Positions 1 through 64,000 of a stretch of DNA of 64,000 nt are shown piece by piece; positions within the stretch are counted from its first letter, which is position 1, and every line of letters starts with the position of its first letter. Below the pieces are notes generated by a model, which was not told where the DNA came from, made no database searches, and worked only from the letters and a program-made list of their open reading frames with translations. A program made the position numbers and the translations under genes. Source of the stretch: Spirosoma pollinicola (GTDB lineage: Bacteria; Bacteroidota; Bacteroidia; Cytophagales; Spirosomataceae). The stretch covers positions 930,001 to 994,000 of the forward strand of contig NZ_CP025096.1 in assembly GCF_002831565.1 (NCBI RefSeq), read 5' to 3'.

Positions 1-111
1 GCGCTCTTCCGACCAGATAGCCGGTTTATTATACCAAATCATAAATCCTCATTTTGGTGGAAATTTAAAGAAAATCAATACTGCTCGTCCAATTTATTTA
101 TTGGCTATTAA

Positions 112-153
112 GCTCTGGCTTGGCCGTAGCCATCATAAAGGCCAAGCCAGAGC
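112..153. terminator. Stem-loop, probable terminator of an upstream gene
   Basis: Perfect 14-bp stem (112-125 pairs with 140-153) with a 14-nt loop. No gene in the window ends into it. On the + strand it is followed by a short T-rich stretch, so it probably ends a gene left of the window. An imperfect inverted repeat (192-203 against 246-257, 11 of 12 matching) lies between it and the first gene and may be part of that gene's control region. Confidence 0.5.
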
Positions 154-275
154 ATGGCCCAGACTTTTATTGTTAAGTTGACAGTATACCAGTTAACTCG
201 TAGAAAACACTAAGTCAGTACAGACATTTGCTCAACTGGACAGTTTACGAGTAAACTCAACCTGCTAAATAAAGT

Positions 276-776
276 ATGCCCGCAAACAATCGCGCTTTCA
301 ATTACGACCTCGATTATCGAAACCTGAATCTCCGCGAACAACCCGAACTTTACCGTGTGGGTAAGGGCGAAATGGGCGTTCTGCTGGTGAGACCTTATAA
401 AGATGAAATTCTTCCCCACTGGAGGTTTAAAACGCCGGAGATTGCCCGTGAATCGTCCGAGAAGATTTACCAGTTATTCCTAGATTATAAAGAAAAAAAC
501 GACTTCATCGGCATGGACATGGCCAGGAAGTTTTTGCAGATGGGGTACACCAGAGCCAGGCGTTACGCGAACCACAGTACGGGCCAGAAGTACGACGGCC
601 CGGTACCCGATGATAAAAAGGGGCAGTCGGGTGCTCATGGCCGCGATCAACTCCCCCGCCAGGAAGATCCCGTTAAGGCCGAGTCGGCACGGATTTTTTA
701 TGGCAAGTACCTGGAAGCGCGGGAAGATGAACAATACAAGAAACTCAGAAAGGAATGGCAGCAGAAATACGGGTAG
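276..776 (+). CDS. DUF4385 family protein
   Basis: A 166-residue soluble protein with no signal peptide or membrane segment. It matches what I know of the DUF4385 family: an N-terminal FNYDLDYRNLNLR stretch, then a central basic segment (MGYTRARRYANHSTGQKYDG) and a charged helical C-terminus. The family is common in Bacteroidota and has no established function. The gene is 45 bp upstream of folD in the same direction and may be co-transcribed with it, but nothing suggests a role in folate metabolism. Confidence 0.75.
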   Translation: MPANNRAFNYDLDYRNLNLREQPELYRVGKGEMGVLLVRPYKDEILPHWRFKTPEIARESSEKIYQLFLDYKEKNDFIGMDMARKFLQMGYTRARRYANHSTGQKYDGPVPDDKKGQSGAHGRDQLPRQEDPVKAESARIFYGKYLEAREDEQYKKLRKEWQQKYG

Positions 777-821
777 TTTCCTAATCTTTACGACCTTTGC
801 GGCATTCGTAAAAACAATTTT

Positions 822-1706
822 ATGCAACTCCTTGACGGTAAGTTTCTCTCGGCACAAATCAAACAGGAAATCGCGATTGAGGTCGCACAAATTCGCGAAC
901 AGGGCGGCAAGATTCCGCACCTCGTAGCTATTTTAGTTGGCAACAAAGGGGCTTCTGAGACCTATGTAGCCTCAAAAATGAAAAACTGCGAAGAGGTCGG
1001 TATGAAGTCTACACTCATCCGGTTCGACCCTTCGGTGACGGAAGACGAACTACTCGATAAAGTTCGGGAAGTGAACGAAAACGCCGACATGGACGGCCTG
1101 ATCGTGCAACTCCCCCTCCCCGACCACATCAACCCCGACCGGATTATGGAGACCATCGATCCCGCCAAAGATGTGGATGGTTTTCACCCGATCAATATTG
1201 GCCGTATGGCAAAAGGGCTACCCGCCTATATCTCAGCTACGCCACAGGGCGTACTTGAAATGATCAAGAGGTATGATATTAAAACTGCTGGCAAGCATTG
1301 CGTGGTCGTTGGTCGGAGTCAGATTGTAGGCTTGCCCATGTCCATCCTGATGCAGCGAAACACCTATCCCGGTAACTGCACGGTCACGATCACCCATAGC
1401 CGTACGCAAAACCTCGCCGAGATTTGCCGCTCCGCCGATATTTTGGTGGCAGCCCTCGGCAAACCCGAGTTCGTAACCGCCGACATGGTAAAAGAAGGTG
1501 CCGTTGTGATCGACGTAGGTCTGGAGCGAGTACCGGATGCCAGCAAGAAAAGCGGTTTCTCGTTGAAAGGTGACGTAAAATTTGACGAAGTAGCCCCAAA
1601 AACAAGCTTTATCACCCCCGTACCGGGCGGAGTGGGTTTAATGACCATTTGCTCGTTGATGCAGAATACGCTGAAAGCTGCTCGTGGGGAGATATACAAG
1701 AAGTAA
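822..1706 (+). CDS. folD: Bifunctional methylenetetrahydrofolate dehydrogenase / methenyltetrahydrofolate cyclohydrolase FolD
   Basis: Cytosolic one-carbon enzyme of 294 residues, the usual FolD length. It oxidises 5,10-methylene-THF to methenyl-THF and hydrolyses that to 10-formyl-THF for purine and formyl-Met synthesis. Visible family motifs are the catalytic YVASK (Tyr48, Lys52), QLPLPDHI in the folate site, the [14 protein letters not shown] nucleotide-binding loop, and the C-terminal [10 protein letters not shown] signature. In the last, Leu replaces the Pro usual in PGGVGPMT, a mild variation. The start at MQLLDGK fits the family N-terminus. Confidence 0.95.
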
Positions 1707-2135
1707 ACTAGGATTACATAAATCTGGTGATGTGTGGCACGTATTGTTATCTCTTTTCGACATAGGCCATTGGGCAGCTAATGCCACGGTAACGAATCAA
1801 TTCAGCAGACATAAAAACCCCCTACGCGTTCGGTCGGAGAACCACTACGTAGGGGAAGCGTGGACAAGGTTACCAATCAAGCCCACCGGGGGTAAAGGTA
1901 TAACAGTTGACTCTTGGATACAAGAAATGTATCTACACAATTCACGTTAAAATAGCGCACGCTTACCCTTCAGTGTAATTTTCATCTTTAAATTTTGGAC
2001 CAAACACCCTTGGTATCTAATTGCCAAACACGGCCATTAACAAACTTTAACAGCCTCAATTAGCCCATTCGGGCGGCTTTTTTGTGTATTTTTGAGCACT
2101 CCTTACACAAAAGCAGTTCGCTAATCTTTATTTGT
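1707..2135. other. Intergenic region between folD and the DUF2723 gene
   Basis: About 430 bp with no convincing gene. It has a stem-loop with 8-bp arms (1819-1826 with 1848-1855) and a weak GC stem (2063-2074) followed by a T-run, either of which could end the folD transcript. The rest presumably contains the promoter of the next gene. A rightward open frame at 1684-1950 overlaps the end of folD and has no family resemblance. Confidence 0.5.
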
Positions 2136-5093
2136 ATGCAATCATTTAAACGCCTGAACACCCTTACGGGCTGGCTCGTTTTCGCTGTCGCGCTCATCAC
2201 TTTCGCGATGACTGTAGAGCGCACAGCCAGTTTCTGGGACTGTGGCGAGTTCATTGCGTGTTCGTTTAAACTTCAGGTGCCGCACCCTCCCGGTGCTCCA
2301 TTTTTCCTGTTGTTAGGCCGAATTTTCTCCATGTTTTCGTTCGGCAACCTGAGCACAGTGGCCTATTGGGTCAACATGGCATCGGTACTGGCCAGCGCAT
2401 TCACCATTGCTTTCCTGTTCTGGACCATCACCATGCTGGCTCAGAAACTGTTAGCAAAACCAGAAAGTGAATACACCACCGCCGATACGTTATTGGTGAT
2501 TGGTACAGGAGCTGTTGGCGCGTTGGCCTACACCTTCTCCGACACATTCTGGTTTTCGGCTGTTGAAGCAGAAGTTTATGGAATGTCGTCGTTTTTCACG
2601 GCAATTGTTGTTTGGGCTGCCTTTAAATGGGAACGCATCGAAGACGAAGCCGCGGCAAATCGCTGGCTCATTTTCATCGCCTATCTGACCGGTCTATCCA
2701 TCGGGGTTCACTTATTGAACCTTGTCACGCTGCCCGCGCTGGCACTCATTTATTACTTCAAAAAATACCCAAAACCAACCTTTTGGGGTGGAGCTACAGC
2801 GTTTGGTATTGGTCTGGTCATTCTTGGTATCATTAATGCCGGTATCATTCCGGGTTTGCCGGGTATGGCCTTCGGTGTAGAGCGGTTCTTTGTGAACACG
2901 CTTGGTTTACCGTTCACATCGGGTGTTATTTTCTTTACGGTTGTCTTTATCGGTGCTATCGTTTACGGCATCATCTGGTCGGCCCGGCAAAAGCGGGTTG
3001 TTCTGAACACCTCGTTGCTGGCGCTGGCATTTGTGCTGATCGGATATGCCTCTTATATGCAGGTACTGGTTCGGGCCGATTTTAACCCGCCTATTAACGA
3101 AAATGATCCAAGCGACGAGCTGAACTTCCTGTCGTACCTGCGTCGGGAACAGTACGGTAGCCGTTCATTACTGTATGGACCAGTTTTCACAGCCCGCCCA
3201 ATCGACCAGAAACAAGGAGCTGCTATGTGGAAAAAAGAGGGCAATAAATACGTTGTTTTCGACCACCAGCCCGAGTACGTGTACGCTCCCGGCGATGAGA
3301 TGTTATTCCCCCGTGTGTACAGCAGCCAGCAAAATCACCCCGCTTTGTATCGTCAGATGCTTGGCTTAGCCGAAGGGCAAAAACCAACTATGGGTGATAA
3401 CCTCAAATACCTGTTCAGCTACCAGTTGGGGCATATGTGGTGGCGTTACCTGATGTGGAACTTTGCCGGACGTGAAAGCGACGAAGAAGGCGCAGGCTAT
3501 CTGCTGCCGTGGTCAACAGATCAGAACGCGCCGGATATGTTAGTCAATAACAAAGCCCGCGATAACTTCTACATGTTGCCGTTTATCCTTGGCTTATTTG
3601 GCATTACGTTCCAGTATTTCCGCCGTCGGCGCGATTTCCTGATTGTCGGGCTATTGTTTTTATTCACCGGCATTGCCCTGCAAATCTTCCTGAACTCGCC
3701 CCCGTCAGAGCCTCGCGAACGTGATTATATTTATGTAGGCTCGTTCTATTTCTTCGCCATCTGGCTTGGTCTGGGCGTTATGTCCATTGCCGAAGGGTTG
3801 CGGAATGTCCTGAAATCGGATGTAGCTCGCAATGGTCTGGTAGCCGGTGTTTGTTTATTGGTTCCATTAATGATGGGGGCTAAGAGCTGGGACAATCACA
3901 ACCGCGACAAGCGGTATCAGTCCGTTGATTTTGCCAAAAACCTGCTCAATTCCTGCGCTCCTAATGCCATTCTGTTTACGGGTGGCGATAACGATACCTT
4001 CCCCCTCTGGTATGTACAGGAGGTTGAAGGTTTCCGTACCGATGTGCGGGTGTGTAACCTGAGTCTGTTAGGTACCGAGTGGTATATTCAGCAGATGAAG
4101 CGGAAAACGTACTTGTCTGAAGCACTGCCTATTTCGCTCGAATTTGACAACTTTAATAAAGGCAAAAATGACATTGTGCCCTTCTATGAAGTACCGGGTG
4201 TTAAAAACGGGATTGACCTCAAGCAATACATTAGCCTGATCAAGACAAGCAATCCAGCCGTACAGGTACCGCTCACCAATGGCGACATGACAAGCATTCT
4301 GCCATCGTCGGTGCTGTTCCTGCCCATTGACAAAGCTGCCATTGACAAAGCGAATTTTGTTCCGCCTGCGCTTCGTCCGCTCATGAAAGATACCCTGCAA
4401 TGGACAATCGGCAAGAAAGATCTCTACAAGCCAGATTTGATCATGCTCGATATGATTGCCACTAACAACTGGAAACGGCCTATTTATTTTTCGAGCACGC
4501 TGGCGAGTGATAACTACCTGAGTCTGAAAAACTATATGCAGTTGGAAGGATATGCCTATCGACTGATGCCGGTAGCTGTGCCGGGTGCCACTGATGGATA
4601 CGTTAACTCCGACATTATGTTTACCAACATGACGAAGAAAACCTTCTGGCGTGAGTTCAATAACCCGGATGTGTACTATGACGAGACCTACAAAGGACCG
4701 CCGGTAATTTCGGCCCGTATTGCCTTCTTCCGTCTGGCCGATCAGTTTATTCGCGAAGGCAAGAAAGACAAGGCACGTGAGGTACTCAATTATTCGCTGA
4801 AAGTTATTCCGGATAAAGCAATTCCATACGACCAAATTTCATCAAATTACGTACGTTTCCTGTTCGAGGTTGGCGATAACAAGAAAGCACTTGAAATAGC
4901 TGATGTCATGTCTAAGCGCGCCGATCAGGCCCTTACTTACGATAAGAGTGGTAATGGCAACCGTTTCGGCAATCCGGATTCAGACCTTTATATACTTCAA
5001 ACAATAATCGAAGCCTGTAAAGAAGCGAAGCAAACAGCAGCCGCCAGTAAATACGAAGCCATTTTCCAAAAGCATATTAATGCCTTTGGTTGA
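2136..5093 (+). CDS. DUF2723 family multi-pass membrane protein (GT-C-like)
   Basis: A 985-residue protein. The N-terminal DUF2723 region has many membrane segments (first at about residues 10-30) and the signature SFWDCGEFIACSFKLQVPHP, with the acidic and CGE residues typical of GT-C type glycosyltransferases. The rest alternates membrane helices with a long soluble C-terminal part (about residues 600-985) that includes GGDNDTFPLWYVQEV. The family is large and conserved in Bacteroidota and often annotated as a protein O-mannosyltransferase-like protein, but substrate and donor are not known from sequence. I chose MQSFKRLN as start because the residues upstream do not fit a membrane-protein N-terminus. 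It is monocistronic and ends at a perfect 36-bp terminator. Confidence 0.85.
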   Translation: MQSFKRLNTLTGWLVFAVALITFAMTVERTASFWDCGEFIACSFKLQVPHPPGAPFFLLLGRIFSMFSFGNLSTVAYWVNMASVLASAFTIAFLFWTITMLAQKLLAKPESEYTTADTLLVIGTGAVGALAYTFSDTFWFSAVEAEVYGMSSFFTAIVVWAAFKWERIEDEAAANRWLIFIAYLTGLSIGVHLLNLVTLPALALIYYFKKYPKPTFWGGATAFGIGLVILGIINAGIIPGLPGMAFGVERFFVNTLGLPFTSGVIFFTVVFIGAIVYGIIWSARQKRVVLNTSLLALAFVLIGYASYMQVLVRADFNPPINENDPSDELNFLSYLRREQYGSRSLLYGPVFTARPIDQKQGAAMWKKEGNKYVVFDHQPEYVYAPGDEMLFPRVYSSQQNHPALYRQMLGLAEGQKPTMGDNLKYLFSYQLGHMWWRYLMWNFAGRESDEEGAGYLLPWSTDQNAPDMLVNNKARDNFYMLPFILGLFGITFQYFRRRRDFLIVGLLFLFTGIALQIFLNSPPSEPRERDYIYVGSFYFFAIWLGLGVMSIAEGLRNVLKSDVARNGLVAGVCLLVPLMMGAKSWDNHNRDKRYQSVDFAKNLLNSCAPNAILFTGGDNDTFPLWYVQEVEGFRTDVRVCNLSLLGTEWYIQQMKRKTYLSEALPISLEFDNFNKGKNDIVPFYEVPGVKNGIDLKQYISLIKTSNPAVQVPLTNGDMTSILPSSVLFLPIDKAAIDKANFVPPALRPLMKDTLQWTIGKKDLYKPDLIMLDMIATNNWKRPIYFSSTLASDNYLSLKNYMQLEGYAYRLMPVAVPGATDGYVNSDIMFTNMTKKTFWREFNNPDVYYDETYKGPPVISARIAFFRLADQFIREGKKDKAREVLNYSLKVIPDKAIPYDQISSNYVRFLFEVGDNKKALEIADVMSKRADQALTYDKSGNGNRFGNPDSDLYILQTIIEACKEAKQTAAASKYEAIFQKHINAFG

Positions 5094-5166
5094 TTAATAA
5101 GCAGCTTACAAAAAAGCCCGGATCGAGTTACTCGATCCGGGCTTTTTTGTAAGCTGCTTATTAATC
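5092..5166. terminator. Perfect 36-bp inverted repeat, bidirectional terminator
   Basis: Arms 5092-5127 and 5131-5166 are exact reverse complements around a 3-nt loop. They contain a GC-rich core followed by a T6 run on both strands. It lies between two convergent genes (ends at 5093 and 5173) and should terminate both. Confidence 0.9.
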
Positions 5167-5172
5167 ACCTCA

Positions 5173-5466
5173 CTAAGACATCTTCACTACTGATTCAATA
5201 ATGAATGTGCCATTTGTAAGTCGCTCAGCCTTGATTTTATATTGGCCATATCCAGCAGCAAAATGTTTAGACTGCATAATAAACCGATTCAATCCGTGCA
5301 AGCCATCCTGATAAGTTGAATAATCCTTTATCATTTGGAAATTATCGAATAAAAAATCGGCAAAACCTTCCGTTTGCATCAATACGTGACTAACGGCGAC
5401 ATAACCCATAAAGGGATCAGCATTTGTTTCAGATTCCAGTACGTTAACGGTAGCTATAGTATTCAT
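5173..5466 (-). CDS. Hypothetical protein (97 aa)
   Basis: A small soluble protein of 97 residues with no signal peptide, no membrane segment and no motif I recognise. It ends 6 bp from a strong shared terminator, and the region upstream (to 5924) is AT-rich and gene-free, as expected for an independent small gene. The C-terminal part (YGQYKIKAERLTNGTFIIES) looks like a beta hairpin. The open frame and position support a real gene; function unknown. Confidence 0.55.
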   Translation of the reverse strand: MNTIATVNVLESETNADPFMGYVAVSHVLMQTEGFADFLFDNFQMIKDYSTYQDGLHGLNRFIMQSKHFAAGYGQYKIKAERLTNGTFIIESVVKMS

Positions 5467-5924
5467 AATAGAAACTAGTTTTCAGATCAGTATGAATTTA
5501 TGTTTAAAGAAGTAAATGCGTATGGTAGATGGCCCCAATACCCTTTTAAAGGATAATTATTGGCGATAATTATAAAATTCTGACGCGATCTATGTGATCG
5601 CGCCAGAACACTTATTAGTAGATTTATATGATAATTTATATAAAAAATGAATTACCTCAACCATAAACGTAAAATATAAAATGCCTTGATTGAGGGCTAT
5701 TAAATGATAGTATTTTTAAAATTTACTGTAAGTATTAACTAATTAATGCACGCCAAACGATTTTGAACAGTAAGATTAACTTTAGGTTTACGATAACAAT
5801 ATTATGAAAACTTAATTTCTTATGCAATAAAAATTTGAAAAAATTTTAGACACCAGTAAAAGCAAAATTCAACTTGGTATAATGCAATTTTATCAAACAT
5901 TATAAATTGAATGGCGAATGGCAT
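5467..5924. other. AT-rich intergenic region with a stem-loop
   Basis: About 460 bp, much more AT-rich than its surroundings, with no open frame worth calling. One stem-loop has 13-bp arms at 5578-5590 and 5596-5608 with one mismatch, which becomes a G-U pair in the minus-strand RNA. It could terminate read-through from the leftward DUF1772 gene. The remainder probably holds the promoter of the 97-residue gene. I see no RNA gene. Confidence 0.5.
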
Positions 5925-6425
5925 TTAGTCTGACTCCCGGTTGAGACAGGCCAGAATCAGAAGTATGAGTGTTGATATAGAAGCAATTGTTCTGATTAGG
6001 TGCCAGCTACCCCAGGGGCCTTCAAATTTCTGCCGTTGGGCAGCAATTTCTTCTAAAGAAGCTGTTTGTATAGAAAATGCGTCCAATCCATTATTCAGCG
6101 GAATATTACCCAGCACAGTAACACCAAGCGCACCAATCAGATAAACTAGCGTTGCCCCTACCAGGAGCCAAAAGCGGGCTGTAACAGGACTCCCATAATG
6201 AAGCCATGTACTGTATAACAGTAGAATTGGTGTTCCCAGAAAGCTAACAAAAAACACTGGGTTCTGAATAGCTTTGTTTATCGACTGCATAGCCATCAGG
6301 TAGGCCGTATCAGGCAAACGGTTCAGGCCTGGATTTACCGAGCAAGAATAGGCATAGAACAATCCCGCCATGAGGGCTGTGGTTAGTGTTGCACAGGCCA
6401 GTATTGTATTCGATAGCGTAGGCAT
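5925..6425 (-). CDS. DUF1772 family membrane protein
   Basis: A 166-residue integral membrane protein with four predicted membrane segments at roughly residues 5-27, 55-75, 85-105 and 145-162. The pattern (GLFYAYSCSVNPGLNRLPD, then NIPLNN, then a C-terminal helix) matches the DUF1772 / anthrone-oxygenase-like family. Bacterial members are mostly uncharacterised. It is transcribed alone; the terminator of the convergently placed dnaJ side lies just upstream. Confidence 0.75.
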   Translation of the reverse strand: MPTLSNTILACATLTTALMAGLFYAYSCSVNPGLNRLPDTAYLMAMQSINKAIQNPVFFVSFLGTPILLLYSTWLHYGSPVTARFWLLVGATLVYLIGALGVTVLGNIPLNNGLDAFSIQTASLEEIAAQRQKFEGPWGSWHLIRTIASISTLILLILACLNRESD

Positions 6426-6464
6426 AAGCGATCTTTTGCTTTATAATCCTTGACCACAAAAAAA

Positions 6465-6500
6465 ACGACGGTGTCAGATTTTTACATCTGACACCGTCGT
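6465..6500. terminator. Terminator downstream of dnaJ
   Basis: Perfect 15-bp stem (6465-6479 with 6486-6500), 6-nt loop, flanked on the dnaJ-distal side by an A-tract that reads as a U-run in leftward transcripts. It ends the grpE-dnaJ operon. Confidence 0.85.
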
Positions 6501-6519
6501 TAAGTTAGTTAGATTTCAA

Positions 6520-7689
6520 TCAACCATGAAAGAAGTCTTTCATCTTGTCAAAGAACCCTTTCTCGTTCTTGTTCGGCCTGGGCTGAAAATTTGGTGAATT
6601 GCGTAGTTTCTCCAGAATGGCTCGCTCCTCTGCCGATAACATTTTAGGCGTCCAAACGTTGACATGAACAAGTTCATCACCCCGCCCGTAACCATTCAAT
6701 TCTCTTATTCCCTTCCCTTTCAAGCGGAGAATTTTGCCACTTTGCGTGCCGGGTTCAAGGGTAATACGTGCCTTACCGTCAATGGTGGGCACCTCTACAT
6801 TCATACCAATGGCTGCATCGACAAAGTTGACATATAAGTCGAACACAACGTTGTTTCCGTCGCGTTTTAAGTCAGCATCTTCTTCTTCCTCGATCACGAT
6901 TAGCAGATCACCAGCGACACCGCCCCGTGGGGGAACGTTGCCTTTGCCACCTACCGACAATTGAATGCCTTCAGCTACGCCAGCTGGAATTTTGATCGGG
7001 ATAACATCTTCCTGTAACACACGACCTTCCCCGAAACACACATCGCAACGATCTGTAACGATCTTGCCTTCGCCATTACAGGTTGGGCACGTGCTGGTCG
7101 ATACCATCTGGCCCAGCATTGTGTTGACCACTTTACGGGTTTGGCCTGTACCGCTACAGGTTGAACAGGTCTGAACAGCCGTTCCGTTTTTTGACCCGTT
7201 GCCGCCACAGGTGTTGCAGGCAACATGGCGCTTAACTTTTATCTTTTTCTCAACACCGTTGGCAACTTCCTGCAAATTCAGCTTCAGTTTGATGCGCAGA
7301 TCGGAGCCGCGACGAACGCGTTGCCGACCACCTCCGCCACCACCCTGGGCACCCCGGAAGAAACCACCAAAAGGCGAATCGTCGCCAAAGACGTCGCCAA
7401 ACTGGCTGAAAATATCCTCCATAGATGGGCCACCGGCGCCGTATCCACCACCAGCGGCACCACCCATACCGGCATGACCATATTGATCGTAGCGGGCTTT
7501 TTTCTGAGGGTCGTTCAAGACATCATAAGCCTCAGCCGCTTCCTTGAATTTATCTTCGGCGGTTGGGTCGTCAGGATTCTTGTCGGGGTGAAACTTGATC
7601 GCCATCTTGCGATAGGCTTTCTTGAGGTCTTCTGTCGAGACGTTCTTGTCAACGCCCAGTATTTCGTAATAGTCGCGCTTCGTTGCCAT
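6520..7689 (-). CDS. dnaJ: Molecular chaperone DnaJ
   Basis: Co-chaperone that delivers unfolded clients to DnaK and stimulates its ATPase. The 389-residue protein has the full class I layout: J domain with HPD at residues 34-36, a Gly-rich linker with GGAAGGGYGAGG and GGAQGGGGGGR, four zinc-binding CxxCxGxG repeats (CNTCGGNG, CSTCSGTG, CPTCNGEG, CDVCFGEG), and the C-terminal client-binding domain. I used MATKRDYYEILG as start, three codons inside the longest frame, because it matches the family N-terminus. It lies 109 bp downstream of grpE in the same direction, the usual heat-shock pairing. Confidence 0.95.
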   Translation of the reverse strand: MATKRDYYEILGVDKNVSTEDLKKAYRKMAIKFHPDKNPDDPTAEDKFKEAAEAYDVLNDPQKKARYDQYGHAGMGGAAGGGYGAGGPSMEDIFSQFGDVFGDDSPFGGFFRGAQGGGGGGRQRVRRGSDLRIKLKLNLQEVANGVEKKIKVKRHVACNTCGGNGSKNGTAVQTCSTCSGTGQTRKVVNTMLGQMVSTSTCPTCNGEGKIVTDRCDVCFGEGRVLQEDVIPIKIPAGVAEGIQLSVGGKGNVPPRGGVAGDLLIVIEEEEDADLKRDGNNVVFDLYVNFVDAAIGMNVEVPTIDGKARITLEPGTQSGKILRLKGKGIRELNGYGRGDELVHVNVWTPKMLSAEERAILEKLRNSPNFQPRPNKNEKGFFDKMKDFFHG

Positions 7690-7693
7690 ATCT

Positions 7694-7797
7694 TTCAAAG
7701 AGTGAAAGAGTAAATGAGCGAAAGAGTGTCTGGCGCTTTACTATTCGCCTGTTCCCGTTGGTTCGGTGTCACTCTTTCACTCTTTCACTCTTTCGCC
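7694..7797. repeat. Low-complexity imperfect inverted repeat between grpE and dnaJ
   Basis: The left arm is built from GAGTGAAAGAGT-like units and the right arm (about 7770-7797) from CACTCTTTCACTCTTTC units, giving a long imperfect hairpin that fills the intergenic space. Similar GAA/TTC-biased hairpins occur at 9556-9640, 47679-47766 and 48669-48787. Confidence 0.65.
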
Positions 7798-7798
7798 G

Positions 7799-8419
7799 TT
7801 AGCTTCCTACAATCACTTTTGCAAACCGAATGACCTTGTCATTCAGGTAATATCCTTTTTCTATTTCTTCGATAACTTTCCCTTTCAGGTCGTCGCTGGG
7901 AGCTGGGAACTGCGTAACTGATTCATGCAGGTCAGCGTCGAATGGTTGGCCTTTCGAAACCATTGGTTTCAGTCCTTTTCCTTCAAGAGTTTTAAATAAC
8001 TTGTTGTAGATCAACGAAACACCTTCTTTCAAGGCGGCAACATCGTTGGTATTGTCGATGGATTGCATGGCCCGTTCGAAGTCGTCGACAACTGGAATTA
8101 ATGCCTGCAAGACCCCTTGATTGGCATTGTTGATCAGCTCAAGTTTTTCCCTTGCCGTACGTCGACGGAAGTTCTCAAAATCAGCGTATAAACGGAGATA
8201 TTTGTCTTTCAGTTCGGCTAGTTCATTACCAGCTTTGATGTCGTCTGCCGTTGCGGTTTCTGTCACAACTGCTTCTGCCGGAGCCGTTTCGTCACTATCG
8301 ACTGGCTCTCCGCCATTAACGGTTACTGCGTCTTCGTCTGTCACAGGTGGTGTTGTCAGGTTGTCAGGTTGTTGCATATCGCTGGATGCCTGATCATCCA
8401 AAATGTCTTTATTTTCCAT
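7799..8419 (-). CDS. grpE: Nucleotide exchange factor GrpE
   Basis: Releases ADP from DnaK in the DnaK-DnaJ-GrpE cycle. The layout is typical: an acidic disordered N-terminus rich in Asp, Glu, Thr and Val, a long coiled-coil helix (LAELKDKYLRLYADFENFRR), and the C-terminal beta domain ending in KGYYLNDKVIRFAKVIVGS. The start is uncertain. MENKDILDD at 8419 fits the usual acidic GrpE N-terminus; an in-frame ATG 33 bp upstream (8452) would add the basic stretch MNFWKRNRSSV. It is the first gene of the grpE-dnaJ pair. Confidence 0.92.
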   Translation of the reverse strand: MENKDILDDQASSDMQQPDNLTTPPVTDEDAVTVNGGEPVDSDETAPAEAVVTETATADDIKAGNELAELKDKYLRLYADFENFRRRTAREKLELINNANQGVLQALIPVVDDFERAMQSIDNTNDVAALKEGVSLIYNKLFKTLEGKGLKPMVSKGQPFDADLHESVTQFPAPSDDLKGKVIEEIEKGYYLNDKVIRFAKVIVGS

Positions 8420-8621
8420 TACTGAGCTTCTATTTCGCTTCCAGAAATTCATAGTTAACTAAGGTCAAAAGACCGGCCAAAACCTCTGGCCCTGCCAACT
8501 TGACACAGTTAGAGTTACGCGAATCTACTAGATTTAACCGATTATGACGGATTTTTAATCTATATAAATCTGTTCAGTTCGTTAAACCGGCACAAACATC
8601 AGGTCATGCTCTCTACTTGTT

Positions 8622-9557
8622 ATGAACGCTAAAAAGACGAACTACACTCAACTTATCAAAGCTAAAGCAACTGATTTAGGCTTTGATTTTTGTGGTGTGG
8701 CCAAAGCGGATTTTCTGGAAGATGAAGCGCCACGGTTCGAAAACTGGCTCAAGAATGGGATGCACGGCCAGATGAATTACATGGCCAACCATTTCGATAA
8801 ACGACTCGACCCTCGCTTGCTGGTCGATGATGCCAAGTCGGTTATAACCGTGCTTCTCAATTATTACCCGGAGCAAAAACTACCTGAAGAAAACGATGAT
8901 CTAAAACTATCGAAATACGCTTACGGCACAGATTATCACTTTGTTATTAAAGATAAACTAGCCGATCTGCTGACTTTCATCCATGAAGAGATTGGTGAGG
9001 TAGGTGGACGGGCGTTTGTTGACTCTGCCCCCGTTATGGACAAAGCCTGGGCCAGGCGGGCGGGGATCGGCTGGGTAGGTAAGCATACCAATTTAATTAA
9101 TCGGGAGATCGGCTCTTTTTTCTTCATCGGTGAGCTGATTCTCGACCTCGAACTGGAACCCGATGGCCCAATCACCGACTATTGCGGTACCTGCACACGC
9201 TGCATTGACGCCTGCCCGACCGAGGCTATTGTTGGCCCATATGTGGTCGATGGTAGTAAGTGTATTTCTTATTTTACGATTGAATTAAAAGAAGCCATTC
9301 CGGAAGACGTTCGCGGGAAGTTCGACAATTGGATATTCGGCTGTGATATCTGTCAGGATGTATGCCCCTGGAACCGCTTTGCCCGGCCACATAAAACGCC
9401 CGCTTTCGACCCTCACCCCGAGTTAGCCGCGTTTTCGAAATCTGACTGGGAAGAAATAACGGAGGATGTTTTCCGGGAAGTCTTCCGTCGTTCAGCGGTA
9501 AAACGTACAAAACTGGAAGGACTGAAACGAAATATCGGGTTCGTGGGAGGGGGGTAA
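8622..9557 (+). CDS. queG: Epoxyqueuosine reductase QueG
   Basis: Cobalamin-dependent enzyme of the last step of queuosine synthesis, reducing epoxyqueuosine to queuosine in tRNA. The 311-residue protein has the N-terminal QueG domain ([38 protein letters not shown]) and two 4Fe-4S cluster motifs, [12 protein letters not shown] and [11 protein letters not shown]. It is near the shorter end of the family range because it lacks the C-terminal HEAT-like extension. The gene is divergent from grpE and stands alone. Confidence 0.93.
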
Positions 9558-9640
9558 TGAAGAATGTAGAATGAAAAATATCTAACAACCGGAGTTCTTC
9601 ATTTGGAGTGTCAGATATTCTACATTATTCATTATTCATT
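9556..9640. repeat. Imperfect inverted repeat between queG and kynureninase gene
   Basis: Arms 9556-9583 and 9613-9640 match at roughly 23-24 of 28 positions. They are built from AATGAAGAATG / CATTATTCATT units. It starts at the queG stop and ends at the convergent gene's stop, so it may act as a terminator. It shares words with the 47679-47766 repeat. Confidence 0.65.
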
Positions 9641-9644
9641 CTAC

Positions 9645-10934
9645 TTAAAACTTTCCAATAACCTCCCCCACTCGCCAAACCTCCTCGAAAGTGTTGTATA
9701 AGGGCGTTGGTGCCAGCCGGATACAGTCGGGTTCACGCCAGTCGCCAATTATACCTTGTTCTGCTAAGTAGTTGAACAAGGCTTTACCATTTTTCCGAAC
9801 GATCAATGATAGCTGACACCCGCGCTGGTTGGGGTCGTCGGGTGTCAGAATCTGAATGTCGTGGAATGGGCTAAGTACAAATTCCAGAAAGCCCGTTAAC
9901 TTTTCGCTTTTTTGGCGTATGGCAACGATACCCGCTTCGGCGGTAATAGCAATAGCGGCCCTATGCAGGGATAATGCCAGAATGTTGGGCGTACTAACCT
10001 GCCAGCCATCGGCACCGGGGGCGGGTAAAAAACCGGGCGCCATGTCAAAACGCTTATCTTCCCGATACCCCCACCACCCCGCTAATCTGGGCAAAAGCTG
10101 GTCGTGGTGTTTCTGGTGCACAAACACCCCCGAAACGGCACCTGGCCCCCCATTCAGGTATTTGTAGGAACACCAGGTAGCAAAATCGACCCCCCATTCG
10201 TGCAGACGCAGGGGTACGTTTCCAATGGCATGAGCCAGGTCGAAACCAATAGGGATACGGTATTTTCTGGCGGTTTCGGCAATTGCGGCCATGTTATAAA
10301 CCTGACCGGTGTAATAGTTGAGCCCACTCATCCAGATTACGGCCAGCGAATCGACATGTTCGGCAATGGCTAACTGTATATCAGTCGTGTGAATCAACCC
10401 ATCATCTGGTCGGGGTGCAATTTCGATGATGGCATCAGCGGCACGATAGCCATGTAGTTTTACTTGCGTTTCCAGTGCGTATTGATCCGATGGAAAGTCG
10501 CCTTTTATGGTTAGAATCTTATATTTTTTTGTGCCCGGCGTGGATTCGCCCAATGAAGGCGAGTCGGGCTTATAAAAGGATGCCAGTAGTAAATGAAGAT
10601 TAACTGTCAGCGCATTCATTGGGCACACTTCTGCCGGTTCGGAACCAACAATCTGCGCCAGTGCTTCTTTGCAGGTTGCATGATAGCCAAGCCAGGGCTG
10701 TTCGGCGGCTTCGGTCACGTCAAACCAGCCTTCGACGCCCAGATTCTGCCATGTAGTAAGCTCCTTTTCCAGAGCTGCCCGAGCTGTTTTGGGTTGTAAA
10801 CCAAGTGAATTTCCACACAGGTAAATCAGGTCGTGGCCATTGCGTTGGGGAATATGAAAGCGATCTCGAAACGACCGAAGTGGATCGATTTGATCGAGTT
10901 GTTGAGCAAAAGAAAGGGAGTTTTCGTAGGTCAT
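9645..10934 (-). CDS. kynU: Kynureninase
   Basis: PLP enzyme that cleaves L-kynurenine to anthranilate and alanine (or 3-hydroxykynurenine to 3-hydroxyanthranilate) in tryptophan breakdown. The 429-residue protein has family motifs: YLCGNSLGLQPK near the N-terminus, WFDVTEAAEQPW, the PLP-phosphate region, GFDLAHAIGN with the Asp that pairs with the PLP ring nitrogen, and the Schiff-base Lys258 in WCSYKYLNGGPG. The ATG start gives the normal N-terminus; an in-frame TTG two codons earlier is unlikely. No other kyn-pathway gene is adjacent. Confidence 0.93.
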   Translation of the reverse strand: MTYENSLSFAQQLDQIDPLRSFRDRFHIPQRNGHDLIYLCGNSLGLQPKTARAALEKELTTWQNLGVEGWFDVTEAAEQPWLGYHATCKEALAQIVGSEPAEVCPMNALTVNLHLLLASFYKPDSPSLGESTPGTKKYKILTIKGDFPSDQYALETQVKLHGYRAADAIIEIAPRPDDGLIHTTDIQLAIAEHVDSLAVIWMSGLNYYTGQVYNMAAIAETARKYRIPIGFDLAHAIGNVPLRLHEWGVDFATWCSYKYLNGGPGAVSGVFVHQKHHDQLLPRLAGWWGYREDKRFDMAPGFLPAPGADGWQVSTPNILALSLHRAAIAITAEAGIVAIRQKSEKLTGFLEFVLSPFHDIQILTPDDPNQRGCQLSLIVRKNGKALFNYLAEQGIIGDWREPDCIRLAPTPLYNTFEEVWRVGEVIGKF

Positions 10935-11095
10935 TGACAAGAATAGCGACTGTCTATTAATAAACTACGATTTTGGTGTTATTTTGTTCATCGACCAATA
11001 CGACTCAAATAACATATACCTTATTTATCTTGTTCTCTTACCGCTTGAAGAACCAAGTTTGTGAAGAAGCTGTAAAATTGCTGTCAACATACCCG

Positions 11096-11545
11096 ATGCA
11101 CCCTGTCCGCATACTTCTTTTACTGGCCGGTCTCGCACTGAGTTTGACTGCTCAGGCACAATGGCGATTGATTTATCAAAGCAAAGATATCGTTGCTACA
11201 GCATCAGACACAACTCGTTTCTTCACATCCATCGAATCGCGGGGGACATTAAGCAAATACCTGATCGTTCGTTCAGATGACCGGCAAAAATCACTTGTCC
11301 TGAAAGATGCCGTTTGGGGCTATGTTGATGGCAACAATGGCGTGTGGCGTACGTACGAAAAGGAGTGTTTTTTGTTAGTCAGGTATAACGGGGGTTGGGC
11401 AGAATATGTAGTTAACCGCCTTGTATCGAGTGGCAGTTTACGAACGTTCATGCAGCCCATGTATAGTCGGACGCTTGATAGTCGAATCTACGCAAGCTGG
11501 CAGGAGGCAATGAGAGACGTTCCTCCGTCCTTTATTCTTAAGTAG
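11096..11545 (+). CDS. Hypothetical exported protein (149 aa)
   Basis: A small secreted or periplasmic protein. The start MHPVRILLLLAGLALSLTAQAQ gives a clear signal peptide with cleavage probably after AQA, which is why I reject the longer frame beginning at 10973. The mature part of about 128 residues is polar and beta-rich with no family I recognise. It is convergent with the HMA gene, and a 28-bp perfect terminator lies between them. Confidence 0.65.
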   Translation: MHPVRILLLLAGLALSLTAQAQWRLIYQSKDIVATASDTTRFFTSIESRGTLSKYLIVRSDDRQKSLVLKDAVWGYVDGNNGVWRTYEKECFLLVRYNGGWAEYVVNRLVSSGSLRTFMQPMYSRTLDSRIYASWQEAMRDVPPSFILK

Positions 11546-11632
11546 GCTATTGATGCAGTTTTAGCAGCCAATCAATCTTGCAAAACAGCCGTTAGCAACA
11601 ATATCAAAAGCGTATCCAGAATCAAATACCTC

Positions 11633-11690
11633 TTTTTTAAACGCCAATGGCCTGAATTCATGTGAATTCAGGCCATTGGCGTTTAAAAAA
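11633..11690. terminator. Perfect 28-bp bidirectional terminator
   Basis: Arms 11633-11660 and 11663-11690 are exact reverse complements around a 2-nt loop, with A6/T6 ends on both strands. It serves the convergent genes ending at 11545 and 11697. Confidence 0.9.
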
Positions 11691-11696
11691 TGTCTT

Positions 11697-12062
11697 TTAT
11701 TGATGAGCCATACCGCCACCTTTTTTGCAGCAGCTGGGGAGTTTGTTATATCCAGCTTCATCAGCCGCTACTTCTTCGGCATCGTAACCTGTTTTGCTAA
11801 TATTTGCTTTTAGCTTAGACACATCCGTTTTCGCCGGATTATATTTTATCGTTACAACTTTCGTTTTCACGTCCAGGTCGGATTCTTTCACGCCCTTTTC
11901 AAAGGCAAGATTCCGTTCAATACGGGCTTTGCACATGCCGCAAATGGCCGATGTCTTGATTTTTACTTCTTTGTCTTTATCGTCGCGGGTTGGTGCACCA
12001 GCGAACAGGGTGCCCATAAGCATCAGCGACGTCAGGGCAGTTAGAAACAGGTTACGCAACAT
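11697..12062 (-). CDS. Exported heavy-metal-associated (HMA) domain protein
   Basis: A 121-residue CopZ-like protein with a signal peptide (MLRNLFLTALTSLMLMGTLFA), so it acts outside the cytoplasm. The HMA fold follows, with the metal site CGMC (Cys41, Cys44) in place of the usual GMTCxxC, then VVTIKYNPAKTDVSKLKANISKTGYDAEE. The tail SCCKKGGGMAHQ has another Cys pair and a His that could bind metal. It is last in a leftward copper-linked group and probably carries Cu(I) or a similar soft metal. An in-frame upstream ATG (12155) would bury the signal peptide. Confidence 0.8.
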   Translation of the reverse strand: MLRNLFLTALTSLMLMGTLFAGAPTRDDKDKEVKIKTSAICGMCKARIERNLAFEKGVKESDLDVKTKVVTIKYNPAKTDVSKLKANISKTGYDAEEVAADEAGYNKLPSCCKKGGGMAHQ

Positions 12063-12151
12063 GGTTTGGCTTGGTTTATAGTGAATTAAGAACGACAATT
12101 TAACCCAATTGGTGCCCGAAATGGGGCAAAACGTATTATTGAATTGTTTGA

Positions 12152-13594
12152 TCAATGTTTCATCGTTCGCATGGTCATCAGGCTTGGCGACAGACGTAGG
12201 TAAATTTCGCCCGAAACAGTCGTTTTTCCATAGGTCCTCTGCAATACCTTATCGGGTAGTCCGGTCGTCAACTGAGCGCCTAGAACCACATCTGATTTTT
12301 TCGTCTGCGCAATGCGGTAATTTGTACCCAGCGTCAGATTATTGATTGTCAGTTCAGTAGGGCCATTGTACGGAAAGCCGCTATCAGACGAGATCAGGTT
12401 TAACTCCTCCGCCGACTTTGTTACATTTTCATAGCGTACATAGAATGCCATCCGCTCCATTTGCAAACTATTTTCGGCCAAGAACGAATTTTCTGTATGC
12501 CCATGTATCCTATTTTGGCCCCATACTAAAGCCGATGTCACATAGCGGTCAGGGCCAAGTCCTTTACTGTGCAAAATAGATGCCGTTGTGCGTGTAACAT
12601 TTTCTTCGGGATGGGCTTCTTCGGGACTATGCAGAAATCCCTGAGAAAATTGCAAGGCCAATGAAGGCGACGGATTCACCGATACACGATATGAGTAACT
12701 GTCAAATTTGGGCATATCGAAGTTATACCGGTTTTCATCGGGTTCACGTCCTTTAAACGTCGAGGCCTCCAGTTTTGCCCATTTGTAGCGAAATCCGGCC
12801 GTGGCCACGCCAAACAAAATGTGTGTAGCATCCTGCCAATGGTGGCTCAACGGTGCATCGGGGTTGTTGAACGAGGAAATGCGGTGCATGAAAGCAGGGG
12901 GCCCAAGGGCTGGTTCGCCCGGATACCCCACATAGCCAAATACATCAATGTCTTTCGATAACGCATGGCTATAACTCACCGATAACTCGGAGACAAGATC
13001 GTGCGGGTGCTGCCTGTCAATCAAGGGCTGACCTTTGTAAGTCTCGCCCGTTTGAAAAAGCAACGGATACCCGCCTTTCCCTACGGTTAATGGATCGAGC
13101 GACAGCATGGCCCGTACCTGAAAAAGACCGCGTTTCCCAACTTTCTTCTGCGCCATGCCCATAAACCAGTTGGGTGCTCCGAACTGTTCGCCACGACCAC
13201 GCCCGTCAGGATTGTTACTGTTCTGACTTGTATAGCGCAGATAGAGAGCATAATGCAGCATGAAGCTCCAGCCTTTAGGCGTTGGCTGCGTCATGTAGGC
13301 ATACATTGGTGTGTTGTCAGGATGCCAGGATGTGCCGGAGCCATTCCGATTCATGGGCAAGTTGCGCGACAGCGAATGTGTCATGCCCATGGCAGTATCC
13401 ATCGTCAGGCCGTAGTTCTGCAACTTCATGGCATCCATATCCATACCGTCGTGCATGGAATGGTCCATCGCTTTAGTCGTGTCGATTTTCGGTTTACCGG
13501 TCATGGGCATCGTCATCCCTTCATGATGCTGATGTTGCGAATAAGACACACCCGATAGCATACTCAGGGAGAGTAGGAAAAGAAATTTCTTCAT
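12152..13594 (-). CDS. His/Met-rich exported protein, probable outer-membrane barrel linked to copper
   Basis: A 480-residue protein with a signal peptide (MKKFLFLLSLSMLSGVSYS) followed by a His/Met-rich stretch at residues 20-60 (QHQHHEGMTMPMTG, DHSMHDGMDMDAM) of the kind that binds Cu(I)/Cu(II). The rest alternates hydrophobic and polar residues with many aromatic ends, as in beta-barrels, and ends GEIYLRLSPSLMTMRTMKH. I know similar proteins from Bacteroidota copper loci, but the family has no proven function. It is 89 bp upstream of the HMA gene and 20 bp downstream of the BNR gene, probably one operon. Confidence 0.7.
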   Translation of the reverse strand: MKKFLFLLSLSMLSGVSYSQHQHHEGMTMPMTGKPKIDTTKAMDHSMHDGMDMDAMKLQNYGLTMDTAMGMTHSLSRNLPMNRNGSGTSWHPDNTPMYAYMTQPTPKGWSFMLHYALYLRYTSQNSNNPDGRGRGEQFGAPNWFMGMAQKKVGKRGLFQVRAMLSLDPLTVGKGGYPLLFQTGETYKGQPLIDRQHPHDLVSELSVSYSHALSKDIDVFGYVGYPGEPALGPPAFMHRISSFNNPDAPLSHHWQDATHILFGVATAGFRYKWAKLEASTFKGREPDENRYNFDMPKFDSYSYRVSVNPSPSLALQFSQGFLHSPEEAHPEENVTRTTASILHSKGLGPDRYVTSALVWGQNRIHGHTENSFLAENSLQMERMAFYVRYENVTKSAEELNLISSDSGFPYNGPTELTINNLTLGTNYRIAQTKKSDVVLGAQLTTGLPDKVLQRTYGKTTVSGEIYLRLSPSLMTMRTMKH

Positions 13595-13613
13595 AGAATT
13601 ATCGTTGAGTCAC

Positions 13614-14657
13614 TTAAATAATCTCCGCCCGGATCGTGCCATCCTGTTCCCAAAGGCACAGCACCCGGTCATTCGACAGTCGCGTCATGTTGGCATAGGC
13701 GCCAGAGCCAAAGGCCGTTGGCTGAGGCTGGCCCGGTGTGATTTTCCAAAGCTGGCCTTCGCGCTGAAAGACGATATAATCCCCTTTTTGCGTCGTAACT
13801 ATCTTTGCATTTTTACCCGTAGCCAGTTCAATTTCAGGCTGGCCGGGTCGGGCCGTATACAGTTTGTCGGCCCGTCGCCAAACAGTTGATAAGTTGCCAT
13901 CGGGACTGATCGACATACCACCACCGTCCATTGGGCAGGCATTAAGCTTCCAGGTCCCCTCGCCTATTTTCTCTGCTTTCCCGAATGTTTGCCCGCCATC
14001 AGTTGACGTGAGCAAGTACATATCGCGCGAACCGTTTATGAAGTTGCGAAACATGAGCACAACCTGCTTTCCCTGACTTACCGCCGACACCTGGCAACAT
14101 TCACAAATTGTGCCATCCGGCGACTGATACATGGTTTTGTTCACCGACCACGTCCGGCCACCATCGGTCGAACGAGCACCAACAAGTTTATTTCGTTTAT
14201 CACCGCGCAGGTCGAGCCAAACAGCCGTATATTCATTGGCTGGCCCGGCCGCCAACGCCACAAAGCCTTCTTTAGCAATATCGGCAACGTCATTGACCCG
14301 TACCCGCTTTTGCCACTGACCGGTAGACTTGCTGCGGCTGTAGGCCCAAACATTGCCCATCTTGTCCAGTGCCGTAATCACAACAGATTGCTTATTAACG
14401 GCAATTTGTGGCCCGCGTGTTGCTCCAATAGCCAGCCCTAGCAAACTGTCTATCCGCATTGATGGCTTAAATTGTTCACCCGTGCCTGTTGTGGTATAAT
14501 ATAGCACTTCACCGCGTCCATAAACAATGTGCGCGACCCCATCGAGATCAGTAATTGCTACGGGCTGCAACCCTTTCGCTACCTCTTTGCCAGCCGTATG
14601 ACCTGACCCGATAAACCAGTTTACGGAAATTAATAAGCTAAGGATAAATTGAATCAT
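13614..14657 (-). CDS. Exported BNR-repeat (sialidase-fold) protein
   Basis: A 347-residue protein with an N-terminal signal segment (MIQFILSLLISVNWFIGSGHT) and a propeller built from BNR/Asp-box repeats, seen as STDGGRTWS and STDGGQTFG. Automated pipelines would call it exo-alpha-sialidase, but I cannot identify the full set of sialidase catalytic residues, and a Cys cluster (TICECCQVSA) suggests metal or redox chemistry instead. Its place in the copper-linked operon also argues against sialic-acid metabolism. The internal ATG at 14657 gives the signal peptide. Confidence 0.7.
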   Translation of the reverse strand: MIQFILSLLISVNWFIGSGHTAGKEVAKGLQPVAITDLDGVAHIVYGRGEVLYYTTTGTGEQFKPSMRIDSLLGLAIGATRGPQIAVNKQSVVITALDKMGNVWAYSRSKSTGQWQKRVRVNDVADIAKEGFVALAAGPANEYTAVWLDLRGDKRNKLVGARSTDGGRTWSVNKTMYQSPDGTICECCQVSAVSQGKQVVLMFRNFINGSRDMYLLTSTDGGQTFGKAEKIGEGTWKLNACPMDGGGMSISPDGNLSTVWRRADKLYTARPGQPEIELATGKNAKIVTTQKGDYIVFQREGQLWKITPGQPQPTAFGSGAYANMTRLSNDRVLCLWEQDGTIRAEII

Positions 14658-14688
14658 ACTGAGTTGATTGGGTTTGGACTTTAGGTGT

Positions 14689-14732
14689 AAAAATGGCCGA
14701 AAAAGCAATTAACGGCTTTTTCGGCCATTTTT
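14689..14732. terminator. Terminator behind the four-helix copper protein gene
   Basis: 18-bp arms at 14689-14706 and 14715-14732 with an 8-nt loop and A5/T5 ends. The right arm touches the stop of the Cys-rich gene, so that gene is probably transcribed separately from the BNR-barrel-HMA operon. Confidence 0.8.
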
Positions 14733-15089
14733 TTAAGCATTGGCAGACATAGACCGGCATTCTTCGGCACATTTCCGGCAAGCTTCAGCGCAGGCTTTGC
14801 AATGGGCGTGGTGACCGGCATGTTTTTCGCATTCTTCGGCGCAGGCGTCACAAACTTCGGCACATAACACCATAAAATCGCGGGAGAATTCGGAACCCCT
14901 GGCGTCCAGACGGCCACAGAGTGTGCAGATGTCGGCACAGTCGCGGCAGAGTTTAATGCAGGCCGTCATGTCATGGCCTTTGCTGTCGCTATCGCCCATT
15001 TCGAGGCAGGCTGTTACGCAGCGTTCGCAGGCTTCGGCGCATTCAAAACACGTATCGGTGTGGCTGTGGTTGTGTTGCATAGTTTCCAT
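14733..15089 (-). CDS. Four-helix bundle copper-binding protein (Csp-like, DUF326)
   Basis: A 118-residue protein with 19 cysteines arranged in CxxxC and CxxC spacing along four helices (for example CFECAEACERC, CIKLCRDCADICTLC, CAEVCDACAEEC, CKACAEACRKCAEEC). This is the pattern of copper storage proteins, in which Cys lining the bundle core hold many Cu(I) ions. There is no signal peptide, so it resembles the cytosolic Csp3 type. A His-rich N-terminus (HNHSHTD) and HAGHHAH loop add possible metal ligands. It heads the leftward copper-linked group. Confidence 0.88.
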   Translation of the reverse strand: METMQHNHSHTDTCFECAEACERCVTACLEMGDSDSKGHDMTACIKLCRDCADICTLCGRLDARGSEFSRDFMVLCAEVCDACAEECEKHAGHHAHCKACAEACRKCAEECRSMSANA

Positions 15090-15200
15090 ATCCGTTGTCG
15101 TTTAATTGACCCCTGTTGGTCTGACAAAGTAACTACGCTTACCCGATAGAGTTTTTACATAATTTCGGACTGGCTTTATAAAAAACAAGTCCCCAACAAT

Positions 15201-16352
15201 TTATACAATCTCAAACAGGATATCCAGGCTTTTTTCAAGATCAGCGGTTGATACGAAAATATCCTCTTCGATATGGTATTTTGTGTGGCCCATTTTAATG
15301 GGATGGCTATAAGCTGAATAGCTCATTTCCATAATTCTGGCTAAATACGAAAAATGGTCAACGACAAGATTCGGGGGAAATAACTCAAAGAGATGCGTTC
15401 CGGGTTCGCACCAGATTATGTTCGTAAAGGATGCTCCGTGTGGTCCCAAAATGAAAGATGCGTTTTTATAAATGGCCACCTGCTCTGCCACAGATCGGGG
15501 CTTGTCGTCTACAATGGTAAAGTCATATTTTTCCAGTAATGCCAACAGAGCACCCTCATTAACCACTTTTCGACGGCTCGCCCGACTCACATAAATTCGA
15601 TTTTGCTGTGTTCGTGCTATATTTAGTTGGGGTTCCACCTGCTTTTTCAACGCAAAAATATCAGCAGGGTCCGGGTAAAACCAGTGACCACTATTGGCCA
15701 GTATACACCGGTCAGCCCGAACGTCGTACAGGCGGCTATCGAAAACATGGTCTGGCTCAATACCGATCAGGGAAAGGTATTCCTGCTCGTAAGCCGTTTT
15801 AAAGAGTGGATAAGTCACGACTGCTTCGGTATAAACCTGCGTTCGAAGTGCTTCTTTGATGCGGCACATTTTAGCGGCAACCAAGATAACAAAATCATAA
15901 TACCCGCCAAAAGCAATGCCATCCAGATAATGACTCCAGGGCACAATGACCGTTTTTCGATCAATAACAGTACGTGTCCTTGCGGTCAGAAAATTCTTGA
16001 CCAAATGATAACTCTCGAAGTCCGGGCAGAGGATTTTTCCGTTAAAGACAATCCCACCATAGGGCAGTTGAACCGTTTTTTTCGTGCCCGTTCGGAAATC
16101 CCAGACATAACTTTGACAGGTTATTGCTTTACAGGGTGGAAAAACAAGCGTTGTCAGCTCAGCCTGATTTTGCACCCCCGGCAAAAAAATCTGCTTCACC
16201 GGGCTACCCGCAAGCTGGTAGGGTTTTAGATGAACTATTGTTTTCTCTCTTGATAAAAATTCAAGGTTGTATACGTTCAGTAGCAACCTGGCTACTGTTT
16301 TCGGTAATGAACTGACTGAATTTAAAAGATGACGTACAATACGGTTGACCAT
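15201..16352 (-). CDS. Glycosyltransferase family 61 (DUF563) protein
   Basis: A 383-residue cytosolic or membrane-associated transferase. The C-terminal half carries the GT61 signature: RIYVSRASRRKVVNE, then AEQVAIYKNASFILGPHGASFTNIIWCEPGTHLFELFPP, and a final SYLARIMEMSYSAYSHP. Members transfer xylose or other sugars to glycans; the acceptor cannot be read from the sequence. It is not within a visible polysaccharide cluster. Codon use and composition look slightly AT-richer than its neighbours, and about 245 bp of AT-rich DNA separates it from the response regulator upstream. Confidence 0.85.
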   Translation of the reverse strand: MVNRIVRHLLNSVSSLPKTVARLLLNVYNLEFLSREKTIVHLKPYQLAGSPVKQIFLPGVQNQAELTTLVFPPCKAITCQSYVWDFRTGTKKTVQLPYGGIVFNGKILCPDFESYHLVKNFLTARTRTVIDRKTVIVPWSHYLDGIAFGGYYDFVILVAAKMCRIKEALRTQVYTEAVVTYPLFKTAYEQEYLSLIGIEPDHVFDSRLYDVRADRCILANSGHWFYPDPADIFALKKQVEPQLNIARTQQNRIYVSRASRRKVVNEGALLALLEKYDFTIVDDKPRSVAEQVAIYKNASFILGPHGASFTNIIWCEPGTHLFELFPPNLVVDHFSYLARIMEMSYSAYSHPIKMGHTKYHIEEDIFVSTADLEKSLDILFEIV

Positions 16353-16597
16353 TCGGAGTTTAGGTTTACTCCTTTGGACTAAATTTGCCCGTATTCAGAC
16401 ATATAAAAGCTAAAATTATCTACACTTATTTTCGATTTGTCACATTCATTGTAATTGAATCAGGAGTGGAATTTTAGTTGTAACTAATTAAAAATAGTGT
16501 CTCATTCAACCAGCGCTTTATATTTAACAACCTTAAAGATACGAGTAAGTGACTGAATATTAGACTTTCATATACGTAAAGACTTAATTATCACGCG

Positions 16598-17230
16598 TCA
16601 GATAATCCGTTCACGTAAAGCTTTAGCAACGGCTTCGGTACCGCATTGCACGTGAAGTTTTTGATAAATATTTTTCAAATGCCGCCGAACCGTTTCCACA
16701 GAAATAGTACATTGAATCCCGATCATCCGGTAGGTATATCCCTTCGTTAACAGTTGAAGAATCTGCTGTTCACGTTCAGTAATACCATATTGCTGTCGTT
16801 TGGGATCAGGCGGCTGTAAAAACGTTTTCAGTACGCGTCGGGCAATACCCGGCGACATTGGGCCACCACCCTCCACCACTTCACTTAATGCATTTAACAA
16901 GTGCGTGGAGGTATCTTTTTTTAGTAAATAACCATCGGCCCCGCTGCTGAGGCAGGCAAACAACCGATCGTCATCATCAAAAACGGTGTGCATCAAAATT
17001 CGGATTGAGACATTTGATTCTTTCAGCAACCGAACACATTCGATTCCGTCCCGCCCCGGCATGTCAATATCCATCAAGACGACATCGGGTTGATCATGAG
17101 CTACCTGTTCGACCACTCGTTTGCCGTTGCTGTAGGCACCCACAACTGTGAAACCCTCCGTACTTCCGACCAGTAACTGGAGCAGTGAACGGAGTTCATC
17201 ATTATCTTCATAGATAGAGACCGCTGTCAT
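16598..17230 (-). CDS. LuxR/NarL-type response regulator
   Basis: A 210-residue two-component regulator. The receiver domain (1-120) has acidic residues ED at 8-9, the phospho-acceptor Asp54 in VVLMDIDMPGRDG, and a conserved Lys in GYLLKKD. The LuxR HTH follows at about 145-205 (ITEREQQILQLLTKGYTYRMIGIQCTISVETVRRHL, read here as two joined helices). It lies 134 bp downstream of the propeller histidine kinase, which is its likely partner. A hairpin between the two may limit co-transcription. Confidence 0.9.
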   Translation of the reverse strand: MTAVSIYEDNDELRSLLQLLVGSTEGFTVVGAYSNGKRVVEQVAHDQPDVVLMDIDMPGRDGIECVRLLKESNVSIRILMHTVFDDDDRLFACLSSGADGYLLKKDTSTHLLNALSEVVEGGGPMSPGIARRVLKTFLQPPDPKRQQYGITEREQQILQLLTKGYTYRMIGIQCTISVETVRRHLKNIYQKLHVQCGTEAVAKALRERII

Positions 17231-17309
17231 AATCAGGTGATTAATGAGTGGTAAATTGACGGAAAGGGTGTGAAAGGGTGTTTATTTTTACGAATAAGAT
17301 TGTATCGCT

Positions 17310-17347
17310 CAAACTAGAATCAAATAACCTGTTTTGATTCTAGTTTG
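17310..17347. terminator. Stem-loop between histidine kinase and response regulator genes
   Basis: 15-bp perfect arms (17310-17324, 17333-17347), 8-nt loop, AT-rich stem. It sits 18 bp after the kinase stop and 80 bp before the regulator start in leftward transcripts, so it may act as a terminator or attenuator. Immediately next to it (17347-17362, minus strand) is a TGAAAGGGTTATTG word that resembles the motif at 20521 and 21886. Confidence 0.55.
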
Positions 17348-17364
17348 TCAATAACCCTTTCAGG

Positions 17365-20300
17365 TCAGGGTGATACCGGAAAGCTGAGGTGAAGCGATGT
17401 ACCCTGCCCCCGCACAGACGTAATCGTTAATTGGCCATGCATATGCGTTGCCCGTATCTGCATATTACGAACGCCATTTCGTTCTGTTTCAGCGGCTGGA
17501 TCGAACCCAACTCCGTTATCTGAAACGGTTAAGTACAGATGCTGATGTTCCAGACTTATTTTCAACGAAGCATGAGTAGCCCGGGCATGTTTAACCAGAT
17601 TGTTGACTGCTTCTTTCGCAATCAAATAAAAATCCTGCCGCTTTTCCATCGGTAGGGTCAATTGTTGAATCGTATCGGGAACTGAAATCTCATAAGTGAT
17701 ACCTGACGCTTCAAATAACTCAGCAGCAAAACGATTCATTCGGGCAATCAGGCTGCTCAGTTCATCATTACCTGGATTGATACTCCATACAATATCATCT
17801 AGGGAGTTGCTTACCTGCCGGGCTTCGGTAACGATCCGTTCAACCATCGAACCGGAAGGATGCCCGGCCGGGAGATTTTGCTTAATCATAGTGCCCAGTA
17901 TACCAATGCCACTCAGCGATGAACCAATTTCGTCGTGTAAGTCGGCTGAAATTCTGTTTCTGATGTGCAGTACACGCATTAATTGCTTGATTCGATAGCG
18001 GTATAGACCATATAAAAGACTGGCCGTTAATGTAACTATCAACAACCGAAACCACCAGGTTTCGTAATAGGCGGGCAGAATCTCGATTGCCAAAAGAAGT
18101 GGCTTCCGGCTCTGGTTACCAAAGGAATCAACAGCTTTCACGTGTAAGGTATACTGCCCCGGCCCTAAATTTGTGTAGTAAACTCGGTAAGAAGAGCCGC
18201 TATAATTCCATCGTTCATCCAGCCCTTCCAGATAACAGGCGTACCTGGTTTTAGCTAACTGACTAAAGGTTAAGGTAGTAAACCCAACACTGAACGCATT
18301 ATCAGAGCGGGCCAGTCGAATCGGGCGGGAAGGGTCGACAGGGCGCTCCTGTTCATGAACATGAAACGAGGTAATCACAACCGGTGGCAGGGTCGCCCGC
18401 CGATGCAGTTGAGTAATATTGAAGTAGTCCACCCCATTTTGTTGTCCAATAAATAGCTCGTTGCCGCCGTGTACATAAAGCGCAGCCGTCGTATTATTCT
18501 GGCTCAGCCCATCGCTGGTGGTCAACCGCAGGAGCCGACCGGTTTTGGTAGTATAGCTATGAAGTCCGTCGAAATTGCCAATCCAGATGGTCCCCTCTTT
18601 ATCCTCGGCGAGTCTCCGGTTTTCGCGGTCGTACAGGCCATTACGGGCTGTTAGAATCGTGCGAATTTTACCATCAGGCATACTTTCTGTGACACTCCCC
18701 CATCGGGCAGCCCACAAATGGCCATTTTTCGCCAGCATAATGGCATTAGTAGCGAGGTCTTCCGGCAAGCGTGTTTTAGGCTGCCGGTCGTCGGCCTTTA
18801 CAAACCGATGCCCGGGTTCTGCTATGTAATACAACCCATTATAGGTAGATAACCAGATTCGTTCGGTCTTATCGATGGCCAGTCCTGTCAGAAAATTATT
18901 GTTTTTATGTAGCGCACTGCGTATCGAGTCTGACCAATACTGCAGGGGTTTGCCTGTGTGCAGATCTAGTACCTGTAGCCCTTCGTCGTTGTTTCCTACC
19001 CATAACCGGTGATGTTTGTCGATCAGGCCGTGGTCGACAAAGGGCACTGAAAACAGGGTGCCTGCCCGTTTTGCCGCAGAGTTTGTTACAAACCGCTTCA
19101 GCGCGGTATCGTAAAGAAGCACCCCATCGCCTTTGTAGCTCCACTCCCGAAGTCCAACCCAAAGCTGGTTCGACTCGGTCTGTTGAAACCACATGGTTTC
19201 TGACGCGTCGTGTGGAAATCGAATCAGCGTAAACTGATTGGTAGGTCGGTGCCAGCGAAGAATACCTGTATGCGACAGACCAAGCCAAAATGTTTGGCCG
19301 GTGGTGTCCTGCTGGTCAGCCAAAATAACGTTAACCAGCACGGGCTGACGAATCAGGGAGGGTGGAATAGTTACGGTTCGGATGAGGTTATCCAGCGGGT
19401 TGTAGGTAAAAACACCATTTGTGGTACCAATCCATAAAATTTCACTACCAGAATCCCGAAACAGCACATTGGTTTGAAAGGGACCAGACTGGAGGTTTGT
19501 TATTCGATAAAATTGTTCTTGATCGGCTCTAAACGCCAACAGACCATTTTCGTCGCCAACCCACAGCACCCGCTTTCCATTTTCATCTTTCCCTTCCTCA
19601 ACGCATGTGATCCGGTTAGGCTCGTTGGGCAACTTAAAAAATGTATATTGTTCCGTTTCCGGATCAACCCGCAATAGCCCATGCCCATAGGCCCCAATCC
19701 ATAGGGTACCCTCCGAATCGACACACCCTTGACTGAGATATAACTTTTGCCGCCGATTAGGATCAGGGCAATCGTGGCCGAGTATGCAAACGAAGCGATT
19801 GGTTCGACGATCAAACCGAAATAACCCGTTATCACTGCCAATTGCCCAAAGTCTGTGCTTTTTATCCTCCAGAAACCCTTTTACTTTGGGGCCTTGATAG
19901 GTCGTTCGGCGTAATGAATACCGATCTATATGGTTGGTTTTCAGGTTTATTCGTTCAATACCATCGACGGTACTGTACCAGCCTTCGCCATACGAACTCA
20001 TAAAGAAATGGCCGGTCGTTTGGGGTGTATTGGGTATCGGTGTAAGCTGTAGTGTGTTGGGATCAATTATACAGATGCCCCCCCGGTCGCTGGCAATCCA
20101 CATTCGATTGGTAGAATCTGCGGCCAGACCCGATACCAAATAAGTTTCGGGAAACAGGAAATTCCGAAACGACTGACCATCGTACCGAACCGGGCAACGG
20201 CGTGTACCAAACCACATAAACCCCTGTCGGTCTTTGGCAATACTATAGACGGTTGGGCTTGGAAGTCCATCTTTATCTGTCAGGCGGTTAAATACTACAT

Positions 20301-20385
20301 TTGGAGTTTGGGCATAGAGCAGAATCAACGATCGACCATTCAGTATCAACGACAGGATTACTATGGCCAATAGTTTTCTTCTCAT
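17365..20385 (-). CDS. Two-component regulator propeller / Y_Y_Y sensor histidine kinase
   Basis: A 1006-residue membrane sensor. It has an N-terminal signal/membrane segment (RRKLLAIVILSLILNGRSLILLYA), about 14 periplasmic propeller repeats with Wxx-type motifs (MWFGTRR, LWIGAYGHGLLRVDP, IWIGNFDGLHSY), a Y_Y_Y domain (YACYLEGLDERWNY ... LGPGQYTLHVKA), one membrane helix (WWFRLLIVTLTASLLYGLY), a HisKA_3 dimerisation helix with the phospho-His in ADLHDEIGSSL, and a HATPase with DNGVGFDP. Such sensors usually read extracellular glycans in Bacteroidota. The divergent GH5 gene 209 bp away fits a glycan role. The first propeller motif is degenerate (CPVRYDG for GLxRYDG). MRRKLL was chosen over an upstream TTG. 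Confidence 0.92.
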   Translation of the reverse strand: MRRKLLAIVILSLILNGRSLILLYAQTPNVVFNRLTDKDGLPSPTVYSIAKDRQGFMWFGTRRCPVRYDGQSFRNFLFPETYLVSGLAADSTNRMWIASDRGGICIIDPNTLQLTPIPNTPQTTGHFFMSSYGEGWYSTVDGIERINLKTNHIDRYSLRRTTYQGPKVKGFLEDKKHRLWAIGSDNGLFRFDRRTNRFVCILGHDCPDPNRRQKLYLSQGCVDSEGTLWIGAYGHGLLRVDPETEQYTFFKLPNEPNRITCVEEGKDENGKRVLWVGDENGLLAFRADQEQFYRITNLQSGPFQTNVLFRDSGSEILWIGTTNGVFTYNPLDNLIRTVTIPPSLIRQPVLVNVILADQQDTTGQTFWLGLSHTGILRWHRPTNQFTLIRFPHDASETMWFQQTESNQLWVGLREWSYKGDGVLLYDTALKRFVTNSAAKRAGTLFSVPFVDHGLIDKHHRLWVGNNDEGLQVLDLHTGKPLQYWSDSIRSALHKNNNFLTGLAIDKTERIWLSTYNGLYYIAEPGHRFVKADDRQPKTRLPEDLATNAIMLAKNGHLWAARWGSVTESMPDGKIRTILTARNGLYDRENRRLAEDKEGTIWIGNFDGLHSYTTKTGRLLRLTTSDGLSQNNTTAALYVHGGNELFIGQQNGVDYFNITQLHRRATLPPVVITSFHVHEQERPVDPSRPIRLARSDNAFSVGFTTLTFSQLAKTRYACYLEGLDERWNYSGSSYRVYYTNLGPGQYTLHVKAVDSFGNQSRKPLLLAIEILPAYYETWWFRLLIVTLTASLLYGLYRYRIKQLMRVLHIRNRISADLHDEIGSSLSGIGILGTMIKQNLPAGHPSGSMVERIVTEARQVSNSLDDIVWSINPGNDELSSLIARMNRFAAELFEASGITYEISVPDTIQQLTLPMEKRQDFYLIAKEAVNNLVKHARATHASLKISLEHQHLYLTVSDNGVGFDPAAETERNGVRNMQIRATHMHGQLTITSVRGQGTSLHLSFPVSP

Positions 20386-20520
20386 AACAGACAACAGGTT
20401 AGGCAGCGGTTAGAAATTTCCCGACGACAGAGAATCATACGTTATACCCCTCCAAAGGTGAGGTCGATCTGTAAGTTACAATCCGGAGGGTGAAAATAAG
20501 CGAATAACCCGTTTAATCAA

Positions 20521-20537
20521 TGGGTGAAAAGGGTTAT
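20521..20537 (+). promoter_or_regulatory. 17-bp motif upstream of the GH5 gene
   Basis: TGGGTGAAAAGGGTTAT, 57 bp before the GH5 start. The same sequence with one change (TGGGTGTAAAGGGTTAT) lies 65 bp before the lipocalin-like gene. The similar spacing suggests a shared activator site or promoter element, possibly for the adjacent LuxR-type regulator; that link is inference. Confidence 0.5.
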
Positions 20538-20594
20538 TGTACGTCCATGAAGACCGAATGAATTTTACCGGCATCAATAATATCCCTCATCGAC

Positions 20595-21671
20595 ATGAAA
20601 ACGACCCTCATCGGCTTGCTTTTCCTGACTGGTATTGGTTTGCAAAACTGTAAGAATCAGACCGATGATTCGACGACAGCTATGCCTACGCTACCAAATA
20701 AACCAGGATTTTACGTGAACGACCGTTTTTTATACGACCCTTGCGGAACGAAGATCACGCTGCGGGGCGTGAATAAGATGAACATCTGGACGGATCGATC
20801 CGGGAGTTCGTTTTCGGAAATTGCACAAACCGGTGCCAACTGCGTGCGCATTGTCTGGAAAGCGCTGGAAGATGATGGCCAGCCGACTAAAGCCGCCGAC
20901 CTCGACAACCTGATTACGGCCTGCGTGGCCCAGCACATGATTCCGATGGTCGAAGCCCATGATGCCACCGGCGACTGGAGCATGCTGGGGCAGATGGTTA
21001 CCTTCTGGAAACGGGCCGACATTGTAGCCGTTATTCAGAAACATCAGAAATACCTGTTACTGAACATTGCCAATGAGTGTGGCGACGATCAGGTGACGGA
21101 TGCTCAATTTACGCAGGGGTACACCAGTGCCGTTCAGCAGCTTCGCCAGGCGGGTATTCATACGCCCCTTGTTATCGACGGAACAGACTATGGCAAAAAC
21201 CTCGAACAACTGGTTCGTGTGGGGCCAGACGTGATTCAGGCCGATCCGGATAAGAACCTGCTCTTTTCAGTACATACCTATTGGCCCATTGCCTTTGGCG
21301 CTACGCCACAATTCATCAAGGATCAGTTTCAGGCCGCAGTCAACGCCGGGTTGCCGTTTATCGTGGGCGAGTTTGCGGCTTACGGTGCGTATGCAGGTGG
21401 TGAGAGTATTTGCGGTCCCAAAGGTCAGGTTGATTATAAAACGATCCTTTCCGAAGCCCAGCGGCTCGACATTGGCTGGCTGGTTTGGGAATGGGGGCCG
21501 GGCAACGTTGGCGGGGGCGATCCGCTTTGTGTTGTTATGGACATGACAACCACGAGTACATTCAGCACCCTGAAGGGATGGGGTAAAGAAGTGGCGCTTA
21601 CCCATGCAGCCAGCATTCAGAAAACGGCTATCCGATCCCCTTTTCTAGTCAACAACCACCTCTGCAAATAA
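20595..21671 (+). CDS. Glycoside hydrolase family 5 (cellulase/mannanase-like)
   Basis: A 358-residue exported hydrolase. The N-terminus (MKTTLIGLLFLTGIGLQNC) is a signal peptide with a possible, non-canonical lipobox ending at Cys19, so it may be a surface or periplasmic lipoprotein. The GH5 barrel shows RGVNKMNIW, the acid/base Glu161 in LLNIANECG, the substrate-binding HTYW (227-230), and the nucleophile Glu259 in PFIVGEFAAYG. The pattern is closest to beta-mannanase/endoglucanase subgroups, and the exact beta-glycan cannot be read. It is divergent from the propeller kinase and probably under its control. Confidence 0.88.
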   Translation: MKTTLIGLLFLTGIGLQNCKNQTDDSTTAMPTLPNKPGFYVNDRFLYDPCGTKITLRGVNKMNIWTDRSGSSFSEIAQTGANCVRIVWKALEDDGQPTKAADLDNLITACVAQHMIPMVEAHDATGDWSMLGQMVTFWKRADIVAVIQKHQKYLLLNIANECGDDQVTDAQFTQGYTSAVQQLRQAGIHTPLVIDGTDYGKNLEQLVRVGPDVIQADPDKNLLFSVHTYWPIAFGATPQFIKDQFQAAVNAGLPFIVGEFAAYGAYAGGESICGPKGQVDYKTILSEAQRLDIGWLVWEWGPGNVGGGDPLCVVMDMTTTSTFSTLKGWGKEVALTHAASIQKTAIRSPFLVNNHLCK

Positions 21672-21967
21672 AAAACGGTTGGACTGACTTCGCCCGAATT
21701 TGCACACAGATATGGATTCATTTTTCAACCTAATGGTGTCGGGACGGATGGCACTCCACTAATTGCTGACGTGACTATGTCGGGTTCCAGACCCCGACAT
21801 CACGGAAAAGCGCGAGTTCTATAAATACAACTCCCTCTATTTCAATTAGTTAAAAAAATGAATATTTTTTTTACCGTTCGCTCAGTGGGTGTAAAGGGTT
21901 ATGGACAAGCGTCTGTCGAATGAGGAAATTTGAAGCAACAAATCAGGACATACTTCTTTAAGGCAAA
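21672..21967. other. Intergenic region with stem-loop and promoter-like motif
   Basis: 296 bp with no gene. A stem-loop with 8-bp arms (21777-21784, 21793-21800; ATGTCGGG) may end the GH5 transcript. Further on come an A/T tract and the 17-bp motif at 21886-21902 before the next start. Confidence 0.55.
21886..21902 (+). promoter_or_regulatory. Second copy of the 17-bp motif
   Basis: TGGGTGTAAAGGGTTAT, identical to the 20521 copy at 16 of 17 positions. It lies 65 bp upstream of the lipocalin-like gene start, nearly the same distance as the first copy from the GH5 gene. Confidence 0.5.
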
Positions 21968-22441
21968 ATGAAAAAACCACACTTGTTTCGACTCCTGCTG
22001 GCCGGCTTGCTGCCATTGTTAAGCCTTGGGTTTAGCCAAACCGATTCGCCAAACGTTTCGGGTTCATGGCGGATGATTTCTCATCGGGTTGTGCCAGCCA
22101 TGAACGGTGTCGATGATATCTACACGCATTTCAAAGACCTGTATGGCGGCTGTCAGGAGGATATGGGTCTAACCTTAAACCCGGATGGAACCCTGAAAAT
22201 GACTCCCGTTAAAGGGTGTCAGAATCCGCTCGGAAACATTATCATGAAAATGGCCTCCAAGTTTATGCCCTCCGGCAAAGCGTCGTGGGAGACTACGTCG
22301 AACAAAATTGTCTTGCAGGATGGCAAAGGACAACGCCGGGAATACGCCCTCCAATTGAGCGACACAAGTATGAAATGGACTTTCGACGAAACCGAGAAGC
22401 AAACCCAGGTCCGGCATACTATTGAGTTCAAACGAGATTGA
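21968..22441 (+). CDS. Exported lipocalin-like protein
   Basis: A 157-residue protein with a signal peptide (MKKPHLFRLLLAGLLPLLSLGFS). The mature part begins with NVSGSWRMIS, continues with LTLNPDGTLKMTPVKGCQNP and GKASWETTSNKIVLQD, and ends KWTFDETEK. This is the GxW plus alternating beta-strand pattern of small lipocalin-like domains common in Bacteroidota. Two Cys may form a disulfide. The ligand is unknown. The shared upstream motif suggests it is expressed with the GH5 gene. Confidence 0.65.
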   Translation: MKKPHLFRLLLAGLLPLLSLGFSQTDSPNVSGSWRMISHRVVPAMNGVDDIYTHFKDLYGGCQEDMGLTLNPDGTLKMTPVKGCQNPLGNIIMKMASKFMPSGKASWETTSNKIVLQDGKGQRREYALQLSDTSMKWTFDETEKQTQVRHTIEFKRD

Positions 22442-22522
22442 TAGTGGACTTGACTACCCGCTAAACAGGGTGAACAAATCAACGTATAAGGATAACCGTA
22501 TTAAACCACAAAAAAGACAACC

Positions 22523-23434
22523 ATGAATCGATATACTCTTATTCTAATAGGCTTGCTTATGCGGGTTTCAGTAACCCAGGCACAACAGCTTATGGCAGTA
22601 AACACAACAAACCGTTCGACCGACCCCGCTGCCAAACCAACCTCTCCAAACCGGGCGAAAGCGACCGAGTCGCCTATGTACCTGAAGATCTACGGATTTT
22701 ACAGCCTGCTGTCGCCCGGAACTGAGCTTAATTATAGCTATTCACAAGCCCAATCCATAACCCCAACGACCTTTAGCCCAACGAATAAAAGCCTGGGCGC
22801 TGGCCCAAGAGTGGGCGCTGGGATTGGCTACATTGTCAGCGACTTCATCAACCTGGGCATTGATGCCGATATCCTCCTGGGAACAGACCTAAAGATTGAC
22901 AACAACTTCTTTAGTGGCTCGGACGGCTCGACAAGATATACAACCTCCCTGAACACATCGCTAAAAGTACTGTCGATCACGCCTAACATTACCTTTAAAG
23001 CCCTTTCTCGGCCAGCCTTTTACATCTATAACCGGCTGGGACTGGTAGGCGGTGTCGTTTTGGATTATAAGGTGACAAGCCTTTTTGTGGCAACTCCCTC
23101 CAAGGGAGCCGCCACAACCACGGCTACGACTAATGTCTATAACAAAAACTCGTTAGCACTGGGGTATCAGGTAGCACTTGGCATTCAATTCCGGTTGAGC
23201 CAAAACTTGCGGGGCTTTGCTGAAGTAGTCGCTTATAATCAATCCTTTAAACCACAGGAGGTTCAAAGTACCGGTACCAGTACCACGAATGGAATCATCA
23301 AACTGCTGGATCCGGGTGCGACAGCTTATAAGGACCTGGGTGATTATAATAAATCGAACCCCTCTGAACAGCCGAGTTTTAATGTAGCCATTAATAGCGT
23401 GGGTGTAGGCGCAGGTTTGATATTCCGGTTTTAG
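22523..23434 (+). CDS. Outer-membrane beta-barrel protein, tandem paralogue 1
   Basis: A 303-residue exported protein with signal peptide (MNRYTLILIGLLMRVSVTQAQ). It has a Pro/Thr/Asn-rich linker, a conserved KATESPMYLKIYGFYSLLSPG segment, then barrel-like strands including INLGIDADILLGTDLKI, ITFKALSRPAFYIYNRLGLVGG and QFRLSQNLRGFAEVVAYNQSF, and a C-terminal VGVGAGLIFRF with the terminal Phe expected by the barrel assembly machinery. Two paralogues follow. It is first in a run leading directly into the T6SS genes, but a T6SS role is not proven. Confidence 0.75.
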   Translation: MNRYTLILIGLLMRVSVTQAQQLMAVNTTNRSTDPAAKPTSPNRAKATESPMYLKIYGFYSLLSPGTELNYSYSQAQSITPTTFSPTNKSLGAGPRVGAGIGYIVSDFINLGIDADILLGTDLKIDNNFFSGSDGSTRYTTSLNTSLKVLSITPNITFKALSRPAFYIYNRLGLVGGVVLDYKVTSLFVATPSKGAATTTATTNVYNKNSLALGYQVALGIQFRLSQNLRGFAEVVAYNQSFKPQEVQSTGTSTTNGIIKLLDPGATAYKDLGDYNKSNPSEQPSFNVAINSVGVGAGLIFRF

Positions 23435-23485
23435 TTGACTCCCACCAATTCGCACCAATGATCAGTTTTGATAAACCTGTGACTC

Positions 23486-24394
23486 ATGGATCGATCCCTC
23501 ATTTTACTTAGTAGCCTATTGATACGGGTTGTTGCCCTGGCTCAACCGGCTACCCCTATAAACCCGGTAAGCCGTTCAAATAATGGGCCGGTAACGCCTG
23601 AGACGGCTCCACGTAAAATAAAGGCTACCGAGTCTCCGGTTTGCCTGAAAGTATATGGGCTTTATGGCTTGCTAACGCCCGGCGTGCAAATCGCTAACAG
23701 CGATTTTTTTAACCTGTCCAATGCGGCACATACGTTTCAAACAGCCAATAAGGGGTTAGGGGCTGGCCCACGGGCAGGTGCAGGGCTTGGTTTCATTGTC
23801 AGTGATTTTATCAATCTGGGCATCGATGCCGATATCCTCCTGGGAACAGACCTAAAGATTATCAATAACCAAAGCGATGGAAGAGCCACATACAACAGTT
23901 CCACAACCTCTACCCTAAAGGTGCTATCGGTCATACCTAACATCACCTTCAAGGCCCTGTCGCGACCGACCTATTACATCTATAATCGGCTGGGGCTGGT
24001 GGGTGGTGTCGTGCAATATAAAGTAGTACTGGATTATATTGAAACAGTGAAGGGCGGGGGGTATGTACATGAAACTCGAACCGAAAATGAGTACACAAAG
24101 AACTCGCTGGCCATAGGTTATCAGGCAGCCCTCGGTATTCAGTTCCGGTTCAGTCGGAGTCTGCGTGGCTTTGCCGAAATCATAGCCTACAATCAGTCAT
24201 TTAGACCAAAAGAACTTACAACCATAACCTCAAGATATAGTGACGGAATACTTTCTAAAGTAACCCAGTCAGTAACTGAATTTAGCACCCAAAGCACAGC
24301 CAGTGCAGTCAGTGGGCTATCGGTCCAACAGCCAACGTATAATGTGCCGCTCAACAGTGTGGGTGTAGGGGCAGGTCTGGTATTCCGGTTTTAG
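23486..24394 (+). CDS. Outer-membrane beta-barrel protein, tandem paralogue 2
   Basis: A 302-residue paralogue of the preceding gene with the same signal peptide type (MDRSLILLSSLLIRVVALAQ), the KATESPVCLKVYGLYGLLTPG segment, the barrel strands and the C-terminal VGVGAGLVFRF. The strands are nearly identical between copies while two or three loop regions (about residues 70-90, 190-210 and 240-280) differ in sequence and length, as in surface-exposed loops under diversification. Spacing from copy 1 is 51 bp. Confidence 0.75.
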   Translation: MDRSLILLSSLLIRVVALAQPATPINPVSRSNNGPVTPETAPRKIKATESPVCLKVYGLYGLLTPGVQIANSDFFNLSNAAHTFQTANKGLGAGPRAGAGLGFIVSDFINLGIDADILLGTDLKIINNQSDGRATYNSSTTSTLKVLSVIPNITFKALSRPTYYIYNRLGLVGGVVQYKVVLDYIETVKGGGYVHETRTENEYTKNSLAIGYQAALGIQFRFSRSLRGFAEIIAYNQSFRPKELTTITSRYSDGILSKVTQSVTEFSTQSTASAVSGLSVQQPTYNVPLNSVGVGAGLVFRF

Positions 24395-24457
24395 TCATTT
24401 CCAGGCTAGTGTCTGTAAGGAGATGTAGAATTCACCAACTAAATCAATACACTGCTC

Positions 24458-25357
24458 ATGAATCGATTCCTCATTTTGCTCATCTGCCTGCTGATACGCG
24501 TTGTAGCGCTGGCTCAACCGGTTGCAGCCATAAACACACCAAGCCGTTCGGCTACCGAACCGACAACGCCGGGCAGGATAAACGCTACGGAGTCGCCAGT
24601 CTATATAAAAGTATATGGGCTTTATGGCTTTCTGACACCAGGGGTGCAGATTAGCCACGGTGAGCTACAAAGCCCGGACGGGTCGGTATTTACATTCAAA
24701 ACAACCAATAAAGGGTTAGGGGCTGGCCTGAGGGCCGGGGCCGGGATCGGGATCATCGTTAGTGACTTCATCAACCTGGGCATCGATGCCGACATGCTCT
24801 TTGGTTCAGACCTGAAAATTAGCAATAGCTACAACGGTGGCGACAATACCTACACCAGTTTGGCAACCACAACCCTAAAAGTAGTGTCGGTCATACCTAA
24901 CATCACCTTCAAAGCTCTCTCGCGACCAGCCTATTATATCTATAATCGACTGGGTCTGGTGGGAGGTATTGTGCTGGACTACAAGAGCATCGACGCAGGG
25001 GACGATATTCCTAAGGTAGGGGTTGCTACCACAAGTTCGGCCAATTACAATTACACAAAAAACTCGCTGGCATTAGGTTATCAGGCTGCTTTGGGGATTC
25101 AGTTTCGATTGAGTCAAAATTTACGGGGCTTTGCCGAAGTGGTCGCATACAACCAATCCTTCAAACCGAAAAGACTTGAATTTTCGACGACCAGCAACAT
25201 ATCGGGTCAGCCGGTCACATCACCGATTACAACGACAGAATTTACTGATCAGGGTATTCTTGTGGGGGCTAGCAACACCCAAACGGGGCAGCTAGAGCGT
25301 TTCAACGTGTCGATGAATAGTATCGGGATAGGCGTTGGTTTATCATTCCGCTTTTAA
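24458..25357 (+). CDS. Outer-membrane beta-barrel protein, tandem paralogue 3
   Basis: A 299-residue third paralogue (signal peptide MNRFLILLICLLIRVVALAQ; C-terminus IGIGVGLSFRF). Nucleotide identity with copy 2 is long and patchy in the strand-coding parts, which suggests recent duplication or gene conversion. The stop is only 12 bp before the tssE start, so at least this copy is likely co-transcribed with the T6SS baseplate genes. Confidence 0.75.
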   Translation: MNRFLILLICLLIRVVALAQPVAAINTPSRSATEPTTPGRINATESPVYIKVYGLYGFLTPGVQISHGELQSPDGSVFTFKTTNKGLGAGLRAGAGIGIIVSDFINLGIDADMLFGSDLKISNSYNGGDNTYTSLATTTLKVVSVIPNITFKALSRPAYYIYNRLGLVGGIVLDYKSIDAGDDIPKVGVATTSSANYNYTKNSLALGYQAALGIQFRLSQNLRGFAEVVAYNQSFKPKRLEFSTTSNISGQPVTSPITTTEFTDQGILVGASNTQTGQLERFNVSMNSIGIGVGLSFRF

Positions 25358-25369
25358 TCACTACCCGCT

Positions 25370-25801
25370 ATGCCTCATCCCTACTATGCACTGCCGCTCC
25401 GACTGGAGGAAATCCTGCAACGCAAACAGCACCCAACGTGCTCTCTGCCGCAGTCGATTGCCCAGAATCTGTATCTGATTCTTACGACCCACTTTGCCGA
25501 GTCGCGGTTTGATGAATCATTCGGGTGCAGTTTATGGGATGAAGATTTTTCCAATCAAACCAGTAGCCGGTGGAAAGAAGACATCCGGCAGTCGATAGAA
25601 ACATCGGTCGCCAAACACGAAAAACGGCTCAACCAGGTGCGAATACGGGTTGATCTGGCCGATCAGGAAATACAACTCACTCGAACGAATCGCCGGGTAA
25701 AACGGCGGCTGAGTGTCTGGATTGATGGGTTACTGACCCGCACAAACGAATCATTTTCATTTCAACGGAGTCTGTTTCTGGCTCCACTGTCAACCGAATA
25801 A
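25370..25801 (+). CDS. tssE: T6SS baseplate protein TssE-like (GPW/gp25 family)
   Basis: A 143-residue cytosolic protein of the gp25 lysozyme-like baseplate family. It shows SLPQSIAQNLYLILTTHFAESRFDESFGCSLWDEDF and a C-terminal strand RVKRRLSVWIDGLL, as in T4 gp25. TssE joins TssF, TssG and TssK in the wedge from which the sheath polymerises. It is first in the T6SS operon, 3 bp before tssF. Identification rests on the gp25 pattern plus its neighbours. Confidence 0.85.
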   Translation: MPHPYYALPLRLEEILQRKQHPTCSLPQSIAQNLYLILTTHFAESRFDESFGCSLWDEDFSNQTSSRWKEDIRQSIETSVAKHEKRLNQVRIRVDLADQEIQLTRTNRRVKRRLSVWIDGLLTRTNESFSFQRSLFLAPLSTE

Positions 25802-25804
25802 CCA

Positions 25805-27670
25805 ATGGCCGCTATGGATCTTGTTTCTGAAGGTTTCACCCGAGAGCGGGTAAAAACCCGGATGCTACGCCGGGCAGCCGACCTATGGGGGTATGCCGAA
25901 ACGGACCTGGATAGTTTCGACCCACTTGTGGCCTTACTGATCGAAGCCTGTTCAGTTGAGTTCGAGCGCGTTTCGGTCGAAATTGGCAATACCCAGGCGC
26001 GTTTACTTGATCGGCTGGCGCAGGTACTGCATCCCGAACCCGATGTGGCCCGACCCGCCTTTGGCATTGCTCAGGTGCGACCCGTTGAGCCACGCATCAG
26101 CCTGTCTACCACCACCCAACTGTGCTACAAACGAGCCGCGACCAATCGTGCAGATCAGGCTAATGCGACAGAAACCTACTTTTCGCCCGTAGGCACGTAT
26201 TCGGTCATTGATGGAGCCGTCCGGTATATGGCGACCACCGATACCTTATACCGCATCGATGAAGCGACTCAAAAAATTCCAATAGCACAGCGTCAGGGTA
26301 CACCTGCCGTTTTGCCTTACCAATCTATTTGGCTGGGACTTGACCTGAACGAGAGCCTGACATCGCTGGAAGGGGTGTCGTTCTTTTTTGACTGGCCCAC
26401 CGAAGCTACTCAGGTCGATTCGCACTCGTTGTTGGCACAAAGCCGATGGTTTCTGGCCGGACAGGAACTTCAGATTCGAGCAGGATTGCCAGTTATGACC
26501 GCGCCCCAACCGGCCAGATCACCCCTGGAAAGCGCGTTCGACAGTCTAAACAAGGTGGAACAACAGGCGATATTAACTTATGAATCCCATTTTATCACGA
26601 TCGAAACTGCCCCAACGTTTAAGTCGTCGGGCCTGCAACGGCAGGCTTATCCGGAACCCGTTGGCCAGTGGTTTGCCGAGCGGGATTTACGGGCAATTCG
26701 GGAGTCGCTCTGGTGGATCGAACTGCGGTTTCCGCACACGGTTAGCTCACAGGTATTGGCAGGTATAAGCGTCGGTATGAACTGTTTTCCGGTCGTGAAC
26801 CGGCGGCTCCATCGCATAACGTACAGGCTCCAGCAAAACCTCAACATCATACCCCTCGAAACTGAACGGTGCTTTTTGGCCATGCGGGACGTTCGAACCA
26901 GTCAGAACCGCCAGCTTACGTCTATTCCGCTCGGTAACGTATCGGATATGACCACCGACACCTATACCGTACAGTACGGAGTCAGCCGCTTCGACGACCG
27001 GGATGCCCGCCAAACGCTTATCAACCTCCAGGATTTGCTGCACGATGAAAGCGCATCCTTCGCGGCTCTGGGTGAGGATTTTCTAACCTCCGTGATTCGG
27101 GAATTAAACCAGGCACTGGCCCGGCTCGAAGCTAAAGTCGATCAGAAAACGCGTAACCGTGATACCATTCCATACCTCATTATTAAGCCTAAACAAGCTG
27201 GAGACACAGTTTTCATCGAGTACTGGACGTGCGATGGTGAAGCCGCCAATCGATTACCCACCGGCAGCAGGCTCACACCTTATTCCGATAATTCACTTCG
27301 CAAAGACGCCGGTTTCCTGATGACAACAACCAACGGCGGGCGCGAACGACTGAAAGAGTCCGAGAAAATAACGCAGTATAAACGGGCTCTACTGACCCGT
27401 AATCGAATCGTTACGCTGGAGGATGTGCGAGCGGTGTGCCTGGCCGAATTGGGTTCACACCTTCGGTCGGTGCAGGTTGAACGCACATTTCGGGTAGACC
27501 CACAACCGCAGAACGGGTTTCAACGATGCATTCGGGTAAGTCTTGAACCATCCGCAACGAGTCCATACGCAGCAGCCGACTGGCAGCAGCAGGTTCGCCT
27601 GTTACAGGTCACTCTGGACGCGCAGTCGGTGGCGGCACTCCCCTATCAAATCGTCGTCAACTCTATTTAA
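25805..27670 (+). CDS. tssF: T6SS baseplate protein TssF
   Basis: A 621-residue TssF/VasA-type wedge protein. The N-terminus (ERVKTRMLRRAADLWGYAETDLDSFDPLVALLIEACSVEFERV) resembles the start of TssF, followed by LDRLAQVLHPEPDVARPAFGIAQVRP, which is the conserved TssF motif near residue 75. The C-terminus contains LLTRNRIVTLEDVRAVCLAELGS, similar to phage gp6-like baseplate proteins. It forms a complex with TssG and TssE. Spacing to both neighbours is under 20 bp. Confidence 0.82.
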   Translation: MAAMDLVSEGFTRERVKTRMLRRAADLWGYAETDLDSFDPLVALLIEACSVEFERVSVEIGNTQARLLDRLAQVLHPEPDVARPAFGIAQVRPVEPRISLSTTTQLCYKRAATNRADQANATETYFSPVGTYSVIDGAVRYMATTDTLYRIDEATQKIPIAQRQGTPAVLPYQSIWLGLDLNESLTSLEGVSFFFDWPTEATQVDSHSLLAQSRWFLAGQELQIRAGLPVMTAPQPARSPLESAFDSLNKVEQQAILTYESHFITIETAPTFKSSGLQRQAYPEPVGQWFAERDLRAIRESLWWIELRFPHTVSSQVLAGISVGMNCFPVVNRRLHRITYRLQQNLNIIPLETERCFLAMRDVRTSQNRQLTSIPLGNVSDMTTDTYTVQYGVSRFDDRDARQTLINLQDLLHDESASFAALGEDFLTSVIRELNQALARLEAKVDQKTRNRDTIPYLIIKPKQAGDTVFIEYWTCDGEAANRLPTGSRLTPYSDNSLRKDAGFLMTTTNGGRERLKESEKITQYKRALLTRNRIVTLEDVRAVCLAELGSHLRSVQVERTFRVDPQPQNGFQRCIRVSLEPSATSPYAAADWQQQVRLLQVTLDAQSVAALPYQIVVNSI

Positions 27671-27684
27671 CCTGAATCAAACGC

Positions 27685-28638
27685 ATGGAATCGCTGACTG
27701 CTTACGCAAATTATCTGAATCACCTACCGTTCGACTTGAGGGCCGAGGTGGTTGTGACCGATATGCTCGAAGATGGCATTTCGCCGGATGACTTAATTAT
27801 AAACCCGTTAGGGTCTTTCAATCGGGCATTTGGACGGGATATCAGCCGTGTTGCGTGGGTAGATGGGCAAACCAGGTTGCAGCGGTGGCTACAGATCGAC
27901 CTCAATCGAACTGGCTTGTATGACCTCTTGCCGGAGGGTGTTTTTCATCAGCCAACGTCCAATGACGCGTCGGTTTCGAAAGAATCCATCCTGCACGAAA
28001 TGGCGATTCAACGCGAGCGGGAGCAGGCAGCACGGCGGTTTTTTCTACCGATCGAACAGGAGTTTTTTCGGCATCGGATTCAAATTGAGCAGACGCAACG
28101 TACGTTCCTGTTCGGCAATGATACGCTGCTCCCCGATAACGATCTTCTGGGCTGGTTCTGGAATTTGCCGGATTTTCTGACCCCATTACAGATAAAACGC
28201 CTGATGTACCTGTTGCCTGAAATTTACCGGATGACGGGTGACCTGATTATGGCAGAGGCCTGTTTTGGGCAACTGGTTGATGACCGGGTGACCTTAACGG
28301 TCGAGTCACCGGAAAGTGAGCTGGTTCATTCCAATAAATCCGGGGCGTATTCGCCTAAACTGGGCCAGTGGCAATTGGGGGCCGATTCGGTGCTCGATGG
28401 CTGGGTAAACGATGGCGAACCGGGCAGTAAACTAACGGTACACATCGTTCAGGTGGACCGGCTAACCAATTATCTGCCGGGTGGACATGGGCTTCAGCTC
28501 CTTCATTGGCTCGCAGGCTATTTAATTCCGTTGACGACAAGCTTCCGTATAGAACTGGATACGTCGGCACTTGAAGACACATTTTTGCTCACCAGCGATG
28601 CCGTGTACGGCCAACTGGATTACACAACATGCATATGA
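27685..28638 (+). CDS. tssG: T6SS baseplate protein TssG-like
   Basis: A 317-residue protein between tssF and tssK, the usual place of tssG in subtype iii clusters. Sequence is weakly conserved in this family. I can see the helical N-terminal half, a gp53-like core (RLMYLLPEIYRMTGDLIMAEACFGQLVDDRVTL) and a beta-rich end. The call rests mainly on synteny and size. Its last codons overlap the tssK start as ATGA, implying coupled translation. Confidence 0.62.
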   Translation: MESLTAYANYLNHLPFDLRAEVVVTDMLEDGISPDDLIINPLGSFNRAFGRDISRVAWVDGQTRLQRWLQIDLNRTGLYDLLPEGVFHQPTSNDASVSKESILHEMAIQREREQAARRFFLPIEQEFFRHRIQIEQTQRTFLFGNDTLLPDNDLLGWFWNLPDFLTPLQIKRLMYLLPEIYRMTGDLIMAEACFGQLVDDRVTLTVESPESELVHSNKSGAYSPKLGQWQLGADSVLDGWVNDGEPGSKLTVHIVQVDRLTNYLPGGHGLQLLHWLAGYLIPLTTSFRIELDTSALEDTFLLTSDAVYGQLDYTTCI

Positions 28639-29813
28639 CTGACCGCTCAGCAACCATGAATATACCTCAGCTCACCTATCCGCCTGTCAACTGGATTGAT
28701 GGCATGAAAATCGCCCGGCGGCACTTTACCGAGTGGGAAAACTTTATGCATGACCAACTTCGGGATAGTAATGCACTCGGCCTGTCGCGGTTTCGGTATG
28801 GAATCCTCCCCGCTGAAAATGCACTCGACCTGCAAATTCAATGCGACTTTAACCAGCAGATTCGGGTGCAGTTACGGAGTTGCCGGGCCATTAGCCCACA
28901 TGGAGCCCGTATAGAGGTTAACACCGGCACCGATTCGCTGACCTGTACAACCTCGTTTTCGGCTCTGGCCGAAACGTATGGGCTGCAAACCGGCAAACCG
29001 CAAACGTTTGACGTTGTGCTGACGGTCAACCCGTTCACCCGGATACCATCCGGCGAACCCATCCTGACCGAAACGCCCCCACGCCACCCCCACTCCCGCC
29101 CCGACTACCGGCTCGATGTGGTACCATCGGTTCAGATACGTCCGGGTGAACTCAGCTACCAGCTGATTGTGGGTCGGGTTCGATACGGCAACGGTGAGGT
29201 GCAGACCGATCCTGATTACCTGCCCGCCTGTACATCAATTCATAGCCTGCCCAGGCTTCAGCAATGGCATCAGCAGTTCGGCAAGCACCTGGAATCGCTG
29301 GAGACAAACGCCTACAAAATTTTACAGCGAACAAAGGAAAGAGACCTGAAAAATTCGCTCCAGAGCAGTACACTCCTCATGGCCGAACGGATGGCGTTTA
29401 TCCTGGGCGACATTAGTACGCGCTACAGCTGGATCATTCCCTACGAACCTCCCATACAAATGGCGGAGGCTTTACTAAGACCCATTCAGGCCATTCGGGT
29501 AGTGATGACCATGCTTAGCGGTCGCGAACGGGAAGAGTTCATTGGTTACATCAGCGAGTGGGCTGACTTGACACCGGGGGCGCTGGAAGCCCAGCTAAAT
29601 ACGACCCTGCAACTTCCATACGAACACACCGAACTGGCCACCTTACTAGCTGAACTGGACACGTTCTACCGGACGTTGTCGAACGTTTTTTACAAACTGG
29701 CCCAGCTCGATTTCATTGGCAAGCGCAAGGGTCAGAACGTATTTATCATTGAACATGAGGTAAAAGAAACGCCCCCCGATAAACCACGTTCGCGCTGGAG
29801 TCCATTGGGTTAA
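28635..29813 (+). CDS. tssK: T6SS baseplate-membrane connector TssK
   Basis: A 392-residue protein resembling TssK/VasE: an N-terminal shell domain beginning PQLTYPPVNWIDGMKIARRHFTEWENFMHDQLRD, the conserved YGILP motif, and a C-terminal helical neck and head. TssK trimers tie the baseplate wedges to the membrane complex. I chose the ATG at 28635 (ATGA overlap with tssG); one codon pair upstream (28629) or MNIPQ (28656) are alternatives. Confidence 0.8.
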   Translation: MTDRSATMNIPQLTYPPVNWIDGMKIARRHFTEWENFMHDQLRDSNALGLSRFRYGILPAENALDLQIQCDFNQQIRVQLRSCRAISPHGARIEVNTGTDSLTCTTSFSALAETYGLQTGKPQTFDVVLTVNPFTRIPSGEPILTETPPRHPHSRPDYRLDVVPSVQIRPGELSYQLIVGRVRYGNGEVQTDPDYLPACTSIHSLPRLQQWHQQFGKHLESLETNAYKILQRTKERDLKNSLQSSTLLMAERMAFILGDISTRYSWIIPYEPPIQMAEALLRPIQAIRVVMTMLSGREREEFIGYISEWADLTPGALEAQLNTTLQLPYEHTELATLLAELDTFYRTLSNVFYKLAQLDFIGKRKGQNVFIIEHEVKETPPDKPRSRWSPLG

Positions 29814-29863
29814 CAAAATGGCTGAAACCCTGTAATCACCTCTTTAAACCGATCAATTTACGC

Positions 29864-30796
29864 ATGGAACCGCTTAACAAACCCGAACGACAACAGGCCG
29901 TGAGCCGATTTCTAGGCGTTTATTGCCTATCGCTCAGTCTGCCCCTACTGGCTGTTTACTTCTTATTCAGTGCGCCCAACTATGTGCTGAAGCAGGAAAA
30001 TGCCCGGCTCAACGAAACCCTGACCGAGCAAACCCAGAAATTGATGCGGCCTATGACGGGTGTGACGGCGAATCTTAAAACCCTGCAAACCACCGATCAA
30101 GCTTATCTAAAAGCAACTGACATTGAAAAAGGAAGCCTGAAAACACAACTCTCCGGTTTGGAAAGTGGACTTCAGCAGCAAGTAAATGGCTTTAAAGCGG
30201 ACACCAGCCAGTTGCAACCCATCAACAAAAAACTATCGCACGATATTATCGACGCCTACGATGCCGTATTAACCTACCGCAACAGTATAAGCTACCTGCG
30301 CGAACTCCTTGAAAAAGAAGGCATTGACGCCAGCCAAGCCGACAAGCTGACGGCGGCACTCACACAGGCCCGCCAGGAAAATGAAATGCTTAAGATACTG
30401 GCCGCTAAAACGGCAACAGCACCGGCAGCTGCTCCAGCCCCATCGGGAGGGGGTGGCGGAGGGCCAACCTATTTGCCACAGTATCAGGAGTGCTCAACCA
30501 AGTTAACCACTGCTCAGGCACGCATAACCCAGCTTCAGGATCAGCTAAAAGCGGCTGGTAGTGTTCCCGCAGCCCCCGCTACGGCACCCACGGTTTCCGG
30601 CGTTTCGCGGGCCGATGTGGAGATGGATATCGTTGAGCGTTGCGAGAAAAAAGCCGATGCCACCAATAAACCGCCCCTCTGGCGACGACCGCTCTACGAA
30701 TTTGCGGTGGAAACACTCGAAAAAAATTCCCGTCCGGATGCCAAACAACGCATGGCTTCGATCAATGACAAACTGCGCCGTTTAGGCTCTGACTAA
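29864..30796 (+). CDS. TssO-like single-pass membrane protein with coiled coil
   Basis: A 310-residue protein with one membrane helix (residues about 18-38, FLGVYCLSLSLPLLAVYFLF), then a long coiled-coil region, a low-complexity Ala/Pro/Gly linker (TAPAAAPAPSGGGGGG), another coiled coil and a small helical C-terminal domain. The position after tssK and the topology fit TssO, one of the membrane proteins specific to T6SSiii, which lack TssJ/L/M. It is longer than TssO as I remember it, so it could instead be a different inner-membrane component. Function is inferred from context. Confidence 0.55.
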   Translation: MEPLNKPERQQAVSRFLGVYCLSLSLPLLAVYFLFSAPNYVLKQENARLNETLTEQTQKLMRPMTGVTANLKTLQTTDQAYLKATDIEKGSLKTQLSGLESGLQQQVNGFKADTSQLQPINKKLSHDIIDAYDAVLTYRNSISYLRELLEKEGIDASQADKLTAALTQARQENEMLKILAAKTATAPAAAPAPSGGGGGGPTYLPQYQECSTKLTTAQARITQLQDQLKAAGSVPAAPATAPTVSGVSRADVEMDIVERCEKKADATNKPPLWRRPLYEFAVETLEKNSRPDAKQRMASINDKLRRLGSD

Positions 30797-30817
30797 ATTT
30801 TTTAATCCCTGATTCCG

Positions 30818-33337
30818 ATGGCCTACACTGAAGACGTTAAACGGGCAATTCAGATTGCCCAGTCACTCTCCAAAGAATATCAGAATGAACTATTTACCCC
30901 GGCGCACCTGCTCATGGGCCTGTTGCACAACGAGGTTGGAATGGCCTCATGGCTGGCAGTGATCGGGCAGGATGTCCCCTATCTGCGCGAGTGGGCCGAG
31001 GTGCGGCTGGAAGCCAGCCCGAAATCCAGCCGGTTGTCGCCAAATCCACCGGGCAACGAGCAGGTAAAAAAGGCAATGGAACTTGCCGACCTGGTAGCCA
31101 TGCAACTGGGCAAGTCCCAAACTGACCTCGTTTGTGTGCTGATTGGTCTGCTCAAACCCGACGTCGCGTTCAGTGCCGAGCAACTGCGGAGTTTACCCCT
31201 CACCCAAACCGAACTGATGCAGGCAGCGCTGGCGGATACCGATCTGGAAACAGCCGTTGCGCCCGACTTTAAAGAGAACGGCCAGCGAACGACCAGCCCG
31301 ACAGCCGCACAGGGACAGGCGTTGCTGCGCTATTGCGTTGACAAAACGTCGATGGCTGCCGAAGGACGACTGGACCCCATTCTGGGCCGCGACCGGGAGG
31401 TGCGGATGATGACCGAAACGCTGGGGCGCCGAACAAAGCCGAACGTCATTCTTGTGGGTGAACCGGGCGTTGGCAAAACAGCCTTGGCCGATGGCTTTGC
31501 GCTCAATATTGTGGCCGGACAAGTGCCTGACCACCTGAAAAACGCTCGTCTGCTGGAGCTGGATTTGGGAGCGCTGGTTGCCGGGGCATCCTACAAAGGT
31601 GAGGTCGAAGATCGGCTGAAAAGCATTTTAAAAGAGCTAAAACAGGATGCTAAAATCATTCTGTTCATTGACGAAATTCACCAGCTTTTAGATAGCCGGG
31701 GTCCACTCGGTACCGGCGTTGCCAACCTCCTAAAGCCCGAACTGGCAAAGGGGAATCTGACCGTTATTGGCGCAACGACGCTGGATGAATACCGTAAATA
31801 CGTTGAAACAGACGAAGCCTTCAGCCGTCGGTTCGATGTATTACGCGTAGAGGAGCCGGACGTAGAGACCGCCATTCGGATGATTCAGCGGCTGGTGCCT
31901 TTTTACGAGAAACACCACCAGCTTAGTGTTGGCCCCGATGCCGTTTCCGAAGCCGTTATACTGGCCAAACGATATAGCCGCAACCGCCGGTTACCCGATG
32001 CCGCTATCGACCTGCTCGACCGTACATTATCGGCGGTGCGGATGATCAGCGAACGAACGCCCGCCGAGGTCGCTCAATTGACGCTACAGCTTGACCAGTT
32101 AACCGCCAATGCAAACGGTGTGGATAGCCTGCGCGACCTGCGCTATCTGCATCAGGAACTGGAAAATAAAATCAGCCCGATTCTACTGGCCAATCTGGCC
32201 GCAGATACAGCGACAGAAGACGAACCCATAACCGATCCGTTCGTTTCGACACTGGCCCTGACCGACCATATTGGGCAAACGCTGACTCGTCTGACAGCCC
32301 TGAACGCAACGGCCAAAACCAGCGTAGATCGACACGATGTAGCCGCCGTCATCTCACACAAAACGGGGATTCCGCTGGGAAAAATCCAGAGCCAGGAGCG
32401 TGATAAACTACTGGCAATGAATGAAATTCTGAAGCACCGTGTCATTGGCCAGGATCATGCCGTGAAGGCCGTTGCCGACGCCATCCTGGAAGCCCGCTCC
32501 GGGCTGACAAAGGCGGGACAGCCAATTGGATCGTTCTTCCTGCTCGGCCCAACCGGAACCGGAAAAACGGAACTGGCCAAATCTCTAGCCGATTTTCTGT
32601 TCAACGATGAGTCGTTTCTGATTCGGTTCGACATGTCGGAGTTTAAAGAAGAGCACTCGGCGGCTTTGCTCTATGGTGCCCCTCCGGGCTACATAGGCTA
32701 CGAAGAAGGGGGTCTGCTGGTTAATAAAATCCGCGAAAAACCGTACTCGGTCGTGCTCTTTGATGAGATCGAAAAAGCCCATCCGTCGGTATTCGACATC
32801 TTCCTGCAAATTCTCGATGAAGGTCGTCTGCACGACCGTCTGGGCAAAGAAGGCGACTTTTCGGATGCCGTGGTGCTATTCACCTCTAACATTGGCAGTC
32901 AGTTGGTTATCGAGCGATTTGGCGAGGGGCAGGTTCCAACCACAGCCGAATTGATGGAGTCGATGAGTCGCCACTTCCGGCCCGAATTCTTGGCCCGACT
33001 GACGGAGATTGTGCCGTTTGCGCCCATTTCGGAGGAGAATGCCGTGCGCATTTTTGAGCTGCATCTGCGCGGCCTCACCGATCAGCTACACAAACAGGGA
33101 ATTACCCTCGACCTCACTCCCGAAGCTCGTCGGCATTTGGCCCTCTCAGGATTCACACCCCAGTATGGTGCCAGACAACTGAAAGGTGTGATTCGAAACC
33201 AGCTCCGGCGGCCAATTTCCCGGATGATCGTGGCGGGCGACGTGGGCAAGGGGTCTGTGGTAACGGTAGACCTGACCGACGAACAGACCTTGACGTGGAC
33301 GTGTCAGAATCAGGAGGTACAACTACAACCAGCCTGA
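30818..33337 (+). CDS. tssH: T6SS AAA+ ATPase ClpV/TssH
   Basis: An 839-residue Clp/HSP100 ATPase that disassembles the contracted sheath. It has the N-terminal Clp repeat domain (about 1-150), the first AAA domain with Walker A GEPGVGKT (near 214-221) and Walker B ILFIDEIH, a middle domain, and a second AAA domain with GPTGTGKTE (near 576-584), VLFDEIEKAHPSVFDIFLQILDEG and the C-terminal ClpB D2-small domain. Context in a T6SS operon assigns it to ClpV rather than ClpB or ClpC. It ends 5 bp before the first putative effector gene. Confidence 0.92.
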   Translation: MAYTEDVKRAIQIAQSLSKEYQNELFTPAHLLMGLLHNEVGMASWLAVIGQDVPYLREWAEVRLEASPKSSRLSPNPPGNEQVKKAMELADLVAMQLGKSQTDLVCVLIGLLKPDVAFSAEQLRSLPLTQTELMQAALADTDLETAVAPDFKENGQRTTSPTAAQGQALLRYCVDKTSMAAEGRLDPILGRDREVRMMTETLGRRTKPNVILVGEPGVGKTALADGFALNIVAGQVPDHLKNARLLELDLGALVAGASYKGEVEDRLKSILKELKQDAKIILFIDEIHQLLDSRGPLGTGVANLLKPELAKGNLTVIGATTLDEYRKYVETDEAFSRRFDVLRVEEPDVETAIRMIQRLVPFYEKHHQLSVGPDAVSEAVILAKRYSRNRRLPDAAIDLLDRTLSAVRMISERTPAEVAQLTLQLDQLTANANGVDSLRDLRYLHQELENKISPILLANLAADTATEDEPITDPFVSTLALTDHIGQTLTRLTALNATAKTSVDRHDVAAVISHKTGIPLGKIQSQERDKLLAMNEILKHRVIGQDHAVKAVADAILEARSGLTKAGQPIGSFFLLGPTGTGKTELAKSLADFLFNDESFLIRFDMSEFKEEHSAALLYGAPPGYIGYEEGGLLVNKIREKPYSVVLFDEIEKAHPSVFDIFLQILDEGRLHDRLGKEGDFSDAVVLFTSNIGSQLVIERFGEGQVPTTAELMESMSRHFRPEFLARLTEIVPFAPISEENAVRIFELHLRGLTDQLHKQGITLDLTPEARRHLALSGFTPQYGARQLKGVIRNQLRRPISRMIVAGDVGKGSVVTVDLTDEQTLTWTCQNQEVQLQPA

Positions 33338-33342
33338 CAGTC

Positions 33343-33867
33343 ATGGCAATGGTACACCTATATGACAATACACCCTCCACGCGGTTCGGTATCGACAATT
33401 CGGTTGCCAGCGGTGCCAATGCCCGCAGCGAAGACCGGATCAAGAAACCGGTAATCAATGTCAACGAGATGCGGCAGGCGCTCGACGACCTGTTAAGAAC
33501 AAATACCAGTGTCGAGCAGCTACTGATAGAAACGCACGGGGGACCGGGGAAAATTGGGATTGGCGTCGATGTAATTGACCACACCTTCGTGAATTCATGG
33601 TTCGGTGATCGGGGTTACGAGCGACTGTTTGCCAGCAGTGCCCGCATTCTCTTCAACGGCTGCAACGTGGCCGAAGGCGCGAACGGCTGGCGGTTTCTGG
33701 AAGCGTTTGGCACCGTCTTTCTGAAGCTAAACGGCGGACAGGTAACGGGTTGGACCTCAGGTGGGTCATCTAACCCGTTCAATGGGCATGTTGTCCATTT
33801 ATGGGGTGACGTTCGCAGCGTGTTTTTCGCACCCGGCGGCACAATTCTCGAACGATTTGAACAATAA
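33343..33867 (+). CDS. DUF4347-like putative T6SS effector with His-Cys dyad (1)
   Basis: A 174-residue protein without signal peptide. The core shows LLIETHGGPGKIGIG and ILFNGCNVAEGANGWRFLEAFG, then a GWTSGGSS segment. This is the arrangement of DUF4347 and broadly of clan CD Cys peptidases (caspase/C80 type), in which His65 (H-G) and Cys107 (G-C after a beta strand) would form the catalytic dyad. I infer a protease-like role; no member here is proven to be one. The position between clpV and PAAR/tssB suggests a T6SS cargo. The start MAMVHLYDN was chosen because it follows the tssH stop. A paralogue lies at 36469. Confidence 0.7.
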   Translation: MAMVHLYDNTPSTRFGIDNSVASGANARSEDRIKKPVINVNEMRQALDDLLRTNTSVEQLLIETHGGPGKIGIGVDVIDHTFVNSWFGDRGYERLFASSARILFNGCNVAEGANGWRFLEAFGTVFLKLNGGQVTGWTSGGSSNPFNGHVVHLWGDVRSVFFAPGGTILERFEQ

Positions 33868-33973
33868 CCAATCAACGAAATGGAAGCCTGCACAGCGTGT
33901 ACAACTAGGCTGACCCCACAACTTGAATGCGCGATTAGTCAGCCAACTGATTAGTCAAAAAAAAAACAAAACC

Positions 33974-34522
33974 ATGGCAAAGCAAACAAAACCATCGTCT
34001 AACTGGGCGATTTCACCAAGTGCCTCATTAGGAAAAGGTAAAGGAAGTGTCGGTGCCGGTTATATCGCTTTAACACTATTTGATGTTGATTCCCAACTGT
34101 ATTTTTCGCTTGGCTTATTAGGCGCAAGTTTAGGAGGAGGAATACCTGCCGGTGCTACTGTATCAACATTTTCCCCCTCCTTTTTCACAACTCCAACCCC
34201 GATGTGGGCTCAGGACTTCGGAGGAAGACTTGTTAACATCTCCGGAGCCGAATTGTCGATCGGAGTGGGCGGTGGAATTACTTATCTGACGTTTCACAAC
34301 ATAAACCATGAGCCTTACTGGCTGGATATTGGTGGCGTTGAGGCAGGAATTGCTGGTGGGATTGCTACTGGTTTTTATGGAAGCATGGTCTATGAAAATG
34401 ATGGCTGGGAAAATAATGGCTGCCGTATCCAGCCCGACGGCGACCCTATGTGCGGGGGCAAATCACCATCCCCGCAGTACAGTACGCAAGATCAGAACAT
34501 GTCGACAATGTCCAGTCAATAA
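33974..34522 (+). CDS. Gly-rich hypothetical protein in T6SS effector island (1)
   Basis: A 182-residue protein with many Gly and small residues (GSVGAGYIALTLF, LGLLGASLGGGIPAGATVS, LSIGVGGGITYLTF, IGGVEAGIAGGIATGFYG) and short hydrophobic stretches, suggesting strands or membrane-inserting hairpins. I do not recognise a family. Its C-terminal tail is polar and disordered. It resembles the gene at 38996 in composition and in the order FSG/SGAEL-type then GVGG then IGG blocks, so the two may be paralogues. The start MAKQTKPSSNW follows an A-rich leader. A pore-forming effector or barrel-like protein is possible but unproven. Confidence 0.6.
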   Translation: MAKQTKPSSNWAISPSASLGKGKGSVGAGYIALTLFDVDSQLYFSLGLLGASLGGGIPAGATVSTFSPSFFTTPTPMWAQDFGGRLVNISGAELSIGVGGGITYLTFHNINHEPYWLDIGGVEAGIAGGIATGFYGSMVYENDGWENNGCRIQPDGDPMCGGKSPSPQYSTQDQNMSTMSSQ

Positions 34523-34528
34523 AGGTGT

Positions 34529-34569
34529 GAATGTGAAGTACCGACCGTCCCGGTTGGTACTTCACATTC
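34529..34569. terminator. Stem-loop between Gly-rich and metzincin genes
   Basis: 18-bp stem (34529-34546 with 34552-34569), one G-U pair, 5-nt loop. It begins just after the Gly-rich gene's stop and has no long U-run. It may be a partial terminator or an mRNA stability element inside the island. Confidence 0.55.
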
Positions 34570-34608
34570 GAGACCAGTAGGTAGCTGTATTCTAAATCAG
34601 AAAAATCA

Positions 34609-35562
34609 ATGAATATTCTTTTTTCGCAACGCAGTAGCCGGTGGGATTCACTGCTGTTCCCGATAGAGGACAATCGGTTTGAGCTGACCCTTCAGTTTAG
34701 GGTACGCCTGATCCGGATTGAGCCAACCAGCCATTTTATGGACCCCGGTACCTATATGAATGGCGATGGTTTTTTGCGATATCTGGATGGTCATCGAACG
34801 ATTAAGCTGGAATCGTGGGCCGATCTGGAATGGGAAACCTACAAGCGGGACTTCAAGAGCGTTATCGAGCGCAATTGGGGCGACCGGTTTGTGCTCATAC
34901 CTAATAAACCCTGGTACACGCCCCGCGCGGGCAGTGCACCAATACCTGCGCCGATAAAGTGCAGCATAGCTATTCAGGTCGTGGATTTCGCGGATCAGAA
35001 CCCTCATTTTAAGTTTCGCTGTATCCACTTTCATCCCGATATCCAGCAGAGCAACTTCCAGTCATACGCCAGCTGGTATTATGGTTTAGGCATCATTACG
35101 CACGAAGACCTCCAGTTTTACTGGAGGTTAAAAGCCACAAAAGTGGGGAAGCAGCAACACCAGGTCGAATTTGGGCAAATCCTTGTCCTTCATGAGTTTG
35201 GACATATTCTTGGGTTCGATCATGTTAATGGAGAGTCGAATGAGGATTGGGCCTATGGAGTAACGGTTGACCAGAAGGCAGATACGATGGGTATAGGCTA
35301 TCACTTTGCCAACCGACATGCCGAGCCTTGGGAGAGGACGCTTAAACGACATCTGGTTCGTGAAAATCGGTATGACAACACCGTAAAGTTTATCGGCCAG
35401 ACAAACGGCCCGCAGATTATTCCCTATTGGGACAACAACTGGGAGTTCACCCCTACCCCATCGGCTTCGGGAAGCAACCAACCTGTACCTATAGATGATG
35501 CTGTTCGCGGACCAGCAGGTGTGATTTGGGGGCATATGGCCAACAGGCCCATAACTGAGTAG
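34609..35562 (+). CDS. Metzincin-type zinc metalloprotease, putative T6SS effector
   Basis: A 317-residue protein without signal peptide. The zinc site HEFGHILGFDH is at residues 195-205 (ligands His195, His199 and His205; catalytic Glu196), the extended HExxHxxGxxH of metzincins, and ADTMGIGY (Met227) supplies the Met-turn. The N-terminal 190 residues form a beta/alpha domain with no recognised family. Being encoded next to PAAR and between T6SS structural genes, without its own export signal, it is most simply a T6SS effector that cleaves proteins in target cells or outside. No immunity gene is recognisable beside it. Confidence 0.8.
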   Translation: MNILFSQRSSRWDSLLFPIEDNRFELTLQFRVRLIRIEPTSHFMDPGTYMNGDGFLRYLDGHRTIKLESWADLEWETYKRDFKSVIERNWGDRFVLIPNKPWYTPRAGSAPIPAPIKCSIAIQVVDFADQNPHFKFRCIHFHPDIQQSNFQSYASWYYGLGIITHEDLQFYWRLKATKVGKQQHQVEFGQILVLHEFGHILGFDHVNGESNEDWAYGVTVDQKADTMGIGYHFANRHAEPWERTLKRHLVRENRYDNTVKFIGQTNGPQIIPYWDNNWEFTPTPSASGSNQPVPIDDAVRGPAGVIWGHMANRPITE

Positions 35563-35604
35563 CCTGAAAACAGTTAAAAAACTCACTTACAAACACTTAC
35601 AATT

Positions 35605-36123
35605 ATGGGTCGTGTTGTTTATGATGTTCCCCTGGTTACGCAGATGCAAAATCCGATTTGCTGGATAACCTGCATGGCTATGGTGTCCAGCGAACGGTTG
35701 GGCTACTCCCTCGGAGTGGGTCATTTTGCTCAGGGTTATGACCCCAGCAATTCGTCGATCAGCAATCCAACGAACGGTTGGGATGATTTCTATGCTCGGC
35801 TTGATCGGTGCAATTTCAATTCCGTAGGTATCAATTCAACGGCCTCCGAAATAGAAAGCAGCCTGAAAACCTGCGGTCCGTTTATTCTTACCCACTACTG
35901 CACAGGCTTTCCGTATGGTCCCGGATGGGCACCCATCACGAATCCGTCGGCTACTCATGCCGTCGTTATTACGGGTATCGACTCAAGCATCAACGGCGGC
36001 ATGTGCTGGATGAACAACCCCTGGGGAAACAAAGATCGCGCCATTGCCACAACGGATGTGATTACCGCTATTTCCAAAATGCTGGCGGCCAACGTACGGA
36101 TGATCGCCTATTACAAACAATAA
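35605..36123 (+). CDS. Papain-like cysteine protease (C39/C70-like), putative T6SS effector
   Basis: A 172-residue protein. The pattern Q-x5-CW at the N-terminus (Gln13, catalytic Cys19 in NPICWITCMAMV), His118 in ATHAVVITGID and Asn138 in WMNNPWG reproduces the Gln-Cys-His-Asn tetrad of papain-like proteases of the C39 and C70 (AvrRpt2-like) types. There is no signal peptide, and the domain makes up nearly the whole protein. It lies 21 bp upstream of the PAAR gene, which suggests delivery on the PAAR tip. Confidence 0.78.
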   Translation: MGRVVYDVPLVTQMQNPICWITCMAMVSSERLGYSLGVGHFAQGYDPSNSSISNPTNGWDDFYARLDRCNFNSVGINSTASEIESSLKTCGPFILTHYCTGFPYGPGWAPITNPSATHAVVITGIDSSINGGMCWMNNPWGNKDRAIATTDVITAISKMLAANVRMIAYYKQ

Positions 36124-36144
36124 CCCTTAAACCCCTGCAAGACC

Positions 36145-36447
36145 ATGCCACAACCCGCAGCCCGCTTACTGGATATGCACGTTTGCCCCATGCAAACCCC
36201 GGCCGTCGTTCCTATTCCGCACGTGGGCGGGCCTATTGTCGGGCCGGGTATGCCCACCGTGCTCATTGGCGGACAACCAGCCGCTACCGTCGGGGATATG
36301 TGCGTCTGCGTTGGCCCGCCCGACGTAATCGTGCAGGGTTCGGCAACGGTACTAATTGGCGGTAAACCGGCCGCCCGCATGGGCGACATGACGGTTCACG
36401 GAGGCAGTATCGTTGCCGGATGCCCTACTGTTTTGGTGGGGGGCTAA
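36145..36447 (+). CDS. PAAR domain spike-tip protein
   Basis: A 100-residue PAAR protein: MPQPAARLLDMHVCPMQTP, VGGPIVGPGMPTVLIGGQPAATVGDMCVCVGPPD, then GSATVLIGGKPAARMGDMTVHGG. These are the characteristic repeats that form the sharpened, zinc-stabilised cone capping VgrG. It has no C-terminal toxin fusion, so effectors must be separate proteins, consistent with the protease genes on both sides. Confidence 0.93.
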   Translation: MPQPAARLLDMHVCPMQTPAVVPIPHVGGPIVGPGMPTVLIGGQPAATVGDMCVCVGPPDVIVQGSATVLIGGKPAARMGDMTVHGGSIVAGCPTVLVGG

Positions 36448-36468
36448 TAAACTAAATTACTAGAACGC

Positions 36469-37011
36469 ATGGCCGTAAAATTATATCTATACGATTGGCA
36501 GGATAACATGGAACGGCAAGCTGGATATGCCGCTGAATACTGCGCTGATTACAGTTTCTGGGCCAAGCATTGCGCCCGGACGAATCCCGATACCCGAGCG
36601 GAGGCCATTGCCAATGCCAATCAGGTGGGACCCGCTATTGATAAAATCGGACGACAGGATATGTCCATCAGCCATTTGATTTTTCTCACGCACGGAGCAC
36701 CTGGCTATGTTCATTTTCCTGGCGGAGGGTTTAATCATAAGAATATTGGCATGCTCCATACGGTCTGTGAAGAATACCTCATCTACGGAGCACAAGTCGA
36801 ATTTTGGGGCTGCAATGTAGGAGAAGGAACAGCGGGAGCAACGTTTCTTCAAGCCGTAGGCGCATCTGTACTCAAACACGGGGGAGGCACTATTTTTTGT
36901 AGCGACAGCGTAACGTTTTCCTTCCCGTACGCGGGTCAGCGTTTTCCAGTATGGACCAACATTGTCCGGGCTAATGTACTGCCCGGCGGAGCAACGACCG
37001 TTCAGCAATAG
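36469..37011 (+). CDS. DUF4347-like putative T6SS effector with His-Cys dyad (2)
   Basis: A 180-residue relative of the 33343 gene: HLIFLTHGAPGYVHF (His75) and VEFWGCNVGEGTAGATFLQAVG (Cys115), followed by a GGGTIFCSDS segment. The N-terminal halves differ more than the cores. The HG and GC elements are conserved between two diverged copies, which argues that the dyad is functional. It lies directly after PAAR and before tssB. Cleavage targets are unknown and an immunity gene is not evident. Confidence 0.7.
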   Translation: MAVKLYLYDWQDNMERQAGYAAEYCADYSFWAKHCARTNPDTRAEAIANANQVGPAIDKIGRQDMSISHLIFLTHGAPGYVHFPGGGFNHKNIGMLHTVCEEYLIYGAQVEFWGCNVGEGTAGATFLQAVGASVLKHGGGTIFCSDSVTFSFPYAGQRFPVWTNIVRANVLPGGATTVQQ

Positions 37012-37115
37012 GTAGCCAGAACGTACACAGGGCTGTTGGCAGTCCTGAGCGGAAATCCCATTTCCCACCCCGCAACACGAATTTACCTGTATTAATTTTA
37101 AACGTTTAATGAATC

Positions 37116-37565
37116 ATGTTTGACTACGGAATCGGCGGACAGGAGCGTAAGCTCGACGTGAACGAAAGTATCGTTGACATCCCCCAGAACAGAACCCTGC
37201 TTATCGAAAAACTGACCGCTGACCCAGCCCTGCGCCCGGAAATTGTGGAAGGGCTGAAAACAGTCAGTGATGTGTTTCAGCACTTTCAGCCGCAGCAGGA
37301 AGTGGAATTTGATACCGAAGATGGCTCTTCGATAAGCGAAACCCTTCGCTTTCAGGCATTGAGCGATTTCGGGCGGAAAGGCGTCATTGCCCAGAGCGCG
37401 TACCTACAGGAACTGAACATGACATTCGAAGACCTTCAGCGATATGTGAAGCAGTTGAAGTCAAATAAAATCCTGAAAACGGTACTCGAAAATCCGGAAG
37501 CCAAGGTTGCGTACATGTCGTCGATTGAGGCCATGATTCGGGAGTTGGAAGAAGCAAAAAGTTAG
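37116..37565 (+). CDS. tssB: T6SS sheath small subunit TssB
   Basis: A 149-residue VipA/TssB-type sheath subunit: NRTLLIEKLTADPALRPEIVEGLKTVSDVFQHFQPQQEVEF, then ISETLRFQALSDFGRKGVIAQ and a C-terminal helix. It pairs with TssC to form the contractile sheath. 27 bp upstream of tssC. Confidence 0.85.
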   Translation: MFDYGIGGQERKLDVNESIVDIPQNRTLLIEKLTADPALRPEIVEGLKTVSDVFQHFQPQQEVEFDTEDGSSISETLRFQALSDFGRKGVIAQSAYLQELNMTFEDLQRYVKQLKSNKILKTVLENPEAKVAYMSSIEAMIRELEEAKS

Positions 37566-37591
37566 GTTAACCCTCTTTAACAGACACATTC

Positions 37592-38959
37592 ATGGAAGCT
37601 CAGGAAAAACCCGCAGTCAATGCCGAAAAAACGGCCGAAACTACCCAGCCGATTTCGCTCGAAACCAGCAGCGCCAAACTAACCCGCTACGGCGGCTTTG
37701 GAATCGTTGAAACAACGCTGGAAGGTGCGCAGAACCTTAACCCAGAAAAGAAAGCCCGCAAAAAGATCTTTCTGACCGAAACTGCCCGTCAGGCAGAACG
37801 CGATCAGCTACAGCAGCGCCTGCAACTCATTCTCGACCTGCTCAAGAGTACCGATTCGGTGGCCGATCTGGCAGAACAGGCCCAGTCGAAAGCCGAAACT
37901 GCACAGACGCTGCTCAATGAAAATCTACGGCGCACCTTCGAAGCCACCCGCGACCTCGAACGCTCGTACCGCTCGGTCGCCAACTTTTTTGCCAATACCG
38001 AACAGGACAAAGTTCGTAACGTCAGTATTATGAATGCCGAAGCCGACCAGTTGACCGACCTCGACAATACGTTGTTTCTGGATGCCGTCACCGAAGAGTT
38101 TGCCCGCACTTTCGACCGGCTCGACTTGCGGGAAAACTACTCGATTCTGGTACTGCCCGGCTATTTAGGTTCGCGAAAAGTGGTTGACAAATGGGCAAGA
38201 GTCGCCCATAAACACAAGGTGATGATGCTAACCGATTTTCAGCACCTGGATGCTCCCGACGACGTTCTCGACCTGTTTGAAGCCGCCAACATGACCGGCA
38301 GCGACCCCTATCTGTCCAACGTAATGATGGCTTGTAACTGGCTCGTTGGGCGGGGGAAATACCAGGAGGTCGGCGAAGAAGAAGACCTGCACGTACCGGC
38401 GTCAAGTGCTCTGGCAGGCAAGGTGTATAACACCCTCATGTCGCAGGTGACAGCGGGCCGTAAATACGGTGCCCTCAATGACGTCGATGGTGTTACGTTT
38501 CCGCTGAAAAAGAGCGAAATCGCCAGTCTGGAGAAGCTGGGCCTGATTCCGATGGTGGCGGAATATGGAAAAGTAATGCCATTTTCGGCCAAGACCCTGT
38601 TTAACGGCGATAACATTGGCCTGCAAACCTACTCAGTTGTTCGGGTGTTCGACTACATCACCAAAGTGCTGATCGACTTTTTGAATCGCCGGGCGTTTGA
38701 AAACTTCAATGTCAATACGCGGATGGATATTCAGAAGCAGATCGTGCGCTTCCTCGATAACATTACGGGGCCGGGCAAACTCATCGAAAAGTTCAAGATC
38801 ATGCGATTCGAGCAGGACCCGAAGCAGAAAGACCGCATTTTTCTGGACATCCACATGGTGCCCTATTTTCCGGCCAAATCGTTTCTGATCAAACTCGACG
38901 GACAAAAAGGCGATGATCCGGACTCGGCAGAGTGGAAATCGGATTACGCCCAGCAGTAA
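37592..38959 (+). CDS. tssC: T6SS sheath large subunit TssC
   Basis: A 455-residue TssC/VipB-type protein. Its N-terminal segment (ETTLEGAQNLNPEKKARKKIFL) and the core (LDLRENYSILVLPGYLGSRKVVDKWARVAHKHKVMMLTDFQHLDAPDDVLDLFEAANMTGSDPYLSNVMMACNWLVG, given here as landmarks) plus the C-terminal strand exchange region fit the Bacteroidota (DUF5458) branch. It forms helical sheath protomers with TssB. Confidence 0.88.
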   Translation: MEAQEKPAVNAEKTAETTQPISLETSSAKLTRYGGFGIVETTLEGAQNLNPEKKARKKIFLTETARQAERDQLQQRLQLILDLLKSTDSVADLAEQAQSKAETAQTLLNENLRRTFEATRDLERSYRSVANFFANTEQDKVRNVSIMNAEADQLTDLDNTLFLDAVTEEFARTFDRLDLRENYSILVLPGYLGSRKVVDKWARVAHKHKVMMLTDFQHLDAPDDVLDLFEAANMTGSDPYLSNVMMACNWLVGRGKYQEVGEEEDLHVPASSALAGKVYNTLMSQVTAGRKYGALNDVDGVTFPLKKSEIASLEKLGLIPMVAEYGKVMPFSAKTLFNGDNIGLQTYSVVRVFDYITKVLIDFLNRRAFENFNVNTRMDIQKQIVRFLDNITGPGKLIEKFKIMRFEQDPKQKDRIFLDIHMVPYFPAKSFLIKLDGQKGDDPDSAEWKSDYAQQ

Positions 38960-38995
38960 GCAGTGCTTTGACCTTATTTTAACTTTCTAATCCAA

Positions 38996-39496
38996 ATGGG
39001 CTGGAACACTAAAACAACCGACTGGCAGGTGTGCGGACTGGGGCAGGTTGGGTATGGCGCAGGTTATGCTGCCGGTACTTATTTGTGCTGCTTTTACAGC
39101 GCAACGGCCAGTGTGTCAGGGCTATATCTATTTAGCGGTATTGGTGCAGGAATTGGTGGCAACGCTTCAGGTGTTATAAATCCTGCCGATTACGGGGATG
39201 TCTCTTCACCCTGGACCAGCTTGACAAACACGTTTCTGGTTTGTGGTGTGCGGGAGTTCAGTGGTAACGATCTGAATGGCGCAATGGGCCGGATAACCTC
39301 ACTAGGCGTTGGCGGCTTTGGCGTAAATTATGGGGTCACCTGTATCACGGCTATACCGCTCCAGGGGTCCTCTGATGCGTATTTCTACTCCCAAAATATT
39401 GGTGGACTTGGTTTTGGACCGGGCGGGGGTGTTGGTGGGCAGACAATTTCCGGTACTTGGGGGTTTGCTGCAACAACTAACTTACGCCCCTGGTAA
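38996..39496 (+). CDS. Gly-rich hypothetical protein next to tssD (2)
   Basis: A 166-residue protein of Gly, Ser, Ala and aromatic residues (GLGQVGYGAGYAAGTYLCCFYSATAS, LYLFSGIGAGIGGNASG, GFGVNYGVTCITAIPLQGSS, NIGGLGFGPGGGVGGQTISGTWGF). No recognised family, and no classical signal peptide, though it is rich in hydrophobic strand-like stretches. It resembles the 33974 protein. Only 1 bp separates its stop from the tssD start, so it may be a cargo carried by that Hcp. Confidence 0.6.
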   Translation: MGWNTKTTDWQVCGLGQVGYGAGYAAGTYLCCFYSATASVSGLYLFSGIGAGIGGNASGVINPADYGDVSSPWTSLTNTFLVCGVREFSGNDLNGAMGRITSLGVGGFGVNYGVTCITAIPLQGSSDAYFYSQNIGGLGFGPGGGVGGQTISGTWGFAATTNLRPW

Positions 39497-39497
39497 A

Positions 39498-39890
39498 ATG
39501 ACCTCTTTTCGTTCTGAACTAACAGTCGATGGAAACACCTACCCTGTGCGGCAACTATGGCTGGACATTTCCCAGACCATAGATGCCGTCGGGCGGCCTT
39601 CCTCTGCCACACGGGGTGGAAAGATCAAGCTGGAACTGGATGTTCCTGAAGACGACACGCTCAGTGAATGGATGGCCGATCCACACAAAACCCTCGGAGG
39701 AAGCATTCGGTATTTCCGTATCGACGAAGACGCGACACTGAAAGAACTGAAGTTTGAGGATGCGTTCTGCGTCGACTACGTTGAGCGGTTCGACGGCACC
39801 CAATCCGGGCAGCCCATGACCACCACTCTGACGATTTCGGCCCAGAAGCTGAAGATCGGGCAAGTGAATGTTGAAAATAACTGGCCCTGA
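39498..39890 (+). CDS. tssD: T6SS tube protein TssD (Hcp), copy 1
   Basis: A 130-residue T6SSiii tube protein: SFRSELTVDGNTYPVRQLWLDISQTIDAVGRPSSATRGGKIKLEL, ADPHKTLGGSIRYFRIDEDATLKELKFEDAFCVDYVERFDG, then TISAQKLKIGQVNVENNWP. Hexamers stack into the tube inside the sheath. The start at MTSFRSE is the family N-terminus; a longer frame upstream overlaps the Gly-rich gene. Confidence 0.9.
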   Translation: MTSFRSELTVDGNTYPVRQLWLDISQTIDAVGRPSSATRGGKIKLELDVPEDDTLSEWMADPHKTLGGSIRYFRIDEDATLKELKFEDAFCVDYVERFDGTQSGQPMTTTLTISAQKLKIGQVNVENNWP

Positions 39891-39937
39891 TTAAGCCTCT
39901 GTTCACCAAAATCGAACCCGGTTAGCAAGCAAAAAAA

Positions 39938-40342
39938 ATGGCGTCATTCAACGCAGAAATGAGCCTTGATGGCAAAACGTTTCCGGTACTGACAGTCTCG
40001 TATGGGCTCTATCAGGCAACGGATGAAAGTGGCAAACCCAGTTCAGGCGTTCGGACGTACCTGATTCAGCTTCGGCTGGCCGGGAGCGACGATGAAACCC
40101 TCCCGAACTGGGCGGTGGATGCCCAAAAGCAATTCGATGGCAAAATTACGTTTTTCCGCATCGACGAGCAGTCAACGTTTAAGGAGTTGACGTTTGAACA
40201 GGCCTACTGCATACACTATGCAGAGCGGGTAGCTCCGGCCGAGGGCAGCGACCAGGGAAACGAGTCGTATCAAATCGAAATGAGTATCAGCCCGGCGGTG
40301 CTGAAAATTGGGGGTACGAAGCATGATAACCAATGGCGTTAA
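39938..40342 (+). CDS. tssD: T6SS tube protein TssD (Hcp), copy 2
   Basis: A 134-residue TssD paralogue (MASFNAEMSLDGKTFPVLTVSYGLYQATDESGKPSSGVRTYLIQL ... FKELTFEQAYCIHYAERV). It is more diverged than the other two, with a 4-residue insertion near the end and a VRTYL segment instead of the usual R/QGG. It lies 12 bp before tssI and may be the copy that meets VgrG or carries a particular cargo. Confidence 0.88.
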   Translation: MASFNAEMSLDGKTFPVLTVSYGLYQATDESGKPSSGVRTYLIQLRLAGSDDETLPNWAVDAQKQFDGKITFFRIDEQSTFKELTFEQAYCIHYAERVAPAEGSDQGNESYQIEMSISPAVLKIGGTKHDNQWR

Positions 40343-40354
40343 CGCCAATCGACT

Positions 40355-42154
40355 ATGGCACGACAGGTTAAGGTTCAGATTGAACTGGAAGGAGGAAAAG
40401 AACTCAAACACTACACGCACCTTCGTATACACCAGTACCTGAATACGCATCACGCCTTCGAAATAGGGGTGCCGTTTTCGGTGCTGGAAGACTCGTCGGA
40501 GCATTTTTTCCACCAGGCTCATCAGGATGTTTGCGGCAAAACGATTACCCTTTCGTTTAGCCCGGCTTCGGATAAAGACTCGTTTAATTTCACCTTTAAA
40601 GGCATCGTAACGGAAATTGTGCTGATGAATACCTCCGACCTGTCGAACGTGTTTCTGCTCAAAGGCTTTAGTCCGACGATTGTGCTGGACGACTGTCGGA
40701 CACGACGGACATTTCTTCAGCATTCGCTGCAACGGATTGCCGAGGCTGTTCTCGACCCTTATCCGAGTAACCTGTTGCGTCGACAGCTTAAGCCCCGAAC
40801 TACCACTGACATACCCTATGCAGTTCAGTACAATGAAACAAATTTTGAGTTTCTCAACCGCCTGACGGCCGAACATGGGGAATGGTTTTATTATGATGGG
40901 CGCGAACTACGGCTGGGGCCACCCGATTCGGGCAACTCCGTCGACTTTTCGGTGGACGGTATCCAATTGTTTTCTCTATCCATTGGCTTGCAGCCAACCC
41001 AGCAAACCCTAACAGCCCACGACTATCGCCAGCCGAGTGATTATACCAGTCAGTCGTCGGGCCAGACGGTTAGCGGGCTGGGACAGTTCGGGAGTTTCGC
41101 GTTGCAGAAGTCGGAGGATGTTTTTGCGCAGGCTAGCCAGCAGCTAGCCGAATGGCCTGTTTACGGGCAGAGTGAGCTGGACGAACTGGTCAAAACTAAG
41201 AAATCAGTCAATGCGACGGGTTTGCTGACTTTCAGCGGGAGTGGCGAAGTGCCTAATCTGCTGGTGGGCGGTATTATCGACGTGCAGGGAATGGTCTTAA
41301 AGCGCGATAAGTCCTCGAAAGAAAGCTTCGGCAAGTATCGCTTGATCGACATCAGCCATGAGGTCGACGGGAGCGGCAATTACCAGAATCATTTTCGGGC
41401 CGTCCCCGAATCGGCAGCATATCCGCCCCGCAACACCTATTACCGTGCACCCGCTGCTCAACCTGAACTGGCAAAAGTGTCGGACAATAACGACCCGGAT
41501 AAGCTGGGACGGGTAAAGGTAGAGTTCATGTGGGGTGGTTCGGACAAAGAATCTGACTGGTTGCGCGTAAGCTCAGCTTATACCGGTGCCGGACAGGGAG
41601 CCTTATTTGTGCCGGAACGCGATGCGCACGTTATGGTTGGTTACGAATCGTCACGGCCCGAAAACCCGTTTGTGATCGGGAGTTTATACCCAAAAAAGTC
41701 GGGAGTAAACTACACCTATTCGGATAATAATCGGAAGGTGATTCAGACGAAAAGCGGAAACCAGCTTCTTTTTGTGGAAGACGCCAATGGGGAGCAGATC
41801 CAGATTTCCAACGTCAATTACAGTGAAACTGTACTGACACTTGAGTTTGCCGAAAATGGGAAAATTAGCCTGAAAACGCCCGGAAAAATAGAGCTGGCTG
41901 GTGACACTATTCATTTGAAAGCCCAGACCGATCTTACGCTGGAGGCTGGAAACGAATTAACCCTGAAAGGGCAAACGAAAGCTAAACTTACGAGCAGTTC
42001 AAGCGTGGAAGTAGAGGCTCCCAATGTCAAGATTCAAGCGGATGTTGCAGCTGAACTAAAAGCCGATGCGTCATTAAAACTGAAGGGGGCAATGGTCTCC
42101 CTGAACGGCGATGCAATGGTTGAAGTACAGGCCGCTTTGATTAAACTGAATTAA
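40355..42154 (+). CDS. tssI: T6SS spike protein VgrG/TssI
   Basis: A 599-residue VgrG. It has the gp27-like hub (about 1-330, with phage_GPD-type segments such as YAVQYNETNFEFLNRLTAEHGEWFYYDGRELRLG), the gp5-like OB domain near 365-450 (DPDKLGRVKVEFMWGGSDKESDWLRVSSAYTG and GYESSRPENPFVIGSLYP), and a C-terminal beta-helix needle of repeated strands (IELAGDTIHLKA, LTLEAGNELTLKG). It ends without a toxin extension, so the PAAR tip and separate cargoes are needed. Confidence 0.92.
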   Translation: MARQVKVQIELEGGKELKHYTHLRIHQYLNTHHAFEIGVPFSVLEDSSEHFFHQAHQDVCGKTITLSFSPASDKDSFNFTFKGIVTEIVLMNTSDLSNVFLLKGFSPTIVLDDCRTRRTFLQHSLQRIAEAVLDPYPSNLLRRQLKPRTTTDIPYAVQYNETNFEFLNRLTAEHGEWFYYDGRELRLGPPDSGNSVDFSVDGIQLFSLSIGLQPTQQTLTAHDYRQPSDYTSQSSGQTVSGLGQFGSFALQKSEDVFAQASQQLAEWPVYGQSELDELVKTKKSVNATGLLTFSGSGEVPNLLVGGIIDVQGMVLKRDKSSKESFGKYRLIDISHEVDGSGNYQNHFRAVPESAAYPPRNTYYRAPAAQPELAKVSDNNDPDKLGRVKVEFMWGGSDKESDWLRVSSAYTGAGQGALFVPERDAHVMVGYESSRPENPFVIGSLYPKKSGVNYTYSDNNRKVIQTKSGNQLLFVEDANGEQIQISNVNYSETVLTLEFAENGKISLKTPGKIELAGDTIHLKAQTDLTLEAGNELTLKGQTKAKLTSSSSVEVEAPNVKIQADVAAELKADASLKLKGAMVSLNGDAMVEVQAALIKLN

Positions 42155-42204
42155 CACAGCAAACACGAATTAAATCCAAAATTTAACTTTAACTACTAAC
42201 AGCC

Positions 42205-42591
42205 ATGTCTTCATTTAGTGCATCATTAAAAATCGATGATCAGGAGTACGATGTAATGAGTTGCAACTACTCATTCGGGCAGTCGACCGACGAAAAAGGG
42301 CGGCCAGCGTCAAACGTTCAGGGTGGTAATATTTTTGTTCAGATTGCGGCCCACGAGGAGGACGCATTGATGGGCTGGATGATTGACCCCTACAAAAAAA
42401 CGAACGGTAGTATCACGTTCAAACGGATCGATCAGGATTCGACCTTCAAAGAAGTGCAGTTTGAAGATGGTTACTGCGTAGGGTATTCAGAGAGCTTCAA
42501 CTCGACAAACAGCAGTGCTATGACGTTGAGTTTGAACATTTCGGCCCGAAAAATTACTGTTGGCAGCGCAACACACGAGAGCGTCTGGTAG
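42205..42591 (+). CDS. tssD: T6SS tube protein TssD (Hcp), copy 3
   Basis: A 128-residue TssD (SSFSASLKIDDQEYDVMSCNYSFGQSTDEKGRPASNVQGGNIFVQI ... FKEVQFEDGYCVGYSESF ... ARKITVGSATHESVW). It is closest to the canonical Bacteroidota Hcp, and its position at the end of the rightward operon suggests it is the bulk tube subunit. A 20-bp perfect terminator follows. Confidence 0.9.
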   Translation: MSSFSASLKIDDQEYDVMSCNYSFGQSTDEKGRPASNVQGGNIFVQIAAHEEDALMGWMIDPYKKTNGSITFKRIDQDSTFKEVQFEDGYCVGYSESFNSTNSSAMTLSLNISARKITVGSATHESVW

Positions 42592-42599
42592 CAAAAAAG

Positions 42600-42641
42600 T
42601 ATTGGCCGGTTTCAATGGTAAACCATTGAAACCGGCCAATA
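42600..42641. terminator. Terminator closing the T6SS operon
   Basis: Perfect 20-bp arms (42600-42619 with 42622-42641), 2-nt loop, with an A6 tract on the left side. It lies between the convergent tssD and tssN-like genes and probably ends both transcripts. Confidence 0.85.
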
Positions 42642-42653
42642 TAATTAACAGTT

Positions 42654-43415
42654 TTAAGCCACCCGGCGGGCAATGATCGTATCGTTGTCGATCAATTGAT
42701 TCTGATTAAAATCGAAGTCGGGATTTAGATAAACGCGACGCTGCCACCAGGTGGCTTTTTTGGTAAATACCCATCCAAAAGGTCGGCCTGCCGCATCGGT
42801 ATACTGGATTGGACTGGCCGGGGTTCGCTCGTTGTAGTCGTTAATAAATATTAAAAACAGGTCACCCAAGCTCATCGAAACGGGTGCTTTGGCTTTAAAA
42901 TTCGTAAAATTCGAATCGGCGGGCGTCTTCAGAAATTCGAATTGAATAACCAGAATCTTCGACAGATCGAGTAAATCCAGATCGGGCATGTCGCCATTGA
43001 TCGGGTAGTACCACTTACGGTAATCGGCAGGGGGGATTTCCAGATAAAACTGATAGGCCTTCCCAACAAAAAACGGTATCAGGAATGGTATCAGGCTTGT
43101 TACAAATGGCCAGCGTTCGGTCAGGTAACCCGTTTGCCAGTATATGACCAGCGCAACACCCATTGCCAGCAGCATTATCAACACGGTAGCGACCGCTCCT
43201 CTGCCAAAGGTCACGAAAAAATCCGGGGCAAATCGCGTGCCTAGCAACAGGTGCAGACACCCCACCCCAAACGCCAGCACTTGAACAATAATAAAATACC
43301 GCTGAAAATGAACACTATCGAATGTGCCGGCAAAACCAAATGCGCCCAGCAGCAGGACAACTAAAATTCCGTAAAGAACACCTGGCGATCGTTTTGCAAT
43401 GGATGGAAGGGGCAT
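42654..43415 (-). CDS. TssN-like T6SSiii membrane protein
   Basis: A 253-residue protein with four membrane segments in the first 130 residues (VLYGILVVLLLGAFGFAG, YFIIVQVLAFGVGCLHLLLG, VATVLIMLLAMGVALVIYW, PFVTSLIPFLIPFFVGKAY), then a soluble domain with RKWYYPINGDMPDLDLLDLSKILVIQFEF and FIPDYN-like FINDYNERTPASPIQY. This architecture and the cluster context fit TssN, which is specific to T6SSiii. It is encoded opposite to the rest of the cluster, which is unusual. TssP, TssQ and TssR are not recognisable in the window. Confidence 0.65.
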   Translation of the reverse strand: MPLPSIAKRSPGVLYGILVVLLLGAFGFAGTFDSVHFQRYFIIVQVLAFGVGCLHLLLGTRFAPDFFVTFGRGAVATVLIMLLAMGVALVIYWQTGYLTERWPFVTSLIPFLIPFFVGKAYQFYLEIPPADYRKWYYPINGDMPDLDLLDLSKILVIQFEFLKTPADSNFTNFKAKAPVSMSLGDLFLIFINDYNERTPASPIQYTDAAGRPFGWVFTKKATWWQRRVYLNPDFDFNQNQLIDNDTIIARRVA

Positions 43416-43599
43416 TAGACGAAACGTTATTGATCGTTTTAAAACTTTTTCATTCGTACTGCAATATGGTCGAAAATTTGAAAGAACGCACGAAAATAAA
43501 CAGCTGGCGTGCCAGTATAATCCATTTCTGATTTTGCGTTAACCTGCCCGAAACCAATCAACCGGTATGGCAACATTATATTTCGATATTTTTAGTCGA

Positions 43600-44166
43600 T
43601 CAGATAGTATCCAGGTTTCGTCGTTCTGCGTGTACAGCCTTTCGAAATTGACCTGGTGTTTCACCCGTTACCTGCCTGAATTGGTTGGACAGGTGTTGAA
43701 CACTGCTGTAACTCAACCGCCAGGCTATTTCGCTCAGTGTCAGTTCATCGTACTGCAACCACTGTTTTACTTTTTCAATTTTGAGGGCAATGATGTACTT
43801 CTCCAGCGTCTGGCCCTCACTCGCCGAAAACAGCCCGCTCAGATATGAATACTCGTAACCCACTTTCCGCTCCAGAAAGGTCGAAAAGTTCTCGGTCGGA
43901 AGTTTGTCTGCCTTCAAGTACTCTATTTCGTTGATGAGCAGCACTTTTATATGTTCAACCAGCGACTGCTTTTTATCGTCGATCAGGTCGAAACCGTTGG
44001 TTTGCAGCACCTGCCGGATCGTATCGAGTGAAAGCGTTTCGGGCATAGTTTGTACCTCGACCTCGCCTAACTCAACCCGATTTAAAGTCAGCCCCAGTTT
44101 TTCGAGTTCGTCGCGCACGACCCGTTTGCAACGGTCGCACACCATATTTCGGATGGTTAGTGTCAT
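43600..44166 (-). CDS. HMA-like/AraC fusion transcriptional regulator
   Basis: A 188-residue regulator. The first 70 residues resemble an HMA metal-binding fold (MTLTIRNMVCDRCKRVVRDELEKLGL, with Cys10-x2-Cys13), and residues 90-185 form an AraC HTH domain (GLFSASEGQTLEKYIIALKIEKVKQWLQYDELTLSEIAWRLSYSSVQHLSNQF, read as two helix-turn-helix units). The fusion suggests that a soft metal such as Cu(I) binds the CxxC and controls DNA binding. Its start overlaps the TonB receptor stop by one base (TGATG), so the two are translationally coupled. Confidence 0.8.
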   Translation of the reverse strand: MTLTIRNMVCDRCKRVVRDELEKLGLTLNRVELGEVEVQTMPETLSLDTIRQVLQTNGFDLIDDKKQSLVEHIKVLLINEIEYLKADKLPTENFSTFLERKVGYEYSYLSGLFSASEGQTLEKYIIALKIEKVKQWLQYDELTLSEIAWRLSYSSVQHLSNQFRQVTGETPGQFRKAVHAERRNLDTI

Positions 44167-46466
44167 CAGTTTACGGGTTTAAAGCGGAATCCCACATACA
44201 CCATACGACCAGTAATGGGTCCCCACACCTGCGATCCGGCATCGAATCGTGTGCCAAACGGGTCGTTGGCCGCCACAATCGGGTTCAACTGACGAAAACC
44301 AGTCAGGTTTTCGCCCCCCAGATAAATCTCCCAACCTGTTCGAAACGCCCGACTCACCTGTGCGTTCAGGTTATAAAAGCCCGGCGACAAATCCGTAGGC
44401 ATATTCTGGTAGCTCGAGTGAACGTAGCCTTCACGCAGATAGGGAATCCGGCGTGGGCCGTTCCATTGCAGGGTGGCATCGAATTTCCATTTGTCGAACG
44501 GCAAAGCATAACCCGCATTCAATAAAACCCGGTCGCGGCTAACCATCATTTTGGGAAGTAATCGCTCTTCGCCAAACGGCCCGCCCATACTTTGTTGTAC
44601 ATCAAAAAGCCTATAGGCCATTTTTACTTCCAGTCGTTTTGCGGGCTGTATGTTCAGCTCGGCCTGAAAGCTGTTGGCGAAGGATTTGGCTTTATTACTG
44701 CCATCGGTCAGATTGTAAAAGTACAATTCGCCGGGATGTTCAATATCAACGATCAGTTGATTCTGAAAGTTGGTTCGGTGATAATCCACAACCAGCGATG
44801 CTTTTTTACCCAAAAGAGAGAAATCGTTCGTTAAGCTCAGCCCGTAATTCCAGGATGATTCCAATTGTAAGGATCGATTCAGGAATACCGCCCGCGAGCT
44901 AACCAGATACCCGAAATTTTCGGCAAAGGGATTTGCCGCCCGGAAACCGCGCCCGGCCGAAGCCCGTAGCGTAATGCTCTGACTAACGTTATATTTGACA
45001 TGCGCACGGGGTGTCCACTGCGCGCCAAACAGATTATGGTAATCGAAACGGCCTCCCAGAACGAGGGTTAATTTTTCGGGATAGGTGTAGGTATATTCGA
45101 TAAAGGCACCCGGTACAGATTCGGTACGGCTCGTTTGCAGCGCCCCCAGGAGTTCCCGATAATCATCGAGCAAATAGCTCAGGCCCGCTTTATAGGCATG
45201 GTTTGTATTGCCAATTATCGACTGATAGATCAGGTTAGCGTAGAACGTCCGTTGCTGGCCTGAATAGGGGCGGTAGCCAAAAAAAGCCGTTTGTTCATGA
45301 TGAAGGCCATTCAAAATCAGCCCTAGTCCTTTATAGGGTTTCTCGGGATACAGAATGGCTGTTTTCGAGAAAAATTCCAGTCTCTTGGTTGTGCTGCCAA
45401 ATTTGTAGCGCGTATCGCCAAAGCGCGACAGTTGCCCACCATCACGGTCTTCGTAAAGCGCTTTCACACCGAACTGCGCCATGAACCGTTCGCTGGTGTA
45501 TTTGTAACGATTAATTGCATTCACTTGTGAAAAAAGGGGCAAATCGCGAAAGCCATCCTTATTTTGGTCAACTTCGTTCTGAAGCGTACTTGCATGACCC
45601 AACACCCCAATGCTCCACTTCTTACTCAGCGGTTTCGACCAGTTCACATTCCCTTCCATCCGACCAAAACTATTAGCATAGGCGTTAATGAACAGCTTGT
45701 TCGCGTCCGGTCCGGCGTCCCGGTCAGGCTTTTGCAGTTCGACATTCATTTGGCCGCTCATGGATTCGTAGCCATTCACGACAGAACCGGCCCCTTTGCC
45801 CACGTCAATACTTGTAATCCAGGTGCCGGGAATGTAATTCAACCCGAACGTAGTGGCTAGTCCGCGCACCGTTGGAATATTTTCAACATTCGTTTGAACG
45901 TACTGTCCGCCCAACCCTAAAAACTGGATTTGTTTCGCCCCGGTAACGGCATCGCTATACGACACACTCACAGAGGCATTTGTCTCGAAGCTTTCCGACA
46001 GGTTGCAGCAGGCGGCTTTTGCCAGCGTTCGCTGGTTGATAAATTCGGTCTGAATAGGATTAACCCGGTCAATTTGCCCCGGTGCCCCCGATACGGTCAC
46101 TTCCTGTAACGTACGTTCGGAACGTAGCGTAACCGTAATCTCTTCGGCTGAATTGGCAACGGCAATAGTATCAGATTTATAACCAACATAGCTGACGATC
46201 AGGGCACTCTGGGTTGAATGAACCGGTAATTGAAACCCCCCATTTACATCCGTAATGGTGCCCGACGTTGTGCCAGCCCAGATGACGGTAGCGCCCACCA
46301 GCGGCACTCGATTTCCGTTAACGGTTTCGCCAACGTTGCCCCGAATGGGAGTTGTTTGTTTAACAGAGGTTGAATCGGATTGAGCCTGTGCTAAAGTCTC
46401 CTGACTAAGTAAGCCAGACCATAGCCCGCCAATGAGCAGGGCAATCCATATAAAGGAAAATCGCAT
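44166..46466 (-). CDS. TonB-dependent receptor (metal/siderophore-type)
   Basis: A 766-residue outer-membrane receptor with signal peptide (MRFSFIWIALLIGGLWSGLL), an N-terminal carboxypeptidase-like domain (VNGNRVPLVGATVIWAGTTSG), a plug domain (TVRGLATTFGLNYIPGTWITSIDVGKGAGSVVNGYESMSGQ) and a barrel ending in VGFRFKPVN. It is shorter than SusC-type receptors and lacks a SusD partner. With HYC_CC_PP upstream and an HMA-AraC regulator downstream, the substrate is more likely a metal (copper is my guess) than a glycan. The shorter start gives the signal peptide. Confidence 0.9.
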   Translation of the reverse strand: MRFSFIWIALLIGGLWSGLLSQETLAQAQSDSTSVKQTTPIRGNVGETVNGNRVPLVGATVIWAGTTSGTITDVNGGFQLPVHSTQSALIVSYVGYKSDTIAVANSAEEITVTLRSERTLQEVTVSGAPGQIDRVNPIQTEFINQRTLAKAACCNLSESFETNASVSVSYSDAVTGAKQIQFLGLGGQYVQTNVENIPTVRGLATTFGLNYIPGTWITSIDVGKGAGSVVNGYESMSGQMNVELQKPDRDAGPDANKLFINAYANSFGRMEGNVNWSKPLSKKWSIGVLGHASTLQNEVDQNKDGFRDLPLFSQVNAINRYKYTSERFMAQFGVKALYEDRDGGQLSRFGDTRYKFGSTTKRLEFFSKTAILYPEKPYKGLGLILNGLHHEQTAFFGYRPYSGQQRTFYANLIYQSIIGNTNHAYKAGLSYLLDDYRELLGALQTSRTESVPGAFIEYTYTYPEKLTLVLGGRFDYHNLFGAQWTPRAHVKYNVSQSITLRASAGRGFRAANPFAENFGYLVSSRAVFLNRSLQLESSWNYGLSLTNDFSLLGKKASLVVDYHRTNFQNQLIVDIEHPGELYFYNLTDGSNKAKSFANSFQAELNIQPAKRLEVKMAYRLFDVQQSMGGPFGEERLLPKMMVSRDRVLLNAGYALPFDKWKFDATLQWNGPRRIPYLREGYVHSSYQNMPTDLSPGFYNLNAQVSRAFRTGWEIYLGGENLTGFRQLNPIVAANDPFGTRFDAGSQVWGPITGRMVYVGFRFKPVN

Positions 46467-46540
46467 GAATTCGTTGATTAAAAGTATGCACAACAAGCCC
46501 GTATCAGAGAGATACCGGCCCAAATACCTTAATCAACGAC

Positions 46541-46987
46541 TCAAAGGAGAAGACTACGAACGAGCGTAATAATATCGCGCCCGGATAGCGACGGGGGTGG
46601 TGAAAAGGCAGTAACTGACGTCGTTTTTTCGGCAAAAACTACATCGATCAGCCACGCCATTATAGAAACGACGCTGGTTATAACGGCTTCCGTTGCCGTT
46701 TTTACCAGTTTTGCCACGAACTGACTCAACGACGACGTAATGTCGACATTTGTGTAATGTTGGTCATCCTGACAGCAATCCGTCTTTTTAATAAGCGTTT
46801 GCTGCTCCGGCATTGGCTGTTTACTGGTGGCACAGCCGGGTGATTTCACGTCGCTGAAAGCGACGACCATCGTCTTTTTCTTGCCACGCATCTGGCACGA
46901 GTGTTCCACCAAACCAAAACCGGTACTGCTCAGCAGTACGACGCAGGTCATGAGTAGGTTGAACAGTTGGAACAGCGTGCGTTTCAT
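46541..46987 (-). CDS. HYC_CC_PP family exported protein
   Basis: A 148-residue protein with signal peptide (MKRTLFQLFNLLMTCVVLLSSTGFG). It shows the family's defining elements: H-x-C in LVEHSCQMRG, the CC pair in KKTDCCQDDQHY, and the PPP in AFSPPPSL. The family is restricted to Bacteroidota and found beside TonB receptors for metals, with no proven biochemical role. It lies 74 bp upstream of the receptor and heads the operon. Confidence 0.8.
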   Translation of the reverse strand: MKRTLFQLFNLLMTCVVLLSSTGFGLVEHSCQMRGKKKTMVVAFSDVKSPGCATSKQPMPEQQTLIKKTDCCQDDQHYTNVDITSSLSQFVAKLVKTATEAVITSVVSIMAWLIDVVFAEKTTSVTAFSPPPSLSGRDIITLVRSLLL

Positions 46988-47058
46988 GTGGGGCAAATAT
47001 CAGTATCGATCAGGTTCGACGCAAGTACTTAAGACTGAAAGTCAGTAATTTCATAAAA

Positions 47059-47093
47059 AAAGAATGCCATTCTGTAAATGAATGGCATTCTTT
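47059..47093. terminator. Terminator after DUF4494 gene
   Basis: Perfect 14-bp arms (47059-47072, 47080-47093), 7-nt loop, A-tract on the leftward-downstream side. It ends the DUF4494 gene whose stop is at 47103. Confidence 0.8.
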
Positions 47094-47102
47094 CCGGTAT
47101 CG

Positions 47103-47621
47103 TTAGACGGTTTCGGGTTCAGGGCTCAGCACTTCGCTGAGCGGACGCAGATTCCGTTTCTCTTCTTCATTATATGGAAATATTTCCAGGATCTTGGTCG
47201 TGTTGACATCCGTGATCTCAAACGGGTCAAGGGCCGTTTTGAGACTTATTTCCACTTGCTCGTAGGCTTGTTTAGGCGTTTCGGCATTGACGAGCATTAC
47301 ACTGGGCGTCTTTTTCTGCTTACCCGTTTTTTCGTCGTCGGTAATGAACATCGCCTTCACTTTGAACCAGATTTCGCCACCGTCTTCGATATGAAACACG
47401 TCGGCTAGTTTCATGCGCGAAATGTTCGTAATCTCGAAGTCGGGTGTGTTAGCGGCAATCTCCTGATAGAGACGACCTTCGGCGTCGGTATAGCTAACGG
47501 CGTCGACCAGATAGGCTTCCGTTACCGTCTTTTGCTTAATAAATTCTTCATTCCGGGTGCCGACATTCGAATCGTCGATGGGCTGCTGATAGCGGATTTT
47601 TCCGAGAAACCAGTTTGGCAT
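47103..47621 (-). CDS. DUF4494 family protein
   Basis: A 172-residue cytosolic protein of the Bacteroidota family DUF4494 (MPNWFLGKIRYQQ, KQKTVTEAYLVDAVSYTDAEGRLYQEI, ISRMKLADVFHIED, KIKV-type FKVKAMFITDDEKTGKQKK). No established function. The start at MPNWF matches the family; 15 codons upstream are not conserved. Transcribed alone. Confidence 0.82.
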   Translation of the reverse strand: MPNWFLGKIRYQQPIDDSNVGTRNEEFIKQKTVTEAYLVDAVSYTDAEGRLYQEIAANTPDFEITNISRMKLADVFHIEDGGEIWFKVKAMFITDDEKTGKQKKTPSVMLVNAETPKQAYEQVEISLKTALDPFEITDVNTTKILEIFPYNEEEKRNLRPLSEVLSPEPETV

Positions 47622-47678
47622 TTTAACGAATTTTAGTACTCTTTTAGAACACAAATATGGGCACAAAGGTGCCGGAAA

Positions 47679-47766
47679 TTAATGAAGAATGAACAATGTA
47701 GAATGAAGAATAAATAGTGAACATACTACTATTATTCTTCATTCTACATTGTTCATTCTTCATTAA
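47679..47766. repeat. Perfect 34-bp inverted repeat, low complexity
   Basis: Arms 47679-47712 and 47733-47766 are exact reverse complements with a 20-nt loop. They are built from AATGAAGAATG and GTAGAATGAAG units, shared with the 9556-9640 repeat. It lies between two leftward genes and could be a terminator of the upstream SDR gene. Confidence 0.75.
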
Positions 47767-47774
47767 CGCTTCGT

Positions 47775-48653
47775 TTATTTCTTACTCGTCTTATTGGCGG
47801 AACGGATGGTTTGCTCGATCATGTCCCATTGTTCGGTTGTTACTTTGTCCAGATGGCTGAACTCGCCCGCCATGAGTACCTCTCCCCCATCAATGGTAAT
47901 GCTTTCGCCAGTGATATAGCCCGAAAAGTCGGACAGTAAAAAGGCCGCCAGATTGGCGAGTTCACCATGCTGACCCACACGGTGAAGCGGAATACGGCTC
48001 GTGGGGTCCATCATGCTGGCTAATGGCTCGGGAAAAAGTCGTTCCCAGGCACCTTTCGTTGGGAATGGCCCCGGCGCAATGGCATTGAGCCGGATACCGT
48101 ATTTTCCCCACTCGGCGGCAAGGGATTTCGTCATGATCAGCGCACCTCCTTTGGCTACGGCTGAGGGTACAACATAGCCCGAACCCGTTGTGGCGTAGGT
48201 TGTCGATATGTTCAGCACCGTACCGGGAATTTTATTCGCGATCCAGTACTTGCCAACAGCCAGCGTGAAGTAATACGTGCCGCGCAAAACGATATCGACA
48301 ATCGTGTCGAATGCTTTATAGGAAAGTCGCTCGGTCGGGCTGATAAAATTTCCCGCTGAGTTATTGAGCAAGCCATTGAGCTGACCAAACGTCTCCAGCG
48401 TTTTGCTGATGACGTTTTCGATCTCCTCGGGATTACGAACGTCGCAGGCAATAGCCAGTACCTGCCCACCTGTCTCCTCCATCAGCTCCTTCGCCGTCTC
48501 ATCGAGCACGGCCTGCCTGCGGCTGCAAATGGTAACATTGGCTCCCAACTGAAGTAAATATCGGCTAACCGATTTACCGAGGCCTGTGCCGCCACCGGTC
48601 ACAATAATCGTCTTTCCCTTGAGCGCGTCATCGCGCAGCATGCCTGTTGTCAT
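47775..48653 (-). CDS. SDR oxidoreductase, 2,4-dienoyl-CoA reductase-like
   Basis: A 292-residue short-chain dehydrogenase with Rossmann motif GGGTGLGKS, NNSAGNF, and an active-site region ATTGSGYVVPSAVAKGGALIMTKSLAAEWGKYGIRLNAIAPG. The SAVAK segment, where most SDRs have YxxxK, is typical of 2,4-dienoyl-CoA reductases, which reduce 2,4-dienoyl-CoA intermediates in breakdown of unsaturated fatty acids. It lies downstream of a dienoyl-CoA isomerase-like gene, which fits one pathway. Confidence 0.82.
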   Translation of the reverse strand: MTTGMLRDDALKGKTIIVTGGGTGLGKSVSRYLLQLGANVTICSRRQAVLDETAKELMEETGGQVLAIACDVRNPEEIENVISKTLETFGQLNGLLNNSAGNFISPTERLSYKAFDTIVDIVLRGTYYFTLAVGKYWIANKIPGTVLNISTTYATTGSGYVVPSAVAKGGALIMTKSLAAEWGKYGIRLNAIAPGPFPTKGAWERLFPEPLASMMDPTSRIPLHRVGQHGELANLAAFLLSDFSGYITGESITIDGGEVLMAGEFSHLDKVTTEQWDMIEQTIRSANKTSKK

Positions 48654-48668
48654 TAGTTAATTTTGACT

Positions 48669-48787
48669 GAGTGAATAGGTCAATGAGTGAATGAATATGT
48701 GGATAATGCGATGTTGTTAATGGAGATAATAGGCGAATAATACGTATTCCCATTATCCATTCTCCCATTCGCTCATTTATTCACTAA
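48669..48787. repeat. Imperfect inverted repeat between isomerase and reductase genes
   Basis: The left part (from about 48669) and the reverse complement of the right part (to about 48787) share AGTGAATA...AATGAG(T/C)GAATG and GATAATG words with gaps. Member of the same low-complexity intergenic hairpin type as 7694-7797 and 47679-47766. Confidence 0.5.
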
Positions 48788-48792
48788 TTGCA

Positions 48793-49632
48793 TTAATAAC
48801 CTCGGTTTATCTTTTTATTAAACTCGGCTTTTCGTTTTTCTACTGTGGCCTGCATGGCTTCGCCGAAATCGACCGACTGCATTTGGCTGGAGTTCCAGAC
48901 CGCTACATATTGCATGCCGTCTTCAATGGATTTATTCAGGCTATAGTTAAGCACCTCTTTGGCACCTTGCACAGCCGGGGCCGGATTATCAGCAATTTGG
49001 CGAGCCAGCGTGCTGGCGGCTTCAAATAGCGCATCGGGTGTATCATATACGTGGTTGACCAAACCAATGCGCTCAGCAAATGTGGCATCGTAGTCGCCCC
49101 CGGTGAAGGCCATCTCACGGGTAAACCCCTGCCCGATAACGTGGGGCAGAAACTGCAAGCCCCCAATGTCGGGCGTGATAGCGAGTTTGGCTTCGCGCAG
49201 GCTGAACTTCGCTTCGCGGGAGCAAAGCCGGATGTCGGCGGCAGCAATCATGTTCAACCCTCCGCCAATGCACCAGCCATGCACGGCCGCAATAACGGGT
49301 TTTGCCGACTCATGCATCTTCACAAATCCCGACTGCATGAACCGAATCTGGGCCATTAATTTCCGCCGTTCGCCGGCCATTGGATTACCGGTAGCCATGC
49401 TGGCAATGCGCGGCATCATCCGGGCAACATCCAGCCCGTAGCTGTAGTGATCGCCACTCCCCCGGAACAGGATGCACCGGACGGTGGGCATCTGGTTGAT
49501 CTCATCCATTGCCCTGGGAAGTTCGTCCCAGAATTCCGGGCCCATTGCGTTGCCCTTGCCGGGGCCAAGTAAAGTGACGGTCATAACGCCGTCGCTTTCG
49601 GTTAGTTGTAGGGATTGATATGTTTGTGACAT
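48793..49632 (-). CDS. Enoyl-CoA hydratase/isomerase, delta3,5-delta2,4-dienoyl-CoA isomerase-like
   Basis: A 279-residue crotonase-fold protein. HYSYGLDVARMMPRIA, the oxyanion-hole segment AVHGWCIGGGLNMIAAADIRLCS and FSLREAKLAITPDIGGLQFLPHVIG match the ECH1 (dienoyl-CoA isomerase) type, with a Glu and Asp in the last stretch as likely catalytic acids. It would shift 3,5-dienoyl-CoA to 2,4-dienoyl-CoA. The gene downstream encodes a likely 2,4-dienoyl-CoA reductase. General enoyl-CoA hydratase activity is the alternative. Confidence 0.82.
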   Translation of the reverse strand: MSQTYQSLQLTESDGVMTVTLLGPGKGNAMGPEFWDELPRAMDEINQMPTVRCILFRGSGDHYSYGLDVARMMPRIASMATGNPMAGERRKLMAQIRFMQSGFVKMHESAKPVIAAVHGWCIGGGLNMIAAADIRLCSREAKFSLREAKLAITPDIGGLQFLPHVIGQGFTREMAFTGGDYDATFAERIGLVNHVYDTPDALFEAASTLARQIADNPAPAVQGAKEVLNYSLNKSIEDGMQYVAVWNSSQMQSVDFGEAMQATVEKRKAEFNKKINRGY

Positions 49633-49683
49633 AGCTACTAGTATGCTTGCATACGATAGCCCTAAAGGTACTAGTTTTCCTGA

Positions 49684-51192
49684 TTAGCCGGTAATCATGA
49701 TCGAATACGGGCCTGTAAAATTCAACTTTCCATTAAGCTGAATATTCCGCACGCTGATCGTGTTGTTAACGGTTAGCGTATGCCCGGCATTTACCCTCAC
49801 GTAGTCTGTAATGAAGGGAACTCGGCCTACGCTCCAGGCAGTTCGATCCTGCCAATTGCCCGAGGAAACAGTTTCGACCATTGTCGAAAACAACGAAACC
49901 GTCGGAAAATTACGTGACAATACTGCATCAGTTGTGGCGGGAGCTGTCCCAAACCAGCCGGTCAATACATCGGCGTACACCCGCCGGAAGTCGGTCTGCA
50001 TATCAATGTCTTTATTTCCGTACTGGCCGGTCAGGTTGGCCAGGTCTGGATTATGGCCAATGGTTGGGTGCTTAACGCCTGTGCCAAAGACAAACATTGG
50101 AGCGCCAATGCCATGATCGGTTCCGTTTGACGCATTGGCATTTGCACGCCTGCCAAACTCCGAAAACGTCATTCCAATAACGCGATCCTGTGTTCCCTGC
50201 AATTCCAGATCGCGCTGAAATGCGCTAATAGCGGTCGATACCTTGCCTAGCAGGGTTGCATGTGCCCCCATAGTTGTGTCTGTTGATTCTACCTGTGCCG
50301 AATGCGTATCGAAACCAGTCAATGACACATAATATACTTTCGTTTTCATGCCCCCGTGAATCAGCCGGGCTACGATTTTCAACTGGTCGGCTAAGGAATT
50401 ACCTTCATAGGCCGCAGGATAGGCAGCCAGATTATTACCAGCATCGGCCGCCTGTTTAATTTTACCGGCATAACCCACCGCCAGCGTTTGTTGTTTTCGA
50501 ATGAATGAAACAAGCCCCCCGACATCACCGGGCAGGGTTTCGCCGGGCGCAATCGGGTCTCCTGTGCCAACCAGCGCATAAAAATTATCAGGATCATTAA
50601 GCGATATAGCCATTGACTGCTGACTGCCCAACAAAGCCGTTGACGTCAGGTACCCAATCTGAATGGCCAGTGGGTCGTCCATGTCCGGGTTCGGGTAGTT
50701 TTCCGGATAATCCGGGAAGCGATCGTCGAGATAGCGGCCCGCCCAACCCGAGGTCGATGTCTGGTTTGAGTCAACTCCTGTCATCCAGATATCGGTTGAT
50801 CGGGCATGCGACTGATCGGGGCTGGGATACGAAACGGAATGCAGAACCGTCAACTTACCGTCATTATATAGATTCCGCATTCCCGTCATGGCCGGATGAA
50901 AGCCCGTTGCCGGATTTCCGTTAAGGGTCAGCACCCGGCTTTCCGGAATGGCAATATTGCTCCGTAAGCTATTGTAAAGCGACATCTGGTCGAGCGGAAT
51001 AACCGTGTTAAGTCCGTCGTTTCCGCCATTGAGGTAAATGATAACCAGTATCCGATCTGTATTGACAGCCGACGTCTGCAACAGCGATTGCACCAGGGCC
51101 GATTGCCGACTCATTGCCTTCAGCCCGAAGCCATCGAGCATGACCGGAATCATGCTGGCCGATGCTGCTGTTAAAAAGTCTCTACGATTCAT
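49684..51192 (-). CDS. DUF1501 Tat-exported protein
   Basis: A 502-residue protein with a twin-arginine signal (MNRRDFLTAASASMIPVML) and the DUF1501 sulfatase-like fold: IYLNGGNDGLNTVIP, GFHPAMTGMRNLYNDGKLTVLHSVSYP, SHARSTDIWMTG, and TFSEFGRRANANASNGTDHG. The last 70 residues (NWQDRTAWSVGRVPFITDYVRV) form a separate beta domain like those used for surface attachment. It is always paired with a DUF1800 gene, as here. Function is not established. Confidence 0.88.
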   Translation of the reverse strand: MNRRDFLTAASASMIPVMLDGFGLKAMSRQSALVQSLLQTSAVNTDRILVIIYLNGGNDGLNTVIPLDQMSLYNSLRSNIAIPESRVLTLNGNPATGFHPAMTGMRNLYNDGKLTVLHSVSYPSPDQSHARSTDIWMTGVDSNQTSTSGWAGRYLDDRFPDYPENYPNPDMDDPLAIQIGYLTSTALLGSQQSMAISLNDPDNFYALVGTGDPIAPGETLPGDVGGLVSFIRKQQTLAVGYAGKIKQAADAGNNLAAYPAAYEGNSLADQLKIVARLIHGGMKTKVYYVSLTGFDTHSAQVESTDTTMGAHATLLGKVSTAISAFQRDLELQGTQDRVIGMTFSEFGRRANANASNGTDHGIGAPMFVFGTGVKHPTIGHNPDLANLTGQYGNKDIDMQTDFRRVYADVLTGWFGTAPATTDAVLSRNFPTVSLFSTMVETVSSGNWQDRTAWSVGRVPFITDYVRVNAGHTLTVNNTISVRNIQLNGKLNFTGPYSIMITG

Positions 51193-51234
51193 GCCCATTG
51201 GGTGCCGAAATAAGATTTACGATAGAAGTGGCGT

Positions 51235-52881
51235 TCAACAAACATGATACTCAGCCATTCGAAGCATGTACCGCATCAGGTTTTGCAAACGCCATAATAC
51301 ACTATACTGACTGCCCGGATTGGTGATGTCCCGTCGGTACGCATTCCACTCAAACAGCCAATCGGTGCGGGGTACACCCTGCATCATGATGGTATCGATC
51401 AGGAAATCGGTCTGCGATTGAAACAAGTCGATAGTGAACAGATTTTTTGAGAAACTCGCCATTACGGTAGCGCACGTGATGGCGGGCGTTCCAGCCACAT
51501 CGGTAAAGTTTGGCTGTAAAGCGGTAACCCAGGCAATCAGGTCGATCCCCAGATTATAGCCCGGCTTTACTTCTAACCAACGCCAGATGTAAGCATCGGT
51601 CAGGTTTCCGCGCAGGCCAATCGAACTCGTATTGATCCAAAGCCTGGAAAAGCCTGTCTGGTAACAGGCATCATAGCCCAGCACTGAAGGCTGATCGACA
51701 AGGCCCATTTGCATGTCGTTCATTTGATAGAATACAAATTCGAAGTACTTCCGGAAGGCTACCGAATCCGTCACCCGGTCGGGAACTGGCTGGTTAAAAA
51801 ACCGCATCGCCCCAAGAATTAATTCTGCCGGTGATTTTACAACAGCACCGATATTGACCGAATCAAAAAACACCTGACTCATCAACAGTTTCTCGATTAC
51901 CGGCTGGATGGCAAAATCATTGGCCGGACTCGCGAAAAAACTGGCCAGTGGGGTAATTACATTCGTTTCAATATCGGCCGTGATGTTCGAATTCACATAC
52001 CAACGGTAGAGTTTACGACAGATATATTTCGGACAGTTTGGATGTTGTACCAACATGTTCACGAGGTCAGTCAATTCTGCATCTCCCGCCGAGCTGGTGC
52101 CGGGGTTCGATACGGCCCGACCTGTAATAACTGTGTTGTTGTAATGGTCGGTGAATGTCTTGTTGGTGGCGTCGTGGAGACTATCTGTGAAAGTGGTCGT
52201 AAAACTCGTTGAGTCCGTTTCGTTGTGGTGCGTATGCCCCCAGCCGGTCAGCACCTTTGCCACCGTTTTGACGTCGTCTTCCGTATAATTTTTGTTTCCT
52301 TCAAAATCCACGGCTCCCACCACAAACAGTTCCTGAAGCTCCCTGCCGTAGTTTTCATTTGGATTTCCCACCTGATTCTGATCGCCGTTAAGATAAACCA
52401 GCATGGCTGGCTCCTTCGTCATTTTCGTTACCAGGGTTCTAAAATTACCCAGTGCATTTGTACGAATCAGTTGGATATATTGAAAGAGAAAGCGATAATC
52501 TCCCACCACCGTACGGGTGATAACAAAGTGATTTTGCCAGAACAGAGCCAGTTTTTCAAGCAAACTTGCCGGAGCCGTTTGGGAGGTCATTTGCGCCAGC
52601 CAGCCATACAGGACATACTGCCCAAGTTCGTAATTCCGATCCTGATCGAAGGGCAACGACAAATACGGCTGTCTGAATGTCGTTTTCGTTTCGTTCAGAT
52701 CGATTGGCGGAGGGGTCGTATAATTTACATTGCTGACAAGCTGTCCCACTGCCTGTTGGGCAGTGAGGCCTATAAACGCTGTTATTTCTGCCTGCGTTGG
52801 CCCAAATGTGGAGCGCCTAAGCAAATGAGCCGCTGTTTGAGCCGTTAAAGGTTGAGTGTAAGCCGCTAATGGTGTAGGCAT
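51235..52881 (-). CDS. DUF1800 family protein
   Basis: A 548-residue protein with LTAQTAAHLLRRSTFGPTQAEI, KLALFWQNHFV, YLNGDQNQVGNPNENYGRELQELFVVGAVDFEGNKNYTEDDVKTVAKVLTGWG and related blocks that define DUF1800. It is exported with or acts on the same target as the following DUF1501 protein, in the usual order. No clear signal peptide is visible at this start; an upstream in-frame ATG (52905) does not add one. Function is not established. Confidence 0.85.
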   Translation of the reverse strand: MPTPLAAYTQPLTAQTAAHLLRRSTFGPTQAEITAFIGLTAQQAVGQLVSNVNYTTPPPIDLNETKTTFRQPYLSLPFDQDRNYELGQYVLYGWLAQMTSQTAPASLLEKLALFWQNHFVITRTVVGDYRFLFQYIQLIRTNALGNFRTLVTKMTKEPAMLVYLNGDQNQVGNPNENYGRELQELFVVGAVDFEGNKNYTEDDVKTVAKVLTGWGHTHHNETDSTSFTTTFTDSLHDATNKTFTDHYNNTVITGRAVSNPGTSSAGDAELTDLVNMLVQHPNCPKYICRKLYRWYVNSNITADIETNVITPLASFFASPANDFAIQPVIEKLLMSQVFFDSVNIGAVVKSPAELILGAMRFFNQPVPDRVTDSVAFRKYFEFVFYQMNDMQMGLVDQPSVLGYDACYQTGFSRLWINTSSIGLRGNLTDAYIWRWLEVKPGYNLGIDLIAWVTALQPNFTDVAGTPAITCATVMASFSKNLFTIDLFQSQTDFLIDTIMMQGVPRTDWLFEWNAYRRDITNPGSQYSVLWRLQNLMRYMLRMAEYHVC

Positions 52882-53046
52882 CCGGTCGTGCAGTATGACA
52901 GTCAAAAAGCATAAGCCAAAAATTATACCACTTTAACAAATCATGTACTTATTTATGAATTTAAGTGTCGTTTCAACGCTTATTCTGGTAATTATCCATC
53001 AAAAAAAAGTGTTCATATTTCCAAAATCCTCTTCGTAGTATCGATT

Positions 53047-54165
53047 ATGCATTTCGACACGCTCGCTCTTCGCGCCACCCATCAGCCCGACCCAACCACC
53101 GGAGCGGTGGCTCCCTCTATCCACCTCTCCACCACCTTTGCCCGCAATGAAACCAATGAATTGCCTGCGAACTTTATATACACACGGCCCAATAACCCAA
53201 CTCGGGAATCGCTTGAGAAAGCGATAGCCATGATTGAAGGCGGAGCGGTTGGCATGGCGTTTGGCTCAGGTCAGGCTGCTGCGATGACACTTTTTCAAGC
53301 CCTTCGCCCCGGCGATCATGTATTGCTTTCGACCGATGCCTACTACGGAACGCCTGCTTTGCTGGAACAGGTATTCCACCCCTGGGGACTGACTTACACA
53401 CGGGTGGACATGAGCGATCTGGATGCGGTGCAATCGTCCATTCACGAACACACACGGGTTGTCTGGTGCGAAACGCCCTCGAATCCTATGCTCACGATCA
53501 CCGACCTATTGACTGTGAGCCGGTTGGCGCACGAAGTAGGGGCCATTTGCGTGTGCGACAACACTTGGGCAACGCCTGTGCTCCAGCGCCCGCTCGATCT
53601 GAACTGCGATGTGGTGATGCATTCCACCACCAAATATTTCAGCGGCCACTCCGACGTGCTGGGTGGGGCATTGGTTTTCAAACACGATAATGACTTCACA
53701 AAACGGGTGCGCCTGTTGCAGGGGTTATCGGGTGCGGTTCCCTCGCCTTTCGATTGCTGGCTGGTTAGCCGGGGTATTAAAACGCTGGGTGTTCGGGTGC
53801 GGGCACAGAGCCTGACAGCACAGGCCGTTGCCGACTTTCTGGATGGACATCCGGCAGTTGAGAAAGTACATTATCCGGGTCTGGCGGATCACCCCGACCG
53901 TGCCCTGATTCAACAGCAGATGAACGGGCCGGGTGCTATGTTATCAATACAAATTAAAGGCGATGCTGATGATGCGCTGGCCTTTATGGGTAAGTTAACC
54001 TTGTTTACGCGGGCCACCAGCCTTGGTGGTGTTGAAAGCCTCATTGAACACCGGGCCAGCGTTGAAGGGCCTACCTCCACAACGCCCAAAAATCTGCTGC
54101 GTATCTCGATTGGGCTGGAACATGCCGAGGATTTAATCGCGGATCTGGCTCAGGCATTGAGGTAA
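53047..54165 (+). CDS. Trans-sulfuration PLP enzyme (cystathionine gamma-synthase / lyase family)
   Basis: A 372-residue Cys/Met metabolism PLP enzyme. YTRPNNPTRESLEKAIA, FGSGQAAAM (phosphate site), CETPSNPMLTITDL, the Asp in CVCDNTWATPVLQRPL and Schiff-base Lys196 in HSTTKYFSGHSDVLGG are all present, and SLGGVESLIEHRAS near the C-terminus is conserved. Sequence alone does not separate cystathionine gamma-synthase, beta-lyase and gamma-lyase. It is divergent from DUF1800 and stands alone. Confidence 0.88.
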   Translation: MHFDTLALRATHQPDPTTGAVAPSIHLSTTFARNETNELPANFIYTRPNNPTRESLEKAIAMIEGGAVGMAFGSGQAAAMTLFQALRPGDHVLLSTDAYYGTPALLEQVFHPWGLTYTRVDMSDLDAVQSSIHEHTRVVWCETPSNPMLTITDLLTVSRLAHEVGAICVCDNTWATPVLQRPLDLNCDVVMHSTTKYFSGHSDVLGGALVFKHDNDFTKRVRLLQGLSGAVPSPFDCWLVSRGIKTLGVRVRAQSLTAQAVADFLDGHPAVEKVHYPGLADHPDRALIQQQMNGPGAMLSIQIKGDADDALAFMGKLTLFTRATSLGGVESLIEHRASVEGPTSTTPKNLLRISIGLEHAEDLIADLAQALR

Positions 54166-54247
54166 TTACCCGTTGAGCTCTCCACATTTTCTGGAAACTA
54201 AAGCCTTAGAACAGGGGTTTGATAGGCATATTCACTGAATTTAACGC

Positions 54248-54844
54248 ATGAAAATTACCCTAATTTCTACCTCACCGCGCAAGAACAGTAATTCGCTGCG
54301 TTTCGTCAGTTACCTACGCCATTTATTGGCCGAAGAAGGTCAGCATGAGGTTTCGATTGTTACGTTTGAGCAATACGATATACCGTTTGTTGGTCAAGGC
54401 TCGGTTAAACCCGACCATCTGACCCCATTTCAGCAAGAGCTAATCGGAGCCTGGGATGCCGCTGACCTTGTGCTGTTTGCCATGCCCGAATATAACTGGA
54501 CAGCCCCGCCACAGGCAACCAATATCATCCATCAATTGGGGGGACCAGCTTTTAAACATCTGTTCGAAAATAAAGCCTTTGCCATGGTAGGCATCTCCAA
54601 CGGACGGGGTGGTCGCCAACCAGCGCTGGACATGACAACGGTAATGAATAAGATCATCAGTTTCACGAACAGCTACTCGATCGTATCCCCTAAACTGTAC
54701 GAGTCACATGAAACAGATAAAAATCTGGATGAACATGGGCATTTCATCGGCCACGAGGTGTATGAGCGCACCGTAAAGGCGTTCTTAACCTATACACTAA
54801 ACGTGGCTCACCGGTGGCTGGCGTCAAGTCTGGTAGAGAAATAA
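54248..54844 (+). CDS. NAD(P)H-dependent FMN reductase family protein
   Basis: A 198-residue flavodoxin-fold reductase with the FMN phosphate loop STSPRKNSNSLRF and the PEYNWTAPPQATNIIHQLGGPAF motif (family PEYN). Members reduce FMN or quinones with NAD(P)H. It is followed after 3 bp by a VOC gene, probably co-transcribed. Confidence 0.85.
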   Translation: MKITLISTSPRKNSNSLRFVSYLRHLLAEEGQHEVSIVTFEQYDIPFVGQGSVKPDHLTPFQQELIGAWDAADLVLFAMPEYNWTAPPQATNIIHQLGGPAFKHLFENKAFAMVGISNGRGGRQPALDMTTVMNKIISFTNSYSIVSPKLYESHETDKNLDEHGHFIGHEVYERTVKAFLTYTLNVAHRWLASSLVEK

Positions 54845-54847
54845 TCC

Positions 54848-55237
54848 ATGAAACAACGAATTGCCCAGATTGCTCTGGTGGTCGATGATTACGACGATGC
54901 GATCGCCTTTTATACACAAAAACTCAACTTCACGCTTGTAGAGGATACCCGTTTAAGTGAAACTAAACGATGGGTTCGGGTTGCCGCGCCGGGATCAACT
55001 GACTTTTGCCTGTTGCTGGCCCAGGCAACGAACGAAGAGCAGAAAAGCCGCATCGGGAATCAAACAGGTGGACGTGTTTTTCTTTATTTATATACCGATG
55101 ATTTCTGGCGGGATTATAACAACTTAGTCGCAAAAAGTATAAAAATTATCCGTGAGCCCTCAGAAGAAGCGTACGGTAAAGTAGCCGTTTTTGAAGACTT
55201 ATATGGCAACTTGTGGGATATGATCGAGCCTAAATAA
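54848..55237 (+). CDS. VOC family (glyoxalase-fold) protein
   Basis: A 129-residue protein made of two beta-alpha-beta-beta-beta modules (IAQIALVVDDYDDAIAFYTQKLNFTLVEDT; RVFLYLYTDDFWRDYNNLV; AVFEDLYGNLWDMIEPK). It resembles glyoxalase/bleomycin-resistance/dioxygenase enzymes. The C-terminal Glu in WDMIEPK and others could bind a metal, but the substrate is not predictable. Second gene of a pair with the FMN reductase. Confidence 0.85.
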   Translation: MKQRIAQIALVVDDYDDAIAFYTQKLNFTLVEDTRLSETKRWVRVAAPGSTDFCLLLAQATNEEQKSRIGNQTGGRVFLYLYTDDFWRDYNNLVAKSIKIIREPSEEAYGKVAVFEDLYGNLWDMIEPK

Positions 55238-55244
55238 GCAGGTT

Positions 55245-55308
55245 GTACCCACGGGCTTCAGTCCGTGTTCATACACAAGGTAAAACACGAACTGAAGCCC
55301 GAGGGCAC
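55245..55308. repeat. REP-like imperfect inverted repeat
   Basis: Arms 55245-55269 and 55284-55308 pair at 22 of 25 positions around a 14-nt loop. The left arm contains CACGGGCTTCAGTCCGTG, which itself folds (CACGG/CCGTG), giving the nested palindrome seen in REP elements. It sits between convergent genes and may also act as a terminator. Confidence 0.65.
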
Positions 55309-55327
55309 ATAGATGGCCACACAATAT

Positions 55328-56506
55328 TTATTTTACCAATTCCTTAGTATATAATCCCACCAGCGTATCGACGGCATAGTCAATTTCTTCGGCTGTATTG
55401 TATTTTCCGAACGAGAACCGAACATACCCCCGGTCGGGGTCTAGTCCCGGCAATGCGGCCAACACGTGAGAACCCACACTTGACCCGCTCGAACAAGCCG
55501 ACCCACCCGAGGCCGAAATGCGGGCAATGTCTAAACTGAACAACAGCATATCGCTCAGGTCTGATGCGGGCAAGCTGACATTCAGCACCGTATATAGGCT
55601 ATTGTCAACATCGGCCGAATCGCCATTGAACTGCACATCCGGCATTTTGGCGCGTAGCTGGTCAATCATCCGGCTTTTTAGTGACGTGATATGCTGCCGA
55701 TGCGCATCCATATCGCGGTAGGCAATTTCGAGGGCTTTGGCTAATCCAACGATTCCATATACGTTTTCGGTGCCGCCCCGCATGTTGCGTTCCTGCGCAC
55801 CGCCATACACGAACGGATTAATTTTTACCCGCTCGGCATTGACATATAAAAAGCCAACGCCTTTGGGTCCGTGGAATTTATGCCCGGCTCCCACAATGAA
55901 ATCGACGGGCAGTTGTTGCAGATTGTGCCGAAAATGGCCCATTGTCTGCACTGTATCGGAGTGAAAAATGGCATCGTACGAACGGCAAATCTCCCCTACC
56001 CGATTTAGATCCAGCAGATTACCAATCTCATTATTACCATGCATGAGCGACACCAGCGAGCGGCCCTTCCCGCTGACTTTCTGGGTATGGAGTAACTCCG
56101 ACAGGTGTGCCAGATCAACATGGCCCTGCTGGTCTATATTGACCATACTTAACTGTACAACACCCTGTTTGGCAAGGTGTTCCAGCGTATGCAGCACCGC
56201 ATGGTGTTCAAGTGGCGACGTAATGGCGTGTGTAAGACCATAGGTTTCAATACTACTCCGGATGGCTGTATTGTCGGCCTCGGTTCCGCCCGATGTAAAG
56301 AAAACTTCGGCAGGGGACGTGTTTAGTAACATAGCCACCGTTTTGCGCGCTTTTTCGATGGCTGTGCGCACCGCCCGACCGTGACTATGAATGGAAGAGG
56401 GGTTGCCAAACTGCTCAGTCATAAGCGGCAGCATAGCCTCAAGAACTTCGGGGTCGAGCCGGGTTGTAGCGGCATTATCGAGGTAAATAGCAGCGGTAGG
56501 TTTCAT
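55328..56506 (-). CDS. Cysteine desulfurase (NifS/IscS family)
   Basis: A 392-residue PLP enzyme that takes sulfur from cysteine for Fe-S clusters or thiolation. YLDNAATTRLDPEVLEAM at the N-terminus, TSGGTEADNTA, HHAVLHTLEH, the PLP Lys210 in GAGHKFHGPKGVGF, and persulfide Cys338 in SGGSACSSGSSVGSHVL are present. The start is at MKPTAAIYLDN (an adjacent ATG one codon earlier is equally possible). The long upstream in-frame stretch is not family-like. It is not adjacent to other isc or suf genes. Confidence 0.92.
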   Translation of the reverse strand: MKPTAAIYLDNAATTRLDPEVLEAMLPLMTEQFGNPSSIHSHGRAVRTAIEKARKTVAMLLNTSPAEVFFTSGGTEADNTAIRSSIETYGLTHAITSPLEHHAVLHTLEHLAKQGVVQLSMVNIDQQGHVDLAHLSELLHTQKVSGKGRSLVSLMHGNNEIGNLLDLNRVGEICRSYDAIFHSDTVQTMGHFRHNLQQLPVDFIVGAGHKFHGPKGVGFLYVNAERVKINPFVYGGAQERNMRGGTENVYGIVGLAKALEIAYRDMDAHRQHITSLKSRMIDQLRAKMPDVQFNGDSADVDNSLYTVLNVSLPASDLSDMLLFSLDIARISASGGSACSSGSSVGSHVLAALPGLDPDRGYVRFSFGKYNTAEEIDYAVDTLVGLYTKELVK

Positions 56507-56641
56507 CATCAGTCTGTTGAACAAGTCCACAAAGGTACGGCGAATGGCCATACCGATGAAACAGTATGTGAATCTGTGACGTTCTTGCAGCACATCTGTA
56601 CGTACACAAAATAGATTTTTCTCAGGCACCCGGCCTAATTT

Positions 56642-57471
56642 ATGCTGAACTTTCTCTCTGGATACGCAATGCCATACGCTTTTTACCTGAGCTGGCAGCA
56701 GCGATTCTCGTCTTCGTTTTCTTTACGTTCCTTTCACGCTGGATTAGTCGGGGTTTATTGAACGGGCTACGGCGTGTGAGTGATAACCAGTCTATTGTTA
56801 ACCTGACAGGAGCTATCGTCCGGGCAGTGATTGTGGCCGTTGGTTTGTTTGTCGCGCTGGGTATTCTGGGCCTCGATAAAACCGTGACTTCTCTACTGGC
56901 TGGGGCCGGTGTTATTGCGCTGGCCGTTGGGTTTGCGTTTCAGGACTTAACGGCCAATTTCATTTCGGGAACGATGATTGCGCTGGCCCGCCCCATTCAG
57001 GTTGGCGATACTGTTGAGACCAACGGCTATACGGGAAAGGTTCTGGACATAAAACTTCGCTCTATTGTAATGGACAATGGGCAGGGGCAAACAGTCGAAA
57101 TTCCAAGTAAAGATGTCTTTCAAAAGCCGATCACCAACTTTTCCCGCATTGGCAAACGTCGTATCGAACTAGCTGCCGGTGTCTCGTATATTGACGATTT
57201 AGCCAAGGCTCAGCAGGTTGCCATAGAGGCCGTAGCTAAATTACCTTTTGTATTAAAAGGCCAATCCATCGAATTACATTACCGGAACTTTGCCGATACC
57301 AATGTGCAATTCATACTATTATTCTGGATCAACCCAAGTACTACCAATGCACAGGCAGCGCTGAGCGAAGCTATCATTGCCGTAAAAAAAGCGTTTGATG
57401 AAAACCACATCCTGATCGTTTTTGCCGCCCAGACATTCGATTTAAAACAGAAACTGGCTGATAAGAACTGA
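56642..57471 (+). CDS. MscS-family mechanosensitive channel, 5' end frame-disrupted
   Basis: From 56758 the frame encodes a typical small MscS: the pore helix AGAGVIALAVGFAFQDLTANFISG, the beta domain QVGDTVETNGYTGKVLDIKLRSI and the alpha/beta tail. Its first membrane helix (NAIRFLPELAAAILVFVFFTFLS) is encoded in frame immediately upstream of 56758, but that frame has no ATG, GTG or TTG back to its stop near 56571. The only nearby ATG (56642) is in another frame, and restoring one base near 56660 would join MLNFLS to the helix. So either a one-base deletion, a sequencing error or a non-standard start is involved. Confidence 0.75.
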
Positions 57472-57510
57472 TAATTTATTTTGGTACTAAGAGAAACGTA
57501 TGCCTTTAGG

Positions 57511-57581
57511 TTTGTTCCGTGATAGTATTCCAAGGTAGCTAGAACAGGAAAGCCAACCTTGGAATACTATCACGGAACAAA
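57511..57581. repeat. Perfect 26-bp inverted repeat
   Basis: Arms 57511-57536 and 57556-57581 are exact reverse complements with a 19-nt loop and no U-run. It follows the MscS gene by 40 bp and could be a terminator-like hairpin or the remnant of a small transposed element. Confidence 0.7.
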
Positions 57582-58019
57582 GTCCTGCAACGGTACTGCC
57601 AGTCGTTATGAGCCAGACCATTTACAAGACAGATACATGAAAAGCCCTATCGTCTTGCACTGAGAAGCATTTTGCGAAATACTGACTTTATGAATATCTG
57701 TCAACTAGTTTGCCTATCGCTCAGGAGTACCTTCATCGGTGACAAAACTCTTAAATCGGCGGATTAGGGCTCTACTTAATTAATTACATGTAGAAACAGT
57801 CAACAAGACAACTAACGACGGGGCACGACATACCGTTGTGAGACGGGGAATGATACGGTATTGCGTCGAACCGTTTTTTTAGTGTGAAGGGTCTTGAAAA
57901 GGACTAAGGAGATACATTCTATATACAGAGGTCCTGCCAAATTAGTATAAACAGAACGGGGGATTTATCGCTTAAGAAGGAAACTGTATTCGTTAACTCG
58001 ATAAATAGCAAACTTAACT
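57582..58019. other. Intergenic region before the PRISE-type reductase
   Basis: About 440 bp in which I find no open frame of convincing length and no RNA gene. It is presumably the promoter region of the gene at 58020 plus decayed sequence. Confidence 0.4.
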
Positions 58020-59087
58020 ATGCCCAATAAAGCTTTAGTCGTTGGTGTCAGTGGCATTACTGGCAGTAATCTGGCTGAGAAACTGCTCGCTGAGGAATGG
58101 ACCGTGTATGGACTGGCCCGTAATCCTCAGGCAGAGTTAAATGGAATGATTCCTATCGCAGCGGACCTTCTAAGTAAGGATAGCCTCAACATCGCCTTGT
58201 CCGAGCTTAGCTTTACCCATGTATTTATTACCAGCTGGATGCGCCAGGAAACGGAAGCCGAAAATATACGGGTAAACAGTCTGATGGTGCGCAACCTGCT
58301 TAATGCCGTTTCACCCAAGAAAACGGTGCAGCATGTAGCGCTGGTGACGGGATTGAAACATTACCTGGGACCCTTTGAGGCCTATGCTAAAGCCGGTACA
58401 TGGCCCCTAACGCCAGTACGGGAAGAACACCCTCGACTGGCGATCGAAAACTTTTATTATGCTCAGGAGGATGAAGTCTATGCCGCTGCCGAGCGGGATG
58501 GGTTTAGCTGGAGTGTTCACCGGCCGCATACGGTCATTGGCAAGGCCGTGGGCAATATGATGAACATGGGCACGACGCTTGCCGTCTATGCGTCCATCTG
58601 TAAAGAAACCGGCCGACCCTTTCAGTTCCCCGGCTCGGCTGCCCAGTGGAATGGGCTATCCGATGTTACGGATGCCCGGATTTTGGCCAAGCAACTGATT
58701 TGGGCGGCTACCACAGCGGCAGCCCGCAATCAGGCCTTCAACATTGCCAACGGCGATGTATTCCGCTGGAACTGGCTCTGGCAAGAGTTGGCGGACTGGT
58801 TTGGTATCGAAGCCAGGGGATTTGACGGTAGCCTTCACCCGCTGGAAGGTCAACTCTCGACCGATGAGCTGCTGTGGGCAGATATAGCAGCCAAATACAA
58901 CTTAAAAGAAGCGAAGCTAGACCGTCTGGCCTCCGCCTGGCATACCGATCTGGATCTGAGCCGCCCGATAGAAGTGATGACCGATATGGCGAAAAGCCGC
59001 AAATTAGGCTTTACCGCTTACCAGAACACCCGTGAATCGTTCTTTGATCTGTTTACCAAGCTTCGGGAGGAAAAGTTGATCCCTTAA
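58020..59087 (+). CDS. SDR oxidoreductase of the PRISE (progesterone 5-beta-reductase/iridoid synthase) type
   Basis: A 355-residue protein with the PRISE hallmarks: the GVSGITGSN nucleotide-binding loop, TGLKHYLGPFEAYAK (Lys113) and NFYYAQEDEVY (Tyr146-Tyr147), which replace the classical YxxxK. PRISE enzymes reduce enones with NADPH. Bacterial members act on unknown, probably promiscuous enone substrates. It stands alone in a region bordering decayed mobile DNA. Confidence 0.85.
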   Translation: MPNKALVVGVSGITGSNLAEKLLAEEWTVYGLARNPQAELNGMIPIAADLLSKDSLNIALSELSFTHVFITSWMRQETEAENIRVNSLMVRNLLNAVSPKKTVQHVALVTGLKHYLGPFEAYAKAGTWPLTPVREEHPRLAIENFYYAQEDEVYAAAERDGFSWSVHRPHTVIGKAVGNMMNMGTTLAVYASICKETGRPFQFPGSAAQWNGLSDVTDARILAKQLIWAATTAAARNQAFNIANGDVFRWNWLWQELADWFGIEARGFDGSLHPLEGQLSTDELLWADIAAKYNLKEAKLDRLASAWHTDLDLSRPIEVMTDMAKSRKLGFTAYQNTRESFFDLFTKLREEKLIP

Positions 59088-59270
59088 ACCCACCACAGCC
59101 CGTCGGCAAACCTAGTTTTATCCATCTTCGTATGCTACAAATTGAGTTTGACAGTTATTAAAACCAGCGTCTCAGCAAACGCTCGTAGCTGTTGAACAAC
59201 TCCGCTTTTTACATCGGTTATTCATTCTGTACAGGCTTATGGTCAGATTTTCTCACCTCGTTGCCCCATC
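59088..59270. other. Intergenic stretch
   Basis: About 180 bp with no gene or hairpin that I can support. It borders the transposase remnant. Confidence 0.3.
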
Positions 59271-60110
59271 TCAGTTGAGATAAAGCCTGGTAAAGCACAG
59301 ACAAGTATCACCAGAAGCCCATGACCACTCCACTTTTAGGGCTATGGTCTGGTTGACGGTAGACTGAGTAGTGAATTTCATATACTTCTCCAGATTGAAG
59401 GCAAGAGCTGCCATCATCATCACTTTGTGAGCCCCAGATTTACAGCGTACATTCACCTTGCGAAGACCATAGAACTCTACCAAACTCCCAAAGACTGGCA
59501 CTACCGTCCGTTGGCGAAGCTTCTTCATGCGCTTGCCTCTCCGACTCAATTGTCGCTCTAGGGCTCGCCGATAGAACGGATCAAAGACAGTCCGGACAAT
59601 TTGTCGGCATTGACTCTTAGGAACGCAATTGGGTTTGAGCGGGCACAGTTTGCAGTCTTGATAATCCGCCCGGTATACTTTCAGCCAGCCTCTATCGGCG
59701 TTTCTGTCAAATGTCTTAAAGGGTAAACGTTTACCTTGCGAACAGGTAAAGTGATCTACGTGAGGATCATAGGGAAAGCCTTCGATTTGGAGCTTATATT
59801 GGCCGAAGACGGGTATCCAGCCAGTGATTTTCCACTGCTTTAATAAAGCGTAGTTACCCCCGTTGGAGTAGCCGCACTGGCGGCCCGGCTGTATCAGTCA
59901 ATAGCTCCTCTAAGATCAGTTTATTGGAGGCTAGCCGCTGCTGAAGCTTCCATGTGATATCGGGCAGACACTTGCTGTCACGGCCATCGGCAAAATCGGC
60001 CGACACATGGCTGATAATACAGGCCTCCAACCCCAGCTAGTCAGTCGGCCCAACTGGTTGTTTCAAAGGCTGCCCGCTCGCCTGAACGAGCAGTAGTTGT
60101 AGAAACTATG
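59271..60110 (-). pseudogene. IS1182-family transposase remnant
   Basis: Reading leftward in pieces gives a DDE transposase C-terminal half: LGLEACIISHVSADFADGRDS, then GYSNGGNYALLKQWKITGWIPVFG, YDPHVDHFTCSQGKRLPF, CKLCPLKPNC and RTVVPVFGSLVEFYG. The pieces are broken by an in-frame TAG just before LGLEAC (a Tyr codon would fit) and by a 16-bp GC-rich insert at 59874-59889 that shifts the frame between LLTDT and GYSNGG. The N-terminal half is missing. No intact ends were found. Confidence 0.8.
59874..59889 (+). repeat. GC-rich micro-insert A (16 bp)
   Basis: GCACTGGCGGCCCGGC. Its exact removal joins the two transposase frames as DTGYSNGG, the motif expected in this family. Shares the core GGCGGCCC with inserts B, C and E, and CACxGGCGGCCC with E. 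Confidence 0.7.
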
Positions 60111-60267
60111 TCGGGTAGATTTTTAAACAAGATTCCTTCGCTCGTTCCACGAAAGCCGCTTCAACTGAGACTTTTTCCGTTTCAGGGAATTGGACGTTGG
60201 TCGATTGGCGTATATACTTGAATTTTGGGCACAAAACAACATCCACCAATTTTCCGGAACCTTCCTT

Positions 60268-61106
60268 ATGAAAAGATCTCCCCGTCTTTCTCTACTTCCT
60301 ATCCTGTTTAAGTCAATATTGGCTCGCACCACACCCAAACCTGAAACGGTTACGCCAGATGGTACCCACGATTGGCACTCAAACGGTGGGCCGCCCTATG
60401 TCACTCCAACCACCATTGTAGGTTCCAACACAAAGGAAGGTTTTGTCGATGCCAGTGGCACGGGAGCCGGACTCAATTACTTTACCCAAAGGGTTCGGCA
60501 GGTTCATTACTTTTCTGGTTTACTATTGGCCACTTTCGTTGCCGTCCACCTAACTAATCACCTGCTGGCCGGCCTCAGCCCAGCTACTCACATCGCTTTT
60601 ATGACTGCCACACGATTGGTATATCGAAATCCTGTTGTTGAAACAGCCTTGTTAGCCGCAGTCACCCTGCAAATTAGCACAGGCATAAGATTGGTTAGGT
60701 CCGTAGCACGACAGAATAGCCATGCCTGGAGCCGTTTGCATATTGGGTCTGGTCTATACTTAGCTTTTTTTTAGTTATTCATGTCAGTGTTATTATGGCT
60801 GGCCGATACGTATGGCACATGGATACTAACCTCTATTTTGGTGCGGCTGGCTTAAATCACTACCCACACCAGCTTTTCTTTATACCATACTACACCCTGG
60901 CGATTCTATCTTTCTTTGGTCATGTGGCGGCCATCCATCGCGTAAAAATGAATCGTAACCTGGGCTCGATCACCCCCTCAGGTCAAGTCCGACTCATCTT
61001 AGTCGTTGGAGCTGTGTTAGCGCTTGGCGTGCTTTACGGAATGTCCAACCGCTTCAAAGGGCTGGCGATCCCCGGGCAGTACACTATTTTAACGCCATCA
61101 ATTTGA
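60268..61106 (+). pseudogene. Multi-pass membrane protein (cytochrome b-like), frameshifted in a T8 run
   Basis: Two adjacent frames join into one protein of about 280 residues: ...LHIGSGLYLAFF, then LVIHVSVIMAGRYVWHMDTN. The break is in a run of eight T at 60765-60772; nine T would restore the frame. About five membrane helices carry His residues (QVHYFSGLLLATFVAVHLTNH, RLHIGSG, LVIHVS, FFGHVAAIHR), as in di-haem cytochrome b-type anchors. I do not recognise a named family. The N-terminal 60 residues are low-complexity. It could be pseudogenised, phase-variable or a sequencing error. Confidence 0.65.
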
Positions 61107-61285
61107 TTGGATACTGGTCAGTAAGTCTACGTGGTGGATGAGCCATCAGCATCAGGCGATGCCGCTTCACAGGGATTATTTGCTGGTTCATCCCCTATTT
61201 TATTGGCTCTATTGACCTAAAGCTGGCTTAACAATCTGTATAGACTAGTTTTATGGTCTAAACCTCCAAGCCTATTCCCTCTGCC

Positions 61286-61333
61286 ATGAACATACTCATC
61301 ATTGAAGACGAAGAACTAGCCGTTCGTAAATTG
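61286..61333 (+). pseudogene. Truncated response regulator, N-terminus only
   Basis: MNILIIEDEELAVRKL is the start of a LytTR-type receiver domain (acidic pair EDEE, then RKL). It is interrupted after residue 16 by the end of the IS1 element at 61334; the following 16 codons to a stop at 61384 are IS sequence. The rest of the gene is not seen on the other side of the element. Confidence 0.7.
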
Positions 61334-61725
61334 GGTAGTGGCTTAATTGCGTTGATCGGCGAAGAAGAACTAATTAATGAATAGGCCGATTGTTGTATCG
61401 TGAACCGCCACTGACTTTGAGAAGCAAATGGTTCGACGGGCCAGTCTCTTCAAGCGTGTTCGAAGAGTAAGATGCTTACGTTCCAGCCCTTGCAATGCCG
61501 CTTTACGAACTAAGCGTAAACGTTGATCTAGGCAGTCAAATTAGGCCCACCAGGAGTCCGTTATCCACCTGATTACCTCGATTTTAGCTTGCTCTAGTAA
61601 GCTAAGTAGGTGGCGAAACGTTTGGTGAGTGCGTCGTCCGAAAACAAAGGCAATGATCTCGCCTGTCACCGCATCCTCCACCCACCACAGCCAACGAGGC
61701 TGTTTTTTCTTACCTACATAGGACC

Positions 61726-61740
61726 GCCCGGCGGCCCGGC
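61726..61740 (+). repeat. GC-rich micro-insert B (15 bp)
   Basis: GCCCGGCGGCCCGGC. Exact removal changes DEM-CRAAGR-SYVG back to DEM-W-SYVG, restoring the conserved Trp of IS1 transposases (compare DEQWGYVG in IS1). Identical in sequence to insert C but opposite in orientation. Confidence 0.7.
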
Positions 61741-61816
61741 ACATCTCATCGACTTTGAGACTCATTTTCAATCCTCTATCGACGTATAAGGGGTTAACAT
61801 GAATGACTTCACTAGC

Positions 61817-61830
61817 GCACGGGCGGCCCC
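61817..61830 (+). repeat. GC-rich micro-insert E (14 bp)
   Basis: GCACGGGCGGCCCC. Removal joins SAQFKKN to ASEVIHVNPLY in one frame. Differs from insert A by one base over the first 13. Confidence 0.65.
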
Positions 61831-61923
61831 GTTTTTTTTAAACTGAGCGCTGACGGTGTTCCGGTTAACGCCCAGGATACGGGCGGTATCCCGTATGCCG
61901 GCTCCATTGAGGACCATCTGAAC

Positions 61924-61936
61924 GGTCCGCCGTTGC
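61924..61936 (-). repeat. GC-rich micro-insert D (13 bp)
   Basis: GCAACGGCGGACC on the minus strand, flanked by ACC on both sides. Removal joins VKEQIT to VQMVLNGAGIRD in one frame. The most diverged member of the set. Confidence 0.55.
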
Positions 61937-61993
61937 GGTGATCTGTTCTTTGACCAAGGGGTCACGGGCCTTGTGAGTATATGTTTGAACAAA

Positions 61994-62008
61994 GCCGGGC
62001 CGCCGGGC
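61994..62008 (-). repeat. GC-rich micro-insert C (15 bp)
   Basis: GCCCGGCGGCCCGGC on the minus strand, identical to insert B in the other orientation. Removal turns CRRT-ARRPG-FVQTYTHK into CRRTFVQTYTHK, as expected after the zinc ribbon. Confidence 0.7.
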
Positions 62009-62198
62009 GGTTCGACGGCAGTCAAAGCATCGGTAGCGTTGAGTGCCTGCACGGGTAGTACCATAGCGTTTGACGTGTTGGGTTTGCCCACAATGCTTAC
62101 AGGAAACGGCTTCTAAGACCATTCACAAAGATCCCTGAATAAACGCAGTTAAGCCACTACCGATTTTGCACTTTCTGAAGCCAAATTATATAACTAAG

Positions 62199-62326
62199 GT
62201 GGCTGTTGCAAAAATCTGGATGGATTTAAGATGCTTTATTCAGTACCTTGTTTCGGCTAAAAAGCGACCTATACTGACCCCTTCTTTGGGCTTACTTATG
62301 CCTTAAAAGACTTTTGCAACATCCAC
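62199..62326. mobile_element. MITE-like element with 18-bp terminal inverted repeats
   Basis: 128 bp bounded by GTGGCTGTTGCAAAAATC (62199-62216) and the complement of GTGGATGTTGCAAAAGTC (62309-62326), 16 of 18 matching. The TGTTGCAAAA word is common at the ends of several IS families. No coding sequence, and no clear target duplication. Confidence 0.65.
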
Positions 62327-62656
62327 TGTGAATATGTTAACCCAGCCTCGAAAAGGAATTATTCTTAAAACGAGTATGAGTAAATAAACAATCAACAAGC
62401 TACTATACAGCAGGTTGTGCTTCCTAGTCAGTTGACTTATTTCCTTACAATCGCTGTATTGCTTTTTCAGGAAAAGAATTGAATGAATCACCCGGTTAGA
62501 ATCTCTTGCTAAGAAATAGTTCCAAAAGGAAAGCAGTGGCAGCCGATGACGGCTTCGGTCCACCACAGAATAGTAGTAAGCTTTCAACTGAGAGAGGCTA
62601 ATCAAAATCACGGCTCCTAATAAGGGAATTGCAGCTGGCAGGTAGTTTGTGGTCAT
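62303..62656 (-). CDS. Hypothetical small membrane protein, C-terminus altered by MITE
   Basis: A 117-residue protein with two membrane segments (LPAAIPLLGAVILISLSQL and LLYSSLLIVYLLILVLRII) flanking a charged segment. No recognised family. The last seven residues (VDVAKVF) are encoded by the MITE-like element, so the original C-terminus was probably longer and the gene may be inactive. Confidence 0.45.
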   Translation of the reverse strand: MTTNYLPAAIPLLGAVILISLSQLKAYYYSVVDRSRHRLPLLSFWNYFLARDSNRVIHSILFLKKQYSDCKEISQLTRKHNLLYSSLLIVYLLILVLRIIPFRGWVNIFTVDVAKVF

Positions 62657-62680
62657 ATAAAGGCTCGCTTTCTGTTGTCT

Positions 62681-62728
62681 AATCTGGCTTGTTAAACAAA
62701 ACTTGAGTTTTGTTTAACAAGCCAGATT
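62681..62728. terminator. Perfect 23-bp inverted repeat
   Basis: Arms 62681-62703 and 62706-62728 are exact reverse complements around a 2-nt loop. It lies between the leftward histidine kinase and the small membrane gene and may end the kinase transcript or belong to the next gene's leader. Confidence 0.6.
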
Positions 62729-63002
62729 GCGTTTTTTATGGAATAAAGCTTAGCTGTCGTCTTGGCAAGCCATTTTCTCGGTGGGAACGTGTACCGCATC
62801 ACGAACATGAACCATTAATTGGAAAAGTACTAGTTTCTGTTTGGCTTAACTTATAAAACATATAGGGAAACTTCTTGCCATAACACAATGATAGATGTTT
62901 ACTATTTCGTTCACGAAAAGGCTTCTTTTTTCAAATGTTCCGGCAGCCCGACCGTAGCTGTTGGGCTTTAGTTGGTAAGCCCGAAAATATATGCTTTGGG
63001 AA
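62729..63002. other. Intergenic stretch
   Basis: About 270 bp with no supported gene. A short GC hairpin (AGCCC...GGGCT near 62946-62968) lies within the leftward region downstream of the kinase and could be a second terminator. Confidence 0.3.
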
Positions 63003-64000
63003 TTAAAACGGCAAGGTGATCGTAAAGGTGGTTCCCTGGTTTTCCTGGCTCTCCACGGACAACTCACCACCGTGACAAGTGACGTATTGCCGGGCGATAA
63101 ACAGCCCCAGACCCGTACCCTGTATGCCATCGGTATTACTGGCCCGAAAGAAAGCCTGAAATAAGGAAGTTTGCTCGCTGGTCGGGATGCCTACGCCCTG
63201 ATCGATTACCTGGAGCAACAGGCTGTTCGTGCGGAAGAAAATTCGTAGAATGGGAGGTGTACTAACTGAAAACTTAAACGCATTGGACAACAGATTGGTC
63301 AGCACATACCCCATCAGTTTGGCATCCAGATTGACTCGTCGGGGGGTACCCTCAAGGAGCAGTTGAACGCGCCGGCCATCAGGGCGTCGACTAAAATGCG
63401 TATCAACCAAGCCCTCACACAGGGCAACGACATCCGCTGAATCAGGCGAATACGTAACCTTCCCGGCTTCGATCTGACCGATCGTCAGCACATCCGTCAG
63501 TAAGATCCCAAATTGATCGATCTGTTTTTCGACAACGCCTAGGTGTTTGTCGATGGCCATCCGGCTACTGGCAGCGGGTATATCAAGGTACAGTTTGATT
63601 AATTCAACACTGGACTGAATGGTCGTTAGCGGAGTGCGGAACTCGTGCGAGGCCGTGGCCACAAACTGGGATTTTAGTTGATTCAACTCCTGCTCGCGCT
63701 GGAGCGATTGCTGGAGAACGAACTCCTTTTCTTTCTGACTGGTCACATCACTGGCAATGCCAATATGGCGCACTACCTTTCCTCGTTCATCATGAATGAT
63801 GAAGGTGCGAATCAACAGCCAGCGCAAGGGTTCGTCTTTCAGCTGCAACCTGTAGTACAATTCCCCTGCGATGCCCGCTTTATACTGCTCAACAAAAGCC
63901 AGCACCAGGGGCCGGTCTTCAGGCAGGACACCTTGCATAAATAAGAATGGCTCCTGATGAAATTGCGCAAAACTTGTTTTCCAGACCCGCTCGAAGGCGG
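63003..64000 (-). CDS. PAS domain sensor histidine kinase (5' end beyond window)
   Basis: The minus-strand frame is open to the window edge, so the start is missing and the gene is partial (about 332 residues seen). It shows a PAS/PAC domain (FERVWKTSFAQFHQEPFLF, then WLLIRTFIIHDERGKVVRHIGIASDVTSQ), a coiled linker, the HisKA motif TASHEFRTPLTTIQ with the phospho-His, and an ATPase domain with NLLSNAFKFS, DQGVGIP and GTGLGLFIARQYV. It is probably soluble or anchored by the missing N-terminus. No cognate regulator is adjacent; the truncated receiver at 61286 is on the other strand. Confidence 0.88.
   Translation of the reverse strand, partial: AFERVWKTSFAQFHQEPFLFMQGVLPEDRPLVLAFVEQYKAGIAGELYYRLQLKDEPLRWLLIRTFIIHDERGKVVRHIGIASDVTSQKEKEFVLQQSLQREQELNQLKSQFVATASHEFRTPLTTIQSSVELIKLYLDIPAASSRMAIDKHLGVVEKQIDQFGILLTDVLTIGQIEAGKVTYSPDSADVVALCEGLVDTHFSRRPDGRRVQLLLEGTPRRVNLDAKLMGYVLTNLLSNAFKFSVSTPPILRIFFRTNSLLLQVIDQGVGIPTSEQTSLFQAFFRASNTDGIQGTGLGLFIARQYVTCHGGELSVESQENQGTTFTITLPF

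Follow-up and report, generated by a model that had tools for sequence, protein, structure and literature searches.

Insertion sequences of the IS200/IS605 type leave no target duplication, insert 3' of a fixed short target and use a Y1 transposase, and single-strand transposition favours the lagging strand. MITEs carry terminal inverted repeats and produce a target duplication, the GC clusters of yeast mitochondria are longer than 16 bp, and the small dispersed repeats of cyanobacteria, treated by Elhai in 2008, are reportedly very short and proposed to be mobile. Two types of REP sequence are described in the portions of PMC3733652 drawn on here: the GTAG type has an unpaired GTAG tag at one end and a stem of 5–13 bp and is associated with RAYTs, and the CGTC type has a CGTC tag, a stem of 8–9 bp, a loop of 4–5 and no known transposase. 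What moves in REPINs is a doublet, with no excision of single REPs detected in ~56 million reads (PMC3116915). PMC2884548 mentions small dispersed repeats, ~20 bp long and possibly mobile. The GC clusters of yeast mitochondria are GC-rich palindromic inserts of variable presence, also found inverted, that often break the frames of endonuclease genes (PMC7216626, in the section used), and the byp elements of Magnusiomyces are many short frame-breaking inserts, with the proteins of core genes made by translational bypass (PMC5009743, likewise in part).

Here we describe a much smaller unit in Spirosoma pollinicola, starting from a stretch of 64,000 nucleotides (positions 930001–994000 of the 8.79-Mb single-contig genome; hereafter the window) in which an earlier note had pointed to five GC-rich inserts in two transposase remnants. 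All five are present, and each has exactly empty sites in other copies of its host element (Table 1). The proposed boundaries and the size of 13–16 bp needed correction, as the limits shifted and the true unit is 16 bp (15 bp in inserts B and C). When the IS1 copies of this genome were aligned with those of congeneric genomes, the ratio of occupied to empty copies was 7/8 at site B, 7/9 at site E, 2/14 at site D and 2/14 at site C, and six more sites were filled in other IS1 copies; four of the seven occupied copies at site E carry identical inserts, and the other three have one change each. Insert A is filled in the window and in L067 and L044 and exactly empty in 16 IS1182-like copies, a tally that leaves out a fourth occupied row (L095) read as a misaligned junction. 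Whether homologues share such stretches at the same place, which the earlier note had held to be decisive, thus received a mixed answer, with some copies filled and others exactly empty in several genomes. The IS1 host in the window has suffered further damage, as its frame still stops where relatives continue once the insert columns are removed.

Table 1 Positions of the five inserts and their hosts (window coordinates) and of three places sharing an IS110 end (genome coordinates)
Feature	Position	Strand	Description
Insert A	59873-59888	+	CGCA CTGG CGGC CCGG, one stem mismatch; in IS1182-like transposase remnant
Insert B	61725-61739	+	15-bp form CGC CCGG CGGC CCGG; in IS1 copy
Insert E	61816-61831	+	CGCA CGGG CGGC CCCG; adjoins T run of IS1 copy
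Insert D	61922-61937	-	CGCA ACGG CGGA CCGT; in IS1 copy
Insert C	61995-62009	-	15-bp form CGC CCGG CGGC CCGG; in IS1 copy
Host of insert A	59230-60018	coding strand -	alignable to IS1182-like copies
Host of inserts B-E	61370-62162	coding strand -	alignable to IS1-family copies; piece matches DDE_Tnp_IS1
IS110-end copy 1	near 1958733-1959180		beside IS110 copy at 1957849; no element at that site
IS110-end copy 2	8604242 (element)		against copy 1: 464 columns, 447 identities, 16 gap columns, one mismatch
IS110-end copy 3	8560563-8560780		three more elements; 400 columns, 351 identities, 48 gap columns, one mismatch

Three other features of the window were noted. The extra word GGGCCGCCC at 60388-60396 was not counted as an element, as it has neither the tag nor the 4-4-4 hairpin described below. 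A membrane gene at 60190-61106 is split into two frames and gives a weak DUF4405 match under the curated cut-off. A short repeat at 62195-62330 is bounded by inverted ends (...GTTGCAAAA / TTTTGCAAC...) and resembles IS ends near 593973 and 595078, both of which hold an element at the same place.

The unit consists of a tag CGC, one free base and a hairpin with a 4-bp stem and a 4-base loop, 16 nt in all, and it occurs in both orientations. Searches over alternative geometries returned 87 tag-plus-stem matches for a spacer of 1 and a loop of 4, 5 for a spacer of 0 and a loop of 4 (the 15-nt form), and 0–2 for every other combination of spacer and loop. Across 464 kb, mostly selected for holding core matches, both variable stem pairs are complementary in 32 of 41 core matches versus ~2.6 by chance. 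The same holds for 17/19 and 6/8 matches in contiguous 400-kb stretches of genomes G032 and G019, which were not selected for matches but lie over known IS hits, and which contain 18 and 6 perfect units, respectively. The hairpin is predicted to fold only weakly (-2.7 to -3.9 kcal/mol, z of -0.4 to -1.4).

A comparison blind to the motif, in which fetched loci were aligned all-to-all and clean insertions of 5–60 bp recorded, returned the same unit: 163 of 336 insertions are 16 bp long, and 183 of the 219 insertions of 14–18 bp match the core pattern, both being counts in which overlapping loci may register one place repeatedly. The aligned loci are a non-random sample, many of them fetched around core matches or IS copies. 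Among the 174 contexts that are unique, complementarity holds for pair 5:16 in 142 (mean of shuffles 64, maximum 81), for pair 6:15 in 160 (mean 94, maximum 110) and for pair 1:10 in 166 (mean 130, maximum 143), while pair 2:9 is uninformative (150, versus a shuffle mean of 149). The tag is mostly CGC, with C at position 1 in ~149 of these contexts and G in ~20; CGC tags go with CG loops and GGC tags with CC loops. This covariation, seen in pair 1:10, suggests that the tag can pair with positions 8–10. Clustering by flanks reduces the 174 contexts to 121 distinct sites. The flanks predict the variant only weakly (largest mutual information 0.15 bit), in a set selected for perfect pairs, whose internal pairings were therefore left unused.

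The unit is also far more abundant than the window alone would indicate. We found 213 matches to the core pattern CGCNNNGGCGGNCC in the own genome versus 13 for the reversed control, which bears out the earlier proposal of dispersal beyond the two transposases. Using one genome per species, core matches exceed the control in 33 of 36 genomes of the genus, at least twofold in 30, and do not exceed it in the remaining G007, G008 and G015. Outside the genus, 21 of 23 genomes have 0–4 core matches, and the other two have 81 versus 79 in the control (G047) and 144 versus 91 (G052). The exact 16-mer CGCAACGGCGGACCGT was recovered from at least 119 stretches in 257 Gb, with ~119 expected; since this is near chance, its occurrences in Emticicia, Runella and Fibrella, seen among 17 loci inspected, are leads only. 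Chance GC-rich words, ordinary decay or assembly error could also be invoked for the inserts, and the word GGCGGCCC, put forward earlier as a signal, indeed falls short of significance by itself, with 5 matches in the window against a shuffle mean of 2.8 and 14 of 100 shuffles reaching 5. Such an origin is nonetheless extremely improbable, being contradicted by the excess over the reversed control, by the covariation and by exact 16-bp empty sites in several assemblies.

At the junctions, C precedes the core match in 38 of 41 cases in the 464 kb; in 89 contexts for which this C was required, it follows an A or G in 75, and the element is followed by C or T in 74. Two sites have C ahead of the element in filled copies and A or G at that position in empty ones. 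Target duplication is absent, and filled sites show a net gain of 16 bp. Elements have no strand bias on the chromosome (+/- by genome quarter of 18/18, 21/19, 1/1 and 5/7), which is unlike lagging-strand single-strand transposition.

In the own genome, frames interrupted by elements have pieces matching DEDD_Tnp_IS110, rve plus HTH_21 (presumably IS3-like), DDE_Tnp_1_6 or DUF772 (which we take to be IS1182-like), DDE_Tnp_IS1 and Resolvase; other elements are intergenic or occupy both arms of a palindrome. Host genes seem mostly to be avoided, because only 1 of 6 perfect units in the G019 stretch and 4 of 18 in the G032 stretch fall within frames of at least 150 codons, despite the 77% and 75% of sequence that such frames cover. 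Within 6.5 kb of G032 (L478:8266-14727), nine elements lie amid pieces of IS110-like genes, a cluster that could be either a hot spot or a graveyard of IS elements. Another dispersed hairpin repeat, TTGTCATCCCGACGCAGGAGGGATCTTC, was seen in L140 (643315) and L155 (4405369, 4414274, 4416683), and a relative of it (1369347, 4408321) contains the 16-bp element.

Individual sites allow a more direct view of gain and loss. Three places in the own genome share an IS110 end together with the same neighbouring DNA (Table 1). Copies 1 and 2 are identical at 447 of 448 aligned bases and differ by one element, and copy 3 is identical at 351 of 352 aligned bases despite its three additional elements, one of which (GCCA CGGG GCGC CCCG) has another tag that still pairs with positions 8–10. 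Gain or loss of elements has thus outpaced substitution here. The site CGTTTCGTAC/AAAATCCG is known in three states. Three places lack an element there (overlapping loci L104/L105/L138 of the own genome, L016 of G024 and L479 of G032). In S. validum (L201) an ACGG variant occupies the site, and in L148 of the own genome the site holds a GCGG variant, which a nested CAGG element splits in turn. In a palindromic repeat with ends CGGGATTTTA, elements occur at one end, both or neither, and the variants differ between copies. This repeat is ~120–180 bp long and recurrent in the genome (L190:4800-5000, L081:2050-2250, L165, L172, L181, L182), and its outer junctions are repeatedly targeted by the 16-bp element.

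The fixed length, covarying stem, preceding C, lack of target duplication, nesting, exchange of variants and near-identical copies that differ in elements lead us, on balance, to regard the inserts as probable copies of a 16-bp mobile DNA micro-element, a tag plus hairpin resembling a minimal REP, that would be gained and lost precisely. The earlier suggestion of a dispersed micro-element is strengthened by the precise empty sites, the three-state site and the covarying hairpin, and it understated the extent of the family. We infer that the unit would move as a single-stranded DNA hairpin, with a putative factor recognising tag and hairpin that cuts and joins, or copies, the unit at its ends. 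It could presumably depart without a scar, and an established unit may spread to homologous copies and to opposite arms of palindromes via templated copying of very short stretches. The unit would be tolerated in transposase genes and between genes, and seemingly not in most host genes.

The observations that count against a mobile micro-element include, besides the weak folding, the lack of strand bias and the enzyme searches described below, two that random insertion does not predict. Of 29 sites represented by several contexts, 21 show a single stem type throughout, and pairs of copies picked for comparison have identical inserts with differing flanks. In 22 such pairs the inserts are identical in 21 while the flanking bases, taken out to 15 bp, show 76 differences in 660 positions, although the identity figure overstates sameness because the pairs were picked for a common site and nearly always a common variant. 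Gene conversion with visible tracts was not seen in any of the 22. These patterns could result from a hairpin-biased micro-conversion that requires no dedicated enzyme, in which a rare hairpin arises and is then copied between repeat copies and palindrome arms by loop-templated repair or template switching. This would account for the same variant at the same site in diverged copies of the picked pairs in the absence of a visible conversion tract, and it needs none of the three enzyme classes considered below (Y1, Y2 and reverse transcriptase). Many of the hosts are repetitive, being IS copies or palindromic repeats, and of 12 palindromic mirror pairs with flanks that look alike by eye, 11 have the same element in both arms and one is off by one base. 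We nevertheless consider micro-conversion rather unlikely, since it leaves unexplained the 16-nt length, the conserved core and tag, the preceding C and the spread to 121 sites. Four copies of the palindromic repeat (L165, L172, L181 and L182) hold an element at one end only, and the different stem types at 8 of the 29 sites suggest fresh insertion, although at 4 of these 8 the forms are only two bases apart, so that mutation of one insert is possible there.

It also counts against the micro-element that flanks of occupied copies are closer to one another than to those of empty copies only at site B (P ~0.04) and at the IS1182-like site 388 (P 0.01–0.16). The fewest changes on the IS1 tree are 6 for site E (6 of 14 rows occupied) and 4 for site B (7 occupied), and the several changes needed speak weakly against simple descent because 6 of the 11 forks are unsupported.

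Profile searches for an enzyme that would move the unit returned seven Y1_Tnp matches in the own genome, and an element lies near one of these loci (L131). A REP-type element moved by a Y1 transposase (RAYT or IS200-like) would fit these matches, as well as the tag plus hairpin, the precise empty sites and the manner of insertion, in which the 16-bp net gain and the C before the core match resemble the IS200/IS605 type. We judge this unlikely, however, as no perfect element occurs in the ~1.5-kb flanks of the other six Y1 loci, G019 and G031 yield no Y1_Tnp match despite their 113 and 192 core matches (24 and 28 in the control), and the strand bias is absent. Searches with Y2_Tnp gave no match across the 36 genomes of the genus, and RVT_1 gave none in the element-rich G014, G016, G019, G026 and G034. 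Y1, Y2 and reverse transcriptase were therefore each rejected as the resident driver, being absent from some element-rich genomes. It is possible that the driver enzyme of the micro-element was lost or has diverged, and that the elements are relics in genomes lacking it. RAYT-like genes in three loci of the own genome (L132, L133 and L134) seem flanked by their own, different repeats, and their translated flanks contain repeated peptides such as VPDSILLS, GRTSCPQC and LTPDRDG.

Since elements break transposase frames, we asked what the frames look like without them. Omitting elements, by a rule that also took out some chance matches, extends the longest frame from 147 to 347 aa in an IS110 copy with three elements, which has no other frame defect, and from 205 to 477 aa in an IS1182-like copy with three elements. 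Values of dN/dS are 0.046–0.100 between IS110 copies, with inserts or without, and 0.07–0.15 between IS1182-like copies. In G035, four IS1182-like copies (L043, L057, L064 and L068) are 100% identical over ~1.7 kb (one pair 99.4–99.5% over a slightly longer alignment) and all carry one and the same insert, which disrupts a frame that is otherwise open; none of five scored candidates in G035 is a close insert-free copy, and the closest insert-free relatives seen are 86% identical and from other genomes. The otherwise intact IS110 copy and its low dN/dS, together with the G035 set, are what one might expect if the 16 nt were a bypass element, skipped at the RNA or ribosome level and conserved while the transposases stay functional. 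From the sequences we consider this very unlikely, as inserts are found in either orientation and in each of the three codon phases, 19 of the 24 perfect units from the two 400-kb stretches lie outside long ORFs, five loci (L044, L046, L049, L067 and L093) fall short of full length even without elements, and the insert-bearing copies 1957849 and 1009992 each have one additional in-frame stop. The same data can be explained by help in trans or by fast turnover. Insert-bearing frames that are otherwise intact would reflect either skipping in expression, transposase supplied in trans or fast turnover of inserts, and we rank turnover first because near-identical copies in different states exist. 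A bolder proposal, that this 16-nt self-folding unit is the smallest known genetic element to move independently, moved by an unrecognised enzyme and silently skipped in transposase expression as a bacterial counterpart of byp, seems to us quite unlikely.

In the literature searched, with subscription papers mostly outside it, we found no earlier description of the 16-bp family. If mobility is true, the unit would be a new lower bound on the size of DNA that comes and goes as a whole and would provide natural before/after pairs within one genome. Mobility of single short palindromes has so far proved difficult to demonstrate, and no excision of single REPs was observed in PMC3116915. Its movement, target choice and possible bypass are open to test in culturable bacteria, and the 16-bp elements explain a sizeable share of the broken transposases examined.

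Among the known systems, the exact 16-bp gain without a duplicated flank excludes a MITE. The unit resembles both REP superfamilies in being a short tagged palindrome that is dispersed, in some inverted pairs and in some cases intragenic, and shares with CGTC REPs the lack of a known transposase, but it differs from the REPs described in the consulted parts of PMC3733652 in its CGCN (or GGCN) tag, 4-bp stem, loop of 4 and total of 16 bp, and in having single units that show exactly empty counterparts and nest within each other. As far as those parts define them, we rejected the GTAG type given the mostly CGC tag, the 4-bp stem, the element at only one of seven Y1 loci and the two element-rich genomes without Y1, and the CGTC type given the CGCN tag with a stem of 4 and a loop of 4. 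REPINs are likewise small palindromic DNA proposed to be mobile, with inverted pairs in both (PMC3116915, in the part used), yet in Spirosoma it is single 16-bp units, not inverted doublets, that differ between near-identical copies. The unit therefore fits no published definition of GTAG REPs, CGTC REPs or REPINs as given in the portions of these sources available to us. The small dispersed repeats of cyanobacteria, compared by description, belong to another phylum, and the Spirosoma unit is 16 bp. Magnusiomyces byp elements lie in core genes (PMC5009743, in part), whereas the 16-bp unit mostly spares host genes and bypass is only a candidate. Yeast GC clusters, again likened by description and from the section of PMC7216626 used, are also GC-rich palindromic inserts of variable presence in both orientations that break frames, and they differ in belonging to eukaryotic mitochondrial DNA. 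By analogy, the way in which the 16-bp unit works may resemble that of a very small REP or of a GC cluster of yeast mitochondria.
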